From contig JADYYH010000004.1 in assembly GCA_020853775.1 (NCBI GenBank), positions 1 to 64,000 on the forward strand: a DNA stretch of 64,000 nt. The letters run 5' to 3'. The notes under the pieces are model-generated. The model saw nothing but the letters and a program-made list of their open reading frames with translations. It had not been told where the DNA came from and ran no database searches. Positions 1 to 64,000 of this stretch are shown in pieces; positions within the stretch are counted from its first letter, which is position 1, and each line of letters starts with the position of its first letter. Origin of the DNA: Nitrospira sp. (lineage in GTDB: Bacteria; Nitrospirota; Nitrospiria; Nitrospirales; Nitrospiraceae). Position numbers and translations under genes: made by a program.

Positions 1-20
1 CCGTCGTCCGATTCTCTCGT

Positions 21-145
21 CCGGCGGGGCTTTTCTCGTTCGGCCTCCTCGACGGACTGCACGTACGCCTCCGTCGGCCTCACGTGCGAGAAGCCCCGGC
101 GGGCTTCGGCCTCGAACGCCTCGCGACAGTATTCATGAATAATCC
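21..145. repeat. Palindromic intergenic repeat element (partial)
   Basis: A hairpin-rich non-coding block. GGGGCTTTTCTCG (26-38) pairs with CGAGAAGCCCC (87-97), and inside it GCACGT (59-64) pairs with ACGTGC (82-87) around a GCC/GGC core. It is followed by TATTCATGAATAATCC (near 131-146), which itself contains the palindrome ATTCATGAAT. The nested-palindrome design resembles the repeats at 5793-5999 and 31340-31461, but the sequence differs, so it may be another family. The left limit may lie outside the window. Confidence 0.45.
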
Positions 146-434
146 GGGCTAGGTGGGAGCGAGGAAAGGGGGGCTCGACGAATAAGCTTCACTTTTCACG
201 AGGTGCGAGGAGCGTTGAACAGAGGACGCTGTATTGGAAATCATCGAATCGTTGTATCTCTTTTGATACCGTGCCCGATGGTTTAGATACAAGCTGGGTT
301 CGCCCGAGGGGGGACGGATAACAAATACGGCCATTTACATCACGTCAAAAAATAACCTGAAAGCGAGCGTCGATGGCTTTGGCGCATGCCTTGCTTCTCC
401 TCAAAAGTCGTGATGCGCATAATACCTGCGGGGC
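146..434. other. Non-coding gap, no gene recognised
   Basis: Between the palindromic repeat and the patatin-like fragment I see no convincing gene. A 61-codon minus-strand frame exists (149-334), but it has no recognisable domain, no clear ribosome binding site and runs into repeat-flanking DNA. The stretch is probably debris between the repeat and the degraded gene downstream. Confidence 0.4.
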
Positions 435-911
435 ATGCCGATGGCTACCATTCAAGAGTCGCCAGTGGATCGCTTCTGCGGTGTGGTCATAAAAGACGAA
501 ATTGCCGGCAGCGTGGTGTATCCCAAGGCGAGTGATCTCCTCGCCCATTATTACCGCTGCAGGAGCATCGATGGAGCGTCGGCTGGTGCCATCGCAGCGG
601 GGGTTGCATCAGCGGCATTGTACCGGCTCCTGGGCCGGGTTCGACCTGATCGAGAACATCCGCCGGGGTATAAAGAGCCGATGACCCAGGAGCAACGCCG
701 AAAACTGGATGCGTTCGTCACTGCGCTGCGTGATCTCGCGACTGTCATGACGACTCTGGCCCAGCCGATCCCGTTCAAACCCATCCCCGCCCCGGAGCTG
801 CGGTCCATTCGCCGCTGTAGGGTCGGAGCCGGTGGGTCTTGCGCAGAAGCCCCGACCACCCTGATACGGATTTATCCGAGCGCGGATCTAGAAGCAATAC
901 GTAATAAGTAA
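435..911 (+). pseudogene. Possible remnant of a patatin-like phospholipase
   Basis: The 158-codon frame contains the pentapeptide GASAG (residues 47-51) inside a stretch of the form DGASAGAIAAGVASA, which resembles the nucleophile elbow (G-x-S-x-G) and following helix of patatin-like phospholipases. Intact patatins carry a GGG(x)KG oxyanion motif upstream and an Asp-Gly motif downstream. I see neither, and the protein is about half the usual length. I infer a decayed gene fragment. An alternative is a chance open frame in GC-rich DNA. It precedes the sigma-54 promoter of the regulator and shows no sign of being co-transcribed with it. Confidence 0.3.
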
Positions 912-943
912 AATGACTGTTATTGGGGTCAAGTTGGAGTAGG

Positions 944-960
944 CTGGGGCCGGTGTTGCT
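944..960 (+). promoter_or_regulatory. Sigma-54 (-24/-12) promoter of the NtrC-family regulator
   Basis: The sequence CTGGGGCCGGTGTTGCT fits the sigma-54 consensus YTGGCACGRNNNTTGCW. The invariant GG (946-947) and GC (958-959) are exactly 12 bases apart and the TTGCT block is intact; mismatches are confined to the less conserved CA and G of the -24 element. Transcription would begin near 971, about 90 bases before the likely start codon at 1061. It suggests that the sigma-54 activator encoded just downstream is itself sigma-54 dependent, perhaps autoregulated. Confidence 0.55.
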
Positions 961-1060
961 GTTGCAGTATCGCCTTGATCCGTAACACGTTTCCCCGCCG
1001 GTGCGAGGAGATCTTCGTTGGCCGGGGAAGGTAAGAGAGGGAGGGCGCAGCGCTAGAAAG

Positions 1061-2530
1061 ATGGATCTTGATCGCGCGAATCACATCGTGTTAGTTGCAG
1101 ACTGGAACAGGGCTCGTCTTGAGCGCATCAGAGAGGTGTTTCGCTCTTCTTACCGCGTCGAGCCGGTTTCTAGGTGCGATCGGATCCTTCCCACGGTCCA
1201 TCGCCTGGCTCCCTCGGTCGTGATTTTCCCGCTCCGCTGGCGTCACGTTGCCGACGCCTGCTCTTCGGAAGTGTGCTTGGGGGATCGAGTCCTTGACGCG
1301 GTGATCGGACTCCCTCAGCCGCCGCTGGCGGTCGCCTTCGCCGAGTCTGCTCAATATCTTCCGCTGCCGGAATACTGTTCGCCCTTTGCCAAAGGTGCCA
1401 CCGCGCTGTTGGACGAATCCGATCCGAGGTTCTATCAGGAGTTACGAACCAAGGTCATCACCGGTCTGAAGCGGATCGGAGAAAGCGATAGAAGGGCGCA
1501 TTGTGTTCCCGCACTCCTCGCTTTGGCGGGATCGAGTCCCGCGATACACGGCATACGAGACCAAGTACTGAAGGCAGCCAAACTCAGTGACGCTCCGGTG
1601 TTGATTACCGGCGAGTCAGGAACCGGCAAAGAAGTCGTGGCGATGGCCATCCATCGTTTGGATGAGACACGCGCAAAGGGCCCCTTCATTGCCGTCAATT
1701 GCAGCGCCGTTTCGAGTTCGCTGGCTGAAAGCGAATTCTTCGGCCATAAGCGCGGCGCGTTTACGGACGCCAATTCTGATCGTCAAGGGTATTTTCGAGC
1801 CGCCCACGGCGGAGTCCTCTTTCTCGATGAGATCAGTGAACTCGATCAGAGTTTGCAACCCAAGTTGCTCCGTGCGCTTCAGGAACGATCCGTTCGTCCG
1901 GTCGGAGAGGAAAAGGAGCAGACAATCGATATCCGGATCATCGCGGCCAGCAATAAAGATTTGCCGGCGGAGGTTGCGCGCGGCGCGTTTCGTATGGATC
2001 TCTACCAGAGGCTCGACGTCCTGTCGGTGCGTCTACCGCCCCTGAGGGCGCGTAAGGAGGACATTGAACCGCTGGTGCGGTTTTTCGTGAAGAAACACGC
2101 CTCTTGCTACGCGGGAGTGATTCAAGCGATCGATTCACGAGTGCTCGAACTCCTCACGACGCTCGACTACGAGGGCAACGTTCGGGAATTAGAAAACCTC
2201 GTTCGAAAGATCCTGTTCCATAAAGAGACAGGCGACACCATTGCCATGGCGGATCTTCCCTCGGAGATTGTCGCCCGCATGTGCGACGGTCATCTCTCTG
2301 ATAGCCTGGAGATCTTCGCTGACGCGCTTCTTGAGAAGGTCAAGCAGGGATTGTCGTGCACTGAGGCACTCGCGGAGTGTGAGCGGCTCTTGCTCGCACG
2401 AGCGATGCAAGAAAGTCACGGCTCTCGCTCGAAGATGGCCGCCATTCTCAAGCTGTCCCCGCGCACCCTCTTCAACAGACTCCGAGCCCGTGGATTACTT
2501 GCCCCTACGCAGCAGCTCGAGCAGCATTAA
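1061..2530 (+). CDS. Sigma-54-dependent transcriptional activator, NtrC family, with degenerate receiver
   Basis: The 489-residue protein has three parts. Residues 8-140 resemble a receiver fold but lack the phospho-acceptor Asp: the expected position reads PSVVIFPLRW. Residues about 158-390 form the AAA+ domain, with Walker A GESGTGKE (184-191), GAFTDA in place of the usual GAFTGA sigma-54 contact loop (232-237), Walker B GVLFLDEI (251-258), and arginine-finger/sensor segments later. The C-terminal 45 residues form a Fis-type helix-turn-helix (SRSKMAAILKLSPRTLFNRL). I chose ATG 1061; a GTG at 1001 in frame would add 20 unrelated residues. It lies upstream of, and in the same direction as, the Fap-like locus and is its most obvious candidate activator. 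Without the Asp, control is probably not by phosphotransfer. Confidence 0.9.
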   Translation: MDLDRANHIVLVADWNRARLERIREVFRSSYRVEPVSRCDRILPTVHRLAPSVVIFPLRWRHVADACSSEVCLGDRVLDAVIGLPQPPLAVAFAESAQYLPLPEYCSPFAKGATALLDESDPRFYQELRTKVITGLKRIGESDRRAHCVPALLALAGSSPAIHGIRDQVLKAAKLSDAPVLITGESGTGKEVVAMAIHRLDETRAKGPFIAVNCSAVSSSLAESEFFGHKRGAFTDANSDRQGYFRAAHGGVLFLDEISELDQSLQPKLLRALQERSVRPVGEEKEQTIDIRIIAASNKDLPAEVARGAFRMDLYQRLDVLSVRLPPLRARKEDIEPLVRFFVKKHASCYAGVIQAIDSRVLELLTTLDYEGNVRELENLVRKILFHKETGDTIAMADLPSEIVARMCDGHLSDSLEIFADALLEKVKQGLSCTEALAECERLLLARAMQESHGSRSKMAAILKLSPRTLFNRLRARGLLAPTQQLEQH

Positions 2531-3077
2531 CCTCAATCCGAAAAGAATTCCCCGGTCGAGGTCCGTCGCGGCGGGCGAGTAAGAAATTCGCGCGATCGCC
2601 GTACCACCCGCTGCGGCGCGCGCCCAAGTCGATGGGATGATTTTCGGATCGGGGCTAAACATCGGCAACGTTTTTCCTGCGACTGCTCCTGTCGCTCCGT
2701 AACGATACTGATCTGCAAAGACAAAGACTTAAGGAAATATCACGAGCACCACGCTGGGTGGAGCCGGAAAAATGTTTCTTCCTGTTCCGCTCGTCACAAC
2801 AGAATGAAAGAGCGTAACTCTATACAAAATCTTAGATTTTTTTGCCCGTATTTTCCTGTAGCACTGGTACGAAAGATGTAAGAGCAAGGGGCAGAAGTGT
2901 TTCTAGATTTCGTAGGCGTGAGGCGCATAGCTCCAAACAGCAGCGCCATGGGGCTCGCATTGGCAACCATACTATCTACGAGACAACGAGCCATGTGGAA
3001 GGAGGTGACGCGTCTGCCTTATGAGCGCTCAGCTGTCTCAACCGCGATTCGTTTTTAACCGCTAGGAGGAGGATGTC
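2531..3077 (+). promoter_or_regulatory. Long regulatory leader upstream of the Fap-like locus
   Basis: This 547-base gap holds no convincing protein gene and is AT-richer than its surroundings in the middle part. Visible signals are an imperfect dyad CACCACGCTGGGTG (2747-2760), a weak sigma-54-like element (2864-2880), an anti-SD-like AAGGAGGTGA (2999-3008) followed by a 14-codon frame (ATG 3021 to TAG 3065), and the strong Shine-Dalgarno AGGAGGAGG at 3064-3072 serving the ATG at 3078. A dyad about 110 bases upstream of a sigma-54 element is the geometry of an enhancer-dependent promoter, but each element alone is imperfect. Confidence 0.4.
2864..2880 (+). promoter_or_regulatory. Weak candidate sigma-54 promoter for the Fap-like locus
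   Basis: CTGGTACGAAAGATGTA matches the -24 part of the sigma-54 consensus well (TGGTACGA against TGGCACGR). The -12 part reads ATGTA rather than TTGCA, so the conserved GC is GT. Spacing is correct. Start of transcription would be near 2891, leaving a leader of about 190 bases. The presence of an NtrC-type activator gene immediately upstream makes it worth listing despite the poor -12 element. Confidence 0.25.
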
Positions 3078-4094
3078 ATGAAGAAAGTGACGATGACGAC
3101 AGCAGCCTTGGCGTTGGCCTTTGGCCTGTCACCTATCGCAGGAGCCCAAACAGTCGACAACGGCAGCGCCGCGGCATCGGATCATTCTAAGGCTGCGGTA
3201 AAGACCAATAACAGCACGAATGACAGCTATAACGAGAAGACGATCAACGTCGATAAGACCATTACTAAAACGAATACCGACTCCAATAACGATGGAAAAG
3301 CAAAAGCGTCCGGACCCTTTGGGGCGGCGGCCAACAACCACTCGACGGCCAGCACTTCGTTGAGCTTGGCCTTGACCAACGCCTTTAACAAAAGCTCCGT
3401 GGTCAATGTCACCAAACTCGATGGATATGTGTCCGGTAACAGAATCAGCCACATCGGCAATTACGGAGGCGACGCCTACGCGAAAAGCAATGGCGGCCCT
3501 GGCGGCGATGGCGGCTACGCCACAGCCAAAGCCCGATCCGGTGATGCCTATGGTGGCGACGGTGGCAGAGGTGGCTATGCCAAGGCCAATGGCGGCTATG
3601 CCGACGGTGGCAAGGGTGGTTATGCCGACGGCGGCAAGGGTGGCTATGCGGCCGGCGGTGCTGGCGGTAGTTCTAATGGCAACAATGGCGGCCAATCCAA
3701 TGGCGGCGACAACTATAACAACACCGCCCGCGATGCTGAATGGACAGGCGGCCACGGCGGGTATGCCCAAGGTGGCAACGGTGGCCAGGCCCAGGGTGGA
3801 AACGGTGGTCAGGCAACCGGTGGGAATGGTGGTACGGCAACCGGTGGGCGTGGCGGCGATGGCGGCTACGCGTCCAGCGGCTACGCGGACGCGCATGCCG
3901 ATGGTGGAAACGGTGGAAGGGGCGGCAGAGGAGGGGACGCGTACGGCGGAAGCGCGGGAACCTTCAATGCCTCGAACACGCTCTCCGGGTTGAGCGGCGC
4001 CGCCGGCGTGACCGTCGCCATTCAGAACACGGGGATGGCGAGCCTCCAGCAGGTGGGTGTCACCACAATGGCGAATGTCACGGTCGGTCGCTAA
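3078..4094 (+). CDS. Secreted Gly/Asn-rich repeat protein, candidate fibre subunit of a Fap-like system
   Basis: The 338-residue protein starts with a Sec signal peptide (cleavage likely after IAGA, residue 23). An Asn/Thr/Lys/Ser-rich segment follows to about 75, then a short hydrophobic-polar segment, and from about 130 to 300 a glycine-rich region of GGxGG units. These include tandem 9-residue GGYADGGKG-type copies and 8-residue GGNGGQAQ-type copies. The last 26 residues (313-338) carry an IQN...LQQ...N.T motif shared with the two small proteins downstream. The Shine-Dalgarno AGGAGGAGG is unusually strong, as expected for an abundant structural protein. It lacks the GVNxAAG-type repeats of Pseudomonas FapC, so orthology is not claimed; composition recalls polyglycine-II proteins such as PE_PGRS. 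Confidence 0.75.
   Translation: MKKVTMTTAALALAFGLSPIAGAQTVDNGSAAASDHSKAAVKTNNSTNDSYNEKTINVDKTITKTNTDSNNDGKAKASGPFGAAANNHSTASTSLSLALTNAFNKSSVVNVTKLDGYVSGNRISHIGNYGGDAYAKSNGGPGGDGGYATAKARSGDAYGGDGGRGGYAKANGGYADGGKGGYADGGKGGYAAGGAGGSSNGNNGGQSNGGDNYNNTARDAEWTGGHGGYAQGGNGGQAQGGNGGQATGGNGGTATGGRGGDGGYASSGYADAHADGGNGGRGGRGGDAYGGSAGTFNASNTLSGLSGAAGVTVAIQNTGMASLQQVGVTTMANVTVGR
3591..3850 (+). repeat. In-frame tandem repeats coding GGxGG units
   Basis: Two blocks of short direct repeats lie inside the Gly-rich gene. About 3591-3660 repeats a 27-base unit (GGYADGGKG and variants) and about 3766-3850 repeats a 24-base unit (GGNGGQAQ, GGNGGQAT, GGNGGTAT). Copies differ mostly at third codon positions, which points to selection on the protein rather than very recent slippage. 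Copy number could vary between strains. Confidence 0.75.
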
Positions 4095-4138
4095 GCAGGA
4101 TCCGGCTGGAGGAGCAGCCGCTCCTCCAGCTCTCCTGC
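4095..4138 (+). promoter_or_regulatory. Intercistronic hairpin after the Gly-rich gene
   Basis: Immediately after the stop codon an 11-bp perfect stem, GCTGGAGGAGC (4105-4115) with GCTCCTCCAGC (4120-4130), closes a four-base AGCC loop. It is extended by GCAGGA (4095-4100) pairing with TCCTGC (4133-4138). No U-run follows, so a classic terminator is unlikely. A stable hairpin in this place commonly protects the upstream message from 3' exonucleases and lowers downstream expression, which would favour the repeat protein over the accessory proteins. Confidence 0.65.
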
Positions 4139-4163
4139 CCCATTCATGATCAGAGAGGGCGCC

Positions 4164-4508
4164 ATGCGTATCTTCCTATCAATAGTGGTGAGTGTCCTGG
4201 GGCTCTGCTTGGGCACAGCTCACGCCGGCCCGCCGGACACGACGCCGGTGAGCTCCTGGGGCCATCCAGTTCCGTCGGCCCAGTTGGACGCTCAACGTGG
4301 CGGAATGGATCCCGGCCCGGTCACGATCAATGCCAACATGCTGAACGCCAAGCTGTTCGACAATTCCGCCACAGGCAACGTGACCGGAAATAATACTGTG
4401 ACCGGCGGCGCATTCGCCGGAGCGAGCGGGCTTGCGACCGTCATCCAAAATTCAGGCAACAATGTGATCATTCAGAACGGCACCGTGCTGAACTTAACCT
4501 TGCAGTAG
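4164..4508 (+). CDS. Small exported protein with double-glycine motif and QN-rich C-terminus (Fap-like accessory)
   Basis: The 114-residue protein has a signal peptide ending near residue 21 (AHA), then the segment VPSAQLDAQRGG with Gly-Gly at 46-47, resembling the double-glycine sites cut by C39 peptidases. The remainder is Asn/Thr/Gly-rich and ends in IQNSGNNVIIQNGTVLNLTL (92-114), the motif shared with the Gly-rich protein and with the product of 5207-5716. ATG 4164 is preferred over 4146 because GAGAGGG lies just upstream. The next gene, a C39 peptidase, begins 6 bases after the stop. I infer an exported, peptidase-processed minor component or nucleator of the fibre. Confidence 0.7.
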   Translation: MRIFLSIVVSVLGLCLGTAHAGPPDTTPVSSWGHPVPSAQLDAQRGGMDPGPVTINANMLNAKLFDNSATGNVTGNNTVTGGAFAGASGLATVIQNSGNNVIIQNGTVLNLTLQ

Positions 4509-4514
4509 CACTCC

Positions 4515-5207
4515 ATGCCGACGAAACATGCGATAGGGTTTGTGATCGCCGTGATGCTGTCTGCCGCTTCCGGCACGATGGCGGCCACGGTCGAGGTCAC
4601 TCCGGGGGTCGGAAGTCGCATGTTGCTTCAGGTCTGGAGCATGCGCGAGCTCAAGCTCCGGTCTGTCATCCTCCAAAAATATGATTTCAGCTGCGGCTCG
4701 GCCGCCATCGCCACGCTCTTGACCTACCACTATGGAAATCCCATGACGGAAGAAGTGGCGTTCCGGACGATGTTCGAGCACGGCGATCAAGAAAAAATCC
4801 AGCGCGAAGGATTTTCGCTCTTAGATATGAAACGGTTTTTGGACGCGCAGGGCTATCGCGCAGATGGGTTTGAGGTTTCTTTGGACGACCTCTCGAATGC
4901 CGGCATTCCTGCGATCGTGCTGATGGTGGATAACGGGTATTACCATTTTGTGGTGGTCAAAGGCATGCGGGACAATAAGCTGTTGCTCGGCGATCCCGCA
5001 GTCGGACTGCGGGTGGTGTCGCGCGGGGAATTCGAAGCCGCCTGGCCGAATCGTATTGTGTTCGTCATCCATGACGCTCCGACACGCGGGGCATTCAATA
5101 CCGCCCGCGATTGGAGCGTCCGTCCGAGATCGCCCCTTGGACAACCGGTCGGGGCAGACACATTGAACAGTATTCTGCTGTTCCGACCAGGACGGAGTGA
5201 TTTCTAA
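4515..5207 (+). CDS. Exported C39-family cysteine peptidase, FapD-like
   Basis: The 230-residue protein has a signal peptide (to about residue 24) and then a single C39 domain. Visible catalytic elements are the oxyanion Gln54 and nucleophile Cys60 in QKYDFSCGSAA, His144 in YYHFVVV and Asp160 in LLLGDPAVG. No ABC-transporter or membrane domain follows, so this is a stand-alone periplasmic enzyme like FapD of Pseudomonas Fap operons rather than a bacteriocin exporter. It is sandwiched between two genes for double-glycine proteins and shares a TAATG stop/start overlap with the second (5207), implying translational coupling. Its likely role is trimming the neighbouring proteins after Sec export. 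Confidence 0.88.
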   Translation: MPTKHAIGFVIAVMLSAASGTMAATVEVTPGVGSRMLLQVWSMRELKLRSVILQKYDFSCGSAAIATLLTYHYGNPMTEEVAFRTMFEHGDQEKIQREGFSLLDMKRFLDAQGYRADGFEVSLDDLSNAGIPAIVLMVDNGYYHFVVVKGMRDNKLLLGDPAVGLRVVSRGEFEAAWPNRIVFVIHDAPTRGAFNTARDWSVRPRSPLGQPVGADTLNSILLFRPGRSDF

Positions 5208-5716
5208 TGATTCCCTGTGTGATCGCGAGTCGTCACATGACTGCCGGTCTGATGGGGGCGCTCCTCTGCATGGCGGGTATGGCTCCAGCCATGGCACTCG
5301 AAGCCGGGGAAGACTTTGCGCAGCGGCCACCGGTGAGCGAAGCGGTATTGGACCAGATGCGAGGGGGATTTCAAAGCAGCCCGAACAGTCCCGTCCTGGC
5401 ATTCGGCATCGAGCGGAATGTGTTGGTCAATGGCAAACTCGTCAGTTCCACGGTGCTGACGATCCCCAGCTTATCCCAGCTTGCCGGTAATACGAGCGAC
5501 GCCTTCAAGCTCATCCAAACCGGCGGCGGCAATGCGGTGCTCCCCGGCATGTCTTCGTTGTCACCCTTTATGACCGTCATGCAAAACTCTCTCGACAATC
5601 AAACCATTCAGCAGCAAACCGTCATGAACGCCACAGTGGCCGCGCTCGGTTGGGCCCGATCGCTCGCACTCGGCAACGCGCTGACTCAGGCCACCATGGG
5701 TACGATCCGGCATTAA
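5207..5716 (+). CDS. Exported double-glycine protein with QN-rich motif (Fap-like accessory)
   Basis: The 169-residue protein starts within the stop codon of the C39 gene (TAATG). It has a signal peptide ending near AMA (residue 30). Residues 43-54, VSEAVLDQMRGG, form a textbook double-glycine leader (L at -7, M at -4, G at -2 and -1). The mature part is Ser/Asn-rich and contains MQNSLDNQTIQQQTVMNATV (about 124-144), matching the C-terminal motif of the other two exported proteins, with 25 further residues after it. I infer a substrate of the adjacent peptidase and a minor subunit, chaperone or nucleator (FapA/FapE-like in position, not shown to be homologous). Confidence 0.7.
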   Translation: MIPCVIASRHMTAGLMGALLCMAGMAPAMALEAGEDFAQRPPVSEAVLDQMRGGFQSSPNSPVLAFGIERNVLVNGKLVSSTVLTIPSLSQLAGNTSDAFKLIQTGGGNAVLPGMSSLSPFMTVMQNSLDNQTIQQQTVMNATVAALGWARSLALGNALTQATMGTIRH

Positions 5717-6179
5717 ACATGAATCGCCCACAGCAGCCGATGCCGGTAGATGGCGGTCGTCGCATCAAGCCCTCCTACTCGAACATACATGTCTAGCAGG
5801 CTGCGGAACAACTCGATTATTGCGTCATGCGTCGCGTTTCGCACAGGGGCCGTCTCGCGTCAGAATAACCCACAGGATGCGCAAAAAGGCTGTCCAGCAA
5901 GGCCGCAGCGAACGAAGAGGCGAATCGTACTCGTGCCGTACGGTGAGCCTCTGAGTGATGCGAGAACGCCGCTGGCGGACGTTTTCCGCATCCTGCTAGG
6001 GGCGCTGCACAACGTCGTGATCATCGATCGCGTGGTTCGGTCACAGACATGGTGCGTCTATTTCGTCCACGTGGAAGATGATGACCACTCTTGTCTCGAC
6101 GTCGGTCTATTTCTAAGCCGCACCCTCTCGCAACGCAATCACGCAATATTGACAGCACAACCAGCACCGGAGGCCCGGG
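5717..6179. other. Intergenic region occupied mostly by a repeat element
   Basis: This 463-base gap separates the small-protein gene from the channel gene. About 207 bases are the palindromic repeat (5793-5999). The remainder (6000-6179) has no recognisable gene. A TTGACA at about 6149 is the only promoter-like hexamer noticed, and it lacks a matching -10 element. The ribosome binding site GGAGG for the next gene lies near 6169-6173. Confidence 0.5.
5793..5999. repeat. 207-bp palindromic repeat element with terminal inverted repeats (MITE- or REP-like)
   Basis: The element starts with CTAGCAGGCTGCGGAA (5793-5808) and ends with TTCCGCATCCTGCTAG (5984-5999), terminal inverted repeats of 16 bases with one mismatch. 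Inside, GAGGC (5917-5921) and GCCTC (5947-5951) close a further hairpin with CGTAC/GTACG. It encodes no transposase. The terminal AGCAGGCTGC and a central GTAC-containing hairpin also occur in the element at 31340-31461, so the window contains at least two members of one family. It may have separated a once continuous Fap-like operon. Confidence 0.75.
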
Positions 6180-7481
6180 ATGTGCCATATAAATCGATAC
6201 GGCCAGGGACAATCCATCAACCTGTCGAATAATCCAGGACGATCTCGTCACATCTTTTGGACGGCGTTCTGTATGTGGCTGACATTCATGCTCATGGGGT
6301 CCGAGATTGGTGCGGCCCAGCGTGGGATCGTTGAGAGTTACGCGGAACAGTTGGAAGTCCACAAGTCGGTACACGTTCGACGGCCGAAAGCACGACGGCC
6401 ACCCAACACATCGCAATATCTCGTCGCAAGCGACCAGCCTTATGGACCGCAGCGCTCTGAGCGGGATGCGCCCGCCGCACAAGACGCCTCCGCGCAAGGC
6501 GTGACCACCGGCAGCCCCGTGGGGGTGGCGCCGGAGAGCCCACAAGAAAAGCCTCTTCCTCCATGGATGGCTCGGACATTTGATTTGCCCGGGGCCGGCG
6601 TGTTGACGCCCAAAGGCACCTTGATCGTGGAGCCGTATCTGCAATATGCCCATCTCAGCAGCAATCGAGTGACGCTGACCGGTTTTACCATTGTCCCGGC
6701 CCTGACGATTGGTCTCATCAACATCCAAGGTGTGAGCCGGGACATTTATACCGCCGCATTGGTCGGGCGTTACGGATTGACGAATCGACTGGAGGTCGAG
6801 ATGAGGGTGCCCTATCTGTATCGGGAGGATTCGATTACGCAACGACCTCTTGCCACGCCATCTACGGCTGATACCGTCTCGACCGCCAACGGGTCTGGTC
6901 TCGGAGACGTTGAAGCAACGGGCCGGTATCAAATCAACAAAGGTGGGCCCGACGAACCGTATTTCGTGGCGTTCACGCGATTTAAGAGCACGACCGGGAA
7001 AGGCCCGTTCGAAGTCCCTATAAACCCGATTACGGGGTTCCAAACAGAATTGCCGACGGGGTCTGGTTTTTACATTCTCCAACCGGGCTTTACCGCCCTC
7101 TTTCCCAGCGATCCCGCGGTGCTGTTCGGTAGTATCAGTTACATTTGGAATATGTCGCGTAATGTAGGCGGGCAGATCGGGCGGATCGATCCTGGAAGTG
7201 GGGCCAATGTGAATTTAGGCCTCGGCATTTCGCTGAATGAAAAATTGTTTTTGACTCTGGGGTATGACCATACCGTTTTTGAGAGGCCGACTTCTGCATC
7301 GAACCTGCTCCTCACGACCACGCCGCAGGTCACTCAAATCGGGGTCTTGCTCATTGGAGGGGCGTATCGCTTGAACGATCGCAGCTTTGTGAATTTCGTC
7401 GTCGGAGTCGGCGCGACACGGGAAGCACCGGATCTCCAAGTGACGGTCCGCATTCCGACGGCAGTCCTTATCGGGAATTAG
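6180..7481 (+). CDS. FapF-like outer-membrane beta-barrel protein (putative fibre secretion channel)
   Basis: The 433-residue protein has a hydrophobic export signal around residues 24-46, then a low-complexity Pro/Ala/Ser linker to about 125, and a barrel domain opening with the block FDLPGAGVLTPKGTLIVEPY. Later blocks RYGLTNRLEVEMRVPYLYR, GLGDVEATGRYQ, TGKGPFEV, ELPTGSGFYILQPGFT, PSDPAVLFGSISYIWN and IGRIDPGSG are, to my recollection, hallmarks of the FapF/transporter family of barrels. It lacks an obvious N-terminal coiled coil. ATG 6180 has GGAGG about 7 bases upstream. The gene follows the C39 and double-glycine genes in the same direction, as FapF follows FapD/E in Pseudomonas, but after a repeat insertion. 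Confidence 0.8.
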   Translation: MCHINRYGQGQSINLSNNPGRSRHIFWTAFCMWLTFMLMGSEIGAAQRGIVESYAEQLEVHKSVHVRRPKARRPPNTSQYLVASDQPYGPQRSERDAPAAQDASAQGVTTGSPVGVAPESPQEKPLPPWMARTFDLPGAGVLTPKGTLIVEPYLQYAHLSSNRVTLTGFTIVPALTIGLINIQGVSRDIYTAALVGRYGLTNRLEVEMRVPYLYREDSITQRPLATPSTADTVSTANGSGLGDVEATGRYQINKGGPDEPYFVAFTRFKSTTGKGPFEVPINPITGFQTELPTGSGFYILQPGFTALFPSDPAVLFGSISYIWNMSRNVGGQIGRIDPGSGANVNLGLGISLNEKLFLTLGYDHTVFERPTSASNLLLTTTPQVTQIGVLLIGGAYRLNDRSFVNFVVGVGATREAPDLQVTVRIPTAVLIGN

Positions 7482-7547
7482 TGTGAGCCGCCTTTGAACG
7501 TGGTCATCCGCGATGACGCGCGGGGGGATCAATCTGAGGGGCTTCGC

Positions 7548-7583
7548 AAAGGGAGTTCCGCTGTATGGTGCGGAACTCCCTTT
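7548..7583. terminator. Bidirectional intrinsic terminator
   Basis: AAAGGGAGTTCCGC (7548-7561) pairs perfectly with GCGGAACTCCCTTT (7570-7583) around an 8-base loop. It lies 66 bases after the channel gene and 23 bases after the stop of the minus-strand gene at 7607-7909. The A/T-rich stem ends supply short U-tracts in both directions, so it can serve both convergent genes. Confidence 0.8.
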
Positions 7584-7606
7584 ATCGAACCGGAGTCATG
7601 CGACGG

Positions 7607-7909
7607 TTATTTGCCCAAGGGATTGGTCAACGCGCCCTTGGCACCTTCCTTGATTCCTTTGACGTCTTCTTTCACCTGCCCTGCGCCCTGCTTCGTTTTT
7701 TCGAGGTCTAATTTCTTGGCGTCTTCTTTTGTTTGAGTCGCATCGGTTTTGAGTTTGCCGGTGGCTTCTGTTAACGACTTGCCCGTGCCTTTCATCGCTT
7801 CTTTCCCTTCCGCGACCAGGCCATCGGCATGGGCTGATGGCAGCGACGCAACGGAGCTTGCTCCGAGACCGGCGGCGACGGCGATAGCGACGATCAATGA
7901 CTTCTGCAT
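7607..7909 (-). CDS. Small exported Lys/Glu/Gly-rich helical protein, function unknown
   Basis: The 100-residue protein has a clear signal peptide (MQKSLIVAIAVAAGLGASS to AHA, about residue 29). It is followed by an amphipathic, charged sequence rich in Lys, Glu, Asp, Thr and Gly (KGTGKSLTEATGKLKTDATQ and similar 11-residue-like phrases), reminiscent of LEA-like or stress-associated periplasmic proteins. ATG 7909 is preferred to an upstream in-frame start because GGAGG lies directly before it. I do not recognise a named family. Confidence 0.7.
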   Translation of the reverse strand: MQKSLIVAIAVAAGLGASSVASLPSAHADGLVAEGKEAMKGTGKSLTEATGKLKTDATQTKEDAKKLDLEKTKQGAGQVKEDVKGIKEGAKGALTNPLGK

Positions 7910-8359
7910 GATGAGCCTCCTTGGTGAGTGGCACCATTCGCTGCATGGGGATGAGGGCGCTGGCACATGGCCAGCTTGTCTGAGCCAATGCCATGCTCCC
8001 GTACGGCACTATAGCAGGATAACTTGCTTCATTGTGTGCTGATTCAGTGAGTCGAAAGGTTATGCAGCGTTCGACAGTGGGGTGGGTTGTGAGAGGGTAC
8101 CCATTCATCGGCTGGTTCGAATGAACTCGAGGTGACCAAAAATTCTGGCTATCTCGAAGATGCTCTTGCGTAGTGGCCGTATCCGTTTCGCTTGCTGTTT
8201 GATTTCAGGACCGAGAGCAAGATGAAATCTGCCGCCGATATGAATTAGAGTGCTGTTCCCATACATTATTGACAGAACGGTGTGGTGATTTTTGGAAAGG
8301 GAACGGGTATTCTCTATCGAAAACAGGCCCAGCTTCTATTCGATATTAAGTGTGCGGTT
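7910..8359. other. Intergenic region bordering the restriction-modification island
   Basis: No gene is supported in this 450-base stretch. Base composition becomes visibly AT-richer from about 8130, which probably marks the left edge of the acquired island. No direct repeats or tRNA-like target were noticed at the edge. CTGGCACATGGCCAG (7960-7974) is a short palindrome with sigma-54-like spacing but no gene follows in a suitable position. Confidence 0.45.
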
Positions 8360-8776
8360 ATGACAGATCATGTCTCTCCCAAGAAGCGGAGCGCCATTAT
8401 GGCGCGAGTCGGGACTAGAAACACCGGCCCGGAATTGGTTGCACGAAAGATGCTGCATCGGCTTGGTTACCGATACCGTCTACATCGAAAAGACCTGCCA
8501 GGCTCTCCAGACATCGTTTTCCCACGAACCAGGTTAGCAATCTTCGTCAATGGCTGTTTTTGGCATGGTCACGCTTGCCGGTATGGTCGATTGCCAAAGA
8601 GTAAGTTGCGATACTGGCGTCCTAAAATCGAAGCAAATCGAATGCGGGATGTATCAAAGCACAGGCAGTTACGTCAACGAGGTTGGAGTTTTCTCGTTGT
8701 ATGGCAGTGTGAGTTGAGAAAACCAGAGGCTGCACTCAAGAAAATGGTTGAGTTCCTCAATAAATGGCATCGGTAA
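8360..8776 (+). CDS. vsr: Very short patch repair endonuclease Vsr
   Basis: The 138-residue enzyme nicks next to T in T:G mismatches that arise when 5-methylcytosine deaminates. Family motifs are visible in order: SAIMARVGTRNTGPE, then HRKDLPGSPDIVFPRTRLAIF with the catalytic Asp, and the zinc/active-site block VNGCFWHGHAC. Length matches the family. ATG 8360 starts the conserved region directly; an in-frame start at 8282 adds unrelated residues. It precedes a C5 cytosine methyltransferase in the same direction, the usual genetic partner, and lies in AT-richer DNA than its flanks. Confidence 0.93.
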   Translation: MTDHVSPKKRSAIMARVGTRNTGPELVARKMLHRLGYRYRLHRKDLPGSPDIVFPRTRLAIFVNGCFWHGHACRYGRLPKSKLRYWRPKIEANRMRDVSKHRQLRQRGWSFLVVWQCELRKPEAALKKMVEFLNKWHR

Positions 8777-8848
8777 TTTTGGGGTCGGGGTCTTTTCGAC
8801 GTGGCAAGGGGTTTGATGCCCAAGCAGATCTAGTCGAGCAAGGAACGA

Positions 8849-10192
8849 ATGATACAAAGGCCAATAGGAATAGACCTGTTTTCTGGGGCTGGTGGGCTTA
8901 GTCTTGGCTTCGAACAAGCTGGATTCGATGTCGTCGCCGCCGTAGAGATCGATCCTATACATGCAGCGATTCATAAGTTCAATTTCCCAGAATGCACTGT
9001 CATTCCTAGGACCGTGATCGGATTGTCGGGGCAAGATATTAGGAAGATTGCCAATATTCGGGACAGATCGGTGGAGGTAGTTTTCGGTGGTGCCCCGTGT
9101 CAAGGCTTCTCGCTCATGGGGCAGCGAGTGCTTGACGATCCACGTAATGCTCTGGTTCGAGAGTTTGTTCGAATCGTCAGGGAGCTTGATGCGTCGTACT
9201 TTGTTTTTGAAAACGTTAAAGGCTTAACGGTTGGTAAGCACAAACGGTTCCTTGATGAGTTGATCGGAGCTTTCCGGACTGTGGGCTACAGGGTGCAATT
9301 ACCTTGGAGAGTCTTGAATGCCAGCTGCTATGGGGTGCCTCAAGATCGTGAACGGCTGTTTCTCCTCGGTGCGAAAGTGGGGTTACCGTTGCCAGACTAC
9401 CCATGTCCTACGACAAGGCCGGTCAGTTCAAAGTTGAACTTGTTTAATTTGCCGCAAGGACCTTCCTGCAGAGATGCTCTTGGAGACCTGCCAGATGTAG
9501 AAAAGTTTCCTCAACTTTTTGAAGACGATTGCGTGCTTACTGATAGGTGGATGGTCCCGAGCGAGTATGCAATGGAATTGCGCTGTGCGCAGTCCAGTGC
9601 ATGGCACTATGGTTACAGAAGACGTTGGCAACCGAATTTACTAACGTCGAGTATGCGCACCGTTCATACCGAAATATCGCGAAGGCGTTTTGCTGAAACC
9701 GGGCTTGGGGAAGTTGAGCCTATTTCTCGGTTTTTTAAGTTGGCGGGTGACGGAATTTCTAATACCCTTCGTGCCGGTACCGATTCTGCCAGAGGAGCGT
9801 TTACCAGCCCGCGACCTATTCATTATAAGTATGCTAGGTGCATAACGGTCCGAGAGATGGCGCGTCTGCACGGTTTTCCCGATTGGTTTAGATTCCACCA
9901 AAGAAAGTGGCATGGGGCCAGACAGATCGGAAATGCGGTTCCCCCGCCGGTGGGAAGAGCAATCGCAATTGAGATCCGAAAAATCTTGAGAGGTAAGCCT
10001 TTCAGGCCTATTCGGACCCTTGAACTCGGCGATCCCGCGTTGCTGCGAATGGGCATGATTCAGGCCTCCGAATATTGGGGCATTAAAGTGCCTATAGCTC
10101 GTCGCGACCGCAGGAGTGGGGTTAAGAAGCGAACGCAAGCGGAAATAGAAGCGGTACGCCTTGGTACTGTTGGAGCTCAAATATATGGCTAA
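8849..10192 (+). CDS. DNA (cytosine-5-)-methyltransferase of a type II system
   Basis: The 447-residue enzyme transfers a methyl group from S-adenosylmethionine to C5 of cytosine. Motif I DLFSGAGG (9-16), motif IV GAPCQGFS with catalytic Cys84 (81-88), motif VI ENV (121-123), motif VIII (VPQDRERLFLLG), a variable target-recognition region and motif X GNAVPPPVG near residue 370 are in canonical order. Roughly 70 residues beyond motif X form an unusual C-terminal tail. The last 8 bases overlap the start of the endonuclease gene, so the two are translationally coupled. The recognition sequence cannot be read from the protein. Confidence 0.95.
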   Translation: MIQRPIGIDLFSGAGGLSLGFEQAGFDVVAAVEIDPIHAAIHKFNFPECTVIPRTVIGLSGQDIRKIANIRDRSVEVVFGGAPCQGFSLMGQRVLDDPRNALVREFVRIVRELDASYFVFENVKGLTVGKHKRFLDELIGAFRTVGYRVQLPWRVLNASCYGVPQDRERLFLLGAKVGLPLPDYPCPTTRPVSSKLNLFNLPQGPSCRDALGDLPDVEKFPQLFEDDCVLTDRWMVPSEYAMELRCAQSSAWHYGYRRRWQPNLLTSSMRTVHTEISRRRFAETGLGEVEPISRFFKLAGDGISNTLRAGTDSARGAFTSPRPIHYKYARCITVREMARLHGFPDWFRFHQRKWHGARQIGNAVPPPVGRAIAIEIRKILRGKPFRPIRTLELGDPALLRMGMIQASEYWGIKVPIARRDRRSGVKKRTQAEIEAVRLGTVGAQIYG

Positions 10193-10997
10193 CGGGACGG
10201 CAGATAGCAGCCAAAGTCGTTATAAGGCGCTCATCGAAAAGATCTTCTTCGGAAATTTCAGGAAAGGTGACAAGGAAGTTTCATTTGAACGTGAAGATTT
10301 ACCTCGCGCAGCCAAGGCGCTCGGCATTCAACTTCCAAAAAATTTGGGCGATGTGGTGTATTCGATTCGATACCGTACTCCCATGCCGGCCAGTATACTC
10401 CGCACGCAGCCAAAAGGTATGGAATGGGTTATCGAGGGCATCGGGCGTTCTTGCTACATATTCAGGCTTGTTAGGATCAATCGAGTTATTCCAAATGTTG
10501 GACTCTTAACAATTAAGATTCCGGACGCTACCCCGGAGATAATTTCAGCTTATGCTCTTTCGGATGAACAAAGCTTGCTGGCAAAAGTTCGCTACAACAG
10601 GTTAGTTGACGTATTCCTGGGGATTGCATCGTATTCGCTTCAGAATCATTTACGGACAACGGTGAAAGGTATAGGGCAAATCGAGATCGATGAGATGTAT
10701 GTCGGTCTTGACAGTCGTGGAAGGCAGTATGTCTTGCCTGTACAGGCCAAGGGTGGCAACGACCAGCTATCAGTCGTTCAAACGAAGCAAGATATTGCTT
10801 GCTGCGCTGAAAAATTCCCTGGTTTGGTTTGCCGGCCGATTTCCGCGCAGTTCATGGCTGACGATCTCATCGCCATGTTCGAGCTCACGCAACAGGATGG
10901 GGAGATCAGAGTTGTCGAGGAGAAGCATTACAGGCTTGTGCCTTCGGATCAAATTAGTCTCAGCGATCTAAAGTCGTATGGAACAACCATGGCATAG
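10185..10997 (+). CDS. Putative type II restriction endonuclease, PD-(D/E)XK-like
   Basis: The 270-residue protein begins at ATG 10185, inside the end of the methyltransferase gene. Residues 165-190 read QIEIDEMYVG...YVLPVQAKGG, which fits a PD-(D/E)XK nuclease core (acidic Asp169/Glu170, then Q187-x-Lys189 with Gln replacing the usual Glu). The N-terminal half could be the DNA-recognition part. Position after vsr and the C5 methyltransferase, and overlap with the latter, make it the cognate endonuclease. I cannot name the specificity. It shares the AT-rich composition of the island. Confidence 0.75.
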   Translation: MANGTADSSQSRYKALIEKIFFGNFRKGDKEVSFEREDLPRAAKALGIQLPKNLGDVVYSIRYRTPMPASILRTQPKGMEWVIEGIGRSCYIFRLVRINRVIPNVGLLTIKIPDATPEIISAYALSDEQSLLAKVRYNRLVDVFLGIASYSLQNHLRTTVKGIGQIEIDEMYVGLDSRGRQYVLPVQAKGGNDQLSVVQTKQDIACCAEKFPGLVCRPISAQFMADDLIAMFELTQQDGEIRVVEEKHYRLVPSDQISLSDLKSYGTTMA

Positions 10998-11269
10998 TTG
11001 GGGGGAAGCTCCGGAGGCTAGAGTCTATTTCGAAATTATTGTTGGCTGAAAGCGCAGCTCTGGTTCACTGACGTCACCCCTTAAGAAACTACAGAATCCT
11101 TCGAATATCTTGCTTCATTCTCGGGGTAACGCTCCGGTGAGAGCCAGGAGCATGCCATGTTTTATTTTTGACATAGGTTTTAGTCTTTCTTCTGAGGCAA
11201 GTCTCACTTCGCGACTCTCTTCAGAAATGGCGCTCTTCTTTCATCCTCCATGCTATACACCACTACATC

Positions 11270-11488
11270 ATGACCACATCCCATCCCCGCGATCCCCTGC
11301 ACGGCATCACGCTGGAGACCATTATGACTACCCTGGTCGAACGCCATGGGTGGGCGGAGCTTCACCGTCGTCTGCCGGTGCGCTGTTTCCTCAACAATCC
11401 GAGCGTCAAATCCAGTCTTACGTTTCTGCGCAAGACGCCCTGGGCGCGCGAGCGGGTGGAGGGGATGTATATCGCGGAACTGCCCTGA
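11270..11488 (+). CDS. VF530 family small DNA-binding protein (DUF2132)
   Basis: The 72-residue protein matches the VF530/DUF2132 pattern almost throughout: DPLHGITLE, then TLVERHGWAEL, RCFLNNPSVKSSLTFLRKT and PWARERVEGMY. Members are small alpha-helical proteins reported to bind DNA; their physiological role is unclear. ATG 11270 fits the family start. It leads a same-strand group with YaeQ, a SUI1 protein and an AlkD-like protein. Confidence 0.88.
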   Translation: MTTSHPRDPLHGITLETIMTTLVERHGWAELHRRLPVRCFLNNPSVKSSLTFLRKTPWARERVEGMYIAELP

Positions 11489-11569
11489 CCCTGGGCTATC
11501 CGCTTCCACCGGCTGCATCGCCTGGTTTCTTCGATTTGACCGCCCCACACACAAGGACATCACACCCAC

Positions 11570-12112
11570 ATGGCCCCGAACGCGACGATCTTCAGAGCCG
11601 TCCTTCATATTGCCGATGTGGACCGCCATTATTACGAGGACCATACGGTCACCCTTGCGCGTCATCCGTCAGAAACCGACGAGCGGATGATGGTGCGTCT
11701 GCTGGCCTTTGCGTTTCATGCGCATGAGACGTTGCTGTTTGGCCGGGGGCTGAGCGCTGAAGACGAACCCGCGCTCTGGCGCAAGGATTTGACCGGGCTC
11801 ATCGAGCTGTGGATCGAGGTGGGCCTGCCGGATGAGAAAGCTCTCCGCCAGGCCTGCGGTCGTGCCCAACAGGTCTGCGTCTACAGTTATGGCGGGCGTG
11901 CTGCGGACCAGTGGTGGAAAGAGAATGTGGCTGCACTTGAGCGGTTGAAGAACCTCACCGTGATGAACCTCCCGCCGGAGGGCAGCCGCGCATTGGCTGG
12001 GCTTGCGCAACGCCAGATGGAATTGCATTGCACTATTCAGGACGGGCAGCTGTTGATCGGAGACGGGACGAATGCCGTGCAGATTGAGATGACGACCCTG
12101 AAGGAATCGTGA
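11570..12112 (+). CDS. yaeQ: YaeQ family protein
   Basis: The 180-residue protein carries the YaeQ family features: an N-terminal stretch ATIFRAVLHIADVDRHYY, then HPSETDERMMVRLLAFA, and a central GLPDEKALRQACGRAQQVCVYSYGG core. YaeQ has a fold related to PD-(D/E)XK nucleases, but its biochemical role is not established. Length is as expected for the family. It lies 81 bases after the VF530 gene. Confidence 0.92.
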   Translation: MAPNATIFRAVLHIADVDRHYYEDHTVTLARHPSETDERMMVRLLAFAFHAHETLLFGRGLSAEDEPALWRKDLTGLIELWIEVGLPDEKALRQACGRAQQVCVYSYGGRAADQWWKENVAALERLKNLTVMNLPPEGSRALAGLAQRQMELHCTIQDGQLLIGDGTNAVQIEMTTLKES

Positions 12113-12151
12113 CGCGTATCTCGCGAACGACGAGTTGTGGAGCATGACGGC

Positions 12152-12544
12152 ATGAAGGAAAAGAAACGTATTCCCGTCGATGGTGAGCCGGTTCAGTGGA
12201 ACAGTCCGTTTGCGGCCTTGAAGAATCTTGAACTGCCGCCGACTCAATCGCGAGATAAAACAGAAGCGCCCGTTCCGGTTTCGACAGGCCAAGCGAAGAA
12301 CCGTGGGCGAGTGGATATCGTCCGGCAGACGGCGCATCGCGGCGGCAAGACGGTCACGGTGATCACGGGATTCGTCGGCATCGGCCAGGCGGAGAAAGAA
12401 CAACTGGCGAAAGAGATGCAGAAGGCGTGCGGCGTCGGGGGGACGGTGAAGGACGGGCGCATCGAGATTCAGGGAGACCGGCGCGACGACGTCGCCCGCA
12501 TTTTGACGAAGGCCGGATTCCGGCCCGTCTTTGCCGGCGGATGA
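12152..12544 (+). CDS. SUI1/eIF1-like translation factor family protein (YciH type)
   Basis: The 130-residue protein ends in a SUI1 domain (about residues 55-130): GKTVTVITGF, then LAKEMQKACGVGGTVKDG, IEIQGDRRDDV and the final aromatic-containing GFRPVFAGG. Bacterial YciH-type proteins resemble eukaryotic eIF1 and have been linked to start-codon fidelity. The first 50 residues are a charged, Pro-rich extension. The start may be ATG 12152 or GTG 12137; neither has a strong ribosome binding site. Confidence 0.88.
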   Translation: MKEKKRIPVDGEPVQWNSPFAALKNLELPPTQSRDKTEAPVPVSTGQAKNRGRVDIVRQTAHRGGKTVTVITGFVGIGQAEKEQLAKEMQKACGVGGTVKDGRIEIQGDRRDDVARILTKAGFRPVFAGG

Positions 12545-12550
12545 ACAGCC

Positions 12551-13666
12551 ATGGCGGAACCGCTCAAGAATAGTTTCGGTGCCGATGTGCCACGCACCAT
12601 CGCGCGCATGATTGCCGCCGTGTCCCCTCGATTTAATGAGCAGGCGTTCGTCCGGTCGGCGCTGGACGGGTATAACGATCTCGAGTTGATGCCGCGCGCC
12701 TGGAAGATCGCGCATGCGTTGCGACGATGGTTGCCGGATGAGTATGACCAGGCCATTCAGATCTTGCTGGCCTCGATCGAGCCGTCATCGGGGCGAGCGG
12801 CTGCCCCGGGTATGGGCGCCTTTCTGTTCCTTCCGCATGTGTTCTTCGTTGCCGAATGCGGGCTGGATCATTTCGAAGCCTCCATGCATGCGCAATATGT
12901 GTTGACGCAACGGTTCACGGCGGAGTTCAGCATTCGCCGTTATCTCGAACGTCACCAGGCGGCCACCCTGGCACGCCTGGCTGAATGGGCGACTGATCCC
13001 AGCGAAGACATTCGACGTCTGGTCTCCGAATGCACCAGGCCACGATTGCCCTGGGCGCCGAGACTGCGCGCGTTTCAGGCGGATCCACGCCCGGTGCTGG
13101 CCTTATTGGAACGGTTGAAAGACGATCCATCACTCTATGTGCGTCGCAGTGTGGCCAACAATCTGAATGACATCGGGAAAGACCATCCCGATGTGCTGGT
13201 GGAAACGGCGACGAGGTGGTTGGAAGATGCAACGGAGGAACGACGCTGGATCATTCGCCATGCGTTGCGGTCGGCGATCAAGCGGGGAGAATCCGGCGCG
13301 CTCCATGTGTTGGGCTTCGGCGACAAGGCGCTGGTCGCAGTGGAGAAGATTCGCATCGCGCCGTCACGACCCAAGATCGGATCGTCGGTGGATATTGCGT
13401 GCGAAATGGTTAGCCAGGCATCCGGGGTCCAACGGGTGCTGGTGGATTTACGCGTCCACTACGTCAAGGCGAACGGCACGCACAGCCCGAAGGTGTTTAA
13501 GTTGAAGACCGTGGACCTTCCGCCGAAGGGAACCATCCGGTTCAGCAAATCGCTGGCCCTCACGCAACTCACCACGCGCATACATTACCCCGGCAGGCAC
13601 CGGATCGAGTTGCTCGTGAATGGCCAGGCCTATCCACTAGGCGAGTTTCATATTACGGCAGGGTAA
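12551..13666 (+). CDS. DNA alkylation repair (AlkD-like HEAT-repeat) protein
   Basis: The 371-residue protein consists of helical repeats through about residue 270, with the recognisable stretch RRLVSECTRPRLPWAPRL followed by DPSLYVRRSVANNLNDI and ERRWIIRHALR. This corresponds to the HEAT repeats of AlkC/AlkD-type alkylpurine glycosylase homologues. The last 100 residues look like an immunoglobulin-like beta domain, seen in a subset of the family. Substrate range cannot be inferred. It starts 6 bases after the SUI1 gene, implying co-transcription. Confidence 0.87.
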   Translation: MAEPLKNSFGADVPRTIARMIAAVSPRFNEQAFVRSALDGYNDLELMPRAWKIAHALRRWLPDEYDQAIQILLASIEPSSGRAAAPGMGAFLFLPHVFFVAECGLDHFEASMHAQYVLTQRFTAEFSIRRYLERHQAATLARLAEWATDPSEDIRRLVSECTRPRLPWAPRLRAFQADPRPVLALLERLKDDPSLYVRRSVANNLNDIGKDHPDVLVETATRWLEDATEERRWIIRHALRSAIKRGESGALHVLGFGDKALVAVEKIRIAPSRPKIGSSVDIACEMVSQASGVQRVLVDLRVHYVKANGTHSPKVFKLKTVDLPPKGTIRFSKSLALTQLTTRIHYPGRHRIELLVNGQAYPLGEFHITAG

Positions 13667-13681
13667 TCGGCGTGCTTGCGT

Positions 13682-14290
13682 TTAGACGGCGGCGGTCTGT
13701 CGTGGATCCAGCGTCTGTCCTGTCATAGAGCCTTCCACGCTTGCCAGATACGCCTGCGCGACCTGATCGGCAGGGATGCCGATGGAGGGGTCCATACCTC
13801 TGGCGATCAAGGTTTCCGTCACCCAGGGCGGGCTGACGACGTTCACGCGCAGGCCGCGCGGCAGATCGATGGCGGCGGCGCGGACAAATCCTTCCAGTCC
13901 GGCATTGACCATACTGATCGCGCAGCTACCCTTCATGGGATTCTGGCTCAGGACTCCGCTGGTGAGTGTAAACGATCCGTGGTTGGTGACGAACGGCTTG
14001 CCGATCCGCACCAGATTCGCCTGACCCATCAATTTATTTTTCAGGCCGATGAAGTAGTCGTCATAGGTCAGATCGTCCAGGCTTGCGAACTTGGCGATTC
14101 CGGCAGTGCTGACGACGGCATCACAGGTGCCGACGGCTTTGAATAGGCTGGTGATGGAATCCGGCGAGGCCAGGTCCACCTGAAAAACGCCCTTCTTGTG
14201 TCCGACCACCACTACCTCATGCCTCTCGGACAGCCGCTTCACGACGGCCGATCCGATGGTGCCCGTTCCTCCGATGACGATCACTCGCAT
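13682..14290 (-). CDS. Short-chain dehydrogenase family protein with altered active site
   Basis: The 202-residue Rossmann protein has the N-terminal nucleotide-binding motif GGTGTIG (7-13) and the SDR landmark STAGIAKF. The catalytic Ser region (TLTSG) is present, but the YxxxK pair is missing: the aligned positions read I-S-M-V-N before AGLEGF, so Tyr and Lys are replaced by Ile and Asn. Either it uses a different mechanism or it is a binding/regulatory SDR. It is convergent with the AlkD-like gene (16-base gap). Confidence 0.88.
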   Translation of the reverse strand: MRVIVIGGTGTIGSAVVKRLSERHEVVVVGHKKGVFQVDLASPDSITSLFKAVGTCDAVVSTAGIAKFASLDDLTYDDYFIGLKNKLMGQANLVRIGKPFVTNHGSFTLTSGVLSQNPMKGSCAISMVNAGLEGFVRAAAIDLPRGLRVNVVSPPWVTETLIARGMDPSIGIPADQVAQAYLASVEGSMTGQTLDPRQTAAV

Positions 14291-14359
14291 GGCAATCCTC
14301 CGTAGTTCGTGTTTCGCGCAGTGTAGCCATGAGGGCTGAATCGGCGCAAGCGCGAGATT

Positions 14360-14674
14360 CTATTCTGGACTATCGATCACATACTGCGGCCTGGCCGGCG
14401 GCTCGGCGGCGGGCTGAAAGTAACGGCAGGGGGGAATGTCGGCCTGCAGCCGTCGTAACAACACCGTGACCTTCATGTTGGCGGGAATGTCGCAGATCCA
14501 GACGTGCATGCCCGACTCGAGATCGTCATAATGCCGCTGCACGGAAAAGTCCGGTTTCTCCATGAAATAGGCGGAGAGAAATCCGTTGATGGCCTGAACG
14601 GTCCAGGGATGATCCTTGATGTATCGGTAGGTGAGTCGCAGTTCCACGACTTGATGGGCTTGTGCTGCATCCAT
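14360..14674 (-). CDS. Conserved hypothetical small protein
   Basis: The 104-residue protein has no signal peptide or membrane segment. It is rich in aromatic and charged residues (LRLTYRYIKDHPWTVQAINGF; HVWICDIPANMKVTVLLRR) and ends in a Pro/Ala-rich tail. ATG 14674 has a GAGGAG about 10 bases upstream. I do not recognise the family. It is divergent from the aldo/keto reductase gene, with which it may share a promoter region. Confidence 0.55.
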   Translation of the reverse strand: MDAAQAHQVVELRLTYRYIKDHPWTVQAINGFLSAYFMEKPDFSVQRHYDDLESGMHVWICDIPANMKVTVLLRRLQADIPPCRYFQPAAEPPARPQYVIDSPE

Positions 14675-14821
14675 GTCTGCTTCGCTCCTCGTGGTGACAG
14701 CGCACTCTACCAGGTTGTGAGGAACGGTCGCCAGCATCGTGCTCTTCACCTTCGAGGTCAGTGAGAACATTGAGCCCGCCGCACTGATCTGTGTAAGGTA
14801 CGGCATGGAGGAGGTCTGCTC

Positions 14822-15658
14822 ATGTTGATGGCCTATAATCAAGTGCCGATTCCCTCGTTCATGTACGGGACGGCGTGGAAAAAAGAGGCGACAACTCAAC
14901 TCGTGCAACAGGCCGTGGCCGCGGGGTTCACGGCGATCGATACGGCCAACCAGCTGATTCACTATCAGGAAGCTCTGGTCGGCGAGGCCTTGTTGGCATT
15001 GGCGAAGCAGGGCACGCCGCGTGAGCGGCTGTTCATTCAAACGAAATTCACGCCGGTCAACGGCCAGGACCATCGGACGCCCTACGATGCGCAGGCCGAT
15101 CTCACGACCCAGGTGAAACAATCGTTCGACAGCTCGTTGTCTCATCTTCATACCGACTATCTCGACTCCTACGTGTTGCACGGCCCTTATGGACGGCGCG
15201 GATTGAGCGACGCGGATTGGGAAGTCTGGGCAGCGATCGAAGCGCTATACGAGGCGCGCAAGACCAAGATGATCGGCATCAGCAACGTGTCGGCGGACCA
15301 GCTGCGATTGCTGTGCGAACGTGCGACACATCGCCCCATGGTCGTCCAGAATCGTTGCTACGCCGCGCTGGGCTGGGATCAGGAGGTGCGAGAGATCTGT
15401 CGGGCTCACGGGATCATCTATCAGGGGTTCTCATTGCTCACGGCCAATCGGGACATCTTTGCCGAACCCGACGTCCGGGCCATGGCCGCCAAATACGGCA
15501 TAGGCTTGGCGCAATTGGTATTCCGGTTTGCGATGCAGGTCGGTATGCTGCCGTTGACCGGCACGACTAACCAGGAGCACATGAAGGAAGACCTCCAGGC
15601 TGATCGAGTCACGATCGCGTCCGAAGATTTGCAACGGCTGGAGGCGATTGGAATGTAA
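14822..15658 (+). CDS. Aldo/keto reductase family protein
   Basis: The 278-residue TIM-barrel oxidoreductase shows family blocks: FTAIDTANQ with the conserved Asp, VGEALLAL, the catalytic Lys in FIQTKFTP, the His in DSYVLHGPY, IGISNVS and the NADPH-binding end PLTGTTNQEHMKEDL. The usual catalytic Tyr region (YGNE) reads HYQE after a two-residue insertion, as in a subgroup of DTANQ-type AKRs. GGAGGAGG upstream supports ATG 14822. The substrate is unknown. Confidence 0.9.
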   Translation: MLMAYNQVPIPSFMYGTAWKKEATTQLVQQAVAAGFTAIDTANQLIHYQEALVGEALLALAKQGTPRERLFIQTKFTPVNGQDHRTPYDAQADLTTQVKQSFDSSLSHLHTDYLDSYVLHGPYGRRGLSDADWEVWAAIEALYEARKTKMIGISNVSADQLRLLCERATHRPMVVQNRCYAALGWDQEVREICRAHGIIYQGFSLLTANRDIFAEPDVRAMAAKYGIGLAQLVFRFAMQVGMLPLTGTTNQEHMKEDLQADRVTIASEDLQRLEAIGM

Positions 15659-15759
15659 CCGGGTTGCCTGCAGCGCGGACGCTGGTTAGTAATTGGACCA
15701 GGAGGCCGCGCTGCATCAAGGGGGCGGCGAGCGCCGCGCGGGAAGGGGCCGGATCTAGC

Positions 15760-16230
15760 ATGCCGATTCATATCGCCACGGCACAGTCGGTCAATGCACC
15801 AATCATCGCGAAGTTGGTCGGTGACTTGTTGCAAGAAATCATGACCACGATCAACACGCCGGCCTTCGGGTTCTCATTGGGTGAGACCGAAGCACGGGCG
15901 CGGACCTGGCTGGAAGATGGAAGTTATACCGTGTTGCTGGCGCGGGATGGCGAGCGTGTCGCAGGATTTATCGCGTTGTCAGAATGTCGCGCGCTGTATG
16001 CGGAAGGACGGTTCGGGATCATCCCGGAGTTATATGTCTGCCCGGACCGGCGCTCGCAAGGTGTGGGGCGTCTATTGGTGATGGAAGCCACACGTGTGGC
16101 CCGCTCGAACGGCTGGGCCAGACTCGAAGTCACCACGCCGCCGCTCCCGCAGTTCGACCGGACTCTGGCGTTTTATGAACGGCAGGGATTTAGCCTGTCG
16201 GGTGGACGGAAAATGAAACTGTCCCTATGA
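15760..16230 (+). CDS. GNAT family N-acetyltransferase
   Basis: The 156-residue protein has the GNAT fold signals: motif D/A with GFIALSE and ELYVCPDRRSQGVGRLLVMEA (the acetyl-CoA pyrophosphate loop is RSQGVGRL), followed by ARLEVTTPP and FYERQGF. The substrate cannot be predicted. ATG 15760 begins the homologous region; an earlier in-frame start adds low-complexity residues. It follows the aldo/keto reductase gene by about 100 bases. Confidence 0.88.
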   Translation: MPIHIATAQSVNAPIIAKLVGDLLQEIMTTINTPAFGFSLGETEARARTWLEDGSYTVLLARDGERVAGFIALSECRALYAEGRFGIIPELYVCPDRRSQGVGRLLVMEATRVARSNGWARLEVTTPPLPQFDRTLAFYERQGFSLSGGRKMKLSL

Positions 16231-16428
16231 CCCGGCCACTTCTTCAATGACAAGCCATCGCTAGTGGCAGTGCCGCACCGACCATCTCAGCATGAGCTGA
16301 TGTTCTGCGAGAGAACGAGCAGTCGTCCGTGGTAGATTCCTCCCCGACAGTGAAGGCCTCACGTCGTGCGGACGTTAGTCTGATGAGGCCGGTGTGGTTT
16401 CTGTTCAGTGAAAGGGAAGAGGTAACGA

Positions 16429-17667
16429 GTGAACATTGCCATTATCGGAGGCGGACCGGCCGGGCTCATGGCTGCAGACGTGGCGCTGGCCGGGGGCGCG
16501 CAGGTTGCACTCTACGACTCCATGCCCTCCGTGGGCAGAAAGTTTCTCCTCGCCGGGAAGGGTGGGCTGAATCTAACTCATTCCGATCCGCTGGACCTAT
16601 TTCTCAGCCGGTATGGCGAGCGCCGGGCGCACGTCGCTCCCTGGTTGGCCGAGTTTGGGCCTGATGCGCTCCGTGCCTGGGCGCGCGGGCTCGGGATCGA
16701 AACCTACGTCGGCTCATCCGGTCGTGTATTTCCCGCGGATATGAAGTCTGCACCGCTGCTCCGCGCCTGGTTGCGGCGTTTGCGTCACGCGGGATTGACC
16801 ATTCATGTGCGGCATCGCTGGAGTGGATGGGATGAACAGAAAGCGCTGCGTTTCGAAACGCCACAAGGCGCGGCGGCCGTACGAGCGGATGCCGTGATCC
16901 TGGCGCTAGGCGGGGGCAGTTGGCCGCAACTCGGATCGGATGGCGCCTGGGTGCCGGTGCTTGCCGCGCGTTCGATTGCGATTGCTCCCTTGCGACCCGC
17001 GAACTGCGGGTTCGATGTCGGCTGGACAGAGCACTTTCGAACGAAGTTCGCGGGGCATCCGGTCAAAACGGTGGGGGTGGTGGCCAAATCGCCGACCGGT
17101 GCGGTGATGCGGCGCATGGGTGAATTCGTGATCACCGAGACCGGTGTCGAGGGCGGCGTGATCTATGCCGTGGCCCCCTTTCTTCGCGATGAACTGGAGG
17201 CCACCGGCCGCGGCACGCTGCGATTGGACCTCGCGCCAGACCGTGAACTGCCGCGTCTCATCAAGGACCTCTCCCAACCGCGGGGGAAAAAGACGATGGC
17301 CACCCATTTGCAGCGGCGCGCGCATATCGATGGCGTGAAGGCCGGGCTGTTGCGGGAGATTGTGTCGAAGGAAGATTTTGCCGACCCGACCCGCCTGGCC
17401 TCGGCGATCAAAGCCTTGCCGCTTCTCTTGACGGCGCCACGTCCATTGCACGAGGCGATCAGCTCCGCCGGCGGGGTGATCTGCGAAGCGCTCGACAAGC
17501 GGCTGATGCTCAAAGCGCTCCCGGGAGTATTCTGTGCGGGAGAAATGGTGGATTGGGAAGCGCCGACGGGCGGCTATCTGCTCACCGCCTGTTTCGCCAG
17601 TGGCCGTACCGCCGGTGCGGGGGCCCTGGCCTGGCTCGCGGAGCGCGCGGAACGTGCCAAGTCCTAA
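16429..17667 (+). CDS. NAD(P)/FAD-dependent oxidoreductase, HI0933/TIGR03862 family
   Basis: The 412-residue flavoprotein begins at GTG 16429 with GGGAAGAGG upstream. It has the dinucleotide motif IIGGGPAGLMAAD (residues 5-17), GRKFLLAGKGGLNLTHS, a middle domain, and the C-terminal FAD block VFCAGEMVDWEAPTGGYLLTACFASGR. This is the HI0933-like family, whose characterised members include the BaiN-type reductases. It overlaps the next gene by 14 bases. A second family member of the same superfamily lies at 22312-23604. Confidence 0.92.
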   Translation: MNIAIIGGGPAGLMAADVALAGGAQVALYDSMPSVGRKFLLAGKGGLNLTHSDPLDLFLSRYGERRAHVAPWLAEFGPDALRAWARGLGIETYVGSSGRVFPADMKSAPLLRAWLRRLRHAGLTIHVRHRWSGWDEQKALRFETPQGAAAVRADAVILALGGGSWPQLGSDGAWVPVLAARSIAIAPLRPANCGFDVGWTEHFRTKFAGHPVKTVGVVAKSPTGAVMRRMGEFVITETGVEGGVIYAVAPFLRDELEATGRGTLRLDLAPDRELPRLIKDLSQPRGKKTMATHLQRRAHIDGVKAGLLREIVSKEDFADPTRLASAIKALPLLLTAPRPLHEAISSAGGVICEALDKRLMLKALPGVFCAGEMVDWEAPTGGYLLTACFASGRTAGAGALAWLAERAERAKS

Positions 17668-18214
17668 GACGACCCTCGACGGGGTGAGGGCCTTGATCGT
17701 GCCGGGCATCGGCAACTCGGGGCCAGGGCATTGGCAAACCCTGTGGGAGCGGCACCATCCCAGCTGGCAACGTGTGCAGCAGCGCGATTGGGATCGTCCT
17801 GTGCTGGTGGAGTGGCTCCAGGCATTGGAGTCGGCCGTGGCCGGCTTTCCCGCTCCGCCTGTGCTCATCGCCCATAGTATGGGCTGCCTGTTGGTTGCGC
17901 ACTGGGCGCAACGAGCCTCGGTTCGACTGCGCGCGGCCCTCTTGGTGGCCCCGCCTGATCCGCAGGCCGCTGCGTTTCCTGCCACGGCGCGAGGGTTTGA
18001 GACGGTACCATCGGGCAGACTTCCCTTCCCCAGTCTCGTCGTCGCAAGCAGTGATGATCCTTTTGGATCTGTGGACTATGCCAAGCGATGCGCGGCTGCA
18101 TGGGGCAGCGCGTTTGCCGAGGCCGGTGCGATCGGTCACATCAATGCCGAGAGCGAACTTGGCGAATGGCCTGACGGTCTCGTCTTGCTCGACCGGTTGC
18201 TGGCGTCTTCGTAG
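17654..18214 (+). CDS. RBBP9/YdeN-type alpha/beta hydrolase
   Basis: The 186-residue serine hydrolase has the family opening ALIVPGIGNSGPGHWQTLWE, the nucleophile elbow AHSMGC (Ser75), a loop with Asp in SSDDPFG, and the catalytic His in IGHINAESELGEW. These features match the RBBP9/YdeN (DUF1234-like) group. Start chosen at GTG 17654, inside the end of the flavoprotein gene. A longer in-frame extension would overlap that gene by more than 100 bases and has no homology-like content. Confidence 0.87.
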   Translation: MPSPKTTLDGVRALIVPGIGNSGPGHWQTLWERHHPSWQRVQQRDWDRPVLVEWLQALESAVAGFPAPPVLIAHSMGCLLVAHWAQRASVRLRAALLVAPPDPQAAAFPATARGFETVPSGRLPFPSLVVASSDDPFGSVDYAKRCAAAWGSAFAEAGAIGHINAESELGEWPDGLVLLDRLLASS

Positions 18215-18460
18215 TCTGTCGTCCCGATCACAGAGATAGGGCCCCACCGCATCACGGCCTTCACGGTCAATTCCGCTGGATCAGCAGACGCTGGTAGTCC
18301 GGGCCAGCCAATGTTCCTGCAGGGACTTTCCTGTCGCAGATGAAGACGGCGCTTGGTTGCAGGACTGCGATGCAGCAGCCTCCAGGCCTCGGGCCCTTCG
18401 TCGTACGCGTCTCTCTCATCCGACTTGTGTCCAACTCATGCTGCTGCGTACAGTGGAAGC

Positions 18461-21400
18461 ATGGCTATGCCCGGTGTGAATCAGACCATCGACGCGGCGC
18501 CCCGAACACGGACAGGCCGGCTACTCGTGCTCATGCTGCTGGGACTGGCGATCTGTTGTGTCGGTGCGCTGTTTGCGCTGCCCTGGCTCCTGAATCGTCC
18601 TGCGAGTATGGCGGCCGTACGTCAGGCGTTTGAGGAGCGGACGGGCCTTCGGCTCTCAATTGAGCAATCGCATGTGCAGATCTTTCCCTCGCCTAGGCTG
18701 ACGTTGACGGAGCCACGGCTCTACGAATCCGCCTCCACGACGCCGCTGGTGCTCGCGGAGCGGCTGGAGCTGGCGCTGCAGTGGCTGCCGCTTCTGGAGG
18801 GGCGCATGGTGGCCAAAGACCTGGTCATCGATCGGCCTCGCGTAACCCTTCGCCGTTCGCGGGACGGAAACTGGTCGCTGGGCACCGAGTCCTCTGCCGT
18901 TGATTCAGAACCGACCCGGCCATTTGCGTTGTTGCAGATTGTTCGAAATCTGCTTGTGGTGCAGGGTACGGTGACGCTCGTCGATGAAGCGGCCTCCATG
19001 CCCGCGCCTCAGTCCATCATCGTGACGCAGGGGGCATTATCGAGTGACATGATGGGACGCCGGGCGAAGCTGCATCTTTCCGGTGAAATCCCGCAGGGAG
19101 CAGGGCGCGCGTCTTTCCTGTGGGAAGGTTCCGTCACGCAACAGGACGATGGCGGAGGGACGCAGGCGGAAGGGGATCTACGGCTCCATCAGCTCGATGT
19201 GCGCCATGTGTTGTTTGCCTGGATCGGCGACGGCCGGATCACCGATGGTTTTACGCAGCCTGCGCAACTGACCGTTCGCCTGCGATGGATGCCGGGCGCG
19301 GGGGGATATGATCTGTTCGCCGATGATGTGAGAGCCGAGTTCGCGGAGGTGGCCTTGCAGGGCTCAGGGACGGTTCATGGTATCGGGACCGCACAGGCGC
19401 GGTTTTCTTCCAGCTTGTCTGCGCAGCCCGTGACTGCCGCGCGTCTCTTGAGTGAACTGCCTTCGGCCTGGATGTCACCAGCCTTGCGGGCGCAGTTTGT
19501 GGACCATGCTGTGGAGGGAGTGATCACACTGCAATCCTTGTCGATTGCCGGAGACATCGCTCCGGACGCACGGCCCCGCATCAATGGCCTGCTGACGGTT
19601 CGAAACGGCCGATTCACGCTCAGTCCGCAGTACCCTCCCGTCGAGGCGCTGACTGTCAGTATGGCGTTCGACGCAGATCAACTGCGTTTGACGGAGGTAC
19701 GTGCACACTGTGGTCCCGTTCGGCTGACCGGTCAGGATTTGCTGATCACCCGGTGGGCAACCGATCCACATGTCGATGTGAACATCAGAGGCACCGCGCC
19801 GGTGGCTGGTTTGCTTGAGATGGTAGGCCGCCTGGATGAATTTCCACTGCTGCGAAACCTGGTGACCGAGGTCGAGCAACCGACCGGGGATGTTGAGATG
19901 ATCGCCCATGTGAGGGGACGACCCCTCAGCGGGCAACCGCTCACGCTGGTTGATGCCGATCTCCGGCTGCTGAGGGGCGGGGGGCGGAGTGCCCTGTTGC
20001 CGGTGCCGGTGCGGCAGGTGGAGGCGCATGCCACCGTCACGCCGACCTTGGTAGCAATCGAGCATCTTGATGGATTGTTCGGGCCGGCTGCATTCCAGGC
20101 GCAGGGGTCGGTCACGATGATGGACGGCAAAGCCTATTCGAATGTTACGTTGGAGATGAGGACGGATGCATCGGAGGTGCAAGCCTGGGGAGTGGAGCAG
20201 GCCGGCGAAGCGTTCGTTCCCGAGATGGACGGCAGCATTCGCCTGCGCATGGCCCTCACAGGTGTGATGGGAAACCAGCGAATCAAGGGCAACATTGATC
20301 TGGGGCAGGCCGGGTTGCGTGTGCATAATTGGTTTACCAAGCCGCAGCAGGCTCCTGCCGCGATTGATTTCGAGGGTCAACTTTCTGAAGGTCACCGTTT
20401 GGTGGTCCGGCATGTCGGCATCGGATTGCCGCCGGTGAGAATTTCCGGATCCGGCAGCCTCGATTTGGGTGGAGAGCGAGAGTTCTCGGCGCATGTGTCG
20501 TCCGGCCGGATTGCCGTCGGCAGACTTCCGAAAGGCATCATGCTGGGCCCCGTTCGGGCCGGCACGTTGGATGCCACCCTCGATATGGAAGGCCGGATGA
20601 AAGACCGTGCGTCCTGGCGTACGTCCGGTCACATCAGATTCGATGAGGGCACGATCAAGGTGGATCCCCTCGATGAGCCGATTCGAGACGCGTTTGTGAC
20701 GCTGCGCTTCGATGACGACCGGATTCATATCTCTCGCATGGCCTTTCACGTCGGCGCGAGCGATCTCCGGATATCCGGTTCGATCGCGCAGTGGGCCGCC
20801 CACCCGAAGGCCCGCCTCGTCGTGGAGTCGTCTCAAATCGATCTCGCGGCCTTCCGTGGTTCCCCGCCGCGCCCCTCGACGGCAGTTCGCCGCCAAGCGT
20901 CAGACCCTTTCTGGTCCGAGGCCACGCTGAACGCGTTCCTGTTTGCCGATCATGTCTATTACAAAAAGTTTTTACTCACCGACCTCTCGACGAAAATCAC
21001 CTGGGATCAGGGACTGTTGACGGTCGAGCGGATCAGCGGGGATACCAACGAAGGCCAGCTTGCGGGGCAGGTCAAGGTCCGCACGAAGAACGGCCACATA
21101 GAACAGGCTCGCAGTATCTTTCGCGCCAGCGGGCTTCCGGTCGAACGTCTCTTGTCGCCGTTTCAGGAGCCGCCCGTGCTCACAGGCTGGTTGACCACGT
21201 CGGGGCGACTTCAGGCGGAATTTGAACGGGGAGTTCTGCTCCCAGGGGCGGTGTCCAGCCGCCGACCAGTGCAAATCCTGGTGGAGGACGGTCGGCTCTA
21301 TCACGTTCCGGTGTTGTCCACCCTGCTGACGGTCCTTAATCTCCCGGCGGTGCTACAAGGAGAAGTGAATCTCGACAAAGATGGAATGCCGTTCAACCGA

Positions 21401-21814
21401 CTGACATTCACCGGGTCCATGAACAACGGCGTCCTCAATGCGAAGGAGCTCTTGCTCGATAGCCCCGTCCTCAAGATCAGTGGGACCGGACGGTATGACC
21501 TGGTGGCGGACAAGTTCGACATGGTGCTGGCGACGAGCCCGCTCGGATCCTACTCCGAGATCTTAAAACGCATTCCTCTGTTCGGGCATCTCTTTTCAGG
21601 AGACCGCCAGGGGTTTGACACCGCCGTGTTTGAGCTGAAGGGATCGGCAAACGAGCCGCAGTTACGGTATCTCCCGGCGGAGTCGCTGATGACAGGCGTG
21701 AAAGGAACGGCTCAGTTGGCCTTCGATATTTTGGTCAACGCGATTACGCTGCCCCAGAAAGCCTTCTCGCTTGTGGAAGAGGGTGTGACTGGCACGGAGG
21801 AGGAAGATTTCTGA
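18461..21814 (+). CDS. AsmA family envelope protein
   Basis: The 1117-residue protein has one N-terminal membrane anchor (about residues 20-48), the opening AVRQAFEERTGLRLSIEQSHVQIFPSP typical of AsmA, then long beta-rich repeats, and a C-terminal AsmA domain (VDLGGERE-like, FNRLTFTGSMNNGVLNAKELLLDSPVLKISGTGRYDL). AsmA-like proteins form periplasmic bridges implicated in phospholipid transport to the outer membrane. ATG 18461 places the anchor near the N-terminus. It stands alone, with about 245 bases of unremarkable DNA upstream. Confidence 0.88.
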   Translation: MAMPGVNQTIDAAPRTRTGRLLVLMLLGLAICCVGALFALPWLLNRPASMAAVRQAFEERTGLRLSIEQSHVQIFPSPRLTLTEPRLYESASTTPLVLAERLELALQWLPLLEGRMVAKDLVIDRPRVTLRRSRDGNWSLGTESSAVDSEPTRPFALLQIVRNLLVVQGTVTLVDEAASMPAPQSIIVTQGALSSDMMGRRAKLHLSGEIPQGAGRASFLWEGSVTQQDDGGGTQAEGDLRLHQLDVRHVLFAWIGDGRITDGFTQPAQLTVRLRWMPGAGGYDLFADDVRAEFAEVALQGSGTVHGIGTAQARFSSSLSAQPVTAARLLSELPSAWMSPALRAQFVDHAVEGVITLQSLSIAGDIAPDARPRINGLLTVRNGRFTLSPQYPPVEALTVSMAFDADQLRLTEVRAHCGPVRLTGQDLLITRWATDPHVDVNIRGTAPVAGLLEMVGRLDEFPLLRNLVTEVEQPTGDVEMIAHVRGRPLSGQPLTLVDADLRLLRGGGRSALLPVPVRQVEAHATVTPTLVAIEHLDGLFGPAAFQAQGSVTMMDGKAYSNVTLEMRTDASEVQAWGVEQAGEAFVPEMDGSIRLRMALTGVMGNQRIKGNIDLGQAGLRVHNWFTKPQQAPAAIDFEGQLSEGHRLVVRHVGIGLPPVRISGSGSLDLGGEREFSAHVSSGRIAVGRLPKGIMLGPVRAGTLDATLDMEGRMKDRASWRTSGHIRFDEGTIKVDPLDEPIRDAFVTLRFDDDRIHISRMAFHVGASDLRISGSIAQWAAHPKARLVVESSQIDLAAFRGSPPRPSTAVRRQASDPFWSEATLNAFLFADHVYYKKFLLTDLSTKITWDQGLLTVERISGDTNEGQLAGQVKVRTKNGHIEQARSIFRASGLPVERLLSPFQEPPVLTGWLTTSGRLQAEFERGVLLPGAVSSRRPVQILVEDGRLYHVPVLSTLLTVLNLPAVLQGEVNLDKDGMPFNRLTFTGSMNNGVLNAKELLLDSPVLKISGTGRYDLVADKFDMVLATSPLGSYSEILKRIPLFGHLFSGDRQGFDTAVFELKGSANEPQLRYLPAESLMTGVKGTAQLAFDILVNAITLPQKAFSLVEEGVTGTEEEDF

Positions 21815-21836
21815 TCTCTGATTCGGCGAGTACTCG

Positions 21837-22157
21837 TCACGGCGCAGGATCGGCGCGAATGTCCAGATCGTTCTTCACGCGCCGCACCCCCTTCACCTGC
21901 CGCGCCAGTTCGGCCGCTCTCGCCTTCCGTTCGGCCTTCTGCACGGTGCCAGTCAGGGTGACAGTTCCCTCCTCAGTGGTCACGATGATGCCGGACAATC
22001 CCCCCTGCTGATCTTCGGCGAGCTTCGCTTCGACAGTCGTAGAAATCAGCGCATCTTTCGGACTATCGGGCAATGGGGACGACCCAGGCCACAGGCAACC
22101 GGCAGAGAGGCACAGCAGCAGCGGAAGGAGCAGAGACAAGCGGTGGAATAGGCGCAT
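21837..22157 (-). CDS. BON-domain lipoprotein
   Basis: The 106-residue protein has a lipoprotein signal peptide with lipobox SAGC (Cys21) and then one BON domain: DALISTTVEAKLAED, GIIVTTEEGTVTLTGTVQ, AERKARAAELARQVKGVRRVKNDL. BON domains bind membranes or lipids; relatives such as OsmY and DolP act in the periplasm. The longer upstream reading frame has no homology, so ATG 22157 is chosen. It is convergent with the AsmA gene. Confidence 0.88.
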   Translation of the reverse strand: MRLFHRLSLLLPLLLCLSAGCLWPGSSPLPDSPKDALISTTVEAKLAEDQQGGLSGIIVTTEEGTVTLTGTVQKAERKARAAELARQVKGVRRVKNDLDIRADPAP

Positions 22158-22311
22158 GGGATGTCGCGGGTATCGCGTCTCCAGGAAAATGGTCCCGGAT
22201 CTTGGCATAGTGGCGCCTCCGGTTTCCATGCCGAGTTTTGCGATTGCGTGTCCCGGTTCGCAACGGGCATCATGCGGCGGCAGTAATCGGTACGTTAAAG
22301 GATGAAGTGAG

Positions 22312-23604
22312 ATGGCGGAAGCGGTGGCGGATATTTGCGTGATCGGGGCGGGGGCGGCTGGATTGGCGGCCGGGATTTTTTCGGCCGAGCTTGAACCAGC
22401 CCTCCGGGTTGAATTGTTGGACGGGGCCACGAACATCGGGGCCAAGATTCTCGTTTCAGGCGGGGGGCGCTGCAACGTGACGCACGATGTCGTCACGCCG
22501 GACGATTTCTTCGGGACCCGGCACCTCGTACGTAATGTGCTGGCGGCGTTTCCGGTAGAGGAAACCGTTGCGTGGTTTGCTTCGCTAGGTGTCGCGCTGA
22601 AGCGCGAGGAGACCGGTAAACTGTTTCCCGTGACCGATAAGGCGAGGACCGTGCTCGACGCGCTCATGGCGCGGAGCCGCGAACTGGGCGTCGTCCTTCG
22701 ACCGGGGCATCGCGTGGCGAGTATTGAACACAGAAATGGATCCAAACCAGCCGGCACGGAAGACCTGCCGCCATTTGTGATTCGTCACCAGCATGGCGAG
22801 ACAACTGCGCGCCGTGTGATCCTGGCCACCGGCGGGCAGTCGTTGCCGCGCAGCGGCAGCGATGGATCAGGGTATGGACTGGCGCGGCACCTGGGGCATC
22901 GGGTCACACCGACCGTTCCCGCATTGGTGGCGTTGATGCTGGATGAGCGCGGTTTTCACGCGGACCTCTCAGGCTTGTCACAGGACGTGGAGATTTTGAC
23001 CTTGGTGGCGGGACGATCCGTCGATCGGCGGACAGGCAGTTTGCTCTGGACGCATTTCGGAATCAGCGGGCCGGTCGTGATGGATGCCAGTCGCTTCTGG
23101 TGTCTGGCTAGGGCTCGCGGTGAGACGGCGGAGATCTACGGAAACTTCCTGCCCGGCCGGAATGCGGAACAGGCGAGGGAATGGTTCCTTGCGCAGGCCA
23201 CCTATAACCCGCGCCGGTCATTGCTGAAGCTCCTTGCGGACTCGTTGCCGGAGCGGTGTGCCGAGGCACTGTGCCGTCACGCCGGAGGTGATCCGCAACA
23301 GGCCTGCGCCCAGGTGTCGCGCGCAATTCGCGATCGTCTCCTTACGGCACTGACGCGATTCCGTTTTCCTGTGGTGCGTGATCGCGGCTGGAATTTTGCC
23401 GAAGTGACAGCGGGCGGCGTTCCATTGGAAGAAGTGAAGTTCCGTACGATGGAATCGAAGCTGGTGCCCGGTTTTTATCTGGTGGGAGAGGTGCTCGACT
23501 GCGACGGGCGAATCGGGGGATTTAATTTTCAATGGGCCTGGGCGACCGGGCGGGTGGCGGGACGTGCGGCGGCGGCAAGTCTCGGTGCGGGAAGCGGCCG
23601 GTAG
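22312..23604 (+). CDS. NAD(P)/FAD-dependent oxidoreductase, HI0933 (BaiN/YhiN-like) family
   Basis: The 430-residue flavoprotein shows ICVIGAGAAGLAAGIFSAE (GAGAAG 12-17), NIGAKILVSGGGRCNVTH, the middle VIRH...ARRVILATGGQSLPRSGSDGSGYG, and the FAD C-terminal block GFYLVGEVLDCDGRIGGFNFQWAWATGR. These are diagnostic of the HI0933/YhiN family. The physiological substrate is unknown, though some members reduce steroid or flavin-linked substrates. It ends 11 bases before the convergent DUF481 gene. Confidence 0.93.
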   Translation: MAEAVADICVIGAGAAGLAAGIFSAELEPALRVELLDGATNIGAKILVSGGGRCNVTHDVVTPDDFFGTRHLVRNVLAAFPVEETVAWFASLGVALKREETGKLFPVTDKARTVLDALMARSRELGVVLRPGHRVASIEHRNGSKPAGTEDLPPFVIRHQHGETTARRVILATGGQSLPRSGSDGSGYGLARHLGHRVTPTVPALVALMLDERGFHADLSGLSQDVEILTLVAGRSVDRRTGSLLWTHFGISGPVVMDASRFWCLARARGETAEIYGNFLPGRNAEQAREWFLAQATYNPRRSLLKLLADSLPERCAEALCRHAGGDPQQACAQVSRAIRDRLLTALTRFRFPVVRDRGWNFAEVTAGGVPLEEVKFRTMESKLVPGFYLVGEVLDCDGRIGGFNFQWAWATGRVAGRAAAASLGAGSGR

Positions 23605-23615
23605 ATGCGAAGCGC

Positions 23616-24641
23616 TCAGCGGAATTCGTACCCGACGCCGAAAATCATTGCCTCGTCGGTCTTTTTTCGTCCCGGCGCCGGTTGCGTGTTGAGCCGGATG
23701 TCATACTCGACATTAAAGAAGAGATTTTTATAGACCGTGATACGCAGGCCCTGATCGGCATTGAACCGGAAGGCATTCCCGGCATTGATGTCCCAAAATC
23801 CTTCGTGCCGGTGGAATAGCTTCACCCGATCCGGCCACAGGTGATGCTCCCAACGCAAGCTCCAGCGGCCCGAAGGCGTCTGCGTGTTCGGGCTATTGGT
23901 GAAATGTTCGCTCACATGGGCGATACCGGCCGATAACGCGAGAGACGTAGCGGGAGTGTCAAAGAACTGGTACCCCAAGCCGCTTCCGATCGTGGATCGA
24001 AGTTGCAGGGCCTGCAGGGTATCTTTTTCCAACATGCCGAACGTTTCGATGAAGATCTGCTTGCTGAGAAAGTAATTGTGTTTCAGACTCGCGAGGGAGT
24101 TTCGCGCGGTGATTTGATCGTTGGCCTGCCCGTAGTTGTATTTCCCTTCCACTAAGAGCCGCTGCCGGTGTGCGTAAAACGTGAAGCGAGCCGCGCTGTT
24201 GAAGGCCTTGGTACTGCTGTTGCCGGACGTATTGTTCCCGCCCACCGTGACGGTGCCTGCCACGCGGAACGGCTCAAGGTTGATGGCGGTGATGTCCGAT
24301 AGCGGGGTGGCACTATCCGGTCCCGCTTCCGTCACTTCGCGCTGCCCATGTGTGCCGTAGACGAAATCCCGCAGCACATCGCGCGATTCGCCGGGCACCA
24401 GGATTTTTAAGGGGCTTGTCGCCGTGAGGCGCTGCACCTTTTTCCAATCGACCTTGATCTCGCCGCCATAGTCCGTCTGGATCGTCAGGAGATTTTCTTC
24501 CATCTTGACGATCGTGCCGGTGAGCCGGTCGCCGTTCTGCAAATAGACCTCGTCCGCGGCGGCCGACGTGGCGAGCCACAGACTACAGAGAAGCAACGCT
24601 CGCTGCCAGAGCAGGAGACTGGAGGCATGGTCATGATGCAT
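23616..24641 (-). CDS. DUF481 family outer-membrane protein
   Basis: The 341-residue protein has a signal peptide (LLLCSLWLATSAAA), then a DEVYLQNGDRLTGTIVKMEENLLTIQTDYGGEI segment typical of the periplasmic portion, and a C-terminal YdiY-like beta-barrel with many alternating strands, ending in GVGYEFR with the terminal aromatic-Arg pattern of outer-membrane barrels. ATG 24641 is chosen, as upstream residues add no feature. The function of DUF481 proteins is poorly known; some are acid-inducible. Confidence 0.85.
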   Translation of the reverse strand: MHHDHASSLLLWQRALLLCSLWLATSAAADEVYLQNGDRLTGTIVKMEENLLTIQTDYGGEIKVDWKKVQRLTATSPLKILVPGESRDVLRDFVYGTHGQREVTEAGPDSATPLSDITAINLEPFRVAGTVTVGGNNTSGNSSTKAFNSAARFTFYAHRQRLLVEGKYNYGQANDQITARNSLASLKHNYFLSKQIFIETFGMLEKDTLQALQLRSTIGSGLGYQFFDTPATSLALSAGIAHVSEHFTNSPNTQTPSGRWSLRWEHHLWPDRVKLFHRHEGFWDINAGNAFRFNADQGLRITVYKNLFFNVEYDIRLNTQPAPGRKKTDEAMIFGVGYEFR

Positions 24642-24790
24642 GGGTATCAACCGGAATTCAGACGGGCCGGCGGCTCGAAGTCGAGGCGATGTGCTGCCAT
24701 CTGTAAAACCAGGCCTCACCCTAATCGAGAGGATGGCGAGTTTCAAGTACGTACGCGTGAAAGTGATCGAACGTGATGTCCGGGAGGGGA

Positions 24791-25987
24791 TTATTTCGCG
24801 ATGGTGATGCTGGGCACGCCGCTGCGCGACACTTCCGTGACGGTCATCTGGAACAGCTGGTACAGCAGCTTGAAGGCCTCACGGTTCCAGCGCGCGAGCG
24901 GGCCGGTGATGTTGACCGAATAATACTTGTCGTGAGATCGCACGGTCAGGTCCGATTCGGAGGGGCTGGAATCTTGTACGAGAAGGTCCATGGTTCTGAC
25001 CGGATTGTCCATAAAGGGCGGGGTGCGGCTGTCTTTCTCGACCGCATATTCCGGCTCTTCGTCCACGGACTGCGCCAAAAAATTCAGCATGGTGTTGAAG
25101 CTGCGCAGGCGGAATTCGCCTTTCAACGGCCACTCACCGCCATAATGTCCGGGACGGATGTCGAACGACACATCGTTCATGGGGCGTCGTTCCGCTTCCT
25201 CGTGGAGCCGGACACGCTCCTCGGGCGGAAGCGTGTTCGGGTCGTAGTTCGTGATCAAAATTCGTCCGGAGACCGGTTTGCGAAGCCGGTACTGTTTCTG
25301 CTGCGGGTCGTAGGCCACGAGATAGTCCTGCTCCAAGGCCTTAAACCCTTCCGCGGTGACGGCGTCTGCCGGAATGGTCCACGTGCGTTCGAAGATCAGC
25401 GATTCCGCATAGAGACGGTTGGCATCCTGGATGGCGGAGATATGCAGCACGACTTTCCTGAACATTTCATAACCCGACTTATCGGTGGGATTGTTCCGGT
25501 AGGCGACATCCTCCCCGTGATCATTCAGGCGCAGTTCTTTCGCCATCAGACGAAGCAGGAGATCGATATCGCTGCCTTGCCGCAGCAGGAGCGTGAATTT
25601 GGTTTCTTGAAAGGGCGTCAGCAGGCGCCGGGTGAAGTCTTCTCCTTCAATCGGCGCAATGCTGATCGTGGGATTTTCGGCCACGCTGCCGCCGAAGACC
25701 GGAAGAATGGTGGTACCGGATTCGCCGGTCAATGCCGGGGTCGCTCCCGCATTGACGCGAAAATCGAAGGTGGCGGCGACGTTCGACACGCCGGTAAAGT
25801 GCACCGGCTGATGATGATGGGCACGGGCAACATTGATGAGCAATTGTTTGGAAATGGACTCTGTTATGGCGCTGTCGTAGGAGACGACGGCGCGCGTCAG
25901 CGTGGGCGGCGAGAGACAGCCGGCCAAATTCAAAACGGTGCCGAGGCCGACCAGACCACGCACTAGGGACGGAATGGTGATACGCAT
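24791..25987 (-). CDS. Conserved hypothetical lipoprotein
   Basis: The 398-residue protein begins with a lipoprotein signal peptide, lipobox LAGC (Cys24). The mature part has no transmembrane segment and mixes alpha/beta sequence; phrases such as ESISKQLLINVARAHHHQPVHFTGVSNVAATFDF and YSVNITGPLARWNREAFKLLYQLFQMT look conserved rather than random. I do not recognise a named domain. It probably sits on the inner face of the outer membrane. It precedes the DUF481 gene on the same strand by about 150 bases. Confidence 0.75.
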   Translation of the reverse strand: MRITIPSLVRGLVGLGTVLNLAGCLSPPTLTRAVVSYDSAITESISKQLLINVARAHHHQPVHFTGVSNVAATFDFRVNAGATPALTGESGTTILPVFGGSVAENPTISIAPIEGEDFTRRLLTPFQETKFTLLLRQGSDIDLLLRLMAKELRLNDHGEDVAYRNNPTDKSGYEMFRKVVLHISAIQDANRLYAESLIFERTWTIPADAVTAEGFKALEQDYLVAYDPQQKQYRLRKPVSGRILITNYDPNTLPPEERVRLHEEAERRPMNDVSFDIRPGHYGGEWPLKGEFRLRSFNTMLNFLAQSVDEEPEYAVEKDSRTPPFMDNPVRTMDLLVQDSSPSESDLTVRSHDKYYSVNITGPLARWNREAFKLLYQLFQMTVTEVSRSGVPSITIAK

Positions 25988-26183
25988 CGAGTTCTGCGAT
26001 GAAGGTGGCTTCTCTGCAGCGGTTCTAGCACACCTGCCCCAGGAAGCCTAGGGGGAGCGTTGCAATCAAGGCTCCTGACGGTCACGACTCTCCTGTCGGC
26101 CTCTGTGGGTGGAGCCCCGGCCTTGCTCGCCTCTGGGCTGCGATTTGTTTTATCATCGGAGAGCTTTGATAACCAGGAGTCGC

Positions 26184-26969
26184 ATGAGAGTCTTCAACAT
26201 GAGACATTGCGTTTGGGTTGGGGTGATGCTGGGATTATGCCTGCCCGGATGCGGCAGTTCGGCGAAGCTCATGTCCGGACTCAGCATTGAAGAATTGAAA
26301 CCGGTACCGGGCATTCTGTCGAGTGCCAGGCTTCTAAAAGGGACGATCCACAGCTTCACCGGCGATCGCGTGGAAGTGGACACAGGCGAACGGGCTCCCC
26401 GCTATTTGTCGCTGGAAGCCGGTGGTGACGAAGCCCGCGGATTACAGGTCGGCGGGGCGGTGGAGATCATGGTCAACGACCGCGATGACATCGTCGCCTA
26501 CCAGCGCCCGGCCGAGACGCCGCCGACCAAGGTGTTTCGCGGCTCGTTGGGCAAGGTGTTTAATCCAGAAAAAGAACGTGTCACGATTCGCCTCGATACC
26601 GGGCGCGATGTGGGATTCTACGCGCGGTCCGTGGCGATGGAGAAACTGGCTGCGCTGGAGGTCGGGGAGACGGCGGACTTCGCCGTCGACCGAGCCTATC
26701 TGCTCGTCGATGTGTTGTCGCTGGGGAAGCCTCGCGATTTTGGCGTGGGATCCTCGCTGCCGGCACCCCAGCGTCGTGTGGAAGGCGCGTTCGTGACGAT
26801 TGGTGACGGTCGCATGCGGCTCAGGATGAAGATCGATGACATTCAATCGTTTTCCGTACGTCCCCTGCTGCAGCCGGCGATCGAGCAGCTCACCCCGAAT
26901 GAGGCGGTCGCGATTTATCTCGACGGCCAGGGGCAGGTGATCGATATGGTGCGCACCGCACGCCGGTGA
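26184..26969 (+). CDS. Hypothetical lipoprotein
   Basis: The 261-residue protein has a signal peptide with lipobox LPGC (Cys23). It contains three similar beta-rich modules of about 65 residues (KGTIHSFTGDRVEVDTGERAPRYLSLE; RGSLGKVFNPEKERVTIRLDTGRDVGFYAR; and EGAFVTIGDGRMRLRMKIDD), suggesting an internal repeat of an OB- or KOW-like fold. No enzyme motif is visible. ATG 26184 has GGAG upstream. It is convergent with the SDR gene, only 6 bases apart. Confidence 0.7.
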   Translation: MRVFNMRHCVWVGVMLGLCLPGCGSSAKLMSGLSIEELKPVPGILSSARLLKGTIHSFTGDRVEVDTGERAPRYLSLEAGGDEARGLQVGGAVEIMVNDRDDIVAYQRPAETPPTKVFRGSLGKVFNPEKERVTIRLDTGRDVGFYARSVAMEKLAALEVGETADFAVDRAYLLVDVLSLGKPRDFGVGSSLPAPQRRVEGAFVTIGDGRMRLRMKIDDIQSFSVRPLLQPAIEQLTPNEAVAIYLDGQGQVIDMVRTARR

Positions 26970-26975
26970 CCCTGA

Positions 26976-27860
26976 TCAGCGTCGCGGCGGAAGGTGCACG
27001 ATGCGGGTGATAATCCAGTCGTTGAGGCGATCGGGAAGGAGCAAAGCCAGCCACGAACGAATCGCGGCGTCGGAGCCGACGAGGTACCGTGTCTTGGGCC
27101 AGCGGGACTGCAGGGCATGCGCCACGGCCGCCGCCACAACGCGTGCCGGTTGGGCCTGTTCGCCTGCCGCCGTGGCGGCGTCCTTGATGCGGGTGAACCC
27201 TTCCTTGTACATGTCCTTGAGCTCCTGGCTCCAGGTGGCATCCCAGGTATCGATTTCTTTCTTGGTCTTTCCCCAAATAGGCGTGGCAATGGCGCCCGGT
27301 GTGATCAGGGCTACGCGGATGCCCCATGGTTGCAGCTCGAGGCGGAGGGCATCGGTGATCGCTTCCAGCGCATGTTTGGAGGCCGCGTAGGGGGCCATGA
27401 ACGGCATGGAGGCCCGTCCGGCGATCGAGCCCATGTTGATGATGCGTCCGTGGCCCTTGCGGATTAACGGCAGAAAGGTTTGGGTGACCGCGATCACTCC
27501 GAATACGTTCACCTCGAACTGACGCCGCCAGTCGGCGAGGGGCAGTAGTTCAATGGGACCGGCCACGCCGATCCCGGCATTATTCACCAGGCCTGCGAGG
27601 CCGCGATCGCCCACCATGGCGGCGACCGTATGGCTGGCGGCTGCGATCGACGCAGAATCGGTGACATCGAGACGAATGGGCATCAGCCGTGGCCCGGCTT
27701 GTCGCTGCAGCCGTTCGCCGTCCGCGGGATTCCGAACACCGGCGAAGACGCGGTACCCGAGTGTGTCCAACGCGAGGGCGCATGCGGCTCCGATGCCCGA
27801 TGAGGCGCCGGTAATCACCACGGAGTCCGAAGGAGAAGAGGCTGAGAACCAGTTCGGCAT
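26976..27860 (-). CDS. Short-chain dehydrogenase/reductase
   Basis: The 294-residue SDR has all classical elements: TGASSGIG (17-24), NNAG at 93-96, the catalytic Ser in INMGSIAG, and Tyr158-x3-Lys162 in PYAASKHALEA. The C-terminal extension (PKTRYLVGSDAAIRSWLALLLPDRL) resembles retinol-dehydrogenase-like SDRs acting on lipophilic substrates. ATG 27860 is preferred to 27869 because AAGGA is properly spaced from it. Confidence 0.93.
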   Translation of the reverse strand: MPNWFSASSPSDSVVITGASSGIGAACALALDTLGYRVFAGVRNPADGERLQRQAGPRLMPIRLDVTDSASIAAASHTVAAMVGDRGLAGLVNNAGIGVAGPIELLPLADWRRQFEVNVFGVIAVTQTFLPLIRKGHGRIINMGSIAGRASMPFMAPYAASKHALEAITDALRLELQPWGIRVALITPGAIATPIWGKTKKEIDTWDATWSQELKDMYKEGFTRIKDAATAAGEQAQPARVVAAAVAHALQSRWPKTRYLVGSDAAIRSWLALLLPDRLNDWIITRIVHLPPRR

Positions 27861-28001
27861 GTCGCGCATTCCTTGTGTCTGGCCGCGTACCCTACCATAC
27901 TTTACGGTGCGACCCTACAGTCAGATGCATCCGAGGGAGGACTGGGCGTGTTCCGCGTTCAGCGCAGGGCCGCTGGAGCGTGAGTGATGAAAGGAGCAAG
28001 C

Positions 28002-29399
28002 ATGCAAGGTGCAGGATGGAAGCAAGCGCTGCTGATCATGATGGGGCTCAGTCTGGCCGCATGCGTGTCGCCCCTGAGTGGCGAGCCGGACCGGACTGTC
28101 GCCACTTCTGCGGGTAAGGTGGTGACGGTGCACCCTCGGGAAATCGACGACGTGCTTAATAATCCCGGAATGGGATTCGCCGATTTCCACTTCGGGTTCG
28201 GTCATCCGCCGAAGGCCGATGAATATCCGCATACGACCGTCGCCTATTTCCGCTGGCCCTGGGCGGAGCTGGAGCCGGCGGAGGGCCAATATAATTTTGC
28301 GTTGGTGGACGGGATCATCGCCCAGGCGAAGGCCAAGGGCGAGACGCTCGCCATCCGGATCGTCTCCGAGTACAAGACCGGCACCCCGCAGTGGTTGCTT
28401 GATAAGGGAGTGGGCAGCGTCAAAGAATCGGACGGCATTTTCCCCGACTATAACAATTCCATCTTCCTCGACTACCATGAGCGACTCATCCGCGCCTTCG
28501 GCGAGCGGTATGGCCGATCGCTCGACATCGATCATGTCGATATCGGATCGGTGGGTTGTTGGGGCGAATGGAATACGGCTTGCTGCGGCGGTGTCGAAGC
28601 GCAATGTAAAGCCTTCTACCCGACCGAGGCGAATCAGCTCGCCATCACCGACTGGTACTTCAACTACTTTGCCGGCACGCCGCTCGTGATGTTGCACGGC
28701 GGGCAACTCAAGTATGCGACGGCTCGAGGGGCCGGCTGGCGAGGGGATTGTTTCGGGGATTACGGCTATTTCAGCCCAGACTGGAACCATATGGAGCACG
28801 GCTATGCGCCGGTGTTAGAGGAGCCGGCGGTTGCGGATGCCTGGAAGCGCGGGCCGGTGCAGATGGAGGTCTGCGGGTATATCCATGAGTGGCACGAGCG
28901 GGGGTTCGATCTCGACCGGATCCTGGAGAAGGGGTTGGAATGGCATGTCTCGGTGTTGAATGCCAAGTCGAAGCCGGTGCCGGCCGCATGGCGGCCTCGC
29001 TTCAATGAGTTTCTGAAGAAGATCGGATATCGATTTGTGCTGCGCGAGCTGACCCATCCGGCCACGAGCGGAGCCGGCGAGTCCTTCGTCATTCAATCAC
29101 GCTGGGACAATAAAGGGGTGGCGCCGATCTATCACGCCTGGCCGTTGGCGTATCGGCTGCGTTCCGGCATGGATCGAATCGTGGCGCAGTGGGGCAGCTC
29201 GGCTGATCTGAAGCAGTGGCTGCCGGGCCCCTCTCGGGCCGAGGACAGGGTGGTGGTGCCGGCAGGCGTTCCTGCCGGTTCGTATACGTTGGATGTGGCG
29301 ATTCTTGCTGAGGATGCCCGTTCGGCGATTGTCGAATTGGCGATCGAGGGCAAACGCGCGGACCGGTGGTACGCAGTATCCCGGCTTGAGATTCGCTAG
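28002..29399 (+). CDS. DUF4832-domain lipoprotein (glycosidase-like TIM barrel)
   Basis: The 465-residue protein has lipobox LAAC (Cys21). Residues 40-330 look like a TIM-barrel glycoside-hydrolase fold: NNPGMGFADFHFG, YFRWPWAELEPAEGQYNF, a possible acid/base in IGSVGCWGEWNT, and HGGQLKYATARGAGWRGDC. The C-terminal 110 residues fit DUF4832, a beta-sandwich (FVIQSRWDNKGVAPIY...WPLAYRL). This pairing occurs in surface proteins of unknown substrate. ATG 28002 has AAAGGAG six bases upstream. Confidence 0.85.
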   Translation: MQGAGWKQALLIMMGLSLAACVSPLSGEPDRTVATSAGKVVTVHPREIDDVLNNPGMGFADFHFGFGHPPKADEYPHTTVAYFRWPWAELEPAEGQYNFALVDGIIAQAKAKGETLAIRIVSEYKTGTPQWLLDKGVGSVKESDGIFPDYNNSIFLDYHERLIRAFGERYGRSLDIDHVDIGSVGCWGEWNTACCGGVEAQCKAFYPTEANQLAITDWYFNYFAGTPLVMLHGGQLKYATARGAGWRGDCFGDYGYFSPDWNHMEHGYAPVLEEPAVADAWKRGPVQMEVCGYIHEWHERGFDLDRILEKGLEWHVSVLNAKSKPVPAAWRPRFNEFLKKIGYRFVLRELTHPATSGAGESFVIQSRWDNKGVAPIYHAWPLAYRLRSGMDRIVAQWGSSADLKQWLPGPSRAEDRVVVPAGVPAGSYTLDVAILAEDARSAIVELAIEGKRADRWYAVSRLEIR

Positions 29400-29477
29400 G
29401 CGTTGGCCGTCGTTCGGGTTAGCTTGACCTGAGCCGTGGTGCTGGTGGCGAGAGCGATTCCGACGAGAACGCCATCG

Positions 29478-30398
29478 TTATCCCACCATGGCCGCCGCCT
29501 GATCGAGGCGGAGCAGCGTCATGACCTGGTTGCCGTTCCCGCGGTATTCGATGGAATCGAAACTCACCTTGTTGGCCATGGCGATGCCGCGTCCATGGGT
29601 GTCGAAGGCTCGTTCCGGGTCGAAGTCCATATACTTCTTCCAGTCGAACCCCTTTCCTTGATCGGTGATGTGCAGCGACAGCCCATGCGGTTGCCGTGCA
29701 AAGTGCGCCATGGCCACACGGGAGGAGTAGGGGGGCGAGCTCAGCCGATGGGCGATTTCCTCCTCTAACTTATCTTCCTCGATGAGGCGCGACTTTTCCT
29801 TATAGCCGATACTCAGGTTGCCGTGTTCGATCGCATTCAAAGTCAGTTCCAGGATACCGGTGACCACCCGATCGGCGTTGGGATAGGCATGCGCGAGCAG
29901 CATGGCCAGATTTCTGGCCTCGTCAGGAGTCCTGAAGTGGAATATTCCTGATTCCAACAGGCGCATGGTCGTCGTCGTCCGGCGCAAATCCTGCCGAATG
30001 TCCAGATAGCTGAGATGATCGCGGGCCGCCGCATCCACGATGGCTTGAAGCGTCGCTTGGTCGAACGGTTTGGCCAGATAATAGTAGGCCCCCGCTTGCA
30101 GTCCTTCCAGCGTTTGCTGGTGTGTCGAGGCCGCAGTCAGCAAGATGACGGGAATCTGTTTGAGCACATCATGGTGTTTCATCTTGCGGAGGACTTCCAT
30201 CCCGTCCATCCCGGGCATGACGCGGTCGAGCAGCACGGCGTGGAAACGATCGGGCTCAGCTTCCAGCATCTCCCAGGCTTGCAGGCCGCCTTGTGCGGTG
30301 GTGCAGTGATATTGAATGGCGGGAAGAAACTCCTGCAAGATTCTGAGATTGAGAGGAGAGTCATCGACGAGTAACAGCTGGGGTTGAGGGAAGATCAT
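29478..30398 (-). CDS. Response regulator fused to an RsbW-like ATPase domain
   Basis: The 306-residue protein has a receiver (residues 5-130) with the acidic pair VDD (11-13), phospho-acceptor Asp58 in VLLDRVMPGMDG, and Lys in YYLAKPFD. A linker helix leads to a GHKL ATPase (about 165-300) with the N-box TGILELTLNAIEHGN, the ITDQGKGFDW G1-box and HGRGIAMA. The combination resembles anti-sigma/serine kinase modules of the RsbW/SpoIIAB type under receiver control. No partner sigma factor or anti-anti-sigma gene is nearby. ATG 30398 has GGAGGTG upstream. Confidence 0.88.
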   Translation of the reverse strand: MIFPQPQLLLVDDSPLNLRILQEFLPAIQYHCTTAQGGLQAWEMLEAEPDRFHAVLLDRVMPGMDGMEVLRKMKHHDVLKQIPVILLTAASTHQQTLEGLQAGAYYYLAKPFDQATLQAIVDAAARDHLSYLDIRQDLRRTTTTMRLLESGIFHFRTPDEARNLAMLLAHAYPNADRVVTGILELTLNAIEHGNLSIGYKEKSRLIEEDKLEEEIAHRLSSPPYSSRVAMAHFARQPHGLSLHITDQGKGFDWKKYMDFDPERAFDTHGRGIAMANKVSFDSIEYRGNGNQVMTLLRLDQAAAMVG

Positions 30399-30532
30399 AA
30401 TAGGGAGCACCTCCGGTTGCCGGCCAAGCTATCGGGGGAGAAGGCACGGGTATTGCCTCACATCGACATGTAAGGTCCTGCTATGCCTATCGGAAGTTCC
30501 TGAAGAATACTTAAGGAAGGAAAAAACACATT

Positions 30533-30574
30533 GGCAGGACTCCTCTAAGGCATAAGCCCCAGAGAGGTCCTGCC
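30533..30574 (-). terminator. Intrinsic terminator downstream of the FKBP gene
   Basis: GGCAGGAC (30533-30540) pairs with GTCCTGCC (30567-30574), extended inward with one mismatch by CCTCT/AGAGG-type pairing around the loop. Read on the minus strand the hairpin is followed a few bases later by TGTGTTTTTT, a usable U-tract. It lies 8 bases after the stop of the FKBP gene. Confidence 0.7.
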
Positions 30575-30582
30575 GGGTAGGG

Positions 30583-31260
30583 CTATTGCTTTACGATATC
30601 CAGCAGTTCGACTTCAAACACCAGGGTGGCTCCCGGCTTGATCACCGGAGGTGACCCACGGTCGCCGTAGGCGATGCCGGACGGGCAGACCAGCTTGCTC
30701 TTGCCGCCGACCTTAATCAACTGCACCGCTTCGGTCCAGCATTTGATGACCTGGTTGAGCGGAAAGGTGGCTGGTTCGCCACGTTTCACAGAGCTGTCGA
30801 AGACGGTCCCGTCGGTCAGGGTGCCATGGTAATGGACTTTGACCGTATCCGTGGCTTTGGGGTTCGCGCCTGTGCCTTCCTTGATCATGGTCACGATGGC
30901 GCCGGATTCCGTCTTCTTGGCGCCCGGTTCTGCTGCGGCCTTGGTCAGGTATGCAGCGCCGGCTTTCTTTTCGACATCGGCCAAGGCGTTGGACCGGACC
31001 TGCTGCAGTTGCTGAATCTTCGGCCCGTAGACATTCATGTCTACCTTCTGCGACCGCTTGAGCACGCCGTCTGCCAGACCGGCCTTGACGAATTCGAGTT
31101 CGGATTCGTTCAACGTGAAGGGCATGAGAGACTGACTGATGGCTGCCCCCAGGGCATACAAGGTTTTCTGCTCATCGTTGGCCGGTTCGGGGGCGGCGGC
31201 CCAACTGAGCGAGGACATGAGAAGCACGACTGCGGACACGGCACCGGTCACATGACGCAT
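30583..31260 (-). CDS. FKBP-type peptidyl-prolyl cis-trans isomerase, exported
   Basis: The 225-residue protein has a signal peptide (MRHVTGAVSAVVLLMSSLSWAAA), then an FkpA/Mip-like N-terminal dimerisation helix region (DEQKTLYALGAAISQSL... LADGVLKRSQKVDMNVY), and the FKBP domain (about 125-225): DTVKVHYHGTLTDGTVFDSS, PLNQVIKCWTEAVQLIKVGGK and IPY-like SGIAYGDRGSPPVIKPGATLVFEVELL. It should assist folding of envelope proteins in the periplasm. ATG 31260 has AAAGGA upstream. Confidence 0.93.
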   Translation of the reverse strand: MRHVTGAVSAVVLLMSSLSWAAAPEPANDEQKTLYALGAAISQSLMPFTLNESELEFVKAGLADGVLKRSQKVDMNVYGPKIQQLQQVRSNALADVEKKAGAAYLTKAAAEPGAKKTESGAIVTMIKEGTGANPKATDTVKVHYHGTLTDGTVFDSSVKRGEPATFPLNQVIKCWTEAVQLIKVGGKSKLVCPSGIAYGDRGSPPVIKPGATLVFEVELLDIVKQ

Positions 31261-31567
31261 AGACGATCCTTTCTGCTGAACAGCATGAGTCACCCACCAT
31301 ATGACAGGCAGGCTATGCGGCTCAAGATAATTCTTGGAGAGGCTGCTGAAAACGGTCTCCCGCGTCGTTCTCGGCTCGTCAAAATCCTCGACGTACCCCT
31401 GCGGGTACGCTTCCGGTTGTGACTTGCCTGCGGCCTAGCGGGAGGTCGTTTTGAGCAGCCTGCTCGGAGCACGGAGTCGTCGGTTGACACATCTAATCGA
31501 AGGCCTGTCCGGCGTCCAGGATGGGGAAACATGCCGTCTGTTTCAGCATGGAGCCGGGAGGTGCGTG
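31261..31567. other. Intergenic region with a repeat element
   Basis: This 307-base gap between the FKBP gene and the glutathione-transferase-like gene (both on the minus strand) contains the palindromic repeat at 31340-31461 and no protein gene. The remaining bases show nothing else of note. The repeat separates the start of the FKBP gene from whatever promoter serves it. Confidence 0.55.
31340..31461. repeat. Palindromic intergenic repeat element, about 122 bp
   Basis: The left end AGGCTGCTGAAAACG (31340-31354) with the following CTCCCGC is the reverse complement, with three mismatches, of the right end (GCGGGAGGTCGTTTTGAGCAGCCT, given here as positions 31438-31461). The centre holds CGTACCCCTGCGGGTACG (near 31391-31408), a perfect hairpin. 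Its termini share AGCAGGCTGC with the element at 5793-5999. It has no coding capacity and fits a dispersed, non-autonomous or REP-type family. Confidence 0.75.
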
Positions 31568-32512
31568 TTAGGAGAGCGCGTCTCTTCCGTGAGGGCTTTC
31601 TAAGTCGAGCTGCGGTCCGATGGGCACGATGCGGGTCGGGTTGATGTCGTCGTGCGTGACATAATAATGCCGCTTGATATGGTCGAAATTGACCGTGTCT
31701 GCGATGCCGGGCACCTGATAGAGGTCTTTGAGGTAGCCGGAAAGATTCGGGTAGTCGATGATGCGGCGGACGTTGCATTTGAAATGTCCGTGATACACGG
31801 CGTCGAACCGGATCAGGGTCACGAAGAGTCGCCAATCGGACTCGACGAATCGTGCGCCGAAAAGATAGCGACGTTGGCTGAGCCTGGCATCCAGCTGGTC
31901 GAGCGCCGCGAAGACTGATCGCGCCGCCTGTGCGTAGCCGTGCTGAGACGTCGCGAATCCGGCCCGGTACACGCCGTTGTTCACGTGCTCGTAGAGGAAC
32001 GTGTTCATCTCATCGATTTCTGCGCGCAGCGCCGCAGGGCAGAGATCCAGCGTGCTCGCGGTGAAGCGATTGAATTCCGTGTTACACATCCGCATGAGAT
32101 CGTCATCAGAATTGCTCACGATGCGTTTCGTGACGGTATCCCACAGAACTGGTACGGTGACGCGGCTTCGGTAGGCCGGATCGGTCAGGCGATAGGCCTC
32201 GCTCAGGAAGTGAAATCCATTGATCGGATCGATGGAATGCCCTTGCCCGGTACGAAAGGCCCATCCCTGCTCGTCTCGAATGGGGTCCACCACGGTCATG
32301 CCGATGACCGACTCCAGCTGCTTGAGTGTGCGGACAATGATCGTACGATGCGCCCAGGGACAGGCCAGGGACACATAGAGATGGTAGCGCCCGGCTGCGG
32401 CGGGGAATCCTGAGCGCCCGTCATCGGTGACCCATTGGCGAAATGCATCCTCTTGGCGTTTGAATTCGCCTGCTTCAGTCTGTTCGTCTGGAAACTGAGG
32501 CTGTGTGGTCAT
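31568..32512 (-). CDS. yqjG: Glutathionyl-hydroquinone reductase (Xi-class glutathione S-transferase)
   Basis: The 314-residue protein has the Xi-class GST signature: CPWAHR with catalytic Cys51, TVVDPI, GWAFRTG, YLSEAYR-like FLSEAYRLTDPAY, VPVLWDTVTKRIVSNSD, and the C-terminal SDWRLFVTLIRFDAVYHGHFKCN. These enzymes reduce glutathionyl-hydroquinones using glutathione (YqjG/PcpF/ECM4 group). Whether this organism makes glutathione or another thiol cannot be told here. A start at 32512 has no strong ribosome site but is the family start. Confidence 0.93.
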   Translation of the reverse strand: MTTQPQFPDEQTEAGEFKRQEDAFRQWVTDDGRSGFPAAAGRYHLYVSLACPWAHRTIIVRTLKQLESVIGMTVVDPIRDEQGWAFRTGQGHSIDPINGFHFLSEAYRLTDPAYRSRVTVPVLWDTVTKRIVSNSDDDLMRMCNTEFNRFTASTLDLCPAALRAEIDEMNTFLYEHVNNGVYRAGFATSQHGYAQAARSVFAALDQLDARLSQRRYLFGARFVESDWRLFVTLIRFDAVYHGHFKCNVRRIIDYPNLSGYLKDLYQVPGIADTVNFDHIKRHYYVTHDDINPTRIVPIGPQLDLESPHGRDALS

Positions 32513-32604
32513 GGCTGGATTCTCCTTGCGGATTCACCTTAGCCAGGTTCAACGAGTGACGTCAATCGTGAGAGCGCCGACGGATGTGGCACCGGAGCAC
32601 CGGC

Positions 32605-34566
32605 TTATTGGCGGTCGAGCTGCCGGGCTTGGCGAGGTGCTGAAAGATCCCATCCGACTGAAAAGAACACGAGGAGCCCGGCGCCGGTCGTCTGCTTCGT
32701 GCGGGCGCTGCTTTCCCGGGGAGGCAACGGTTCATTGGCAATGATGCCGTCTCCCAGCACGCGAGTATCAAAATCCAAGGTGCCGCCGATGCCGAAATTG
32801 ACACTGTACCGATCGCGTGCATGCGGCCGGTATCCCATCATGAGGCCACCTGCCACGGCATCGATGATCCGGGATCCCGGCGCCACGGCGAGAAATGGCC
32901 CCCAACTCCATCGTTGTTCGTCCCACCGATCGATCCAGAGATGAACTTCCGGCATCACGCGCACCAGGTCGTTGCGTTCGTCGTCGATGCGTACGATGCG
33001 GGTTGAGGTCACGGAGACGGACTCCACACGCCGCGGGCCTAGATTGTGAGTCCAGCCCAAGCCCAGACCGAATCCGATGTTCTGAAAGAGCCAGGGGCCA
33101 GACTGGTCCTCTGCCGGGGGTGATTCAGTGCGGCTGTAGAGCGTGGCCGGGGATGTGAGTTCCTCCCTGCCGACCACGGGCAACGCCCGCTCGCCTGCCG
33201 ATGGTGAGGGTGCTGTTGGCGCAGAGGCAGGGCTGCTGGGGTCGGTTTCAGCAGGTGAAGAAGTCTGGGCAAGCGTGGTCGGTACAAACAGCCGTTCAGG
33301 CTTCATCTGTTCCGTGACGCGCTCAAGAGGCTCTTGCGGTAAGGGTGTTGGTCTCATCGGGTGGAGAGAATATTCGGTCGTAACCGGTGGCGGGGGTGTG
33401 GCCGGTCGAGTGCTGTCACTGTCGAACGGTTGCTCCAGCGGGATTGGTGGAGAGACGGCGCGCTGTACCGTTTCCTCCAGGGTTGCGGAGGGCGTCCCCA
33501 AATTCGAAGGAACGGTTGCCGGTGGTGCCGGGGCGGTGGCTTGTCGTTCAGGGTTCAGTGGCAATGGCGGCGTCGTAGCTGATGGTTCCGGAGCTGATAA
33601 CGGCTGAGTGCCAGGTAAAGCTGGCGCGGCCACTGCCGGTTGTCCCGGAGGTGAACCGGTCGGCGACGATGTTTCAGGGGGATTCTCACGTGTCACGGCA
33701 GGGGGAGCGGCTGCCGGATCTGACCTTTCGTGTTGGTGTCCGGGGGAAAGAGCCGGCGCTTGTTCGGGCTGATCAAGAGGCAAGGTGAACGCGGGTACTT
33801 CTGTGGCACTGCGCCGTCCGTTCGAAGCGATGTCGGCAGGCGCCGAGACGACGACGTGAGTGGAATCTCGTGATCCCTCACCAGAGCCTTGGGGATGTAT
33901 GGGAGGGACGGTTGCGGGTGCGGGATGAGCAGGAGGCATGCTGAACGCCTGCCGCAGAGAAGTATTGGCGCTTTCCATGGCCAAGACCGCCGGCGTCCTT
34001 CCTCCGCTGTCCTGAATCCGGGGATCAGCTCCAGAACGAATCAGCCGGTGGATCACGGTGGTTTGTCGCCCCAAGCGGTCTGCGCGTGATTCTCCCGTCG
34101 TTTCCCAGAAACGCCTGACGGCTTGGTGAAGCGCCGTAAATCCGAGCTCGTTCCGGACGGATGTCCGCGCGCCTGCGGTCAGGAGGGCGTCGACGCAGGG
34201 CAGATGGCTTTGGAGGCTGGCCTCATGCAGGGCGGTATTGCCGTCTCGATCTCGTGCCTCCACGTCCGCGCCTTGATTCAGGAGCAAGAGGACGAGCGCA
34301 AGGTTGCCTTTTGTTGCCGCGGTGATGAGCGGCGTGGCCCCTCGGGCATTGCGGGCTTCGATATTCGCTCCGCGGTCGAGCAACACCTGGATTCTGGCAG
34401 GAGTGCTTTCGGTGAGGGCCGTATGGATCGTTTGTTCCGCGTCGACAACGGTGACGACTGGCTTGGCCCGTTTCTCGTCGGGACGAGCATCGCTGACGGA
34501 CCAGCATCCGCAAATCATACAGAGGATGGCGCAGGTCACGCCGGTGCTGTGGTGCAAGCGACCCAC
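32605..34566 (-). CDS. Ankyrin-repeat, Pro-rich, beta-barrel fusion protein (exported)
   Basis: The 653-residue protein has a signal-peptide-like N-terminus, then four to five ankyrin repeats (about residues 45-210; for example ANIEARNARGATPLITAATKGNL, ADVEARDRDGNTALHEASL, LGFTALHQAVRRF, ADPRIQDSGGRTPAVLAM). A 260-residue Pro/Ser/Thr/Ala-rich linker follows. The last about 160 residues resemble an outer-membrane beta-barrel (GFGLGLGWTHNLGPRR, WGPFLAVAPGS, MMGYRPHARDRYSVNFGIGGTLDF, LLVFFSVGWDL). Start GTG 34566 is tentative. Such a fusion suggests periplasmic ankyrin repeats tethered through the cell wall to the outer membrane. Confidence 0.78.
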   Translation of the reverse strand: MGRLHHSTGVTCAILCMICGCWSVSDARPDEKRAKPVVTVVDAEQTIHTALTESTPARIQVLLDRGANIEARNARGATPLITAATKGNLALVLLLLNQGADVEARDRDGNTALHEASLQSHLPCVDALLTAGARTSVRNELGFTALHQAVRRFWETTGESRADRLGRQTTVIHRLIRSGADPRIQDSGGRTPAVLAMESANTSLRQAFSMPPAHPAPATVPPIHPQGSGEGSRDSTHVVVSAPADIASNGRRSATEVPAFTLPLDQPEQAPALSPGHQHERSDPAAAPPAVTRENPPETSSPTGSPPGQPAVAAPALPGTQPLSAPEPSATTPPLPLNPERQATAPAPPATVPSNLGTPSATLEETVQRAVSPPIPLEQPFDSDSTRPATPPPPVTTEYSLHPMRPTPLPQEPLERVTEQMKPERLFVPTTLAQTSSPAETDPSSPASAPTAPSPSAGERALPVVGREELTSPATLYSRTESPPAEDQSGPWLFQNIGFGLGLGWTHNLGPRRVESVSVTSTRIVRIDDERNDLVRVMPEVHLWIDRWDEQRWSWGPFLAVAPGSRIIDAVAGGLMMGYRPHARDRYSVNFGIGGTLDFDTRVLGDGIIANEPLPPRESSARTKQTTGAGLLVFFSVGWDLSAPRQARQLDRQ

Positions 34567-34602
34567 GGGTCCCCAAGAAAGGCCGGTCAGGAGTGTGCAA
34601 TG

Positions 34603-34630
34603 CGGACTGTATGGTTTAGCATACAGTCCG
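34603..34630. promoter_or_regulatory. Perfect 11-bp inverted repeat upstream of the ankyrin gene
   Basis: CGGACTGTATG (34603-34613) and CATACAGTCCG (34620-34630) are exact inverted repeats with a 6-base spacer, 36 bases before the presumed start codon of the ankyrin-barrel gene. No U-run follows on either strand, so it is more likely an operator or 5'-UTR hairpin than a terminator. Confidence 0.45.
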
Positions 34631-34760
34631 GTGCGGCGTCATCAGCAGTTGTGTGGAAAAACAGGCCGCTTTGAAGAGGTGAAGGAAGCAAACCGGCTGA
34701 CGGGAGACTGTCTTTCAGTCACGCGTCCGCCGGCTGAGTGAGAGCAGGTCCGGCGCAGGC

Positions 34761-35267
34761 CTACCAGTGACGATGCCACCGTCCATAATAGGGGCGATAG
34801 AAACGCGGTCCCCAGGCGTAGGGGCGCGCGTAAAACGGAGAGCCGTACATCCATGGGCGTCCGAGATACAGGCCGAATCCTACCGACGGGTATCCGTACA
34901 ACAATCCCGGCGCAATTCCAGGAGACACGTAGGTATAGGTTGAGGGAGCGGAGGATTGTTGCGCCATCTGCCGCTGCAGCTCAGCCGTCATGGCGTTTTG
35001 GCGGTCGGCTTGGTCTTTCAACTGACCGACGGTGCTTTGCTGGAGCTGGACTTCCGCCTCCAGCTTGGATATTTTCTCCCGCTGGATTTCGATAAAGGCC
35101 TGCAGGCATCGAGTGTGTGCATCACCTGTATAGTTGCTGCATTCCCACGGACCCGACGATTCCGCGCCAAAGACCGGCAGCGCGAACAACAGAGCGCTGA
35201 ATCCTATTGCGAGAGCGGGAAACCTTTGCCGAGGGGATTCCAATCGGTGTGTCGCAAGACGTACCAT
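34761..35267 (-). CDS. Exported coiled-coil protein, function unknown
   Basis: The 168-residue protein has a signal peptide (ALAIGFSALLFALPVFGA, cleavage near residue 35), a pair of Cys in WECSNYTGDAHTRC that could form a disulfide, and then a coiled coil (about 60-105: FIEIQREKISKLEAEVQLQQ, QLKDQADRQNAMTAELQRQM). It ends in a Tyr/Pro/Gly/Arg-rich tail (FYARPYAWGPRFYRPYYGRW) resembling low-complexity envelope proteins. No family recognised. Confidence 0.7.
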   Translation of the reverse strand: MVRLATHRLESPRQRFPALAIGFSALLFALPVFGAESSGPWECSNYTGDAHTRCLQAFIEIQREKISKLEAEVQLQQSTVGQLKDQADRQNAMTAELQRQMAQQSSAPSTYTYVSPGIAPGLLYGYPSVGFGLYLGRPWMYGSPFYARPYAWGPRFYRPYYGRWHRHW

Positions 35268-35433
35268 GACGCTCCTCCCTGGCTAGCTAGTGATAGCCTA
35301 TCATGGCGTTGCCGGTGAAGAACAGATCCGGCTCATAGAGCGTGAAACGAAGGACTGTCTCGTTGGTTGACAGCGACGGGGCGAGAATCTCTGCTGGTCT
35401 CACAGGCAGGAGAGACAACAAGGAGAAGAACCT

Positions 35434-36384
35434 ATGGCAGAGAAACAGGTGATTGCGGTGGTCGGGGCGACCGGAATGCAAGGTGGTGGATTGGTGCGGG
35501 CGATATTGGCCGATCCTGCCAGTGGTTTCACGGTGCGCGCGTTGACCAGGGACGTCCATTCGGACAAGGCCAAGGAACTCGCCCGGCTTGGCGCAGAAGT
35601 CGTGGCTGCCGATGTGCATGACGAAGAGAGTCTGAAGCGGGCATTTGCCGGCGCAACCGGCGCGTTTTGTGTCACGTTTTTCTGGGCGCATTTGTCTCCC
35701 GAAAAGGAATACGCCGAAGCGGAGGCCATGGCCAAGGCCGCCAAGGCGGCGGGGGTGCGGCATGTGATCTGGTCGACTCTCGAAGATACGCGTCGGTGGG
35801 TTCCGTTGTCCGATAACCGGATGCCGACGTTGATGGGGAAGTATAAGGTGCCGCACTTTGATGCCAAGGGAGAAGCGGACCAGCTGTTCAAGCAGCTCGG
35901 GCTGCCCACGACTTTTCTGCTCACGTCGTTTTACTGGGACAATCTCATTTATTTCGGCATGGGACCGAAGCCAGGTCCGGATGGCACGCTCGCATTTACT
36001 CTCCCCATGGGCGAGGCGCGGTTGCCCGGGATTGCGGCGGATGATATCGGGAAGTGTGCGTTGGGCATGTTCAAAAAGCGGGACGCCTATCTCGGCAAAA
36101 CGGTCGGCATCGCGGGCGAGCATCTCACCGGGGCACAAATGGCCGCCGCCTTGAGCAAGGCGCTCGGACGCGAGGTGCGGTACCAGGCGGTGCCGCCGGA
36201 CGTCTACCGGACCTTCGGATTTCCGGGGGCGGACGATCTGGGCAATATGTTTCAATTTAAGCGCGACTTTAATGCCGTCTTTTGCGCGGCCCGAGAACCG
36301 GCGATCGCCCGGGCGCTCAATGGCGGATTACAGACATTTGCACAATGGCTGGAGGCAAACAAGGCACGGATTCCCCTCTCTTAG
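35434..36384 (+). CDS. NmrA/HSCARG-like NAD(P)-binding protein
   Basis: The 316-residue atypical SDR has the NmrA-type opening VIAVVGATGMQGGGLVRAIL (GxxGxxG at 10-16), VRALTRD for NADP preference, GAEVVAADVHDEESLKRAFAGATGAFCVT, and later FLLTSFYWDN and LGKTVGIAGEHLTGAQMA. NmrA-like proteins act as redox-state sensors or reductases; lack of a YxxxK motif favours a sensor-like role. It stands alone and ends within the loop of a hairpin (36371-36394). Confidence 0.9.
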   Translation: MAEKQVIAVVGATGMQGGGLVRAILADPASGFTVRALTRDVHSDKAKELARLGAEVVAADVHDEESLKRAFAGATGAFCVTFFWAHLSPEKEYAEAEAMAKAAKAAGVRHVIWSTLEDTRRWVPLSDNRMPTLMGKYKVPHFDAKGEADQLFKQLGLPTTFLLTSFYWDNLIYFGMGPKPGPDGTLAFTLPMGEARLPGIAADDIGKCALGMFKKRDAYLGKTVGIAGEHLTGAQMAAALSKALGREVRYQAVPPDVYRTFGFPGADDLGNMFQFKRDFNAVFCAAREPAIARALNGGLQTFAQWLEANKARIPLS

Positions 36385-36394
36385 CAGAGGGGAA
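36371..36394 (+). terminator. Hairpin enclosing the stop codon of the NmrA-like gene
   Basis: TTCCCCTCT (36371-36379) pairs perfectly with AGAGGGGAA (36386-36394); the 6-base loop contains the TAG stop codon (36382-36384). There is no U-tract after it, so it may act as an mRNA 3'-end stabiliser or a weak terminator. Confidence 0.45.
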
Positions 36395-36413
36395 AGGTTC
36401 CCGGCGGGAGTCC

Positions 36414-36632
36414 TTAGTGCTGGGACTTCTGCTTGCTGAGGTGGCAGGAGGATGTGAACGGATTACACCGCAACCGGTGAATCTTGATCGTCCGCAATTT
36501 CTCCGGTCCTGCCGTGATCTGTGGTTCCGGATGACGCTCCCCGTTCACGAGGACCGGAAACGAGGCCAGCGTCGTCAGGATGCAGATGGACAGGACGGCC
36601 ACCACCCAGACAAAGTACAGTGAGTAACGCAT
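36414..36632 (-). CDS. Possible small membrane protein
   Basis: The 72-residue frame starts with one hydrophobic helix (YSLYFVWVVAVLSICILTTLASF, written here only as a description of residues 4-26), followed by a polar tail with two Cys (RCNPFTSSCHL). It could be a small inner-membrane or exported protein. There is no recognised family and no strong ribosome site, so it may be spurious. Confidence 0.35.
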   Translation of the reverse strand: MRYSLYFVWVVAVLSICILTTLASFPVLVNGERHPEPQITAGPEKLRTIKIHRLRCNPFTSSCHLSKQKSQH

Positions 36633-36820
36633 GGCCTATTCGTATCATGGTGCGATCGGAAGTCAATGAAATGGTCGTTTGTCGCCATCGCTTCCCGTTG
36701 GTGATGGTTGCGCCCTGCTGTCGTTCATAAGATTCGTGGACTCGGTCCAGGCAGTTTCTTCTCGCCGTTGCGCAAGCGGGGCGCTGTCGCTACAATCCCC
36801 TCGCTTGCCGCCGCCGGCGG

Positions 36821-38341
36821 ATGTCGTCTCACCGACAGGCACATGGCCTCATGCTTCTCTCCTTCGTGATTCTCTACCTTGCCTGCTCCGTCGGGATCGG
36901 GCTCTACGCGGCGGCTCGTGTCCATAACACCAAGGATTTTGCCGTCGCCGGCCGGTCCCTACCTCTCCCGGTGGTGACGGCGACGGTGTTTGCGACCTGG
37001 TTCGGGGCCGAAACGGTCCTTGGGATTTCTGCCACCTTCGTCAAAGACGGGCTTCGAGCGGTCGTCGCCGACCCCTTTGGTTCGAGCCTCTGTTTGATTC
37101 TGGCCGGCCTGTGGTTTGCCCGCCGACTCTACCGTTTGAATCTCCTCACGATCGGAGACTTTTACCGGTTACGGTATAACCGCGCGGTCGAAGTCCTGTG
37201 CACCCTCTGCATCGTCGCCTCATACCTGGGGTGGGTCTCGGCGCAGATCAAGGCGCTGGGGCTGGTGTTCAGCGTCGTCACGGACGGAGCCATGAGCCAG
37301 TCTGCCGGCATGGTGCTGGGCGCGGTCATCGTGTTGACGTACACCACATTCGGCGGAATGTTCTCCGTGGCAATTCTCGACTTCGTGCAGATCACCATCA
37401 TTATGGGCGGCATGCTCTACATCGGGTCCGTCATCAGCGACCTGGCCGGTGGCGTGGGGACGGTGGTCACTCACGCGGCGGCGTCGGGGAAGTTGGATTT
37501 TTTCCCTCCGGCGAGAGTCGAGACGTGGATTCCGTTCCTGGGGGCCTGGGTCACCATGATGTTCGGATCCATCCCGCAGCAGGATGTCTTTCAGCGGATC
37601 ACCTCGGCGCGGGATGAAGGCACGGCGGTACGGGGATCCGTGCTCGGCGGCACGTTGTATTTTTTCTTCGCCTTCGTGCCGATGTTTCTGGCCTATTCCG
37701 CGACGCTGATTGATCCGACGCAGGTGGCGGATTTGCTGGAGCGAGATTCCCAACTCATTCTTCCGACCTTGATCGTGCACCATACGCCGCTCGCCGCGCA
37801 GATCGTTTTTTTCGGCGCCTTGTTGTCCGCGATCATGAGTTGTTCGTCGGCGACGTTGCTCGCGCCGTCCGTGGCCTTCAGTGAAAATATCGTCAAGAGC
37901 CTGGTGCCGACCATCGGCGATCGGGGCCTGCTCGCGGTCATGCGGTCGGTGCTGGTCGGGTTCGCTTCGCTGGTGTTGCTGTTCGCCCTCAACTCGGAAG
38001 CCAGCATTTTTAAGATGGTAGAAAGCGCGTACAAAGTGACGCTGGTGGCGGCGTTTGTCCCGCTCTTGGCCGGCCTGTATTGGGCGCGTGCGACGGCGCA
38101 AGGCGCGATATGCGCCATTGTCGCCGGGCTCTCGACCTGGCTGACGTTGGAGGGCATGGTCACGCCGGATCAGGTCTGGCCGCCGCAGTTAGTGGGGGCA
38201 TTGGTGGCGGCAGGCGGCATGGTGGTGGGCTCGCTGTTGCCCCAGTGGATTCCGCACCCGGCAACCACCGAGGCTCCGGTCGGTCATCGGTCTCACAGCC
38301 TGCCGGTGGTATCGCGTACCGGGACGCATCAGTCGCACTAG
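36821..38341 (+). CDS. Sodium:solute symporter family transporter
   Basis: The 506-residue protein has about 13 predicted membrane helices and the SSS-family pattern: DFAVAGRSLPLPVV near the start, ATWFGAETVLGIS, then LLTIGDFYRLRYNR, YTTFGGMFSVAILDFVQ and SIPQQDVFQRITSARDE, which are the sodium-binding regions of LeuT-fold symporters. The substrate is unknown (proline, pantothenate and solute types share these). The final 4 bases overlap the stop region of the convergent histidine kinase gene. Confidence 0.92.
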   Translation: MSSHRQAHGLMLLSFVILYLACSVGIGLYAAARVHNTKDFAVAGRSLPLPVVTATVFATWFGAETVLGISATFVKDGLRAVVADPFGSSLCLILAGLWFARRLYRLNLLTIGDFYRLRYNRAVEVLCTLCIVASYLGWVSAQIKALGLVFSVVTDGAMSQSAGMVLGAVIVLTYTTFGGMFSVAILDFVQITIIMGGMLYIGSVISDLAGGVGTVVTHAAASGKLDFFPPARVETWIPFLGAWVTMMFGSIPQQDVFQRITSARDEGTAVRGSVLGGTLYFFFAFVPMFLAYSATLIDPTQVADLLERDSQLILPTLIVHHTPLAAQIVFFGALLSAIMSCSSATLLAPSVAFSENIVKSLVPTIGDRGLLAVMRSVLVGFASLVLLFALNSEASIFKMVESAYKVTLVAAFVPLLAGLYWARATAQGAICAIVAGLSTWLTLEGMVTPDQVWPPQLVGALVAAGGMVVGSLLPQWIPHPATTEAPVGHRSHSLPVVSRTGTHQSH

Positions 38342-40698
38342 GCGGGGGACACTGAATGCAGGATCTCGCGCACGAGTCGGATCAAGTCTTCAGGTGAGAA
38401 CGGCTTCTGTAAAAACGTGGTCTGCCCATGGCTCTCGGCGCCCGTGACCGGCAGGTTGTCGCTGTACCCCGACATGTAGAGCACCTTCAAATCGCCGAAG
38501 TGGCTTCGCAGCCGCGTCGCCAGCTCCTTGCCGTTCATGCCCGGCATCACCAGGTCGGTAATCAATAAATCGATGTGCAGGGTATTGCGCCGGATGAGAT
38601 CCAACGCCTGGAACCCGTCTTCCGCTTCGTGCACGGTGTACCCATGCGTGCGAAGAATATGCTGCGTCAGCAAGCGGACGGAAGGCTCATCTTCCACGAG
38701 GAGAATAATCTCTGTCCCGGTTTTGTGTTCCGGTTCGGTCGATGCGGGCGGCAATGCGATATTCGGCGGCACGACTTCCGGAAGAAAAACCGTCATCGTG
38801 GTGCCGTGCCCCACCTCGCTCTCAACGGAAATCGTGCCTCCGCTCTGGTGCACGATGCCGTAGACCGTGGAGAGGCCGAGGCCGGTTCCCCGCCCGGGCG
38901 GTTTGGTCGTAAAAAACGGCTCGAAGATTTTCGCCTTCGTGGCCGGCTCGATGCCGGTTCCCGTGTCGTGCACACGCAGCCGGACATAGGTTCGAGTCGT
39001 ACGCGAGTCGTGTCCAGGCCCCCACACCTCGCGTGGAAGCACCTGTGAGGTATCGATGGTCAAGGTGCCGCCATGCGGCATCGCGTCGCGGGCGTTGACG
39101 GCCAGATTGAGCAACACCTGTTCGAGTTGCACGGCGTCGGCTTTGACCCATCGCGGGCTGGGATCGAGCTGTAAAACGATCGTCACGTGTTCGCCGATTA
39201 AACTCTTTAGAAGCGCCATCAGATCGCGAATCACCCGATGCAGATCTAAGGAGACCGGGTGGAGCATCTGCTTGCGGCTGAAGGCGAGCAGTTGGCCGGT
39301 CAGTGCCGCGCAGCGTTCCCCGGCGCGCTGGATTTCCTGCACGAAGTACCGGGCCGAAGAGTTCTGGTTCAGCTCCTGTAGGAGGACTGCGCTGTAGCCG
39401 AGAATCACGGTCATGACATTGTTGAAGTCGTGTGCCACGCCTCCGGCTAATCGCCCGACGGCTTCCATTTTTTGCGCCTGCCGCAGTTGGTCTTCCAGTT
39501 CGCGCGCGTCGGTAATATCTTCCGTGATGCCGCTGAGACTGTCGACTTCGCCTGTGTCCGTGCGATGGATGACCATCCGATCGTGGATCCAGCGGATTTT
39601 CCCGTCGGGCCGTAGGATGCGATAAAACAATTGCACATCGCGTCCTGTCGGACGGGTCAGTTCCGCGTCGTACACGTCGGTGACCATGCGCTGATCGTCA
39701 GGATGTACACAATCCCGCCAGAGTTTGGGATTCTCATAAAACTGCGCGGCAGGCAATCCCCAGATTCGTTCAAAGGCCCGGTTCACATAGAGCACTTGTG
39801 GCGGCTGCGCTTGGGCGAACCACACGCCTTGGTTCAGATTGTCGGTGAGGTAATTGAATCGTTTTTCGCTCGAGAGCCGGGCCCCTTCCGTCCGCCGATG
39901 TTCCCGTACCTCGTCCTGCAACCGGCTATTGGCTTGAGCCAGGTCGGCCGTGCGTTTGGCGATGCGTTGTTCGAGATCGCTCTGAGCCGTTCTCAATTGC
40001 TCCTCAATGGCGCGGCGATCATGGATCTCTTTGGTGATGTCTTGATTCAGCCGCTCCACAGCTTCCGTGCGTGCGGTGAGTGACTGCACCAGAGTGAGCT
40101 TTTCCAACTGCAACCGCATGGAGGACAGCAGGACGTGGTTGAAGGTCCAGGAAGAGTGGATCGTGGCAAAGAGGAACAGCGTGCCCATCACGCCCATGAT
40201 CAGATGAAAGTCATGGCCGCTGAAAAAGAGATGCCCCAGCATGGGAAGGGTCACGGGCAAGGCGTAGCACAAGAACAGGGGAAAGGAGACCGACAGGACC
40301 GAGACCGCCCCGGCGGTCATCCCGCCCAGCACGAACAGCTGAACCAATTCGTAGGGCAGCGGAATTTCCGGCGTGAGAAAATAGACGCTGCCCCCCCAGC
40401 CGATGCCGGCCATGGTGGTTGTCACCAACATCCAGCGGTGCCAGTCGGCGTTGCTCCACGCTGCAGGCGTTGTCCGGCGATAGTTGTAGATCAGGAGTGC
40501 CCGAGCACCGGCCGCCACCCAGAGGATGGTCACCCAGACCAGGAGTGGCGTGTGGGGGACCACGGGCCATTCTACGGCGGCGAGGATGGCCGCATTCACC
40601 GCGCTGGCCAACACGCCGGTAGGCATGTTGCGGTACAAGACAGAGACTTGTTGTGACTGGAGTTCCTTGGCCGGGTTGGTGTGGGCCGGGTGATCCAT
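38338..40698 (-). CDS. Membrane hybrid histidine kinase (PAS, HisKA, HATPase, receiver)
   Basis: The 786-residue protein has about six N-terminal membrane helices (residues 25-190), a coiled coil (205-275), a PAS fold with PAC segment (280-400; [26 protein letters not shown]), and HisKA with His423 in GGVAHDFNN. The ATPase has N-box [14 protein letters not shown] and [13 protein letters not shown], and a C-terminal receiver carries VEDE and the acceptor Asp in [13 protein letters not shown]. No output gene is adjacent. An in-frame GTG at 40734 is an alternative start. The membrane part looks like an MASE-type sensor of unknown ligand. Confidence 0.92.
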
Positions 40699-40812
40699 GG
40701 GAGGACCCCGCTCGATAACAGATGCGTCCTGCACGCGATACCCGTTAGGCGGCGACGCTCCGCACGCGCCGTCGGATAGCGTACTCTAGCACGATCGTTG
40801 ACCAGGCGCGCA

Positions 40813-42282
40813 TCAAAAATTCACACGGAGGTTGATCGATCCGACGTGTAAAGTGGTGCGGTATGTTCCATTCACGGTTGGATTGACGTTGCCGGCGACA
40901 GTTCTTGCCTCGTACAGGATGGCCTGGTACGCGAGATCGACGCCGAGTCCCTTGGGGCTGAGTTTGCTTGCTCCGCCGCAGGGTATCACTCCGAGAAACT
41001 GTCCGTTGTCACGACATGTGAATCCGATGCCGGTCGACACTGCATGGTTGTCACCGTCGGGGATCGCCGGGTTGAAGGTTTGATCGGGAACCGCCTTCTG
41101 TGAATGCCAGTATCCGGCGCGCAGGGCAATGTCCCAATCGGGGAGTGGTTGCGGGTTGAGCCACTTATGTTCCGTGCCGATCATGACCGTGTAGCCGCTC
41201 ATCCAGTTGGCCGGAGTGGCGACCGTGATGCCGTTTGAGAGGCGTGAATCCAAATTACGGACCGATTTCCAGCCGGTATAGTCCACGTCCAATTCCACTT
41301 TCCATTCGCGCTCTTTATTGCGGACCGGCCAGAGGGCGATGCCTCCGGTCAGGACCTGCGGCACGACAAACGTGGTCCGCGCGTCCGCGACACGGGTGCC
41401 GCCAGCCAGCAATTGGCCGTCGAGGTGCAGCGTGGCCTGGCTTCGATAGATCAGGCCGATATTGACGAGGGGTTTGCCATCTTCGTTGCGTAGCGGGGTA
41501 TACAGCAAGCTGGCATTCCAGCCGGCGGCCGTGTCACGTCCGTTCAACTCCATGCCGGTGCCGACTGGAATGCCGAACGCGCCGGACGAGCGAAATTGTC
41601 GTTCAACCTGTCCTTCTCCGAAGGCGCCGGAAAACGTATACACATCCGCGCCCAACCCAATGGCGAGGTCCGGCAGCGGTCGGAAGGCGATGGAGGGTCG
41701 AATGTCGATCAACTCGAAGGCGGCCTTGGTGGTGGCCGTCGAAAAGGGACTGCTGTCCGGCCAGCGCGTCAAGGTGCCGAAGGGGCTGAAGACGGCCAGA
41801 CCCACCGCGGTGCTCTCGGAAGAGCCGATGCCCAGGTCCTTGAGATTGGCCGTAATATAAATGTTGGAGGGGGGCGGAACTGCCACGCTGCCGCGGAGGT
41901 CTCCATTGGCCTGCGTGCCTGCGGCGTTCTGAAAGGAAAAGCCGCCGGCAATGAGCGTCGTGCCGGCTGAGAGCTGCACCCCTCGCAGTTGAGTCATGCC
42001 GGCAGGATTGTAGTACCCGGCGGAAGCATCATCGGCTTGGGCCGTGAAGGCGGACGCTTGACCGGTCGCCGAGGCGCTATGGTCGTAGATGCGAAAACTT
42101 CCGGCAAACACCGGCGCAGGACCAAAGGTTGCCCAGGCGGCCACTAGCGCACTGCAGGTGAGGAGTAGCCGTGCGGCGGTGCGATCGTTCCGACGTGCCG
42201 CGACCCTGTTCGGGTGCGCGGACGGCAGGTCGGTTTCGAATAACACAGGGGCAGTGTCGAGACCCATCGTACTCACCGTCAT
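40813..42282 (-). CDS. OmpP1/FadL family outer-membrane transporter
   Basis: The 489-residue barrel has the FadL hallmarks: after an unusual 60-residue N-terminal extension and signal segment (ALVAAWATFGPAPVFAG), the mature protein begins SFRIYDHSASATGQASAFTAQADDASAGYYNPAGMTQL (quoted as a region, residues 62-99). NPAGMT is the diagnostic hatch motif. It closes with INLRVNF, a C-terminal Phe typical of outer-membrane barrels. FadL proteins move hydrophobic compounds inward. ATG 42282 or 42267 could be the start. Confidence 0.9.
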   Translation of the reverse strand: MTVSTMGLDTAPVLFETDLPSAHPNRVAARRNDRTAARLLLTCSALVAAWATFGPAPVFAGSFRIYDHSASATGQASAFTAQADDASAGYYNPAGMTQLRGVQLSAGTTLIAGGFSFQNAAGTQANGDLRGSVAVPPPSNIYITANLKDLGIGSSESTAVGLAVFSPFGTLTRWPDSSPFSTATTKAAFELIDIRPSIAFRPLPDLAIGLGADVYTFSGAFGEGQVERQFRSSGAFGIPVGTGMELNGRDTAAGWNASLLYTPLRNEDGKPLVNIGLIYRSQATLHLDGQLLAGGTRVADARTTFVVPQVLTGGIALWPVRNKEREWKVELDVDYTGWKSVRNLDSRLSNGITVATPANWMSGYTVMIGTEHKWLNPQPLPDWDIALRAGYWHSQKAVPDQTFNPAIPDGDNHAVSTGIGFTCRDNGQFLGVIPCGGASKLSPKGLGVDLAYQAILYEARTVAGNVNPTVNGTYRTTLHVGSINLRVNF

Positions 42283-42459
42283 TCCTCACATGAACCGTGC
42301 TAGGTACAAGATCGTAGCCAGTTGATCTGGTATGGGTTCATCTAAGAGAAGGCGCGGTATTTTGTCAAGCGGGACGAGGCGCGGAGGATGGGCGCGCGTC
42401 GCGATGCATGTATTTTTATGTGCAGGATCGCGTATGCTCGGCGACATGAGGATCCGCTG

Positions 42460-44757
42460 GTGGTGTCCGTGAGGCGGTGGCTTTTCCGCGCGCTTGTGGC
42501 AGTGACAGGCATGCTCCTCCTCGTCATCGGGAGCGCCCTGGCCTATGGACTGTACCTTTCCGCCAGCCTCGCGCTGCCCACGGGAGATGAACATCCTCCC
42601 CGTCTCATCTATGGCGCGCCGTTTCTCTTGAAACCTGACTTGGATGTGGTCTCCTCGCACTTGATCGAGCGGCTGACCCGGCTGGGTTATCAGGCGGTTG
42701 AGACGCCCGTGCGCGCACCAGGGGAGTTTCGGGTGAGCCCTGGCGAGATCGATATCTATCTCCACGAATTTTCTGACTTACACCTCCGGTCTATGCCGAC
42801 GCGTTTGCTGTTGGAGCAGGGGCGGGTGGTCCGGGTCTTGTCGATTCAAACGGGAGACGAACTCTTTCCTGCCTATCTCGAGCCGCAGCTGATCAGTGGC
42901 TTACGCGGTGCGTCCCGGCAGGTCCGGGAATGGGTCTCGTACGACGACCTCTCCCCGCGATTTCTCGATATCCTGCTCGCCATTGAAGACCGGCGGTTTT
43001 TCAGCCATCCGGGCATCGACCCGATCGCCGTGGGGCGGGCGGTGTGGACGAATGTGACCCGGGGGACGGTCATTCAAGGCGGCAGCACCATCACGCAGCA
43101 GTTGGCCAAGAACCTGTTTTATTCCCCGCAGCGAACATTCGGACGGAAGCTGAAGGAATCCATCGCCGCCTTGGTGTTGGAGGCGAAATACCGGAAACAG
43201 GCCATTCTCGAGAGTTATGCCAACGAGATTTACCTCGGCCAGGTCGGCTCCGTGTCGATCTACGGCGTCGGCGAAGCGGCCCACCGGTATTTCGGGAAAC
43301 GAATGGATACTCTCAGCCTGGAAGAGGCGGCCTTGTTAGTCGGCATGATCAAGGGCCCGAATACCTATTCGCCGTTGAGAAATGCCGCCTTGGCCAAGCA
43401 GCGTCGCGATGTGGTGCTGGGCCGGCTGCACGAACAGGGTTTGATCAATGATGAGGTGTGGGCGCAAGCCGTCAACACGCCGGTTCAGGTGATGCCGCCG
43501 CAGGACACGCTGGCCGATGCGCCGTTTTTCGTCGACTATCTCTTGCGGCAGGTGGAAGAAGCAACCGGCGCGCCGCTGCCGGACGGGGTGAGGGCCTATA
43601 CGACGCTCGATCCTGTGCTCCAACGGCTGGCCACTCAGACGCTGGAGAGTGAACTGACCAAGCTGGAAACGGCCTATCCGGCATTGAAAGGCCATCCTAC
43701 CGCATTGCAGGGTGCGCTGGTGGCGATCGATCCGAAAACCGGCGGTATTCTCGCGATGGTGGGCAGCCGGGACTACCGTGCCAGCCAGTTCAATCGGGCC
43801 GTGCAAGCGAAACGCCAGCCCGGCTCACTCTTCAAGCCGCTGGTGTATCTCGCGGCGATGGAAGCGCGTCGCGAATTGAGCGGCGGGCAACCGGTGACGG
43901 CGGCCACCTCGATCGTCGACGAACCCGTGACCTTTGAATCGTCCACCGGCCGGTGGACGCCACAGAATTACGACCATAAATTCCACGGGACGGTGTCCCT
44001 GCGAACGGCGTTAGAACAGTCGCTGAATATTCCGGCGGTCAAGATCGCGCAGTTCGTCGGCACGAAACGCATTCTCCACCTGGCAGAGAAGCTGGGGATC
44101 CGGAGTCCGCTGGCCGACAATCTGTCCATCGCGCTCGGCACCTCCGGCGTGTCTCTCCTGGAAATGACCTCAGCATTCGGTGTCCTCGCCGATGAAGGTG
44201 TCAGCATGACTCCCACGGCGCTACAGGCGGTGATGACTTCGGAAGGAGATCCGACTTGGCACCATACGCCGGCGAGGCATCAGGCGGTGTCGCCGCAAGC
44301 GGCCTATGTCATGACGTCATTGTTGAAGGGCGTGGTGGAACGCGGAACAGCGGCGAAGGCCAAGTCGATGGGGCTGCATGGAATCGTGGCCGGGAAGACG
44401 GGCACGACGGATGGGTATCGCGACGCCTGGTTTATCGGGTATACGCCGGATGTGGTGGTTGGGGCCTGGGTGGGATTCGACGATGAGGACGCGTTGCACC
44501 TGACCGGCGCGCAAGCCGCATTGCCGATGTGGGTGGAATTTGTCCGCCAGATCCTGCCCGCCGCGCCGCGCGACTTCGTCATGCCGCCGGCCGTGATCGC
44601 GCGCGACATCGATCCCCAGTCCTCGCAGTTGGCGACTTCGAAATGTCCGCATCGCGTGGCGGAGCTGTTTATCGAAGGCACGGAGCCTTCGGTGTATTGC
44701 GAAGTGCACGGGAGCGGAATCTGGGAACGCGTGAAGCGGAGTTTTGGTTTTTTCTAG
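42460..44757 (+). CDS. mrcB: Bifunctional peptidoglycan synthase, PBP1b type
   Basis: The 765-residue enzyme polymerises and cross-links peptidoglycan. In order it has one membrane anchor, a UB2H-like domain (LIERLTRLGYQAVE), and a GT51 glycosyltransferase with EDRRFFSHPGID and GGSTITQQLAKNLF (catalytic Glu in the first). The transpeptidase has PGSLFKP (SxxK Ser/Lys), SLN and KTGTT. UB2H plus GT51 plus transpeptidase is PBP1b architecture. A C-terminal tail contains two Cys. The start is uncertain: GTG 42460 follows GAGG with good spacing; an ATG at 42418 would add 14 residues. Confidence 0.92.
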   Translation: MVSVRRWLFRALVAVTGMLLLVIGSALAYGLYLSASLALPTGDEHPPRLIYGAPFLLKPDLDVVSSHLIERLTRLGYQAVETPVRAPGEFRVSPGEIDIYLHEFSDLHLRSMPTRLLLEQGRVVRVLSIQTGDELFPAYLEPQLISGLRGASRQVREWVSYDDLSPRFLDILLAIEDRRFFSHPGIDPIAVGRAVWTNVTRGTVIQGGSTITQQLAKNLFYSPQRTFGRKLKESIAALVLEAKYRKQAILESYANEIYLGQVGSVSIYGVGEAAHRYFGKRMDTLSLEEAALLVGMIKGPNTYSPLRNAALAKQRRDVVLGRLHEQGLINDEVWAQAVNTPVQVMPPQDTLADAPFFVDYLLRQVEEATGAPLPDGVRAYTTLDPVLQRLATQTLESELTKLETAYPALKGHPTALQGALVAIDPKTGGILAMVGSRDYRASQFNRAVQAKRQPGSLFKPLVYLAAMEARRELSGGQPVTAATSIVDEPVTFESSTGRWTPQNYDHKFHGTVSLRTALEQSLNIPAVKIAQFVGTKRILHLAEKLGIRSPLADNLSIALGTSGVSLLEMTSAFGVLADEGVSMTPTALQAVMTSEGDPTWHHTPARHQAVSPQAAYVMTSLLKGVVERGTAAKAKSMGLHGIVAGKTGTTDGYRDAWFIGYTPDVVVGAWVGFDDEDALHLTGAQAALPMWVEFVRQILPAAPRDFVMPPAVIARDIDPQSSQLATSKCPHRVAELFIEGTEPSVYCEVHGSGIWERVKRSFGFF

Positions 44758-44789
44758 GTGTCATCGAAAAGCTGGTGTAGGCTCGGCTC

Positions 44790-45284
44790 ATGTTGAATTG
44801 GTTCTCCGGTTCATCCGACACTGCCTGCGACAAGGAGCTCCAGATGATGAAGAAGCCCGGCTTTGTGGAAAACGACAATATCACCCTGCTGGCCAAAGGG
44901 GTGTTGCTCAGAGGGGAAATCCATGTGGAAGGCACCGTGCGCATCGACGGCCGGCTGGAGGGGGATTTGCAGACCGGCGGAACGGTGGTGATCGGCGAAG
45001 ATGGAGTCGTGCAGGGCACCATCACGGCCGGTACCATCATCAGCAGTGGAAAAATCAAAGCGACCGTGCGGGCCACGGAGCGGATTCAATTGCTCAAGAC
45101 CGGGCTTCTCGTCGGCGAAGTACACGCACCGGCATTCTCCATGGAAGATGGCGCAAAATTTCAGGGTCTTTCGGATATGGGCGTCACCTCGTGGGGCGAT
45201 GACGCGCAGAAGCTGCCCGGCAACGTGCGGGATATTGCCGCCCAGCGTCCCAAAGCGGTCGCCATGGCAGGGGAGAACGCTTGA
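44790..45284 (+). CDS. Bactofilin
   Basis: The 164-residue protein contains a bactofilin domain (about residues 30-125) with regular right-handed beta-helix turns: TLLAKGVLLRGEIHVEGTVRI, DGRLEGDL, GGTVVIGEDGVVQGTI, SSGKIKATVRATERIQL, GLLVGEVHAPAFSME. Bactofilins polymerise into non-nucleotide filaments that position envelope enzymes. It lies 32 bases after the PBP1b gene in the same direction, consistent with a role in localising peptidoglycan synthesis. Confidence 0.93.
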   Translation: MLNWFSGSSDTACDKELQMMKKPGFVENDNITLLAKGVLLRGEIHVEGTVRIDGRLEGDLQTGGTVVIGEDGVVQGTITAGTIISSGKIKATVRATERIQLLKTGLLVGEVHAPAFSMEDGAKFQGLSDMGVTSWGDDAQKLPGNVRDIAAQRPKAVAMAGENA

Positions 45285-45460
45285 ACGGCGTCTCCTTCGA
45301 TCCCTCGGCCGCCGGTTCCGGCGCGCCTTCCAGCTCGTCCCTTCTTCTCGCTGCCCAGCCATAGGTCCTCCCTCCAGGTAAGGGGATCGCAAAACCGGCG
45401 CGTGACATCACGGGCAGGTTCTGCTATCAACGGCACTGGCACGAGTTCCTTTATCCCTTC

Positions 45461-46543
45461 ATGAATCGACGACAGATTTTTGCAGCCTGCTTCTTCGGCG
45501 TCCTTCTGGCCTTGCTGTATCAGATGGCCCTGATGTTCCGCCCCTTCGTCTTTCCGGTCCTCTGGGCTGTGATATTGGCGCATCTCTGCTTTCCCCTGCA
45601 TGCCCGGTTGACGGCCTGGCTGGGCGGAAAGGAGTCGCATTCCGCCGTCCTCCTGACGCTGGCCGCGCTCGCTCTGGTGGTGGTGCCTCTGGTCGTCCTC
45701 AGTGTGATGTTGGTCAAGGAGGCGGCGTCCGCCGAACGCGCGGTGCGGGAGTGGATTGCCTCCGGAGGCGTTCAGCAATTGCCGGATCGCCTCTCGGGGC
45801 TGCCCGGCGGCGGGATGGCGCGCGAATGGTTGGAACGATTCACGGGCCGGGAAAGCGACCTGGAGCAGTTTGTGTTGTCGAGCGCCAAGACGTTCAGCAA
45901 ATTTATCGTCGGGGAATTGAGCGACCTCGTGCGTGACGTGTTCATGTTGGTGGCTGATTTTCTGGTCATGGTGTTCACCCTGTTCTTTTTCTTCAAGGAC
46001 GGCCGGCATTGGCTTGCGTCGCTCTACGGTCTGATTCCGCTCGAGGCCTCGCATAAAGACAAGATTCTCGTTCGTCTGGACCAAACGATTCGTGCCGTCG
46101 TGAAGGGGATTGTGCTGACGGCGGTCGCGCAGGGATTTCTCGCCGGGGCGGCGTATGCGGTATTGGGTGTGCCCTTTCCGATGGTCTTGATGGCCCTGAC
46201 CATTCTGCTGGCTCCGTTGCCGTTCGGCGGCACCGCGCTCATCTGGGGGCCAGTGGCCGGCTATCTTCTGTGGTCAGGAACGGTGGGGAAAGGCTTGGTG
46301 ATGTTGGCGTGGGGCATCGGCGTGGTGTCGACCGTCGATCAGATTCTGAAGCCGTTGTTCATCGGCCAGGGCGCGCAGATTCCTATCTTGTTGTTGACGT
46401 TCAGCGTGCTCGGCGGGCTGGCGGCCTACGGCATTCTCGGCCTGTTTCTCGGGCCGATTCTCGTTGGATTGTTCCTGACCGCGCTGCAGATTTACCGTGA
46501 CGAATACCAGCTGCCGAACGCGCTGCCGCCTGCGAAGTCCTGA
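45461..46543 (+). CDS. AI-2E family transporter
   Basis: The 360-residue membrane protein has about eight helices in the typical layout: a pair at the N-terminus (FRPFVFPVLWAVILAHLCFPLH), LVVVPLVVLSVMLVKEA, a long amphipathic soluble portion, VADFLVMVFTLFFFFKDGRHW, and GILGLFLGPILVGLFLTALQIYRDEY at the end. The family (YdiK/TqsA) exports small molecules, and some members act as Na+/H+ antiporters. ATG start with weak ribosome site. Confidence 0.92.
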   Translation: MNRRQIFAACFFGVLLALLYQMALMFRPFVFPVLWAVILAHLCFPLHARLTAWLGGKESHSAVLLTLAALALVVVPLVVLSVMLVKEAASAERAVREWIASGGVQQLPDRLSGLPGGGMAREWLERFTGRESDLEQFVLSSAKTFSKFIVGELSDLVRDVFMLVADFLVMVFTLFFFFKDGRHWLASLYGLIPLEASHKDKILVRLDQTIRAVVKGIVLTAVAQGFLAGAAYAVLGVPFPMVLMALTILLAPLPFGGTALIWGPVAGYLLWSGTVGKGLVMLAWGIGVVSTVDQILKPLFIGQGAQIPILLLTFSVLGGLAAYGILGLFLGPILVGLFLTALQIYRDEYQLPNALPPAKS

Positions 46544-46566
46544 CCTTGCGCTGATCGCCGTTTCCC

Positions 46567-47160
46567 TCAGTCGAGAGGAATCGTAATTGTCATCCCCCCG
46601 ATCACATCATTGAGGGCGAAGTCCCGTTTCGGGCTTAAGGGATGACTATTGTGGCATTTGACGCAGGATGCTGACGTCGCGCGATCCGAATAGATCGCTT
46701 GGAAAAATTGTTTGCGGCCGCTGGTCACAATGCCGGTGAAGGGCCGATCCGGCGTCTCTGCAAAACTTTCCAGCGCCCGGCGCTCCAATTCCGTCGCCGG
46801 GGCGTTGCGTTGATAAATCGGCCAGAGGCTGATGAGGCGGTAGCGAATGCCGCGTCCGGATTCCGCGACCAGCTTGCCCGAGTGTTGAAGGAACTGCGCG
46901 GGCAGGGGGAGGGCGTTTTCATGCTCCCAATGTTCCACGGCGGAAACGATGCCTTTTGCCTGCATGCGGTTGACCACCTGGTTGGTATAGATCGTCCGGT
47001 CTGCGTCGAGGACGGCATGGACGAAGTCCGCGACCTTGTCCGGTGAGATGCCTGCCGGCGGCGTGAGGTCCTTCGCCTGCAAGGAATAGGCAGAAACACA
47101 GGCCAGAAACAGCGCCGGCCATACCATCCATGATCGAACGCCTGTCAGGATGAGATACAT
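46567..47160 (-). CDS. Exported Tll0287-like (DUF3365) c-type heme protein
   Basis: The 197-residue protein has a signal peptide (WPALFLACVSAYSLQA) and a Tll0287-like PAS-type heme domain, with the c-heme attachment site CVKCH at 166-170 followed by NSHPLSPKRDFALNDVIGGM. Such domains bind one covalently linked heme and are used as redox or gas sensors in the periplasm. Its start (with AAAGGAGGAG ahead) overlaps the end of the upstream kinase gene by 16 bases, so it is translationally coupled to signalling genes and may be their accessory sensor. Confidence 0.9.
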   Translation of the reverse strand: MYLILTGVRSWMVWPALFLACVSAYSLQAKDLTPPAGISPDKVADFVHAVLDADRTIYTNQVVNRMQAKGIVSAVEHWEHENALPLPAQFLQHSGKLVAESGRGIRYRLISLWPIYQRNAPATELERRALESFAETPDRPFTGIVTSGRKQFFQAIYSDRATSASCVKCHNSHPLSPKRDFALNDVIGGMTITIPLD

Positions 47161-49622
47161 GGCTCCTCCTTTCGTACCGCTGCCTTCTCTGCCGGCAGCG
47201 TAATGACGCAGGTGGTGCCTTGGCCTTCCGGGGGACTCTCCATCCGTATTTCCCCGCCGAATTTCTTGATCAACCGTTGCGCGACCGTGAGCCCGAGCCC
47301 TGATCCTTCGCCCTGCCCCTTGGTCGTGTAAAACGGATCGAAGACTTTCCCGAGATGCTGCTTGGGAATGCCGGGTCCGTTGTCACGAATCTTGACCGTA
47401 ATCAGATCGTCCTGCTCTTCCGTGGTGAGCCACAAATTGCCTTGCCCATTCATGGCCTGAATTGCGTTGGTCAGGACATTGATAAAGGCCAACCGAAGCT
47501 GGTCGGGCAGCGCCGTCACGGGGGATACCGGGACATAATGTTTTTGGACGTTGAGCCCCAGGCATTCGTGTGAGGTCTGCACGATGGCCAGCGCCTGTTC
47601 CAGCTGAGCCGTCACATCGACCGGGATCCGTTGGCTCTTCGATTCGCGTGTGGCCACTCCGGTGAAGTCGCGGATGATGGCCGCCATCTTTCGGCCATGG
47701 CCGACGATGTCTTGCGCATAGCCTTTGGCTCGGACCAGATCGCATTCCTCCTGAATGGCTTCTCCGAGACCGAGGATGCCGAACAACGGATTATTGAGCT
47801 CGTGGCCGATGCCGGCGGTCAGCACGTCGAGGCTGCCCGATTTTTCGGCCTGAATCAGCTGATCCTGCAAGCGGCTCTCATCCGTGGTGTCCCGGAGGAC
47901 GAGGCCGAAGCGTTTCCCCGCGCCGCTACGGCTTTCCAGCGGAAACCACTCATACTGATACAGATGCGGGCCGATGCGGAGCTCTCGCCGGGATGCGGCC
48001 GGCACCGGGCCGAGGGCCTGATTGAGCGGATCGCGCGCCGGCTTGGGCGACAGGTCACGATCGTGAACGGGAGGCGTCAGCGCAATGCCGTCTTCCACCA
48101 ATCGGAGGTCCCGCCGCAGCGCCTGGCGGTGCTCTTCATCGATGGGTAGGAGGTCGAAGAGCGGGCGCGAGGACCAGTTCTCCGCCTGGACCGCTTCGCG
48201 CGACGCCTTATTCATGTACTGGACCAGGCCCTGCTGATCCACCATGACGATCGGCGTCGGCACGGCATCGAGCACCTGATCGGTGGCCTTTTGCAGATAC
48301 TGCACTTCCTGCGTCTTTTCTTCGACCTCCGTATTCAGTCCGGCAAACGAGGCTTCCAGTTGCGTGTGCATGCGGTTGAATTCCACCGCCAGGTCTTCCA
48401 GTTCATCACCCGTGTGAATCTGAATCGGCTCCTGCAATTCCCCGCGACCGATGAGGCGCGCTGCCTCCTGGAGGCGGCGGACCGGCGTCACGATCCGGCT
48501 GGCGGCAAAATATCCCAGCGTGGCGAGCAGGAAGAGGGCGACCGATGCCAGGATCAGCATCCAGGTCATCAGATGCCGGATCGGTGAGAACAGTTCGTCG
48601 GACGATTGCCACACAAAGGTATGCCAGGCGCCGTTCTCCAACGCGCCGTTCGTCGCGCGACTGGTTTCGGGAAGCGTCGCGAATCCGATAATGGCGGTCC
48701 CTTGTCCGCCGTGCCCGTCGCTGTGCGCTGTGACCCAGCCCGGTTGTCGCCCCGTCACCTGGGGTATCAACGACGGGTCGGAGAGTTGAACGCCGGTCGG
48801 AAGAATGGGGCAGCTCATGACGATGCCCCGGCTGTCGATCAACATCACATGGCCGGTGCGGCCGAACCGGATCGGATGGGTGGAAGGGGAAAAGAATTCC
48901 TTCGCATCAATTACCCGATGCAGGACACCCACGACTTCATAGCGGAGACTATCCATGATCGGAATGGAGATGCTGAATACGTACGTATTGGCCTGCTGAT
49001 CGAAGTGCAGGTCTTCGATGTACAGCTGGCCGGCGCCTCTGTTGTAGGCGCCGGTCCACCAGGGACTATCCGAATGCGAGAAGCTGGGAATCGTGGTCAG
49101 GGCGGCAAATAAGTTGCCCTGCACGTCCGTGATGAAGAGTTTTTTGGTGGCGGCGCGTACAACCTGAGGCAGGAGCAGGTCCGACTCGTGTTGGGATCCT
49201 GCGTAAAATCCGCGCAGCATGAGGGCCGTGCGATTTTCAGTGATCGCTTTGATCGCCACCGGATCTCGCGCGGCCCACTGCGTTCGTTGTTGAGTCAATG
49301 CCGCGGCGGAGAGTGTCTTGTCGGCAGTATGCAGCAGATCCCGATGGTGCTCCAGTTGACGAATGATATCCGGGTGTGTGGCGATCCGGGACGTTCTGGC
49401 GACTTCCTCGGCGACAAGCAAGTCGAGCTTGCGGGCGGCTTCCGTGGCCAGGGCCTCGAAGCTTTCTCCGCTGACGACTTGGATTTCTTTGGAGCCTTGC
49501 AGGAAGGCCATGCTGAGGCCGAGTAACAGGGGAACGACGCCGACCAGCAGCATCGAGACGATGAGCTTACGTTTCAGTCCCCATCCCAGCGGATTGGAGA
49601 AGGGGCGCCAGGTGATCGTCAT
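47145..49622 (-). CDS. Membrane sensor histidine kinase (Cache, HAMP, PAS, HisKA, HATPase)
   Basis: The 825-residue protein has one N-terminal helix (about 20-42), a long periplasmic Cache-like sensor region (45-355, with TDVQGNLFAALTT and SFSHSDSPWWTGAY), a second helix (about 360-382), and HAMP (385-435). A coiled coil and PAS (450-600) follow, then HisKA TAGIGHELNNPLFGILGL and an ATPase with NVLTNAIQAM, IRDNGPGIP and GSGLGLTVAQ. It belongs to the NtrB-like H-E-L-N-N-P class. ATG 49622 forms an ATGA overlap with the preceding kinase gene (stop 49621-49619), so the longer frame upstream is rejected. Confidence 0.92.
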   Translation of the reverse strand: MTITWRPFSNPLGWGLKRKLIVSMLLVGVVPLLLGLSMAFLQGSKEIQVVSGESFEALATEAARKLDLLVAEEVARTSRIATHPDIIRQLEHHRDLLHTADKTLSAAALTQQRTQWAARDPVAIKAITENRTALMLRGFYAGSQHESDLLLPQVVRAATKKLFITDVQGNLFAALTTIPSFSHSDSPWWTGAYNRGAGQLYIEDLHFDQQANTYVFSISIPIMDSLRYEVVGVLHRVIDAKEFFSPSTHPIRFGRTGHVMLIDSRGIVMSCPILPTGVQLSDPSLIPQVTGRQPGWVTAHSDGHGGQGTAIIGFATLPETSRATNGALENGAWHTFVWQSSDELFSPIRHLMTWMLILASVALFLLATLGYFAASRIVTPVRRLQEAARLIGRGELQEPIQIHTGDELEDLAVEFNRMHTQLEASFAGLNTEVEEKTQEVQYLQKATDQVLDAVPTPIVMVDQQGLVQYMNKASREAVQAENWSSRPLFDLLPIDEEHRQALRRDLRLVEDGIALTPPVHDRDLSPKPARDPLNQALGPVPAASRRELRIGPHLYQYEWFPLESRSGAGKRFGLVLRDTTDESRLQDQLIQAEKSGSLDVLTAGIGHELNNPLFGILGLGEAIQEECDLVRAKGYAQDIVGHGRKMAAIIRDFTGVATRESKSQRIPVDVTAQLEQALAIVQTSHECLGLNVQKHYVPVSPVTALPDQLRLAFINVLTNAIQAMNGQGNLWLTTEEQDDLITVKIRDNGPGIPKQHLGKVFDPFYTTKGQGEGSGLGLTVAQRLIKKFGGEIRMESPPEGQGTTCVITLPAEKAAVRKEEPCISS

Positions 49623-50668
49623 AGGGGCGCGCATGATGTAGTCGGTTGCACCTGTGGAAATTCGATCCGGAAGGTCGTGCCTACACCGACATCGCTTTCG
49701 ACGCAAATATGCCCTTCCATCTTCGAAATCACTGACAGCACATTGTACAGCCCCAGTCCTGTGCCTTTCCCTGGGGGCTTGGTGGTGTACAGCGGCTCAA
49801 AGATTTTCGAGAAGGCCTCCTTTGGAATCCCGCATCCCGTATCACTCACTGAAGCACTGACGTGTCCGTCCGGACTGACGGTTGTCTGCAGGGTCAAGGT
49901 GCCGCGAGTCTGAATGGCTTGCACGGCATTCGTAATCAAATTTATGAAGACATGGAGCAACTCGTCAGGGTTCCCCAGGACTGAGGCGTCTTCGGCATAG
50001 CGTTTCACGACCGTGACATCCTGCAGTGTCACGGCATACCGAGCGATTCTCAGCGCTTCGTCCAGTTTGGTGTTGAGATTGACCATGACGTCCTCGCCGG
50101 TCCCGTTGCGCCGAGCGTATCGGGTCAGGTCGCGGCAGATGGCGCTGGTGCGTTTCACAGCCTCGGTGATGTCGCGCGCCTGGTCGTGAACGACGGCCAG
50201 ATCTTGCTCGTCCGTCAGATTTTCCGCAAGGCCAAGGATCAACTGCAGCGGGTTATTGATGTCATGCGCGATCCCCGCCGCAAAAGAGCCCAATCCGGCC
50301 AGTTTATCGGCCTGAAACAGTTCGGCTTCCAGTTTTGATTGGTGCTGGACGAGTTTCCACAACAACCGCGTGGTGGCCCCGCTCAGGACTTCGGCACCGG
50401 GACGTTTCATGGCTTGAATGAAGGGGGCCATGGATGGATCGCCGGTTACATCCATAATGAGGTTGACGCCATGGTTGCGGATGAGATCGTGCACCTGTTC
50501 CTCAACCGGCACATGCAACTCCTTCGCTCGTTGGAGGCCGGGCGCGGTGGGGTCCTTGTCCGCAATGCCGACGATATCGACGTCGGGAATCTGATGGAGA
50601 AGGTCGAGAAGCGCAGTCCCTCCTCTTCCTGCGCCGATGATGGCAATCTTTGTGCTGTTGGATGTCAT
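49619..50668 (-). CDS. Histidine kinase with N-terminal Rossmann-type nucleotide-binding domain
   Basis: The 349-residue protein has two parts. Residues 7-100 look like an NAD(P)-binding Rossmann domain: KIAIIGAGRGGTALL (GAGRGG 12-17), an acidic residue at the end of strand 2 (GIADKDP), and NLIMDVTGDPS, as in homoserine- or aspartate-dehydrogenase-like domains. Residues 105-349 are a soluble NtrB-like kinase with His136 in AAGIAHDINNPLQ, N-box NLITNAVQAI, DTGCGIP and GTGLGLYNV. No membrane segment is present. I infer a cytoplasmic kinase whose activity reports a nucleotide or redox cofactor. It overlaps the Cache kinase by ATGA. Confidence 0.88.
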   Translation of the reverse strand: MTSNSTKIAIIGAGRGGTALLDLLHQIPDVDIVGIADKDPTAPGLQRAKELHVPVEEQVHDLIRNHGVNLIMDVTGDPSMAPFIQAMKRPGAEVLSGATTRLLWKLVQHQSKLEAELFQADKLAGLGSFAAGIAHDINNPLQLILGLAENLTDEQDLAVVHDQARDITEAVKRTSAICRDLTRYARRNGTGEDVMVNLNTKLDEALRIARYAVTLQDVTVVKRYAEDASVLGNPDELLHVFINLITNAVQAIQTRGTLTLQTTVSPDGHVSASVSDTGCGIPKEAFSKIFEPLYTTKPPGKGTGLGLYNVLSVISKMEGHICVESDVGVGTTFRIEFPQVQPTTSCAPL

Positions 50669-50711
50669 GCCTGACTCCGGGTGGAGTAACAACAATCCCT
50701 GTGGTGCGTCG

Positions 50712-50743
50712 CCGTCGGGGAGGATTCAGGCCCTCCCCGACGG
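50712..50743 (-). promoter_or_regulatory. Intercistronic 12-bp hairpin between receiver and kinase genes
   Basis: CCGTCGGGGAGG (50712-50723) and CCTCCCCGACGG (50732-50743) are perfect inverted repeats around an 8-base loop. The hairpin lies 32 bases after the stop of the receiver gene and 43 bases before the start of the Rossmann-kinase gene. No U-tract follows in the direction of transcription, so partial termination or mRNA processing to set receiver:kinase ratio is more likely than full termination. Confidence 0.65.
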
Positions 50744-50775
50744 AGTGTTGAAGACGGATGTGGCAGGGCCCCTCG

Positions 50776-51210
50776 CTAGAGTTGGGCGAGTTCCCGTTGC
50801 TCCATCGCCCTGGCCACGGCGGTGCGAAGTTTTTCTCCTTCCACCGGTTTCACCAGGTAATCCACGACGCCGCTGCGCAGGAAGGAGGTGGCCATGTCCG
50901 TGTCGGGAAAACCCGTCAGCACAATAATCGGCACGCGCGGCCATTCCTGCTGGAAGTAGGCGATGGCTTCAACTCCGTTGATCTTCGGCATGCGGATGTC
51001 ACAGATGAGCACATCCAGGAGTAGCCGGTTTTCGCCGGTATTGATCGCCTCGATGGCTTTTTCCCCGTTCTCCGCTTCGATCACCTCGTAGCCGGCTTTC
51101 TGCAGGGTCATCCGGACGACCTTGCGAATGTCCGGTTCGTCATCCACGACGAGTACGCGGCCATTGCATGCGGTTTCACTCATGAAAAAGCCCGATTTGA
51201 ATTCTCCCAT
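50776..51210 (-). CDS. Single-domain response regulator (CheY-like receiver)
   Basis: The 144-residue protein is one receiver domain: acidic pair VVDDEPD (21-27), acceptor Asp71 in VLICDIRMPKING, the Thr in IIVLTGFPD and Lys in VDYLVKPVEG. There is no output domain, so it signals through protein contacts or phosphorelay. It is the first gene of the sigma-54-driven operon and the likely target of the two kinases behind it. ATG 51210 has AAGGAGGGG upstream; an upstream in-frame start would place the promoter inside the gene. Confidence 0.92.
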   Translation of the reverse strand: MGEFKSGFFMSETACNGRVLVVDDEPDIRKVVRMTLQKAGYEVIEAENGEKAIEAINTGENRLLLDVLICDIRMPKINGVEAIAYFQQEWPRVPIIVLTGFPDTDMATSFLRSGVVDYLVKPVEGEKLRTAVARAMEQRELAQL

Positions 51211-51268
51211 GATCCCCTCCTTGGTGGTGTGACGAGGTGAATGTCGTGTCCATTTGATCCTGCAGTAC

Positions 51269-51285
51269 AGCAACAGATGTGCCTC
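51269..51285 (-). promoter_or_regulatory. Sigma-54 (-24/-12) promoter of the signalling operon
   Basis: Read on the minus strand, GAGGCACATCTGTTGCT carries GGCAC and TTGCT with the invariant GG (51283-51282) and GC (51271-51270) exactly 12 bases apart. The only consensus deviations are A for the T before GG and two bases in the spacer. Transcription should start near 51258, about 48 bases before the receiver start codon at 51210. Confidence 0.7.
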
Positions 51286-51345
51286 AAAGCGCATCTAGAG
51301 AAGTCGTGAGATTTCAGATAGTTAGCGGTGACTCTGCGAAGAAGT

Positions 51346-51382
51346 CACCAGGGCTGGTGGTTGGGATCCACCAGTCCTGGTG
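51346..51382. promoter_or_regulatory. Tandem palindromic operator, probable activator binding sites
   Basis: CACCAGGGCTGGTG (51346-51359) and CACCAGTCCTGGTG (51369-51382) are two copies of CACCAG-N2-CTGGTG, each an exact palindrome, 23 bases apart from start to start. The pair as a whole is also an inverted repeat. They lie about 90-125 bases upstream of the predicted start of transcription from the sigma-54 promoter at 51269-51285, the usual distance for NtrC-type enhancer sites. A dimer-binding activator at each site, cooperating on neighbouring turns, is the natural reading. Confidence 0.7.
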
Positions 51383-51490
51383 AAATGCACCACCGGCACC
51401 TTTTCCGTCCAGAGGGTGCACGTTGGTAAAGGAATACCTGTTGTGGAAGTGAAAAAGGCGAGTGGTATCCGACCGCCCCCTGCTACGACA

Positions 51491-51853
51491 CTATTTAGCG
51501 GGTGGGTTCCCGAAGAAGTGCAAATCTTTCTCGCCCCGGAGATGTTGCGGAGTCACGACATACTCCCCGCCGATGGCCGGTCCCCAGATTTTCTCGGCCG
51601 TGGCCTTGTCCCCGCCGGTAAACAAAAACCCCATCCCTCCGGCGACTGCTCCCAAGACGGCGACGGCCATCTTCATCCCGCCATAGGGTAAGGTCAAAAA
51701 GTAACTTCCCAAGCCTTGAATGGCTTCCGAGCCGGAACCGGCAGCCGAAGCCGTTCTGACCGAGACGGTGGTTTGGCAGCCGAGCACGATCAGGAGCAGG
51801 CACAAGGTCGTTCGTATGAGCGGGCGTGGCTGACGAGACATCGTTTGAGGCAT
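51491..51853 (-). CDS. Small lipoprotein with Gly-rich hydrophobic segment
   Basis: The 120-residue protein has a lipoprotein signal (LLLIVLGC, Cys26), then an Ala/Gly-rich segment GLGSYFLTLPYGGMKMAVAVLGAVAGGMGFLF that could be membrane-associated, and a polar end with GPAIGGEYVVTPQHLRGEKDLHF. I recall short proteins of this type in related genomes but not a function. ATG 51853 has AAAGGAGAA upstream. It lies on the far side of the tandem operator from the signalling operon, reading toward it. Confidence 0.65.
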   Translation of the reverse strand: MPQTMSRQPRPLIRTTLCLLLIVLGCQTTVSVRTASAAGSGSEAIQGLGSYFLTLPYGGMKMAVAVLGAVAGGMGFLFTGGDKATAEKIWGPAIGGEYVVTPQHLRGEKDLHFFGNPPAK

Positions 51854-52021
51854 GCGACTTCTCCTTTCTGCGTCTGCGCATGGCATGAACTGACTATTTC
51901 GGGCCTAGTGTAACGGGCTGCCGGGTAAATTGCCATCCGTAGAGCGGCTGAGCTGGCTCCGAGGCGACCATCAGCCCGTCAGATTGCCTTCGGCTTCTCG
52001 GATGCGTTATTCTGCTCCCAG

Positions 52022-52267
52022 ATGATTACCGCCGAAGCCGTAACGACCTATATCCGTCAGGTATTTTCCGATGCCGCCGTCACCGTGATCGACAAGACCG
52101 GGACGCAGGACCATTTAATTGTGCGCGTGACATCCGCGGGATTTGCCGGGAAGAATCTCCTGGACCGGCATCGCATGGTGTATCAGGCATTAGCCGGTCC
52201 GATGCAAGACGGGCGTATCCATGCGTTGGAGATTACGGCCACGACACCGGATGAAGTGAAAACATAA
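52022..52267 (+). CDS. BolA family protein
   Basis: The 81-residue protein has the BolA pattern: an N-terminal helix (AEAVTTYIRQVFSDAAVTVID), a DHLIVRVTSAGFAGKNLLDRHRMVYQAL core with the conserved His-Arg-x-Val-Tyr, and a C-terminal strand ending IHALEITATTPDE. BolA proteins partner monothiol glutaredoxins in iron-sulfur cluster handling. The glutaredoxin gene follows after 11 bases, which supports this function. Confidence 0.92.
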   Translation: MITAEAVTTYIRQVFSDAAVTVIDKTGTQDHLIVRVTSAGFAGKNLLDRHRMVYQALAGPMQDGRIHALEITATTPDEVKT

Positions 52268-52278
52268 AGGGGGACCAG

Positions 52279-52608
52279 ATGGCTGACCCGATTGAAGAAG
52301 AAATTCAGCAAGAAATCAAAGCCAACAAAATCCTGATCTACGGCAAGGGAACCAAAACCATGCCCATGTGCGGGTTTACCCGGGAGACGATGCATTTTTT
52401 TGAAAAGTACGGGTATCCCTATGAACTCATCGACGTCCTCTCTCAGCCGGCCAAGCGCGAAGCGTTAACCAAATTGACGAATTGGCCGACCTTGCCGAAG
52501 GTCTTCATCGACGGGCAGTTTTACGGCGACACGGATATTCTCGACCCGATGGAAGCGAAGGGCGAAGTGATGCCGCTGCTGAAAAAAGCCTTCGGTGCCC
52601 AGTCCTAA
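52279..52608 (+). CDS. grxD: Monothiol glutaredoxin (Grx4/GrxD type)
   Basis: The 109-residue protein has the Grx4 family sequence: IEEEIQQEIKANKILIYGKGTK, active site MCGFT with Cys31 (usual CGFS, here Thr in place of Ser), and WPTLPKVFIDGQFYGDTDIL with the glutathione-binding TLP and GD segments. Such proteins bridge a [2Fe-2S] cluster with glutathione and a BolA partner. GGGGACC precedes the ATG, and the BolA gene ends 11 bases upstream. Confidence 0.94.
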   Translation: MADPIEEEIQQEIKANKILIYGKGTKTMPMCGFTRETMHFFEKYGYPYELIDVLSQPAKREALTKLTNWPTLPKVFIDGQFYGDTDILDPMEAKGEVMPLLKKAFGAQS

Positions 52609-52773
52609 GGTTTCCGGCCTGTAAATCCCGGTTGAAGGCTCCTCCCCGGCGTGCCGCCGGAATGGTCTTACGCGAAAGGGCCTGCCTCCAAACGGATGAG
52701 GCGCCGGGATCGATGGTCTCCCGTAATTTCTTGCCAGACCGCCTTCTGGCCGATAGAATCCCCCCTACTACTC

Positions 52774-54210
52774 ATGGGTGAGGATTATTCAGTCAAGGGT
52801 CCGCTGTGTGTCGATCTTGATGGCACTCTCATCAAGACCGATTTGCTCTGGGAATCACTGCTGGTGCTTCTCAAGCAGAATCCGCTCTCGATCTTCCTGC
52901 TTCCCTTCTGGTTGCTCAAAGGCAAGGCCCATTTTAAGCACGAGATTGCCTGTCGGGTGACGCTCGATGCTAGCATATTGCCTTATCATGAGGAGTTGAT
53001 CGCATTTCTTGCTCAAGAGAGACGCTGCGGGCGGACGCTCGTATTGGCCACGGCCAGTCATGTGAGTTTTGCGCAAGCCATAGACGATCACCTCGGTTTG
53101 TTTGAAGGGCAGGTCTTCGGCAGCGATGCGTCGATCAATCTGAAGGGGGGGCGCAAGGTGGCGCTCCTGGTCGAGCGGTATGGAAGTCGCCGGTTTGGCT
53201 ATGCAGGAAACTCCACAGCCGATTTGCCGGTCTGGGCCCAAGCCAATGAAGCGATCGTCGTCAATGCGTCTTCCGGTTTAGCAAAGCGTGCGCAGGCGCT
53301 GACCCACGTCAGTCGGATCTTCAGTCAGCCGGCGAGTCGGCTCAAGCAGGTGGCTAAGGCCTTACGCGTGCATCAATGGGCCAAGAACGTGCTGGTATTT
53401 ATCCCGGTTGTCGCCTCCCATCAACTCACCCATCGTCCATTGCTGATTCAGGCAGCATTGGCGTTTCTGTCATTCAGTCTCACAGCGTCCTCGGTCTATA
53501 TTCTGAATGATTGCCTGGATCTTTCCTCTGATCGTCGGCATCCCCGGAAAAAGTCTCGTCCGTTTGCTTCGGGCAGCCTGTCCATTCCCTTCGGGCTTAG
53601 TTTGGCCACAGGCTCTCTGGTCGGAGGCGTCGCATTAGCCTTCGCGCTTCCGCCGGTGTTTTTCATGGTGTTGGTCGGGTACTTCGTCTTAACCACCGCC
53701 TATTCCTTCTATATAAAGCAGTTCGTGCTGCTGGATGTCATTGTGCTGGCCCAGCTCTATACGGTGCGGGTGTATGGCGGAGGAGCTGCGACCGGCGTCG
53801 TTCCGTCGCATTGGTTGTTGACGTTTTCGCTCTTTCTCTTTCTGAGTCTTGCCCTGGTCAAACGGTTCACCGAGCTGCGTCTCGCGAGCCAGACTGAAGG
53901 AACCGAATTACATGGACGGGGGTATTGGGTGACGGATCTGGAGCATATCTCCAGCATCGGCACAGCAAGCGGATTGCTCGCGGTGTTGGTGTTGGCGTTG
54001 TATATCAGCAGCAAAGAGGTCTTAGTGTTGTACTCCCATGCGGAGGTCCTGTGGCTGGTGTGCCCCGTGATGTTGTACTGGATCAGCCGGATTTGGATGC
54101 TGGCATACCGGAATCAAATGGATGATGACCCGGTGGTGTTCGCCGTGAAGGATCCTAAAAGTTATGCGATGGCTGCCCTCATTGGCGTCATTCTGTTTCT
54201 GGCGAAGTGA
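52774..54210 (+). CDS. HAD-like phosphatase fused to UbiA-family prenyltransferase
   Basis: The 478-residue protein has an N-terminal HAD hydrolase domain (residues 10-200) with DLDGT nucleophile motif (Asp14, Asp16), ATASH and a YAGNSTADLPVW acidic loop. It is followed by a UbiA-type integral membrane prenyltransferase with about eight helices and the Asp-rich ILNDCLDLSSDRRHP motif. The second Asp motif is less clear. This architecture is known from lipid-linked sugar or decaprenyl-phosphate transferase relatives. The phosphatase part may remove phosphate from the product. ATG 52774 precedes the HAD strand directly. Confidence 0.9.
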   Translation: MGEDYSVKGPLCVDLDGTLIKTDLLWESLLVLLKQNPLSIFLLPFWLLKGKAHFKHEIACRVTLDASILPYHEELIAFLAQERRCGRTLVLATASHVSFAQAIDDHLGLFEGQVFGSDASINLKGGRKVALLVERYGSRRFGYAGNSTADLPVWAQANEAIVVNASSGLAKRAQALTHVSRIFSQPASRLKQVAKALRVHQWAKNVLVFIPVVASHQLTHRPLLIQAALAFLSFSLTASSVYILNDCLDLSSDRRHPRKKSRPFASGSLSIPFGLSLATGSLVGGVALAFALPPVFFMVLVGYFVLTTAYSFYIKQFVLLDVIVLAQLYTVRVYGGGAATGVVPSHWLLTFSLFLFLSLALVKRFTELRLASQTEGTELHGRGYWVTDLEHISSIGTASGLLAVLVLALYISSKEVLVLYSHAEVLWLVCPVMLYWISRIWMLAYRNQMDDDPVVFAVKDPKSYAMAALIGVILFLAK

Positions 54211-54221
54211 GCCGGATTTCG

Positions 54222-54956
54222 TCAAATACCCCATCCGCCGCTGAGATGGAGATTCGCCCCGTTGACGTAGCGTGCCTCGTCACTCAGCAGGTACCTCACC
54301 GCGGCCACTGTATCGTCCACGCTGCCGACATATCCCGCTGGAATCCGTTTGACCACTCCCGCCAGTTCTTCCGGGGGCGCACTGCCCGAATCGATAAAGC
54401 CGGGTGAAATTGCATTGACCGTAATGCCATAGGGTGCGAGCAGCTTCGCCAGGGTGCGTGTGAGGATCAAGACGCCGGCCTTGGCAATGTAATGTCCCGT
54501 GACTTCCGGCTGGGCCACCATCTGGTCGGCATTGGCCATGCTGAAATTGATGATCCGTCCCTGCTTCCGTGCTTTCATGCCGGGTGCCACCGCTTGCCCA
54601 AGATAAAAAATCGGATGAAGATTGCCATCGAACATCTCGCGCCAGCCCGTCGTCGTTTCGTCGAAAAGGTTCACACGATGGTACGGACCGGCTCCGTTGA
54701 TCAACGCGTCGATCCTGCCCCAACGCGCCTCCACCTGTGCCACCAACTGCTTGGACGCTGACGGATCGGACACATCACATTGCATGGCGAGGGCTTGGCC
54801 GCCGCGTGCCACGATGGCGGCGCTGGTCTCTTCCGCGGCAGCGGCGCTTGTGCGGTAACACAGGGCGATGCACCAGTGTTGCGCGGCAAGGTCGAGGGCA
54901 ATGGCGCGGCCGATTCCCTTGGCTCCGCCGGTGATGAGTGCAACCTGGTTCGGCAT
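54222..54956 (-). CDS. Short-chain dehydrogenase/reductase with displaced catalytic Tyr
   Basis: The 244-residue SDR has ALITGGAKGIGRA, NGAGPYHR, catalytic Ser in INFSMANAD and SPGFIDSG. The catalytic segment reads H-Y-I-A-K before AGV, so relative to the usual YxxxK the Lys-4 position is His and Tyr is at Lys-3. It is the last gene of a six-gene minus-strand operon. The fold most resembles FabG/FolM-type reductases; the substrate is unknown. Confidence 0.9.
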   Translation of the reverse strand: MPNQVALITGGAKGIGRAIALDLAAQHWCIALCYRTSAAAAEETSAAIVARGGQALAMQCDVSDPSASKQLVAQVEARWGRIDALINGAGPYHRVNLFDETTTGWREMFDGNLHPIFYLGQAVAPGMKARKQGRIINFSMANADQMVAQPEVTGHYIAKAGVLILTRTLAKLLAPYGITVNAISPGFIDSGSAPPEELAGVVKRIPAGYVGSVDDTVAAVRYLLSDEARYVNGANLHLSGGWGI

Positions 54957-54966
54957 AGGCCTCCTT

Positions 54967-55719
54967 CTACGCCCGGCGTTCGCGCAGGCGCTTGGCGAGC
55001 AACTCCAGCGTTCCCGCGGTTCTGGTTGAATAGACTCGTTCCTTCTTCGAGCGTTTCTTATCCGCCAGGCAATCCTCGATCAGGGCGTGGAGATCTTCCA
55101 GGGTGTCGACATCGTTCCATGCTGGTAGGAGCGCAGTCTTCAGTCCATCCGCCGCCGCTTTCTGCTGAGTAAGCGCCAGGACCTGGTTCGTCGACCAGGG
55201 AATATGCTCAAAGAGGGCCGAATGCGGCCTGGTCATGCCGATCAGGTAGTATCCGCCGTCGTTGGCCGGCCCCAGGACCAGATCATGCCGGGTGAGCGCT
55301 GCAAAGGCATCGCGATAGTGCGTCAGTGGCAGTGACGGGACATCGGTTCCCACCAGGCAGATCTGCCGGTAGCCGCGGGCGAAGAGCTGGTCGAACGTGT
55401 GTCGCATGCGGGCGCCGAGGTCGTCGCCTTCCTGATCGAGGAGCGTTACCCCGTAGCGTGCCTCCATGATGCGGAAAAACACGTGCGTGCTCGACGGGGC
55501 GCAGGCCAGTACGCGATCGAATGAGAGTTTGAACGTGTGGGCTGCCGCTTTGGTGCGTTCGAGGGTGTCGAGGACAAAGCTGCCGTGCAGTGTTGCCGCT
55601 TCGTCTTCGGTCAAGGCCGGGCAGAGCCTGGTTTTCACCTCTCCCGGGACCGGGGCTTTGGCAAAGATGACCAGGGCTGCGGACGCAGGCTGTGTACGGT
55701 CCGAGGGTTGGGGACTCAT
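54967..55719 (-). CDS. TIGR04282 family (DUF2064) arsenosugar-type glycosyltransferase
   Basis: The 250-residue protein has the nucleotidyl/glycosyltransferase pattern of DUF2064: LVIFAKAPVPGEVKTRLCPALTEDEAA (given as a region), GADLGARMRHTFDQLF-like DDLGARM, LVGTDVPSLPLTHY and DLVLGPANDGGYYLIGM. The family name reflects its frequent linkage to arsenosugar genes, although the reaction is not firmly established. It is 4 bases after the TIGR04283 gene, its usual partner. Confidence 0.92.
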   Translation of the reverse strand: MSPQPSDRTQPASAALVIFAKAPVPGEVKTRLCPALTEDEAATLHGSFVLDTLERTKAAAHTFKLSFDRVLACAPSSTHVFFRIMEARYGVTLLDQEGDDLGARMRHTFDQLFARGYRQICLVGTDVPSLPLTHYRDAFAALTRHDLVLGPANDGGYYLIGMTRPHSALFEHIPWSTNQVLALTQQKAAADGLKTALLPAWNDVDTLEDLHALIEDCLADKKRSKKERVYSTRTAGTLELLAKRLRERRA

Positions 55720-55723
55720 GCGT

Positions 55724-56485
55724 TTATCTCACCATGCTGTAAAAATGTTGAAGACGATGCGGACTCACCCCGATCCAGTACAGGAAGCGAAGGGTCCACA
55801 TCAATAGAATTGTGCGAAGGGGGCCCTGTTGCTCCCATCGACGGAAGGCGGTCGCGACCTCATCCGGTAGGGACGCCAGCGGTCCGGCTCGTTTGAGTCG
55901 CCGCGTGAACTCGATGTCTTCCATCAGGGGAATGTCGGCAAATCCCCCCAGGCGTTCAAACACCGTGCGCCGGACAAAAATCGCCTGGTCGCCAGTGGCG
56001 ATCCCGCTCCAGCGCGAGCGCAGGTTCATCAGCCTGCTAATGACGCGGGCCGGCAGGCGCGGGGAGTCGAAGCGAACATTGAAACGTCCACCGACGCAGG
56101 CGGCCTCGGCCAGCGCCGTCAGGACGGCCTGCCGAGCGTTCGTGGGGAGCAGTGTGTCGGCATGCAGAAACAGCAGGACATCACATCCGCTCGCGCCCGC
56201 GCCGGTATTGAGCTGTCGCGCGCGACCGCGCGGGGCAGGCAACAAGCGCATCGATCCGGTCTCGGGGGTGGGCAATGCACCCATTCGGTCGGTGAACGAC
56301 TGCACGATGGCGCAGGTGTCGTCGGAACTTCCGCCGTCGACGATGATCGTCTCGTCGAATCCCAAGGCCTGCGTATGCGAGAGCGTCTGCCCGAGGCAAC
56401 GGGCTTCGTTCAGCACCGGAATGATGACGGCAACGGTCATCGGGGCTGGCGGACCAGCGTGGTGGTGAGGGCCGTCCGCGACCAT
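55724..56485 (-). CDS. TIGR04283 family GT2 glycosyltransferase
   Basis: The 253-residue protein is a GT-A/GT2 enzyme: VAVIIPVLNEARCLGQTL, ETIIVDGGSSDDT, LLPAPRGRARQLNTGA, LLFLHADTLLP and RTVFERLGGFADIPLMEDIEFTRRL. These match TIGR04283, found beside TIGR04282 in arsenosugar or related clusters. ATG 56485 directly follows the TAA of the upstream gene (TAAATG), indicating coupling; ATG 56440 is an alternative. Confidence 0.92.
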   Translation of the reverse strand: MVADGPHHHAGPPAPMTVAVIIPVLNEARCLGQTLSHTQALGFDETIIVDGGSSDDTCAIVQSFTDRMGALPTPETGSMRLLPAPRGRARQLNTGAGASGCDVLLFLHADTLLPTNARQAVLTALAEAACVGGRFNVRFDSPRLPARVISRLMNLRSRWSGIATGDQAIFVRRTVFERLGGFADIPLMEDIEFTRRLKRAGPLASLPDEVATAFRRWEQQGPLRTILLMWTLRFLYWIGVSPHRLQHFYSMVR

Positions 56486-56893
56486 TTACGCGGTCGGTTT
56501 GGGGTCCTTGAACATGAAGTACATGACGACGGCGACGGTGGACCAGAAGACCACCTGTTTATGCCAGAACAAGACTTCGCCGTAGTGAAAGAAGGCCAGA
56601 CTGATCAGCACGGATCCTGCCATTAACGAATAGCGGACGGTCGGATTTTCCACGACCGCGTTAGACCAGACGGCGATGCCGCTGAAGTAGATCAAGAGCG
56701 GGACGACGTTAATCTCAAATCCGCCGCTGATGGAAAGGAACACGTCCAAAAAGCCGATGAACATCAAGGCCGTGCCGATCATCATCCCGAAGACGTGCGC
56801 CTGGCGTTCAGCGTTGCTTTCATCGTCCGGGCGATGCGGAGGCCGCCAGGACGGACGGGTAGAGGGATCGGGGAGGTCGCTGGGAGGTGCCAT
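56486..56893 (-). CDS. Membrane protein of unknown function
   Basis: The 135-residue protein has a polar Pro/Arg-rich N-terminus and four predicted membrane helices (GMMIGTALMFIGFLDVFLSI; VVPLLIYFSGIAVW; YSLMAGSVLISLAFF; VFWSTVAVVMYFMF), ending in a short basic tail. No family recognised. It is embedded between dCTP deaminase (2-base gap) and a glycosyltransferase (stop and start codons adjacent), so it belongs to the operon. Confidence 0.75.
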   Translation of the reverse strand: MAPPSDLPDPSTRPSWRPPHRPDDESNAERQAHVFGMMIGTALMFIGFLDVFLSISGGFEINVVPLLIYFSGIAVWSNAVVENPTVRYSLMAGSVLISLAFFHYGEVLFWHKQVVFWSTVAVVMYFMFKDPKPTA

Positions 56894-56895
56894 GT

Positions 56896-58047
56896 TCAGG
56901 CCTTAAAATGTTTGCTGAGGGTGAGGGCTTGTCGTTGGTATGACGAGCCCAGCGCCGTCCCATAGACTTGCGATGGGACCGTCAACATTCGATCATACAC
57001 TACTTTGAAGAAGGTTTGCCCGTCATGAATCAGAAAGGGCACATCGTGAGGGCGGACTTCCAGCACGACCTGCGTGCCGCGCATCGTCCCGTCGCCATAG
57101 CCGAAGCCCGGGTCGAAGAACCCCGCATAGTGCGTGCGGAGTTCGCCGCAGGCCGCTTCATACGCCACCATTTCGGCGGCATACCCCGATGGAACGCGGA
57201 TGCGTTCTTTCGACGCGAGGATGTAAAACTCTTCCGGCTCTAACAGCAGGCTGTCATGCCGGTGCCGCTTGAGCGGTTCCCAGAAATCCAGGGCTGCATA
57301 GTGACCGATCTTCGCCAGGTCGATGACATGGCTGTTTTTCTTCGCCCGATACCCGATGACGGCATCTTCGCGTGCGCTGCCGGTGAGGTCGATCCGCAGG
57401 AACAGCCCTCGGTCTGTCCGGAAGTCTTTGTGAGCGAGCGGCTTCGGGGAGGACGCATTGCGGAAGAGCAGCGGATCGGCGTCGTGCAATTTTTTGAGGG
57501 CGGTATCCGACACCGTCGCATCTCCCCGCACGAAACGGATTTGATTGAGCGAATCGCCGGTGCGGACTTTAATGGCGAATGACCGGGGAACCACTTCCAG
57601 GTAGAGGGGGCCTGCATAGCCGGCCCGGATCTCATCAAACCCGGCATTGAGGTCGGTCACGACACGGGTGAAGACGTCCAAACGTCCTGTCGTGCTTTTC
57701 GGGTTGGCACGGGCACGGAGCGTGGCCGGCAGGTCGAGTTGCTCCAGGAGCGGTACCAGGTACACATGGCCCTTCTCCAGAATGGCGCCTTGTGTCAGGT
57801 CCATCTCGTACATCACGAGATCGGACTGATAGAAATCGAGCACATTGAGCCGGCTGCTGATGGCCGACAACTCGGGCAAAAAGCTGCTGATGAGCCGGTA
57901 GGCCTTTCTTCCCAGCCGCAAGTCCAGACTGGCCGGCTGGATTTGCCGGTCTTCGATCGGGGCGTCGGACTTGATGGCGCCCCGGGCGATCAGTTGGGTA
58001 ATGTGCTGGTACGGCAGAATGCCCTTCGCGGACGCGGCACGTCTCAC
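56896..58047 (-). CDS. dcd: 2'-deoxycytidine 5'-triphosphate deaminase, long (DCD_N) form
   Basis: The 383-residue protein is about twice the length of ordinary dCTP deaminase and consists of two related halves, as in the Pfam DCD_N group. Motifs are QPASLDLRLGRKAYRL in the first half, RANPKSTTGRLDVFTRVVTDLNAGFDEI in the middle, and HYAGFFDPGFGYG with EVRPHDVPFLIHDGQTFFKV in the second. It should convert dCTP to dUTP for thymidylate synthesis. GTG 58047 overlaps the stop of the aminomutase gene (GTGA). Confidence 0.9.
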   Translation of the reverse strand: MRRAASAKGILPYQHITQLIARGAIKSDAPIEDRQIQPASLDLRLGRKAYRLISSFLPELSAISSRLNVLDFYQSDLVMYEMDLTQGAILEKGHVYLVPLLEQLDLPATLRARANPKSTTGRLDVFTRVVTDLNAGFDEIRAGYAGPLYLEVVPRSFAIKVRTGDSLNQIRFVRGDATVSDTALKKLHDADPLLFRNASSPKPLAHKDFRTDRGLFLRIDLTGSAREDAVIGYRAKKNSHVIDLAKIGHYAALDFWEPLKRHRHDSLLLEPEEFYILASKERIRVPSGYAAEMVAYEAACGELRTHYAGFFDPGFGYGDGTMRGTQVVLEVRPHDVPFLIHDGQTFFKVVYDRMLTVPSQVYGTALGSSYQRQALTLSKHFKA

Positions 58048-59177
58048 AGGTGCTCACCCCCTCCGTCACACCCGTTGCCGGCGGCCACCCATGAAGGGTG
58101 GGCGCCGACCATCGGCAACTCGCGGCCTTGAGGGGAGCCGGGCTGAGGATAATGATACGTATTGTTTTCGTAGTTTCTCAGCACTGCACCATCTTCGTCG
58201 AGATTGACGAGATATTCGCCCGGGAGCAGGGGAATCTTCCCGCCGCCGCCGGGGGCATCGATCACAAAGTGAGGAACCGCCATCCCGCTGGTGTGACCTT
58301 GCAAGGACTTGATGATCTTCAGCCCTGTCTCCACTGAAGTCCGGAAATGATTCGTGCCCTTGGTCAAGTCGGCCTGATACAGGTAATAGGGTTTCACGCG
58401 CGCCAGCAGGAGCTGGTGCATCAGCCGTTTCATGACCTCGGGATCATCGTTAACCCCCTTCAGTAACACAGTCTGTGCTCCCAGGGGAACCCCGGCGTCG
58501 GCCAGCATGCCGCAGGCGCGCTTTACCTCCGGTGTCAGTTCATCCGGGTGGTTGAAATGCAGATTCATGTAGAACGGATGATATTTCTTGATGATCTCAC
58601 AGAGTTTCGGCGTAATACGCTCGGGCAGGCTGCCCGGTACGCGCGTGCCGATGCGGATCAATTCCAAATGGGGAATGGTGCGGAGTGATTTAAGGATTCG
58701 TTCCAAGAGGTGATCCGGCAGCAAGAGCGGATCGCCGCCGGACAGGATCACGTCCCGCACTTCCTGATGTTCGCGCAGGTATGCGATGGCCCGGTCCAAC
58801 TCGCCTTTTTTGAGGAATCCCGGTTTGCCGACCAGCCGCTTGCGGGTACAAAACCGGCAATAGATCGGACACTGGTTGGTGACCATCAAGAGCACGCGGT
58901 CTGGATACCGGTGGACCAAATGCGGCACCGGGCTCATCAGGTCTTCTTCGAGCGGATCATCCTCCGCATCGGCATCGGCCATTTCAGCGCGATCGGGCAC
59001 CACCTGCTTCCAGATGGCATCGCCTTTTTCCTTGATGGTGGCCAGCACGGTCGGGGTAATGCGCATGGGGTAGTCCCCCACGATGTCTTCGATTTCTTTG
59101 GCATCGACTCCGAGTCGCTCGGCCAGGTCTTTCGGCTTCACCACGCTCTGCGCCAGGATGCGTTTCCAATCCTCCAC
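58044..59177 (-). CDS. KamA-family radical SAM aminomutase (lysine 2,3-aminomutase type)
   Basis: The 377-residue protein has the [4Fe-4S]/SAM motif CPIYCRFC (Cys103, 107, 110) followed by TRKR, VILSGGDPLLL, IRIGTRVPG, YYLYQADLTKGTNHFRT with the substrate-contact Asp270, and the PLP Lys314 in DAPGGGGK. These match lysine 2,3-aminomutase, which converts L-lysine to beta-lysine; in bacteria with EF-P the EpmB relative acts similarly. beta-lysine is also an osmolyte precursor, but no acetyltransferase partner lies next to it. First gene of the six-gene operon. Confidence 0.92.
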   Translation of the reverse strand: MEDWKRILAQSVVKPKDLAERLGVDAKEIEDIVGDYPMRITPTVLATIKEKGDAIWKQVVPDRAEMADADAEDDPLEEDLMSPVPHLVHRYPDRVLLMVTNQCPIYCRFCTRKRLVGKPGFLKKGELDRAIAYLREHQEVRDVILSGGDPLLLPDHLLERILKSLRTIPHLELIRIGTRVPGSLPERITPKLCEIIKKYHPFYMNLHFNHPDELTPEVKRACGMLADAGVPLGAQTVLLKGVNDDPEVMKRLMHQLLLARVKPYYLYQADLTKGTNHFRTSVETGLKIIKSLQGHTSGMAVPHFVIDAPGGGGKIPLLPGEYLVNLDEDGAVLRNYENNTYHYPQPGSPQGRELPMVGAHPSWVAAGNGCDGGGEHL

Positions 59178-59279
59178 GTGCCTATCCTTTCGCTGATGCC
59201 GTACCGGCCGGCGTCAGTTCCCGACATCTCGTCTGATCCGTGATTCTCAATGGTCGCACGGCGGGTGTCGGCGACCTCC

Positions 59280-59525
59280 TCACGGTTGCGCCTTTTCGTA
59301 GTGTGTCTGCAGGTGGGCCAGAATGTCGTGGGTTTCTGTGAGCACCGTGTCTCCGTCTTTCAAAACGGGGACATAGTATTGGCCGGAAACCTCGTAGACT
59401 TGTTTGCGCATCGGCCGGAAGTCCGGCACGACGACGTCTTCGTAGGAAAGGTGTAGTTCACCGAGGCGATCCCGAACGACCGCGCAATCGGGACACCATC
59501 GGACATGATAGAACGTCAGGGCCAT
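59280..59525 (-). CDS. Glutaredoxin family protein
   Basis: The 81-residue thioredoxin-fold protein has an early CPDC dithiol (11-14), the cis-Pro segment YYVPVLKDGDTVLTETHDIL, and GST-N-like features (ILAHL). It likely reduces disulfides or glutathione adducts. It lies about 100 bases upstream of the aminomutase gene on the same strand. Confidence 0.88.
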   Translation of the reverse strand: MALTFYHVRWCPDCAVVRDRLGELHLSYEDVVVPDFRPMRKQVYEVSGQYYVPVLKDGDTVLTETHDILAHLQTHYEKAQP

Positions 59526-59594
59526 GAGTACCTATTGGGGAACAGCGTGAATAGTAGACTGAACCGATGAGAGCATGCCCGTCCTCATCCCACC

Positions 59595-61295
59595 CTACGC
59601 AGCGACGCTCGGCGCGATCGCACAAGGCGCCATGATGGCGTCGACCATGCCATGAATGATTTTTTTATTGGCGGGACAGAGGGTGGCAAGGATTCCCCCC
59701 AGTTCGGCCTTGTCGCCGGCGACAAAATAATACGGAGATAAGCGAACCCGCCCCGACATCGGCACCATCGTGTCACGTTGTTCATCCCAATAGGAAGCTT
59801 CGAACAAGCGGCCCTTGTGGAATTCCTGAAGTACGTAAGGAGTGGTCGGGAAGGACTGCAGCGCCTGCTCCAGCGCGGCGGCCCATTCCACTTGCGGCAG
59901 GTCATGCCCGATGGAGACGCCCCGGCTGCCCCAGGCCAATTCGGAAAATCCGGAGGGCTTGACCACCAACTGCCGTTCCTTCTGCGTCGTGTGGGCCAGG
60001 CGGCGAAAATCGGACACGGCCCGCCCGCTGATGGAGAGATGCGGGATGACGGCGGTCGGAGGCACCGGTTGCGGGTCGAGAATCCAGGTGCGAGGGAGTA
60101 ATTGTCGCAAGGTCGTTCTTGTCTCGGCGGGCAATGTCTGTTCCCAGAATGGCTCAAGCTCGGGGTGATGGAACAGCCCGAAGGCGAGCTTTTCCTCCAA
60201 GGCCGGCTTGTAAGGCGGCGTGACCGCCACGTGTCCTTTCTTGGCAGCATACATCATGAGCTCGGCTTTGGGGATGTTCTTCAAGTCGAAGAGCTCAAAA
60301 AACCGGTAGAGCAACCCGATCCTCCGCAATCCTTGCTCATCCTGAAGAAACAGCCCCTCATCGGTACAACGAATCGCTCGCGGTTCGACATAAAACGCCT
60401 GAAAGCCGATGTCGCGCAGGCGCTGGGCCATCCATTCCATCTCGGGGCGGTACTCTTTCGCCTCATCGGAGACGACAATCGCAAGACACCCGTCCTGGTC
60501 GCCCTGCTGAGCACGCAGCATCGCGGCGAACCCCTGCAACATCCCGTCACGACCGGCAATCAGGGGAGTCCGTTCGGATGGTGTAGAACCGGACGAGTGG
60601 ACGAGGCCGAGTTGAGCATCATAGGTGCGTGTCATGCAGGCCGTGAGGCCGATTCCGCCGGGAACGGAATCGAGCTCCGTGATCACCATGCCGTCGGTTG
60701 TCGGGATCACATCGGGCCGAATGATACCGGGTATGAGGTTGCGAAACCGGTTCATCCGGCTGAAGGTGATGAGGGATTCCGGTTTGCCCTGATCGAGATA
60801 GGCCGCAACCCATCCTGGCTGGGTCCCGCGGGCACTCTCGTGGTAGAGACGGTTCAAGGCCCGGTAAAAGGCCAGCAGGTCCTGCCCTAACCGCTGAAAA
60901 AATATGACTTCAGACGACGAAAGTGGAAAGGGAGTCGGAGAGAGGCGGAAGCGTACCGGGGAAACTCCAGAACCGGCCGTGGCTGTGCCCTGATCCGTTT
61001 CGGCGGAGCCATAGACTCCGGCGTGAACGAGCGCATCACGGATTGCGAGACAACGTCGGCGGGCTTCGTCGGAGTTCAACGGCTCACGTGAATGTTGTGC
61101 CAGTGCCAATGCAATATCCTCGATGCTCGCAGCGCAGTCGCATGCTTCGCAGTCGCGGTCGGATTCGAGGTGGAGCAAATCGTACCATGGGCTCTTGCAC
61201 GGGTACAAGTCGCGACGGCGCCAGAGAGGCTCGCCGATGACTTCTGCCACCAGCCACAGGCTCGTGATGGCAAAAATGCCGAATAGTAGGACCAC
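59595..61295 (-). CDS. Large conserved hypothetical protein, ATP-grasp-like
   Basis: The 566-residue protein has an N-terminal hydrophobic stretch (LFGIFAITSLWLVAEVI) that may be an artefact of an early start; an alternative ATG lies inside. The C-terminal half has features of circularly permuted or glutathionylspermidine-synthase-like ATP-grasp proteins: LVVKPSGFSELAWGSRGVSIG (Lys and a Gly loop), YVLQEFHKGRLFEASYWD and GRVRLSPYYFV. The middle part contains MVITELDSVPGGIGLTACM, resembling the substrate domain. Substrate and reaction are unknown. It is divergent from the YkgJ-DUF2156 gene. Confidence 0.7.
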   Translation of the reverse strand: MVLLFGIFAITSLWLVAEVIGEPLWRRRDLYPCKSPWYDLLHLESDRDCEACDCAASIEDIALALAQHSREPLNSDEARRRCLAIRDALVHAGVYGSAETDQGTATAGSGVSPVRFRLSPTPFPLSSSEVIFFQRLGQDLLAFYRALNRLYHESARGTQPGWVAAYLDQGKPESLITFSRMNRFRNLIPGIIRPDVIPTTDGMVITELDSVPGGIGLTACMTRTYDAQLGLVHSSGSTPSERTPLIAGRDGMLQGFAAMLRAQQGDQDGCLAIVVSDEAKEYRPEMEWMAQRLRDIGFQAFYVEPRAIRCTDEGLFLQDEQGLRRIGLLYRFFELFDLKNIPKAELMMYAAKKGHVAVTPPYKPALEEKLAFGLFHHPELEPFWEQTLPAETRTTLRQLLPRTWILDPQPVPPTAVIPHLSISGRAVSDFRRLAHTTQKERQLVVKPSGFSELAWGSRGVSIGHDLPQVEWAAALEQALQSFPTTPYVLQEFHKGRLFEASYWDEQRDTMVPMSGRVRLSPYYFVAGDKAELGGILATLCPANKKIIHGMVDAIMAPCAIAPSVAA

Positions 61296-61327
61296 GTGCA
61301 GGTTAGTGTTACAATGCCGGCCAGCTC

Positions 61328-62836
61328 ATGACGAGTCCACTCGTTCCAATCTCCCCAGCGAGTCCCGCACGACCCGTAGGGCAGTCTCTCCTGCAGATCG
61401 TGCCGAGCACGTCTTGTCTTCAGTGCGATGTGTGTTGCCGGTTTCCCGAGAAGGACAGCTTCTTGCGCCCCTTCTTCACGGGCGATGAGATCCGGGCAGC
61501 GGTCGCGGCCGGCCTGGCACCGGAACTGTTTCCGTCTACCGAAGGCGCACAAATTAATCTGGTCCCGAATCCGGCTGGTGAAGGATATGCCTGCCCGGCC
61601 TTCGACAGTGGGACCTCGCACTGTCGGATCTATGAGGTCCGCCCGCTGGACTGTCGACTCTATCCGTTTGCCTTGATGTGGGATGCTGAGCGCACCCATG
61701 TTCTCCTCGGGTGGGATACGAAGTGCCCCTATATGCGCGAGGCCCCCTCGTCGCTGGTGGACCAGGCAGTCGATGCGGTGGCGCAATGGATTGAAGCGGA
61801 TGAGCGGGTGGACACGCTGGTTCGGTATCCCAGGCTTATCGGACGCTTTCAGGACGATGTCATCCCCTTGCGTACATTGGCACGGGTGACCGAACGTGTG
61901 CAGCAAGGAAAGGCGCGGATAACCAGGCATCCCCTGAGGATTCAGGACCGAGGGCGGATAGAAGCCGCAGTAGCCCTCGCCGCCGGGTTTCAAGAGACCC
62001 CGCTCGCGGCGGCGTCATTCGCCTACCATTACATCTGGCGACATCGGTTGACCTATACGTGGGCCGACCTGGAGGGGCATCTGTGCCTGTTCGCCGAATC
62101 GCCCGACGGGATATTCCTGGCCTTGCCTCCCTTGGGGGAAGGCCCCATCGATCAGCCGACGGCCGAAGCCTTTCGCGTCATGCGGGACTGGAATGGCGAT
62201 TCTCCCGTCAGCCGCATGGACAATGTTCCGGAGGCCTGCGTTCCCGCATTGCGTGCGTTGGGATATGAGGTGCGTGAAAAAGAGCCGGACTATCTCTACG
62301 CTGCGGCGGATCTCGTCGACCTTGCAGGAGAAGCGTACCGATCACCTCGCGCAGCCTGCAATCGCTTCATGCGCGAGCATGGCGGGGTGCTGGAACCCTA
62401 CGATGCTCGCGATCAGACGGCTTGTGTGAGTCTGTTTCGTGAATGGAGAGAACAGAAGCTGCGGTCCGGATCGGATGAGTGGGCCAATGCTCTGTTGGAT
62501 GATGCCGTCGGAGCCCATGAGACAGCGTTGTCGGCACATACTGAGTTGGGCCTCACTGGAGCAGTGGTGCGAGTCGGGGGGCGCATTCGAGCCTATACGA
62601 TGGGGCTGTGGCTCAATCAATCTGTGTTCTGTGTCTTGCTGGAAGTGGCGGATCGGGATATGGTGGGGGCCGGCGCGTTCGTGTTTCGTGAATTCTGTCG
62701 CCAAGCGCTCGCCAAAGGTGCATGTTGGATCAATACGATGGATGATTCCGGTCTTCCGAGTCTGGCGAAAGCCAAGCATTGGTATCATCCTGCCCGATTG
62801 CTGCCGAATTATGTTGTGACGGAGTGCCGACGATGA
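61328..62836 (+). CDS. YkgJ-type cysteine-cluster domain fused to DUF2156-like acyltransferase
   Basis: The 502-residue protein joins two modules. Residues 25-190 form a YkgJ/DUF-type Fe/Zn cluster domain: CLQCDVCC (Cys30, 33, 36, 37), then YACPAFDS and CRIYEVRPLDCRLYPF with further Cys. Residues about 225-502 resemble the DUF2156 (phosphatidylglycerol lysyltransferase C-terminal) GNAT fold: RMDNVPEACVPALRALGYEV, KEPDYLYAAADLVDL, FMREHGG, and a terminal WINTMDDSGLPSLAKAKHWYHP that is typical of the family. The acyl donor (possibly aminoacyl-tRNA) is unknown. Its last bases overlap the next gene (ATGA). Confidence 0.85.
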   Translation: MTSPLVPISPASPARPVGQSLLQIVPSTSCLQCDVCCRFPEKDSFLRPFFTGDEIRAAVAAGLAPELFPSTEGAQINLVPNPAGEGYACPAFDSGTSHCRIYEVRPLDCRLYPFALMWDAERTHVLLGWDTKCPYMREAPSSLVDQAVDAVAQWIEADERVDTLVRYPRLIGRFQDDVIPLRTLARVTERVQQGKARITRHPLRIQDRGRIEAAVALAAGFQETPLAAASFAYHYIWRHRLTYTWADLEGHLCLFAESPDGIFLALPPLGEGPIDQPTAEAFRVMRDWNGDSPVSRMDNVPEACVPALRALGYEVREKEPDYLYAAADLVDLAGEAYRSPRAACNRFMREHGGVLEPYDARDQTACVSLFREWREQKLRSGSDEWANALLDDAVGAHETALSAHTELGLTGAVVRVGGRIRAYTMGLWLNQSVFCVLLEVADRDMVGAGAFVFREFCRQALAKGACWINTMDDSGLPSLAKAKHWYHPARLLPNYVVTECRR

Positions 62837-64000
62837 CCGCCTCGTCCCTTCCAGGTTTTTCCCGCCGATCCTATCCGTGGCTTCCTGTGCTGATCGTGGG
62901 TATGACGATTGTGGCGCTGGTAATCGGCGTGGTCATGCTGCGGTCGATCGAGGTGCGGATGGTTGAAGCCACGGGAGAAAACCTCACCCTCGCCTCGGCG
63001 GAGATTGCGGACAAACTCGACCGCCTGCTCTTCGAGCGTCATGCGGATGTGCGCATGATGGCGCGCGCGTTCACCGACCGGTCTGTCGATAACAAATATA
63101 TCAATGAATATCTGCAGTGGATGAAGGAGACCTACGCGCCGGTCTATCTCTGGCTGGGGGTGACGGATCCTCATGGACGCATGATTGCGGCAACGGATTC
63201 GTCCGCCATCGGCCAGGACTATAGTCGGAGCGGCTGGTTCGAACGCGTGCGGCAGACCGGCACGGTGCAGGTCGATGAAGTCGAGATTCACGAATCGAAT
63301 CACAAGATCGAGTCGATTGCCTTTACGGCTCCCATTGTCAATGTGAACGGGCAGTTTCTCGGTGCGGTCACAACCCGCATCGGGCTGCCGATGTTGGAGG
63401 ATGTGCTGATCGAGACGGTGCGTGAAATTCAGCAGACCGACGGTGTGGGCGGACAGTTCGAATATCAGTTCTTGACCAAGGCAGGGGTTGTGTTTGTGGA
63501 TTCCGCGGCACCTAGTGTGGAACGGGCCAATCTCCGCGAAATGGGGTTGCCCTCGGTGTTGCTGAGTGGCTCGGGCAAGGCCGGGTATGTTGAGGAAATA
63601 CACGTGCGCCGGCACGTACCGGTGGTGACGGGCTATTCGCAAACCAAGGGCTATAGCGAATACTCCGGCCTGCAGTGGACGATTCTGTTGCGCATGGATC
63701 GCGACGTCATTCTGTTGCCGATCCGGGCGATGATGTGGAAACTGGGCATTGCCGGTGTGGTGGTGTGGGTCCCGATGGTGGGGTTGCTGCTCTGGGCCAC
63801 CGGACGATTGCGCGAGCAGCATCGGCAAGCGCAGCAAGAGAGCGAATGGGCGCGCGCGGCGGAGGCGGCCCTCTTGCAGAGTCAGGAACGGAACCGGGTG
63901 ATCGTCGATACGGCCTTGGACGCCGTGATTTCCATGGATGCCGGCGGCATCATCACGGATTGGAATGCGCAGGCCGTCAACATTTTCGGGTGGGAACGCG
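62833..64000 (+). CDS. Membrane sensor kinase or PAS signalling protein, 3' end outside the window
   Basis: The frame opens at ATG 62833, overlapping the previous stop codon by ATGA, and runs 389 codons to the window edge without a stop. It has a first helix (LPVLIVGMTIVALVIGVVML), then a Cache-like periplasmic sensor (LASAEIADKLDRLLFERHADV; LWLGVTDPHGRMIAATDSSAIG; FTAPIVNVNGQFLGAVTTRIGL). A second helix (LGIAGVVVWVPMVGLLLWATG), a coiled coil, and the start of a PAS domain (NRVIVDTALDAVISMDAGGIITDWN) follow. A histidine kinase or GGDEF output is expected downstream. Confidence 0.87.
   Translation, partial: MTASSLPGFSRRSYPWLPVLIVGMTIVALVIGVVMLRSIEVRMVEATGENLTLASAEIADKLDRLLFERHADVRMMARAFTDRSVDNKYINEYLQWMKETYAPVYLWLGVTDPHGRMIAATDSSAIGQDYSRSGWFERVRQTGTVQVDEVEIHESNHKIESIAFTAPIVNVNGQFLGAVTTRIGLPMLEDVLIETVREIQQTDGVGGQFEYQFLTKAGVVFVDSAAPSVERANLREMGLPSVLLSGSGKAGYVEEIHVRRHVPVVTGYSQTKGYSEYSGLQWTILLRMDRDVILLPIRAMMWKLGIAGVVVWVPMVGLLLWATGRLREQHRQAQQESEWARAAEAALLQSQERNRVIVDTALDAVISMDAGGIITDWNAQAVNIFGWER

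What the first reader, a model, noticed from the sequence alone, without database searches (positions are those of the whole stretch)
3078..7481. Fap-like secretion locus with a non-canonical glycine-repeat subunit
Seen in the sequence: five exported proteins in one direction, comprising a Gly-rich repeat protein, two double-glycine proteins, a stand-alone C39 peptidase between them, and a FapF-like barrel. Established knowledge: Pseudomonas Fap operons combine FapB/C fibre subunits, the FapD C39 peptidase and the FapF channel. Inference: this is a Fap-related system whose main subunit has been replaced by a PGRS-like Gly-repeat protein. I am not aware of a description of this arrangement.
Basis: partly seen in the sequence, partly recalled or inferred. 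Interest (0 to 1): 0.85.

Follow-up and report, generated by a model that had tools for sequence, protein, structure and literature searches.

The report
Fap-like operon exporting Gly-rich protein
This nitrite-oxidising bacterium and many soil bacteria share an apparently undescribed five-gene operon that uses the export machinery of Pseudomonas biofilm amyloid fibres, but with a different set of exported proteins led by a glycine-rich one.

Summary
Window 3078-7481 holds five co-directional genes: an exported Gly-rich protein (P1), a small exported protein (P2), a stand-alone C39 peptidase (P3), another exported protein (P4) and an outer-membrane barrel (P5). It is not a quirk of one genome. 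P1-P2-C39-P4 stand in this order in 77 of 85 loci from Nitrospira and Beta/Gammaproteobacteria; the barrel follows in 53 and lies on the opposite strand nearby in 24. Peptidase and barrel are homologous to FapD and FapF (hhalign 100%; AlphaFold barrel against FapF 5O65, Z 28.9), but the peptidase forms a clade separate from canonical FapD. Eight Dyella/Fulvimonas-type genomes carry a full fapABCDEF as well. No FapB or FapC repeats are detectable. P1, P2 and P4 instead share their own C-terminal QN motif. P2 and P4, but never P1, carry a double-glycine leader (84/86, 83/84, 0/81); the P4 leader resembles FapE. In Proteobacteria a sigma-54 promoter precedes P1 (66/74), and in Burkholderiales a sigma-54 activator follows the barrel. 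Verdict: a widespread new variant of the Fap kind.

The parts
1061..2530 (+). sigma-54-dependent transcriptional activator (AAA+ and Fis-type HTH), probable local regulator
   Evidence: Pfam Sigma54_activat 1.3e-61 and HTH_8. Orthologue upstream of P1 in two other Nitrospira loci, L031 and L034 (E about 1e-226); more distant activators lie next to the barrel in many Burkholderiales.
3078..4094 (+). P1: exported Gly-rich repeat protein, 338 aa, no double-Gly leader
   Evidence: homologues at the same place in 81 loci, about 20-34% Gly, 0/81 with a GG leader; alignment A2.
3462..3965 (+). Gly-rich stretch of P1 (residues 129-296, 40% Gly, lag-8 periodicity); no confident fold
   Evidence: AlphaFold mean pLDDT 40.
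3981..4091 (+). C-terminal QN motif of P1 (GLSGAAGVTVAIQNTGMASLQQVGVTTMANVTVGR)
   Evidence: Conserved across the family; related to the P2 C-terminus, hhalign 94.6%, E 7e-8, reversed control 0.3%.
4164..4508 (+). P2: small exported protein with double-Gly leader and C-terminal QN motif
   Evidence: 84/86 homologues keep L-x3-x-GG.
4269..4304 (+). Double-Gly leader motif of P2 (VPSAQLDAQRGG), predicted cleavage after GG
4515..5207 (+). P3: stand-alone exported C39 peptidase, FapD family, catalytic Cys60/His144/Asp160
   Evidence: Pfam C39 2e-21, NCBIfam FapD 6.6e-40 below cut-off, hhalign with FapD 100%, E 4.9e-48, catalytic residues 91/91.
5207..5716 (+). P4: exported protein in the place of FapE, double-Gly leader and C-terminal QN motif
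   Evidence: hhalign with FapE 93.6% with signal peptides, 52% trimmed.
5330..5368 (+). Double-Gly leader of P4 (PVSEAVLDQMRGG), predicted cleavage after GG
   Evidence: 83/84 homologues.
6180..7481 (+). P5: FapF-family outer-membrane barrel (barrel domain about 6582-7466); N-terminal coiled coil not evident
   Evidence: NCBIfam FapF 8.3e-32; hhalign 100%, E 1.5e-53; model against FapF 5O65, Z 28.9, rmsd 2.2 over 272 residues.

Best explanation
The operon is a Fap-like biogenesis system. P1, P2 and P4 cross the inner membrane by Sec (inferred from their N-termini). In the periplasm the FapD-type C39 peptidase P3 removes the double-Gly leaders of P2 and P4 (inferred from conserved motifs and catalytic residues). 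The FapF-type barrel P5 then lets the unfolded mature proteins through the outer membrane (inferred from homology). Outside, the shared C-terminal Gln/Asn motifs of P2, P4 and P1 assemble into an amyloid-like polymer, with P2/P4 as nucleating or capping parts and P1 displaying its long Gly-rich segment as the bulk of a surface coat or matrix (inferred). Expression is under sigma-54 control in Proteobacteria (promoter found by comparison); in Nitrospira an activator gene is adjacent but no promoter was found.
For: Gene order conserved in 77/85 loci over two phyla, plus Alphaproteobacterial plasmids. P3 to FapD and P5 to FapF at 100% hhalign probability; barrel fold best matched by FapF. P2/P4 double-Gly leaders in 84/86 and 83/84, P1 in none. 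Shared C-terminal motif between P1 and P2 and between P4 and P2, reversed controls under 1%. P4 leader aligns with FapE, which lies between fapD and fapF in canonical operons. Published: the catalytic Cys of FapD is needed for FapC secretion, FapE shows no peptides in its first ~70 residues, and the FapD target is unknown (PMC5557850).
Against: No direct evidence of secretion, cleavage or fibres. P1/P2 have no detectable FapB/FapC repeats. The P4-FapE link is only suggestive once signal peptides are trimmed (52%). The P1 and P4 C-termini do not match each other directly (0.7%), only through P2. The Nitrospira barrels lack an evident periplasmic coiled coil, which is essential in Pseudomonas FapF (PMC6173795). 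P1 could not be modelled.
Confidence: 0.72

Rival explanations
1. P2 and P4 are the polymer and P1 is an accessory, for example a surface-bound Gly-rich matrix or adhesive protein that is anchored to the polymer by its C-terminal motif and is not the major subunit. (This overlaps with the best explanation on the export route and differs in the role of P1.)
For: Only P2 and P4 have leaders for the peptidase. The P1 centre is highly variable and in some relatives is not Gly-rich (Croceicoccus Asp/Asn/Ser repeats, Photobacterium 7-12% Gly), while the C-terminal motif is kept.
Against: P1 is the first gene of the operon and the largest exported product, and is present in nearly all loci; FapC too has variable linkers (PMC3792158).
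Confidence: 0.35
2. A C39 bacteriocin or contact-dependent inhibition system: P2 and P4 are double-Gly peptides matured and exported to kill neighbours.
For: Canonical double-Gly leaders and a C39 peptidase. Cell-surface Gly-zipper bacteriocins exist in Caulobacter (PMC5380434; abstract only).
Against: The peptidase is stand-alone with a signal-like N-terminus, no ABC transporter or immunity candidate was noticed beside it, and peptidase and barrel are FapD/FapF relatives.
Confidence: 0.07
3. A canonical Fap operon whose FapB/FapC diverged beyond recognition.
For: Same order of peptidase, E-position protein and barrel; FapB/C are known to diverge strongly (PMC3792158).
Against: Eight genomes hold a recognisable fapABCDEF as well as this operon. 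The FapD tree separates the two clades (99/99 and 99/92 support). Profile comparison of P1/P2 with FapB/C, signal peptides trimmed, gives 6.4% or less.
Confidence: 0.15
4. A FapF-like barrel used for uptake of hydrophobic compounds, with unrelated exported proteins beside it.
For: FapF-type barrels resemble COG4313 channels (4RL8 Z 25.0).
Against: The closest match is FapF (Z 28.9) and the barrel is tied to C39, P2 and P4 in nearly all loci.
Confidence: 0.04

Closest known systems
Pseudomonas Fap system (fapABCDEF)
   Same: FapD-family C39 peptidase, FapF-family barrel, order of peptidase, E-position protein and barrel, exported Gln/Asn-containing proteins; fapA is also often missing in Fap operons.
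   Different: No FapB/FapC repeats or FapA; own P1/P2 families sharing one C-terminal motif; RGG rather than RGR in the E-position leader, and a second GG protein; sigma-54 promoter and activator; separate FapD clade co-existing with canonical fap in eight genomes.
Acinetobacter Fil system (FilB/FilC, NCBIfam NF050078/NF050079)
   Same: C39 peptidase and FapF-like barrel pair; matches at 4e-35 and 2e-11.
   Different: More distant than Fap for the barrel; different neighbours (FilA, FilF and others).
FapD-FapF pairs in five other phyla (PMC6173800, text referring to Fig. S1)
   Same: Co-localised peptidase and barrel outside canonical Fap; may include this system.
   Different: Substrates, leader motifs and regulation are not described in the passages read.
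PE_PGRS proteins of mycobacteria
   Same: Gly-rich composition with GGx runs (general knowledge).
   Different: No PE domain or detectable homology; different export route.

Membership tests
Fap functional amyloid system | FapD-type periplasmic C39 peptidase | tested here: met
   hhalign 100%, E 4.9e-48; NCBIfam FapD 6.6e-40, but below the equivalog cut-off of 330 bits, as is also Aeromonas FapD.
Fap functional amyloid system | FapF barrel | tested here: met
   hhalign 100%, E 1.5e-53; all 32 aligned members hit FapF; fold match Z 28.9.
Fap functional amyloid system | N-terminal periplasmic coiled coil on FapF | tested here: inconclusive
   By eye evident in proteobacterial members, not in the six Nitrospira barrels; no coiled-coil predictor run.
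Fap functional amyloid system | FapB/FapC subunits with FapB/C repeats | tested here: not met
   No NCBIfam FapB/C hit in window proteins; P1/P2 C-termini at shuffle level against FapB/C; hhalign 6.4% or less trimmed.
Fap functional amyloid system | FapE between fapD and fapF | tested here: inconclusive
   P4 in the same position; leader stretch aligned 93.6% with, 51.9% without signal peptides; reversed about 1%; no NCBIfam FapE hit, though the Photobacterium P4 hits FapE at 0.005.
Fap functional amyloid system | FapA | tested here: inconclusive
   No FapA-like gene recognised between the regulator and P1, and hhalign of P1/P2/P4 with FapA is 1% or less; fapA absence is also the commonest deviation in known Fap operons (PMC3792158).
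Fap functional amyloid system | Extracellular amyloid fibres | not testable with these tools
   Needs expression, staining and microscopy.
Double-glycine C39 substrates | Conserved leader ending in GG in the substrates | tested here: met
   P2 84/86, P4 83/84, P1 0/81.
PE_PGRS | PE domain and recognisable PGRS homology | tested here: not met
   No Pfam, NCBIfam or PDB hit for P1.
Acinetobacter Fil system | FilB/FilC equivalogs | tested here: not met
   Weaker than Fap and far below the curated cut-offs; FilB lies outside the variant clade, on a long branch.

The most novel reading that the evidence does not exclude
A second, widespread extracellular-polymer system built on FapD/FapF-type export, in which a family of subunits unrelated to FapB/C and joined only by a C-terminal Gln/Asn motif puts a long Gly-rich segment outside the cell under sigma-54 control, and in which the FapD-type peptidase has clear double-Gly substrates.
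Probability: 0.5. Interest if true: 0.78.

Novelty: new variant of a known kind. Interest (0 to 1): 0.66.

Why it matters
The substrate of the Fap peptidase FapD has been unknown, and Fap proteins lack canonical C39 sites (PMC5557850). Here a sister system offers two candidate substrates with near-invariant GG leaders beside the peptidase, and the P4 leader lines up with FapE, the suspected FapD target. That makes the question directly testable. If fibres form, this is a second matrix polymer system in many soil and rhizosphere genera and in nitrite-oxidising Nitrospira.

Tried and rejected
HMMs of the P1 and P2 C-termini against canonical FapA-F with shuffled decoys: scores no better than shuffles, so FapB/C homology was rejected. 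AlphaFold of P1: mean pLDDT 40, not interpreted. NCBIfam scan of the P2 and P4 families: only scattered chance-level hits. Pfam on the P1 and P2 families: nothing useful, no curlin repeat. PDB sequence search with the P4 profile and P1: nothing. Rfam on the window: nothing above gathering; a weak hit upstream of P1 (HOTTIP_4, a lncRNA family) is taken as chance. Sigma-54 promoter upstream of P1 in Nitrospira: none convincing (best 22-23 of 30 in five loci; 27 at -557 in L035). Literature searches for the arrangement found no description, but the library is open-access only. One review of functional amyloid evolution (PMC12520557) does not mention FapD or FapF.
Full report
Observation. P3 is a C39 peptidase (Pfam 2e-21) whose best NCBIfam matches are FapD (6.6e-40) and Acinetobacter FilB (4e-35); P5 matches FapF (8.3e-32) and FilC (2e-11). 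All are below the curated cut-offs. P1, P2 and P4 match no Pfam or NCBIfam family. The host is most likely a Nitrospira: the nearest named homologue is in a Nitrospira MAG that matches a same-genus relative of the window's genome.

Distribution. Among 150 genomes around the window's own, five of its genus (its own included) and one of another genus in its family carry a close C39 homologue, the others 76-85% identical to the query. More distant FapD/FapF-like pairs occur in another family of the order. After leaving out one duplicate and the distant pairs, P1-P2-C39-P4 stand in order in 77 of 85 loci; all five are in order on one strand in 53, and the barrel is on the opposite strand nearby in 24; several exceptions are at contig ends. 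Alphaproteobacterial plasmids (Croceicoccus, Polymorphobacter) show the same order, with a 'C39 family peptidase' and a 'transporter' or hypothetical protein.

Machinery. Canonical fapABCDEF operons were recovered from genomes that also hold this operon: Fulvimonas and a MAG labelled Eremiobacteraeota whose C39 groups with Dyella, and six Dyella. With these and an Aeromonas fap locus, hhalign gives P3-FapD 100% (4.9e-48) and P5-FapF 100% (1.5e-53). The C39 tree puts canonical FapD in one clade (99/99) and the variant in another (99/92); the Nitrospira sequences are monophyletic (100/100) and lie among proteobacterial ones, which suggests, without proving, transfer from Proteobacteria. The barrel model (pLDDT 69 overall, higher in the barrel) matches FapF 5O65 best (Z 28.9, rmsd 2.2 A, 272 residues), ahead of the COG4313 channel 4RL8 (Z 25.0). 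Proteobacterial barrels begin with a Gln-containing helical-looking stretch that resembles the FapF coiled coil; the Nitrospira ones do not. That coiled coil is reported in all FapF homologues examined and as essential (PMC6173795), so this difference should be tested.

Substrates. P2 keeps a leader ending in GG in 84 of 86 and P4 in 83 of 84 homologues; P1 never does. Profile comparison shows that the C-termini of P1 and P2 (94.6%) and of P4 and P2 (91.3%) are related, with reversed controls under 1%; P1 and P4 do not match each other directly. The motif in P2 reads roughly VIQNSGNNVLIQNATIhN. P1 keeps its N-terminus and this motif while its middle varies: Gly-rich in nearly all, Asp/Asn/Ser repeats in Croceicoccus, low Gly in Photobacterium. 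The P4 leader aligns with FapE (D..L..MRGRY..FGV) at 93.6% with signal peptides and 52% without them; the location between fapD and fapF is the same. No link of P1 or P2 to FapB/FapC repeats was found.

Regulation. Of 74 proteobacterial loci, 69 have a -24/-12 site scoring at least 26 of 30 upstream of P1, 66 of them 55-110 bases before the start; shuffled upstream sequences rarely reach such scores. In most Burkholderiales loci a sigma-54 activator follows the barrel within about 50 bases. In the window and two other Nitrospira an orthologous activator lies upstream of P1, but no matching promoter was seen.

Mechanism. Shown by sequence: families, order, leaders, shared motif, promoter. Inferred: Sec export, cleavage after GG by P3, passage through P5, assembly by the C-terminal motifs, Gly-rich coat. 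The published Fap model (PMC5557850) needs the FapD cysteine and suspects FapE as target; the present motifs fit that and extend it.

Relation to known work. The 2018 review states that colocalised fapD and fapF homologues occur in five additional phyla (PMC6173800), so the pair outside Fap is not new. The substrate families, double-Gly leaders, sigma-54 link and co-existence with canonical fap were not found in the held literature. I therefore file it as a new variant of a known kind: it probably works like Fap, but a defining feature of Fap, the FapB/FapC subunits, was tested and not met.

Noticed in passing
window 8282-10192 (+): Downstream of the operon: an ORF resembling a very-short-patch repair (Vsr) endonuclease and one resembling a C5 cytosine methyltransferase (by eye), followed by an ORF that may belong to a restriction system.
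   Followed up: no
window 7607-7912 (-): Small ORF with a signal-like start and a charged Lys/Glu/Asp helical-repeat sequence (KTKQGAGQVKEDVKG), no Pfam match.
   Followed up: partly
L036, L038, L039: In another family of the order, a FapD/FapF-like pair follows exported proteins with leaders such as ELDQVTAAG: a different FapD-type system whose substrates may be cut after AG.
   Followed up: partly
L126:6775-7614 (+): In this Acinetobacter baumannii record the FilB C39 peptidase is split over two ORFs; FilA begins with a leader-like MDDAALSAATGQ.
   Followed up: no
L130:3420-7879: Photobacterium megaplasmid: variant operon with two P1-like genes that are not Gly-rich and a divergent barrel; its P4 weakly hits NCBIfam FapE (0.005).
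   Followed up: partly
window 2990-3077 and upstream of P1 in L031-L035: A conserved block (gagccatgtggaaggaggtgacg) lies roughly 80-110 bases before the P1 start in all six Nitrospira loci; function unknown; no Rfam match in the window.
   Followed up: partly
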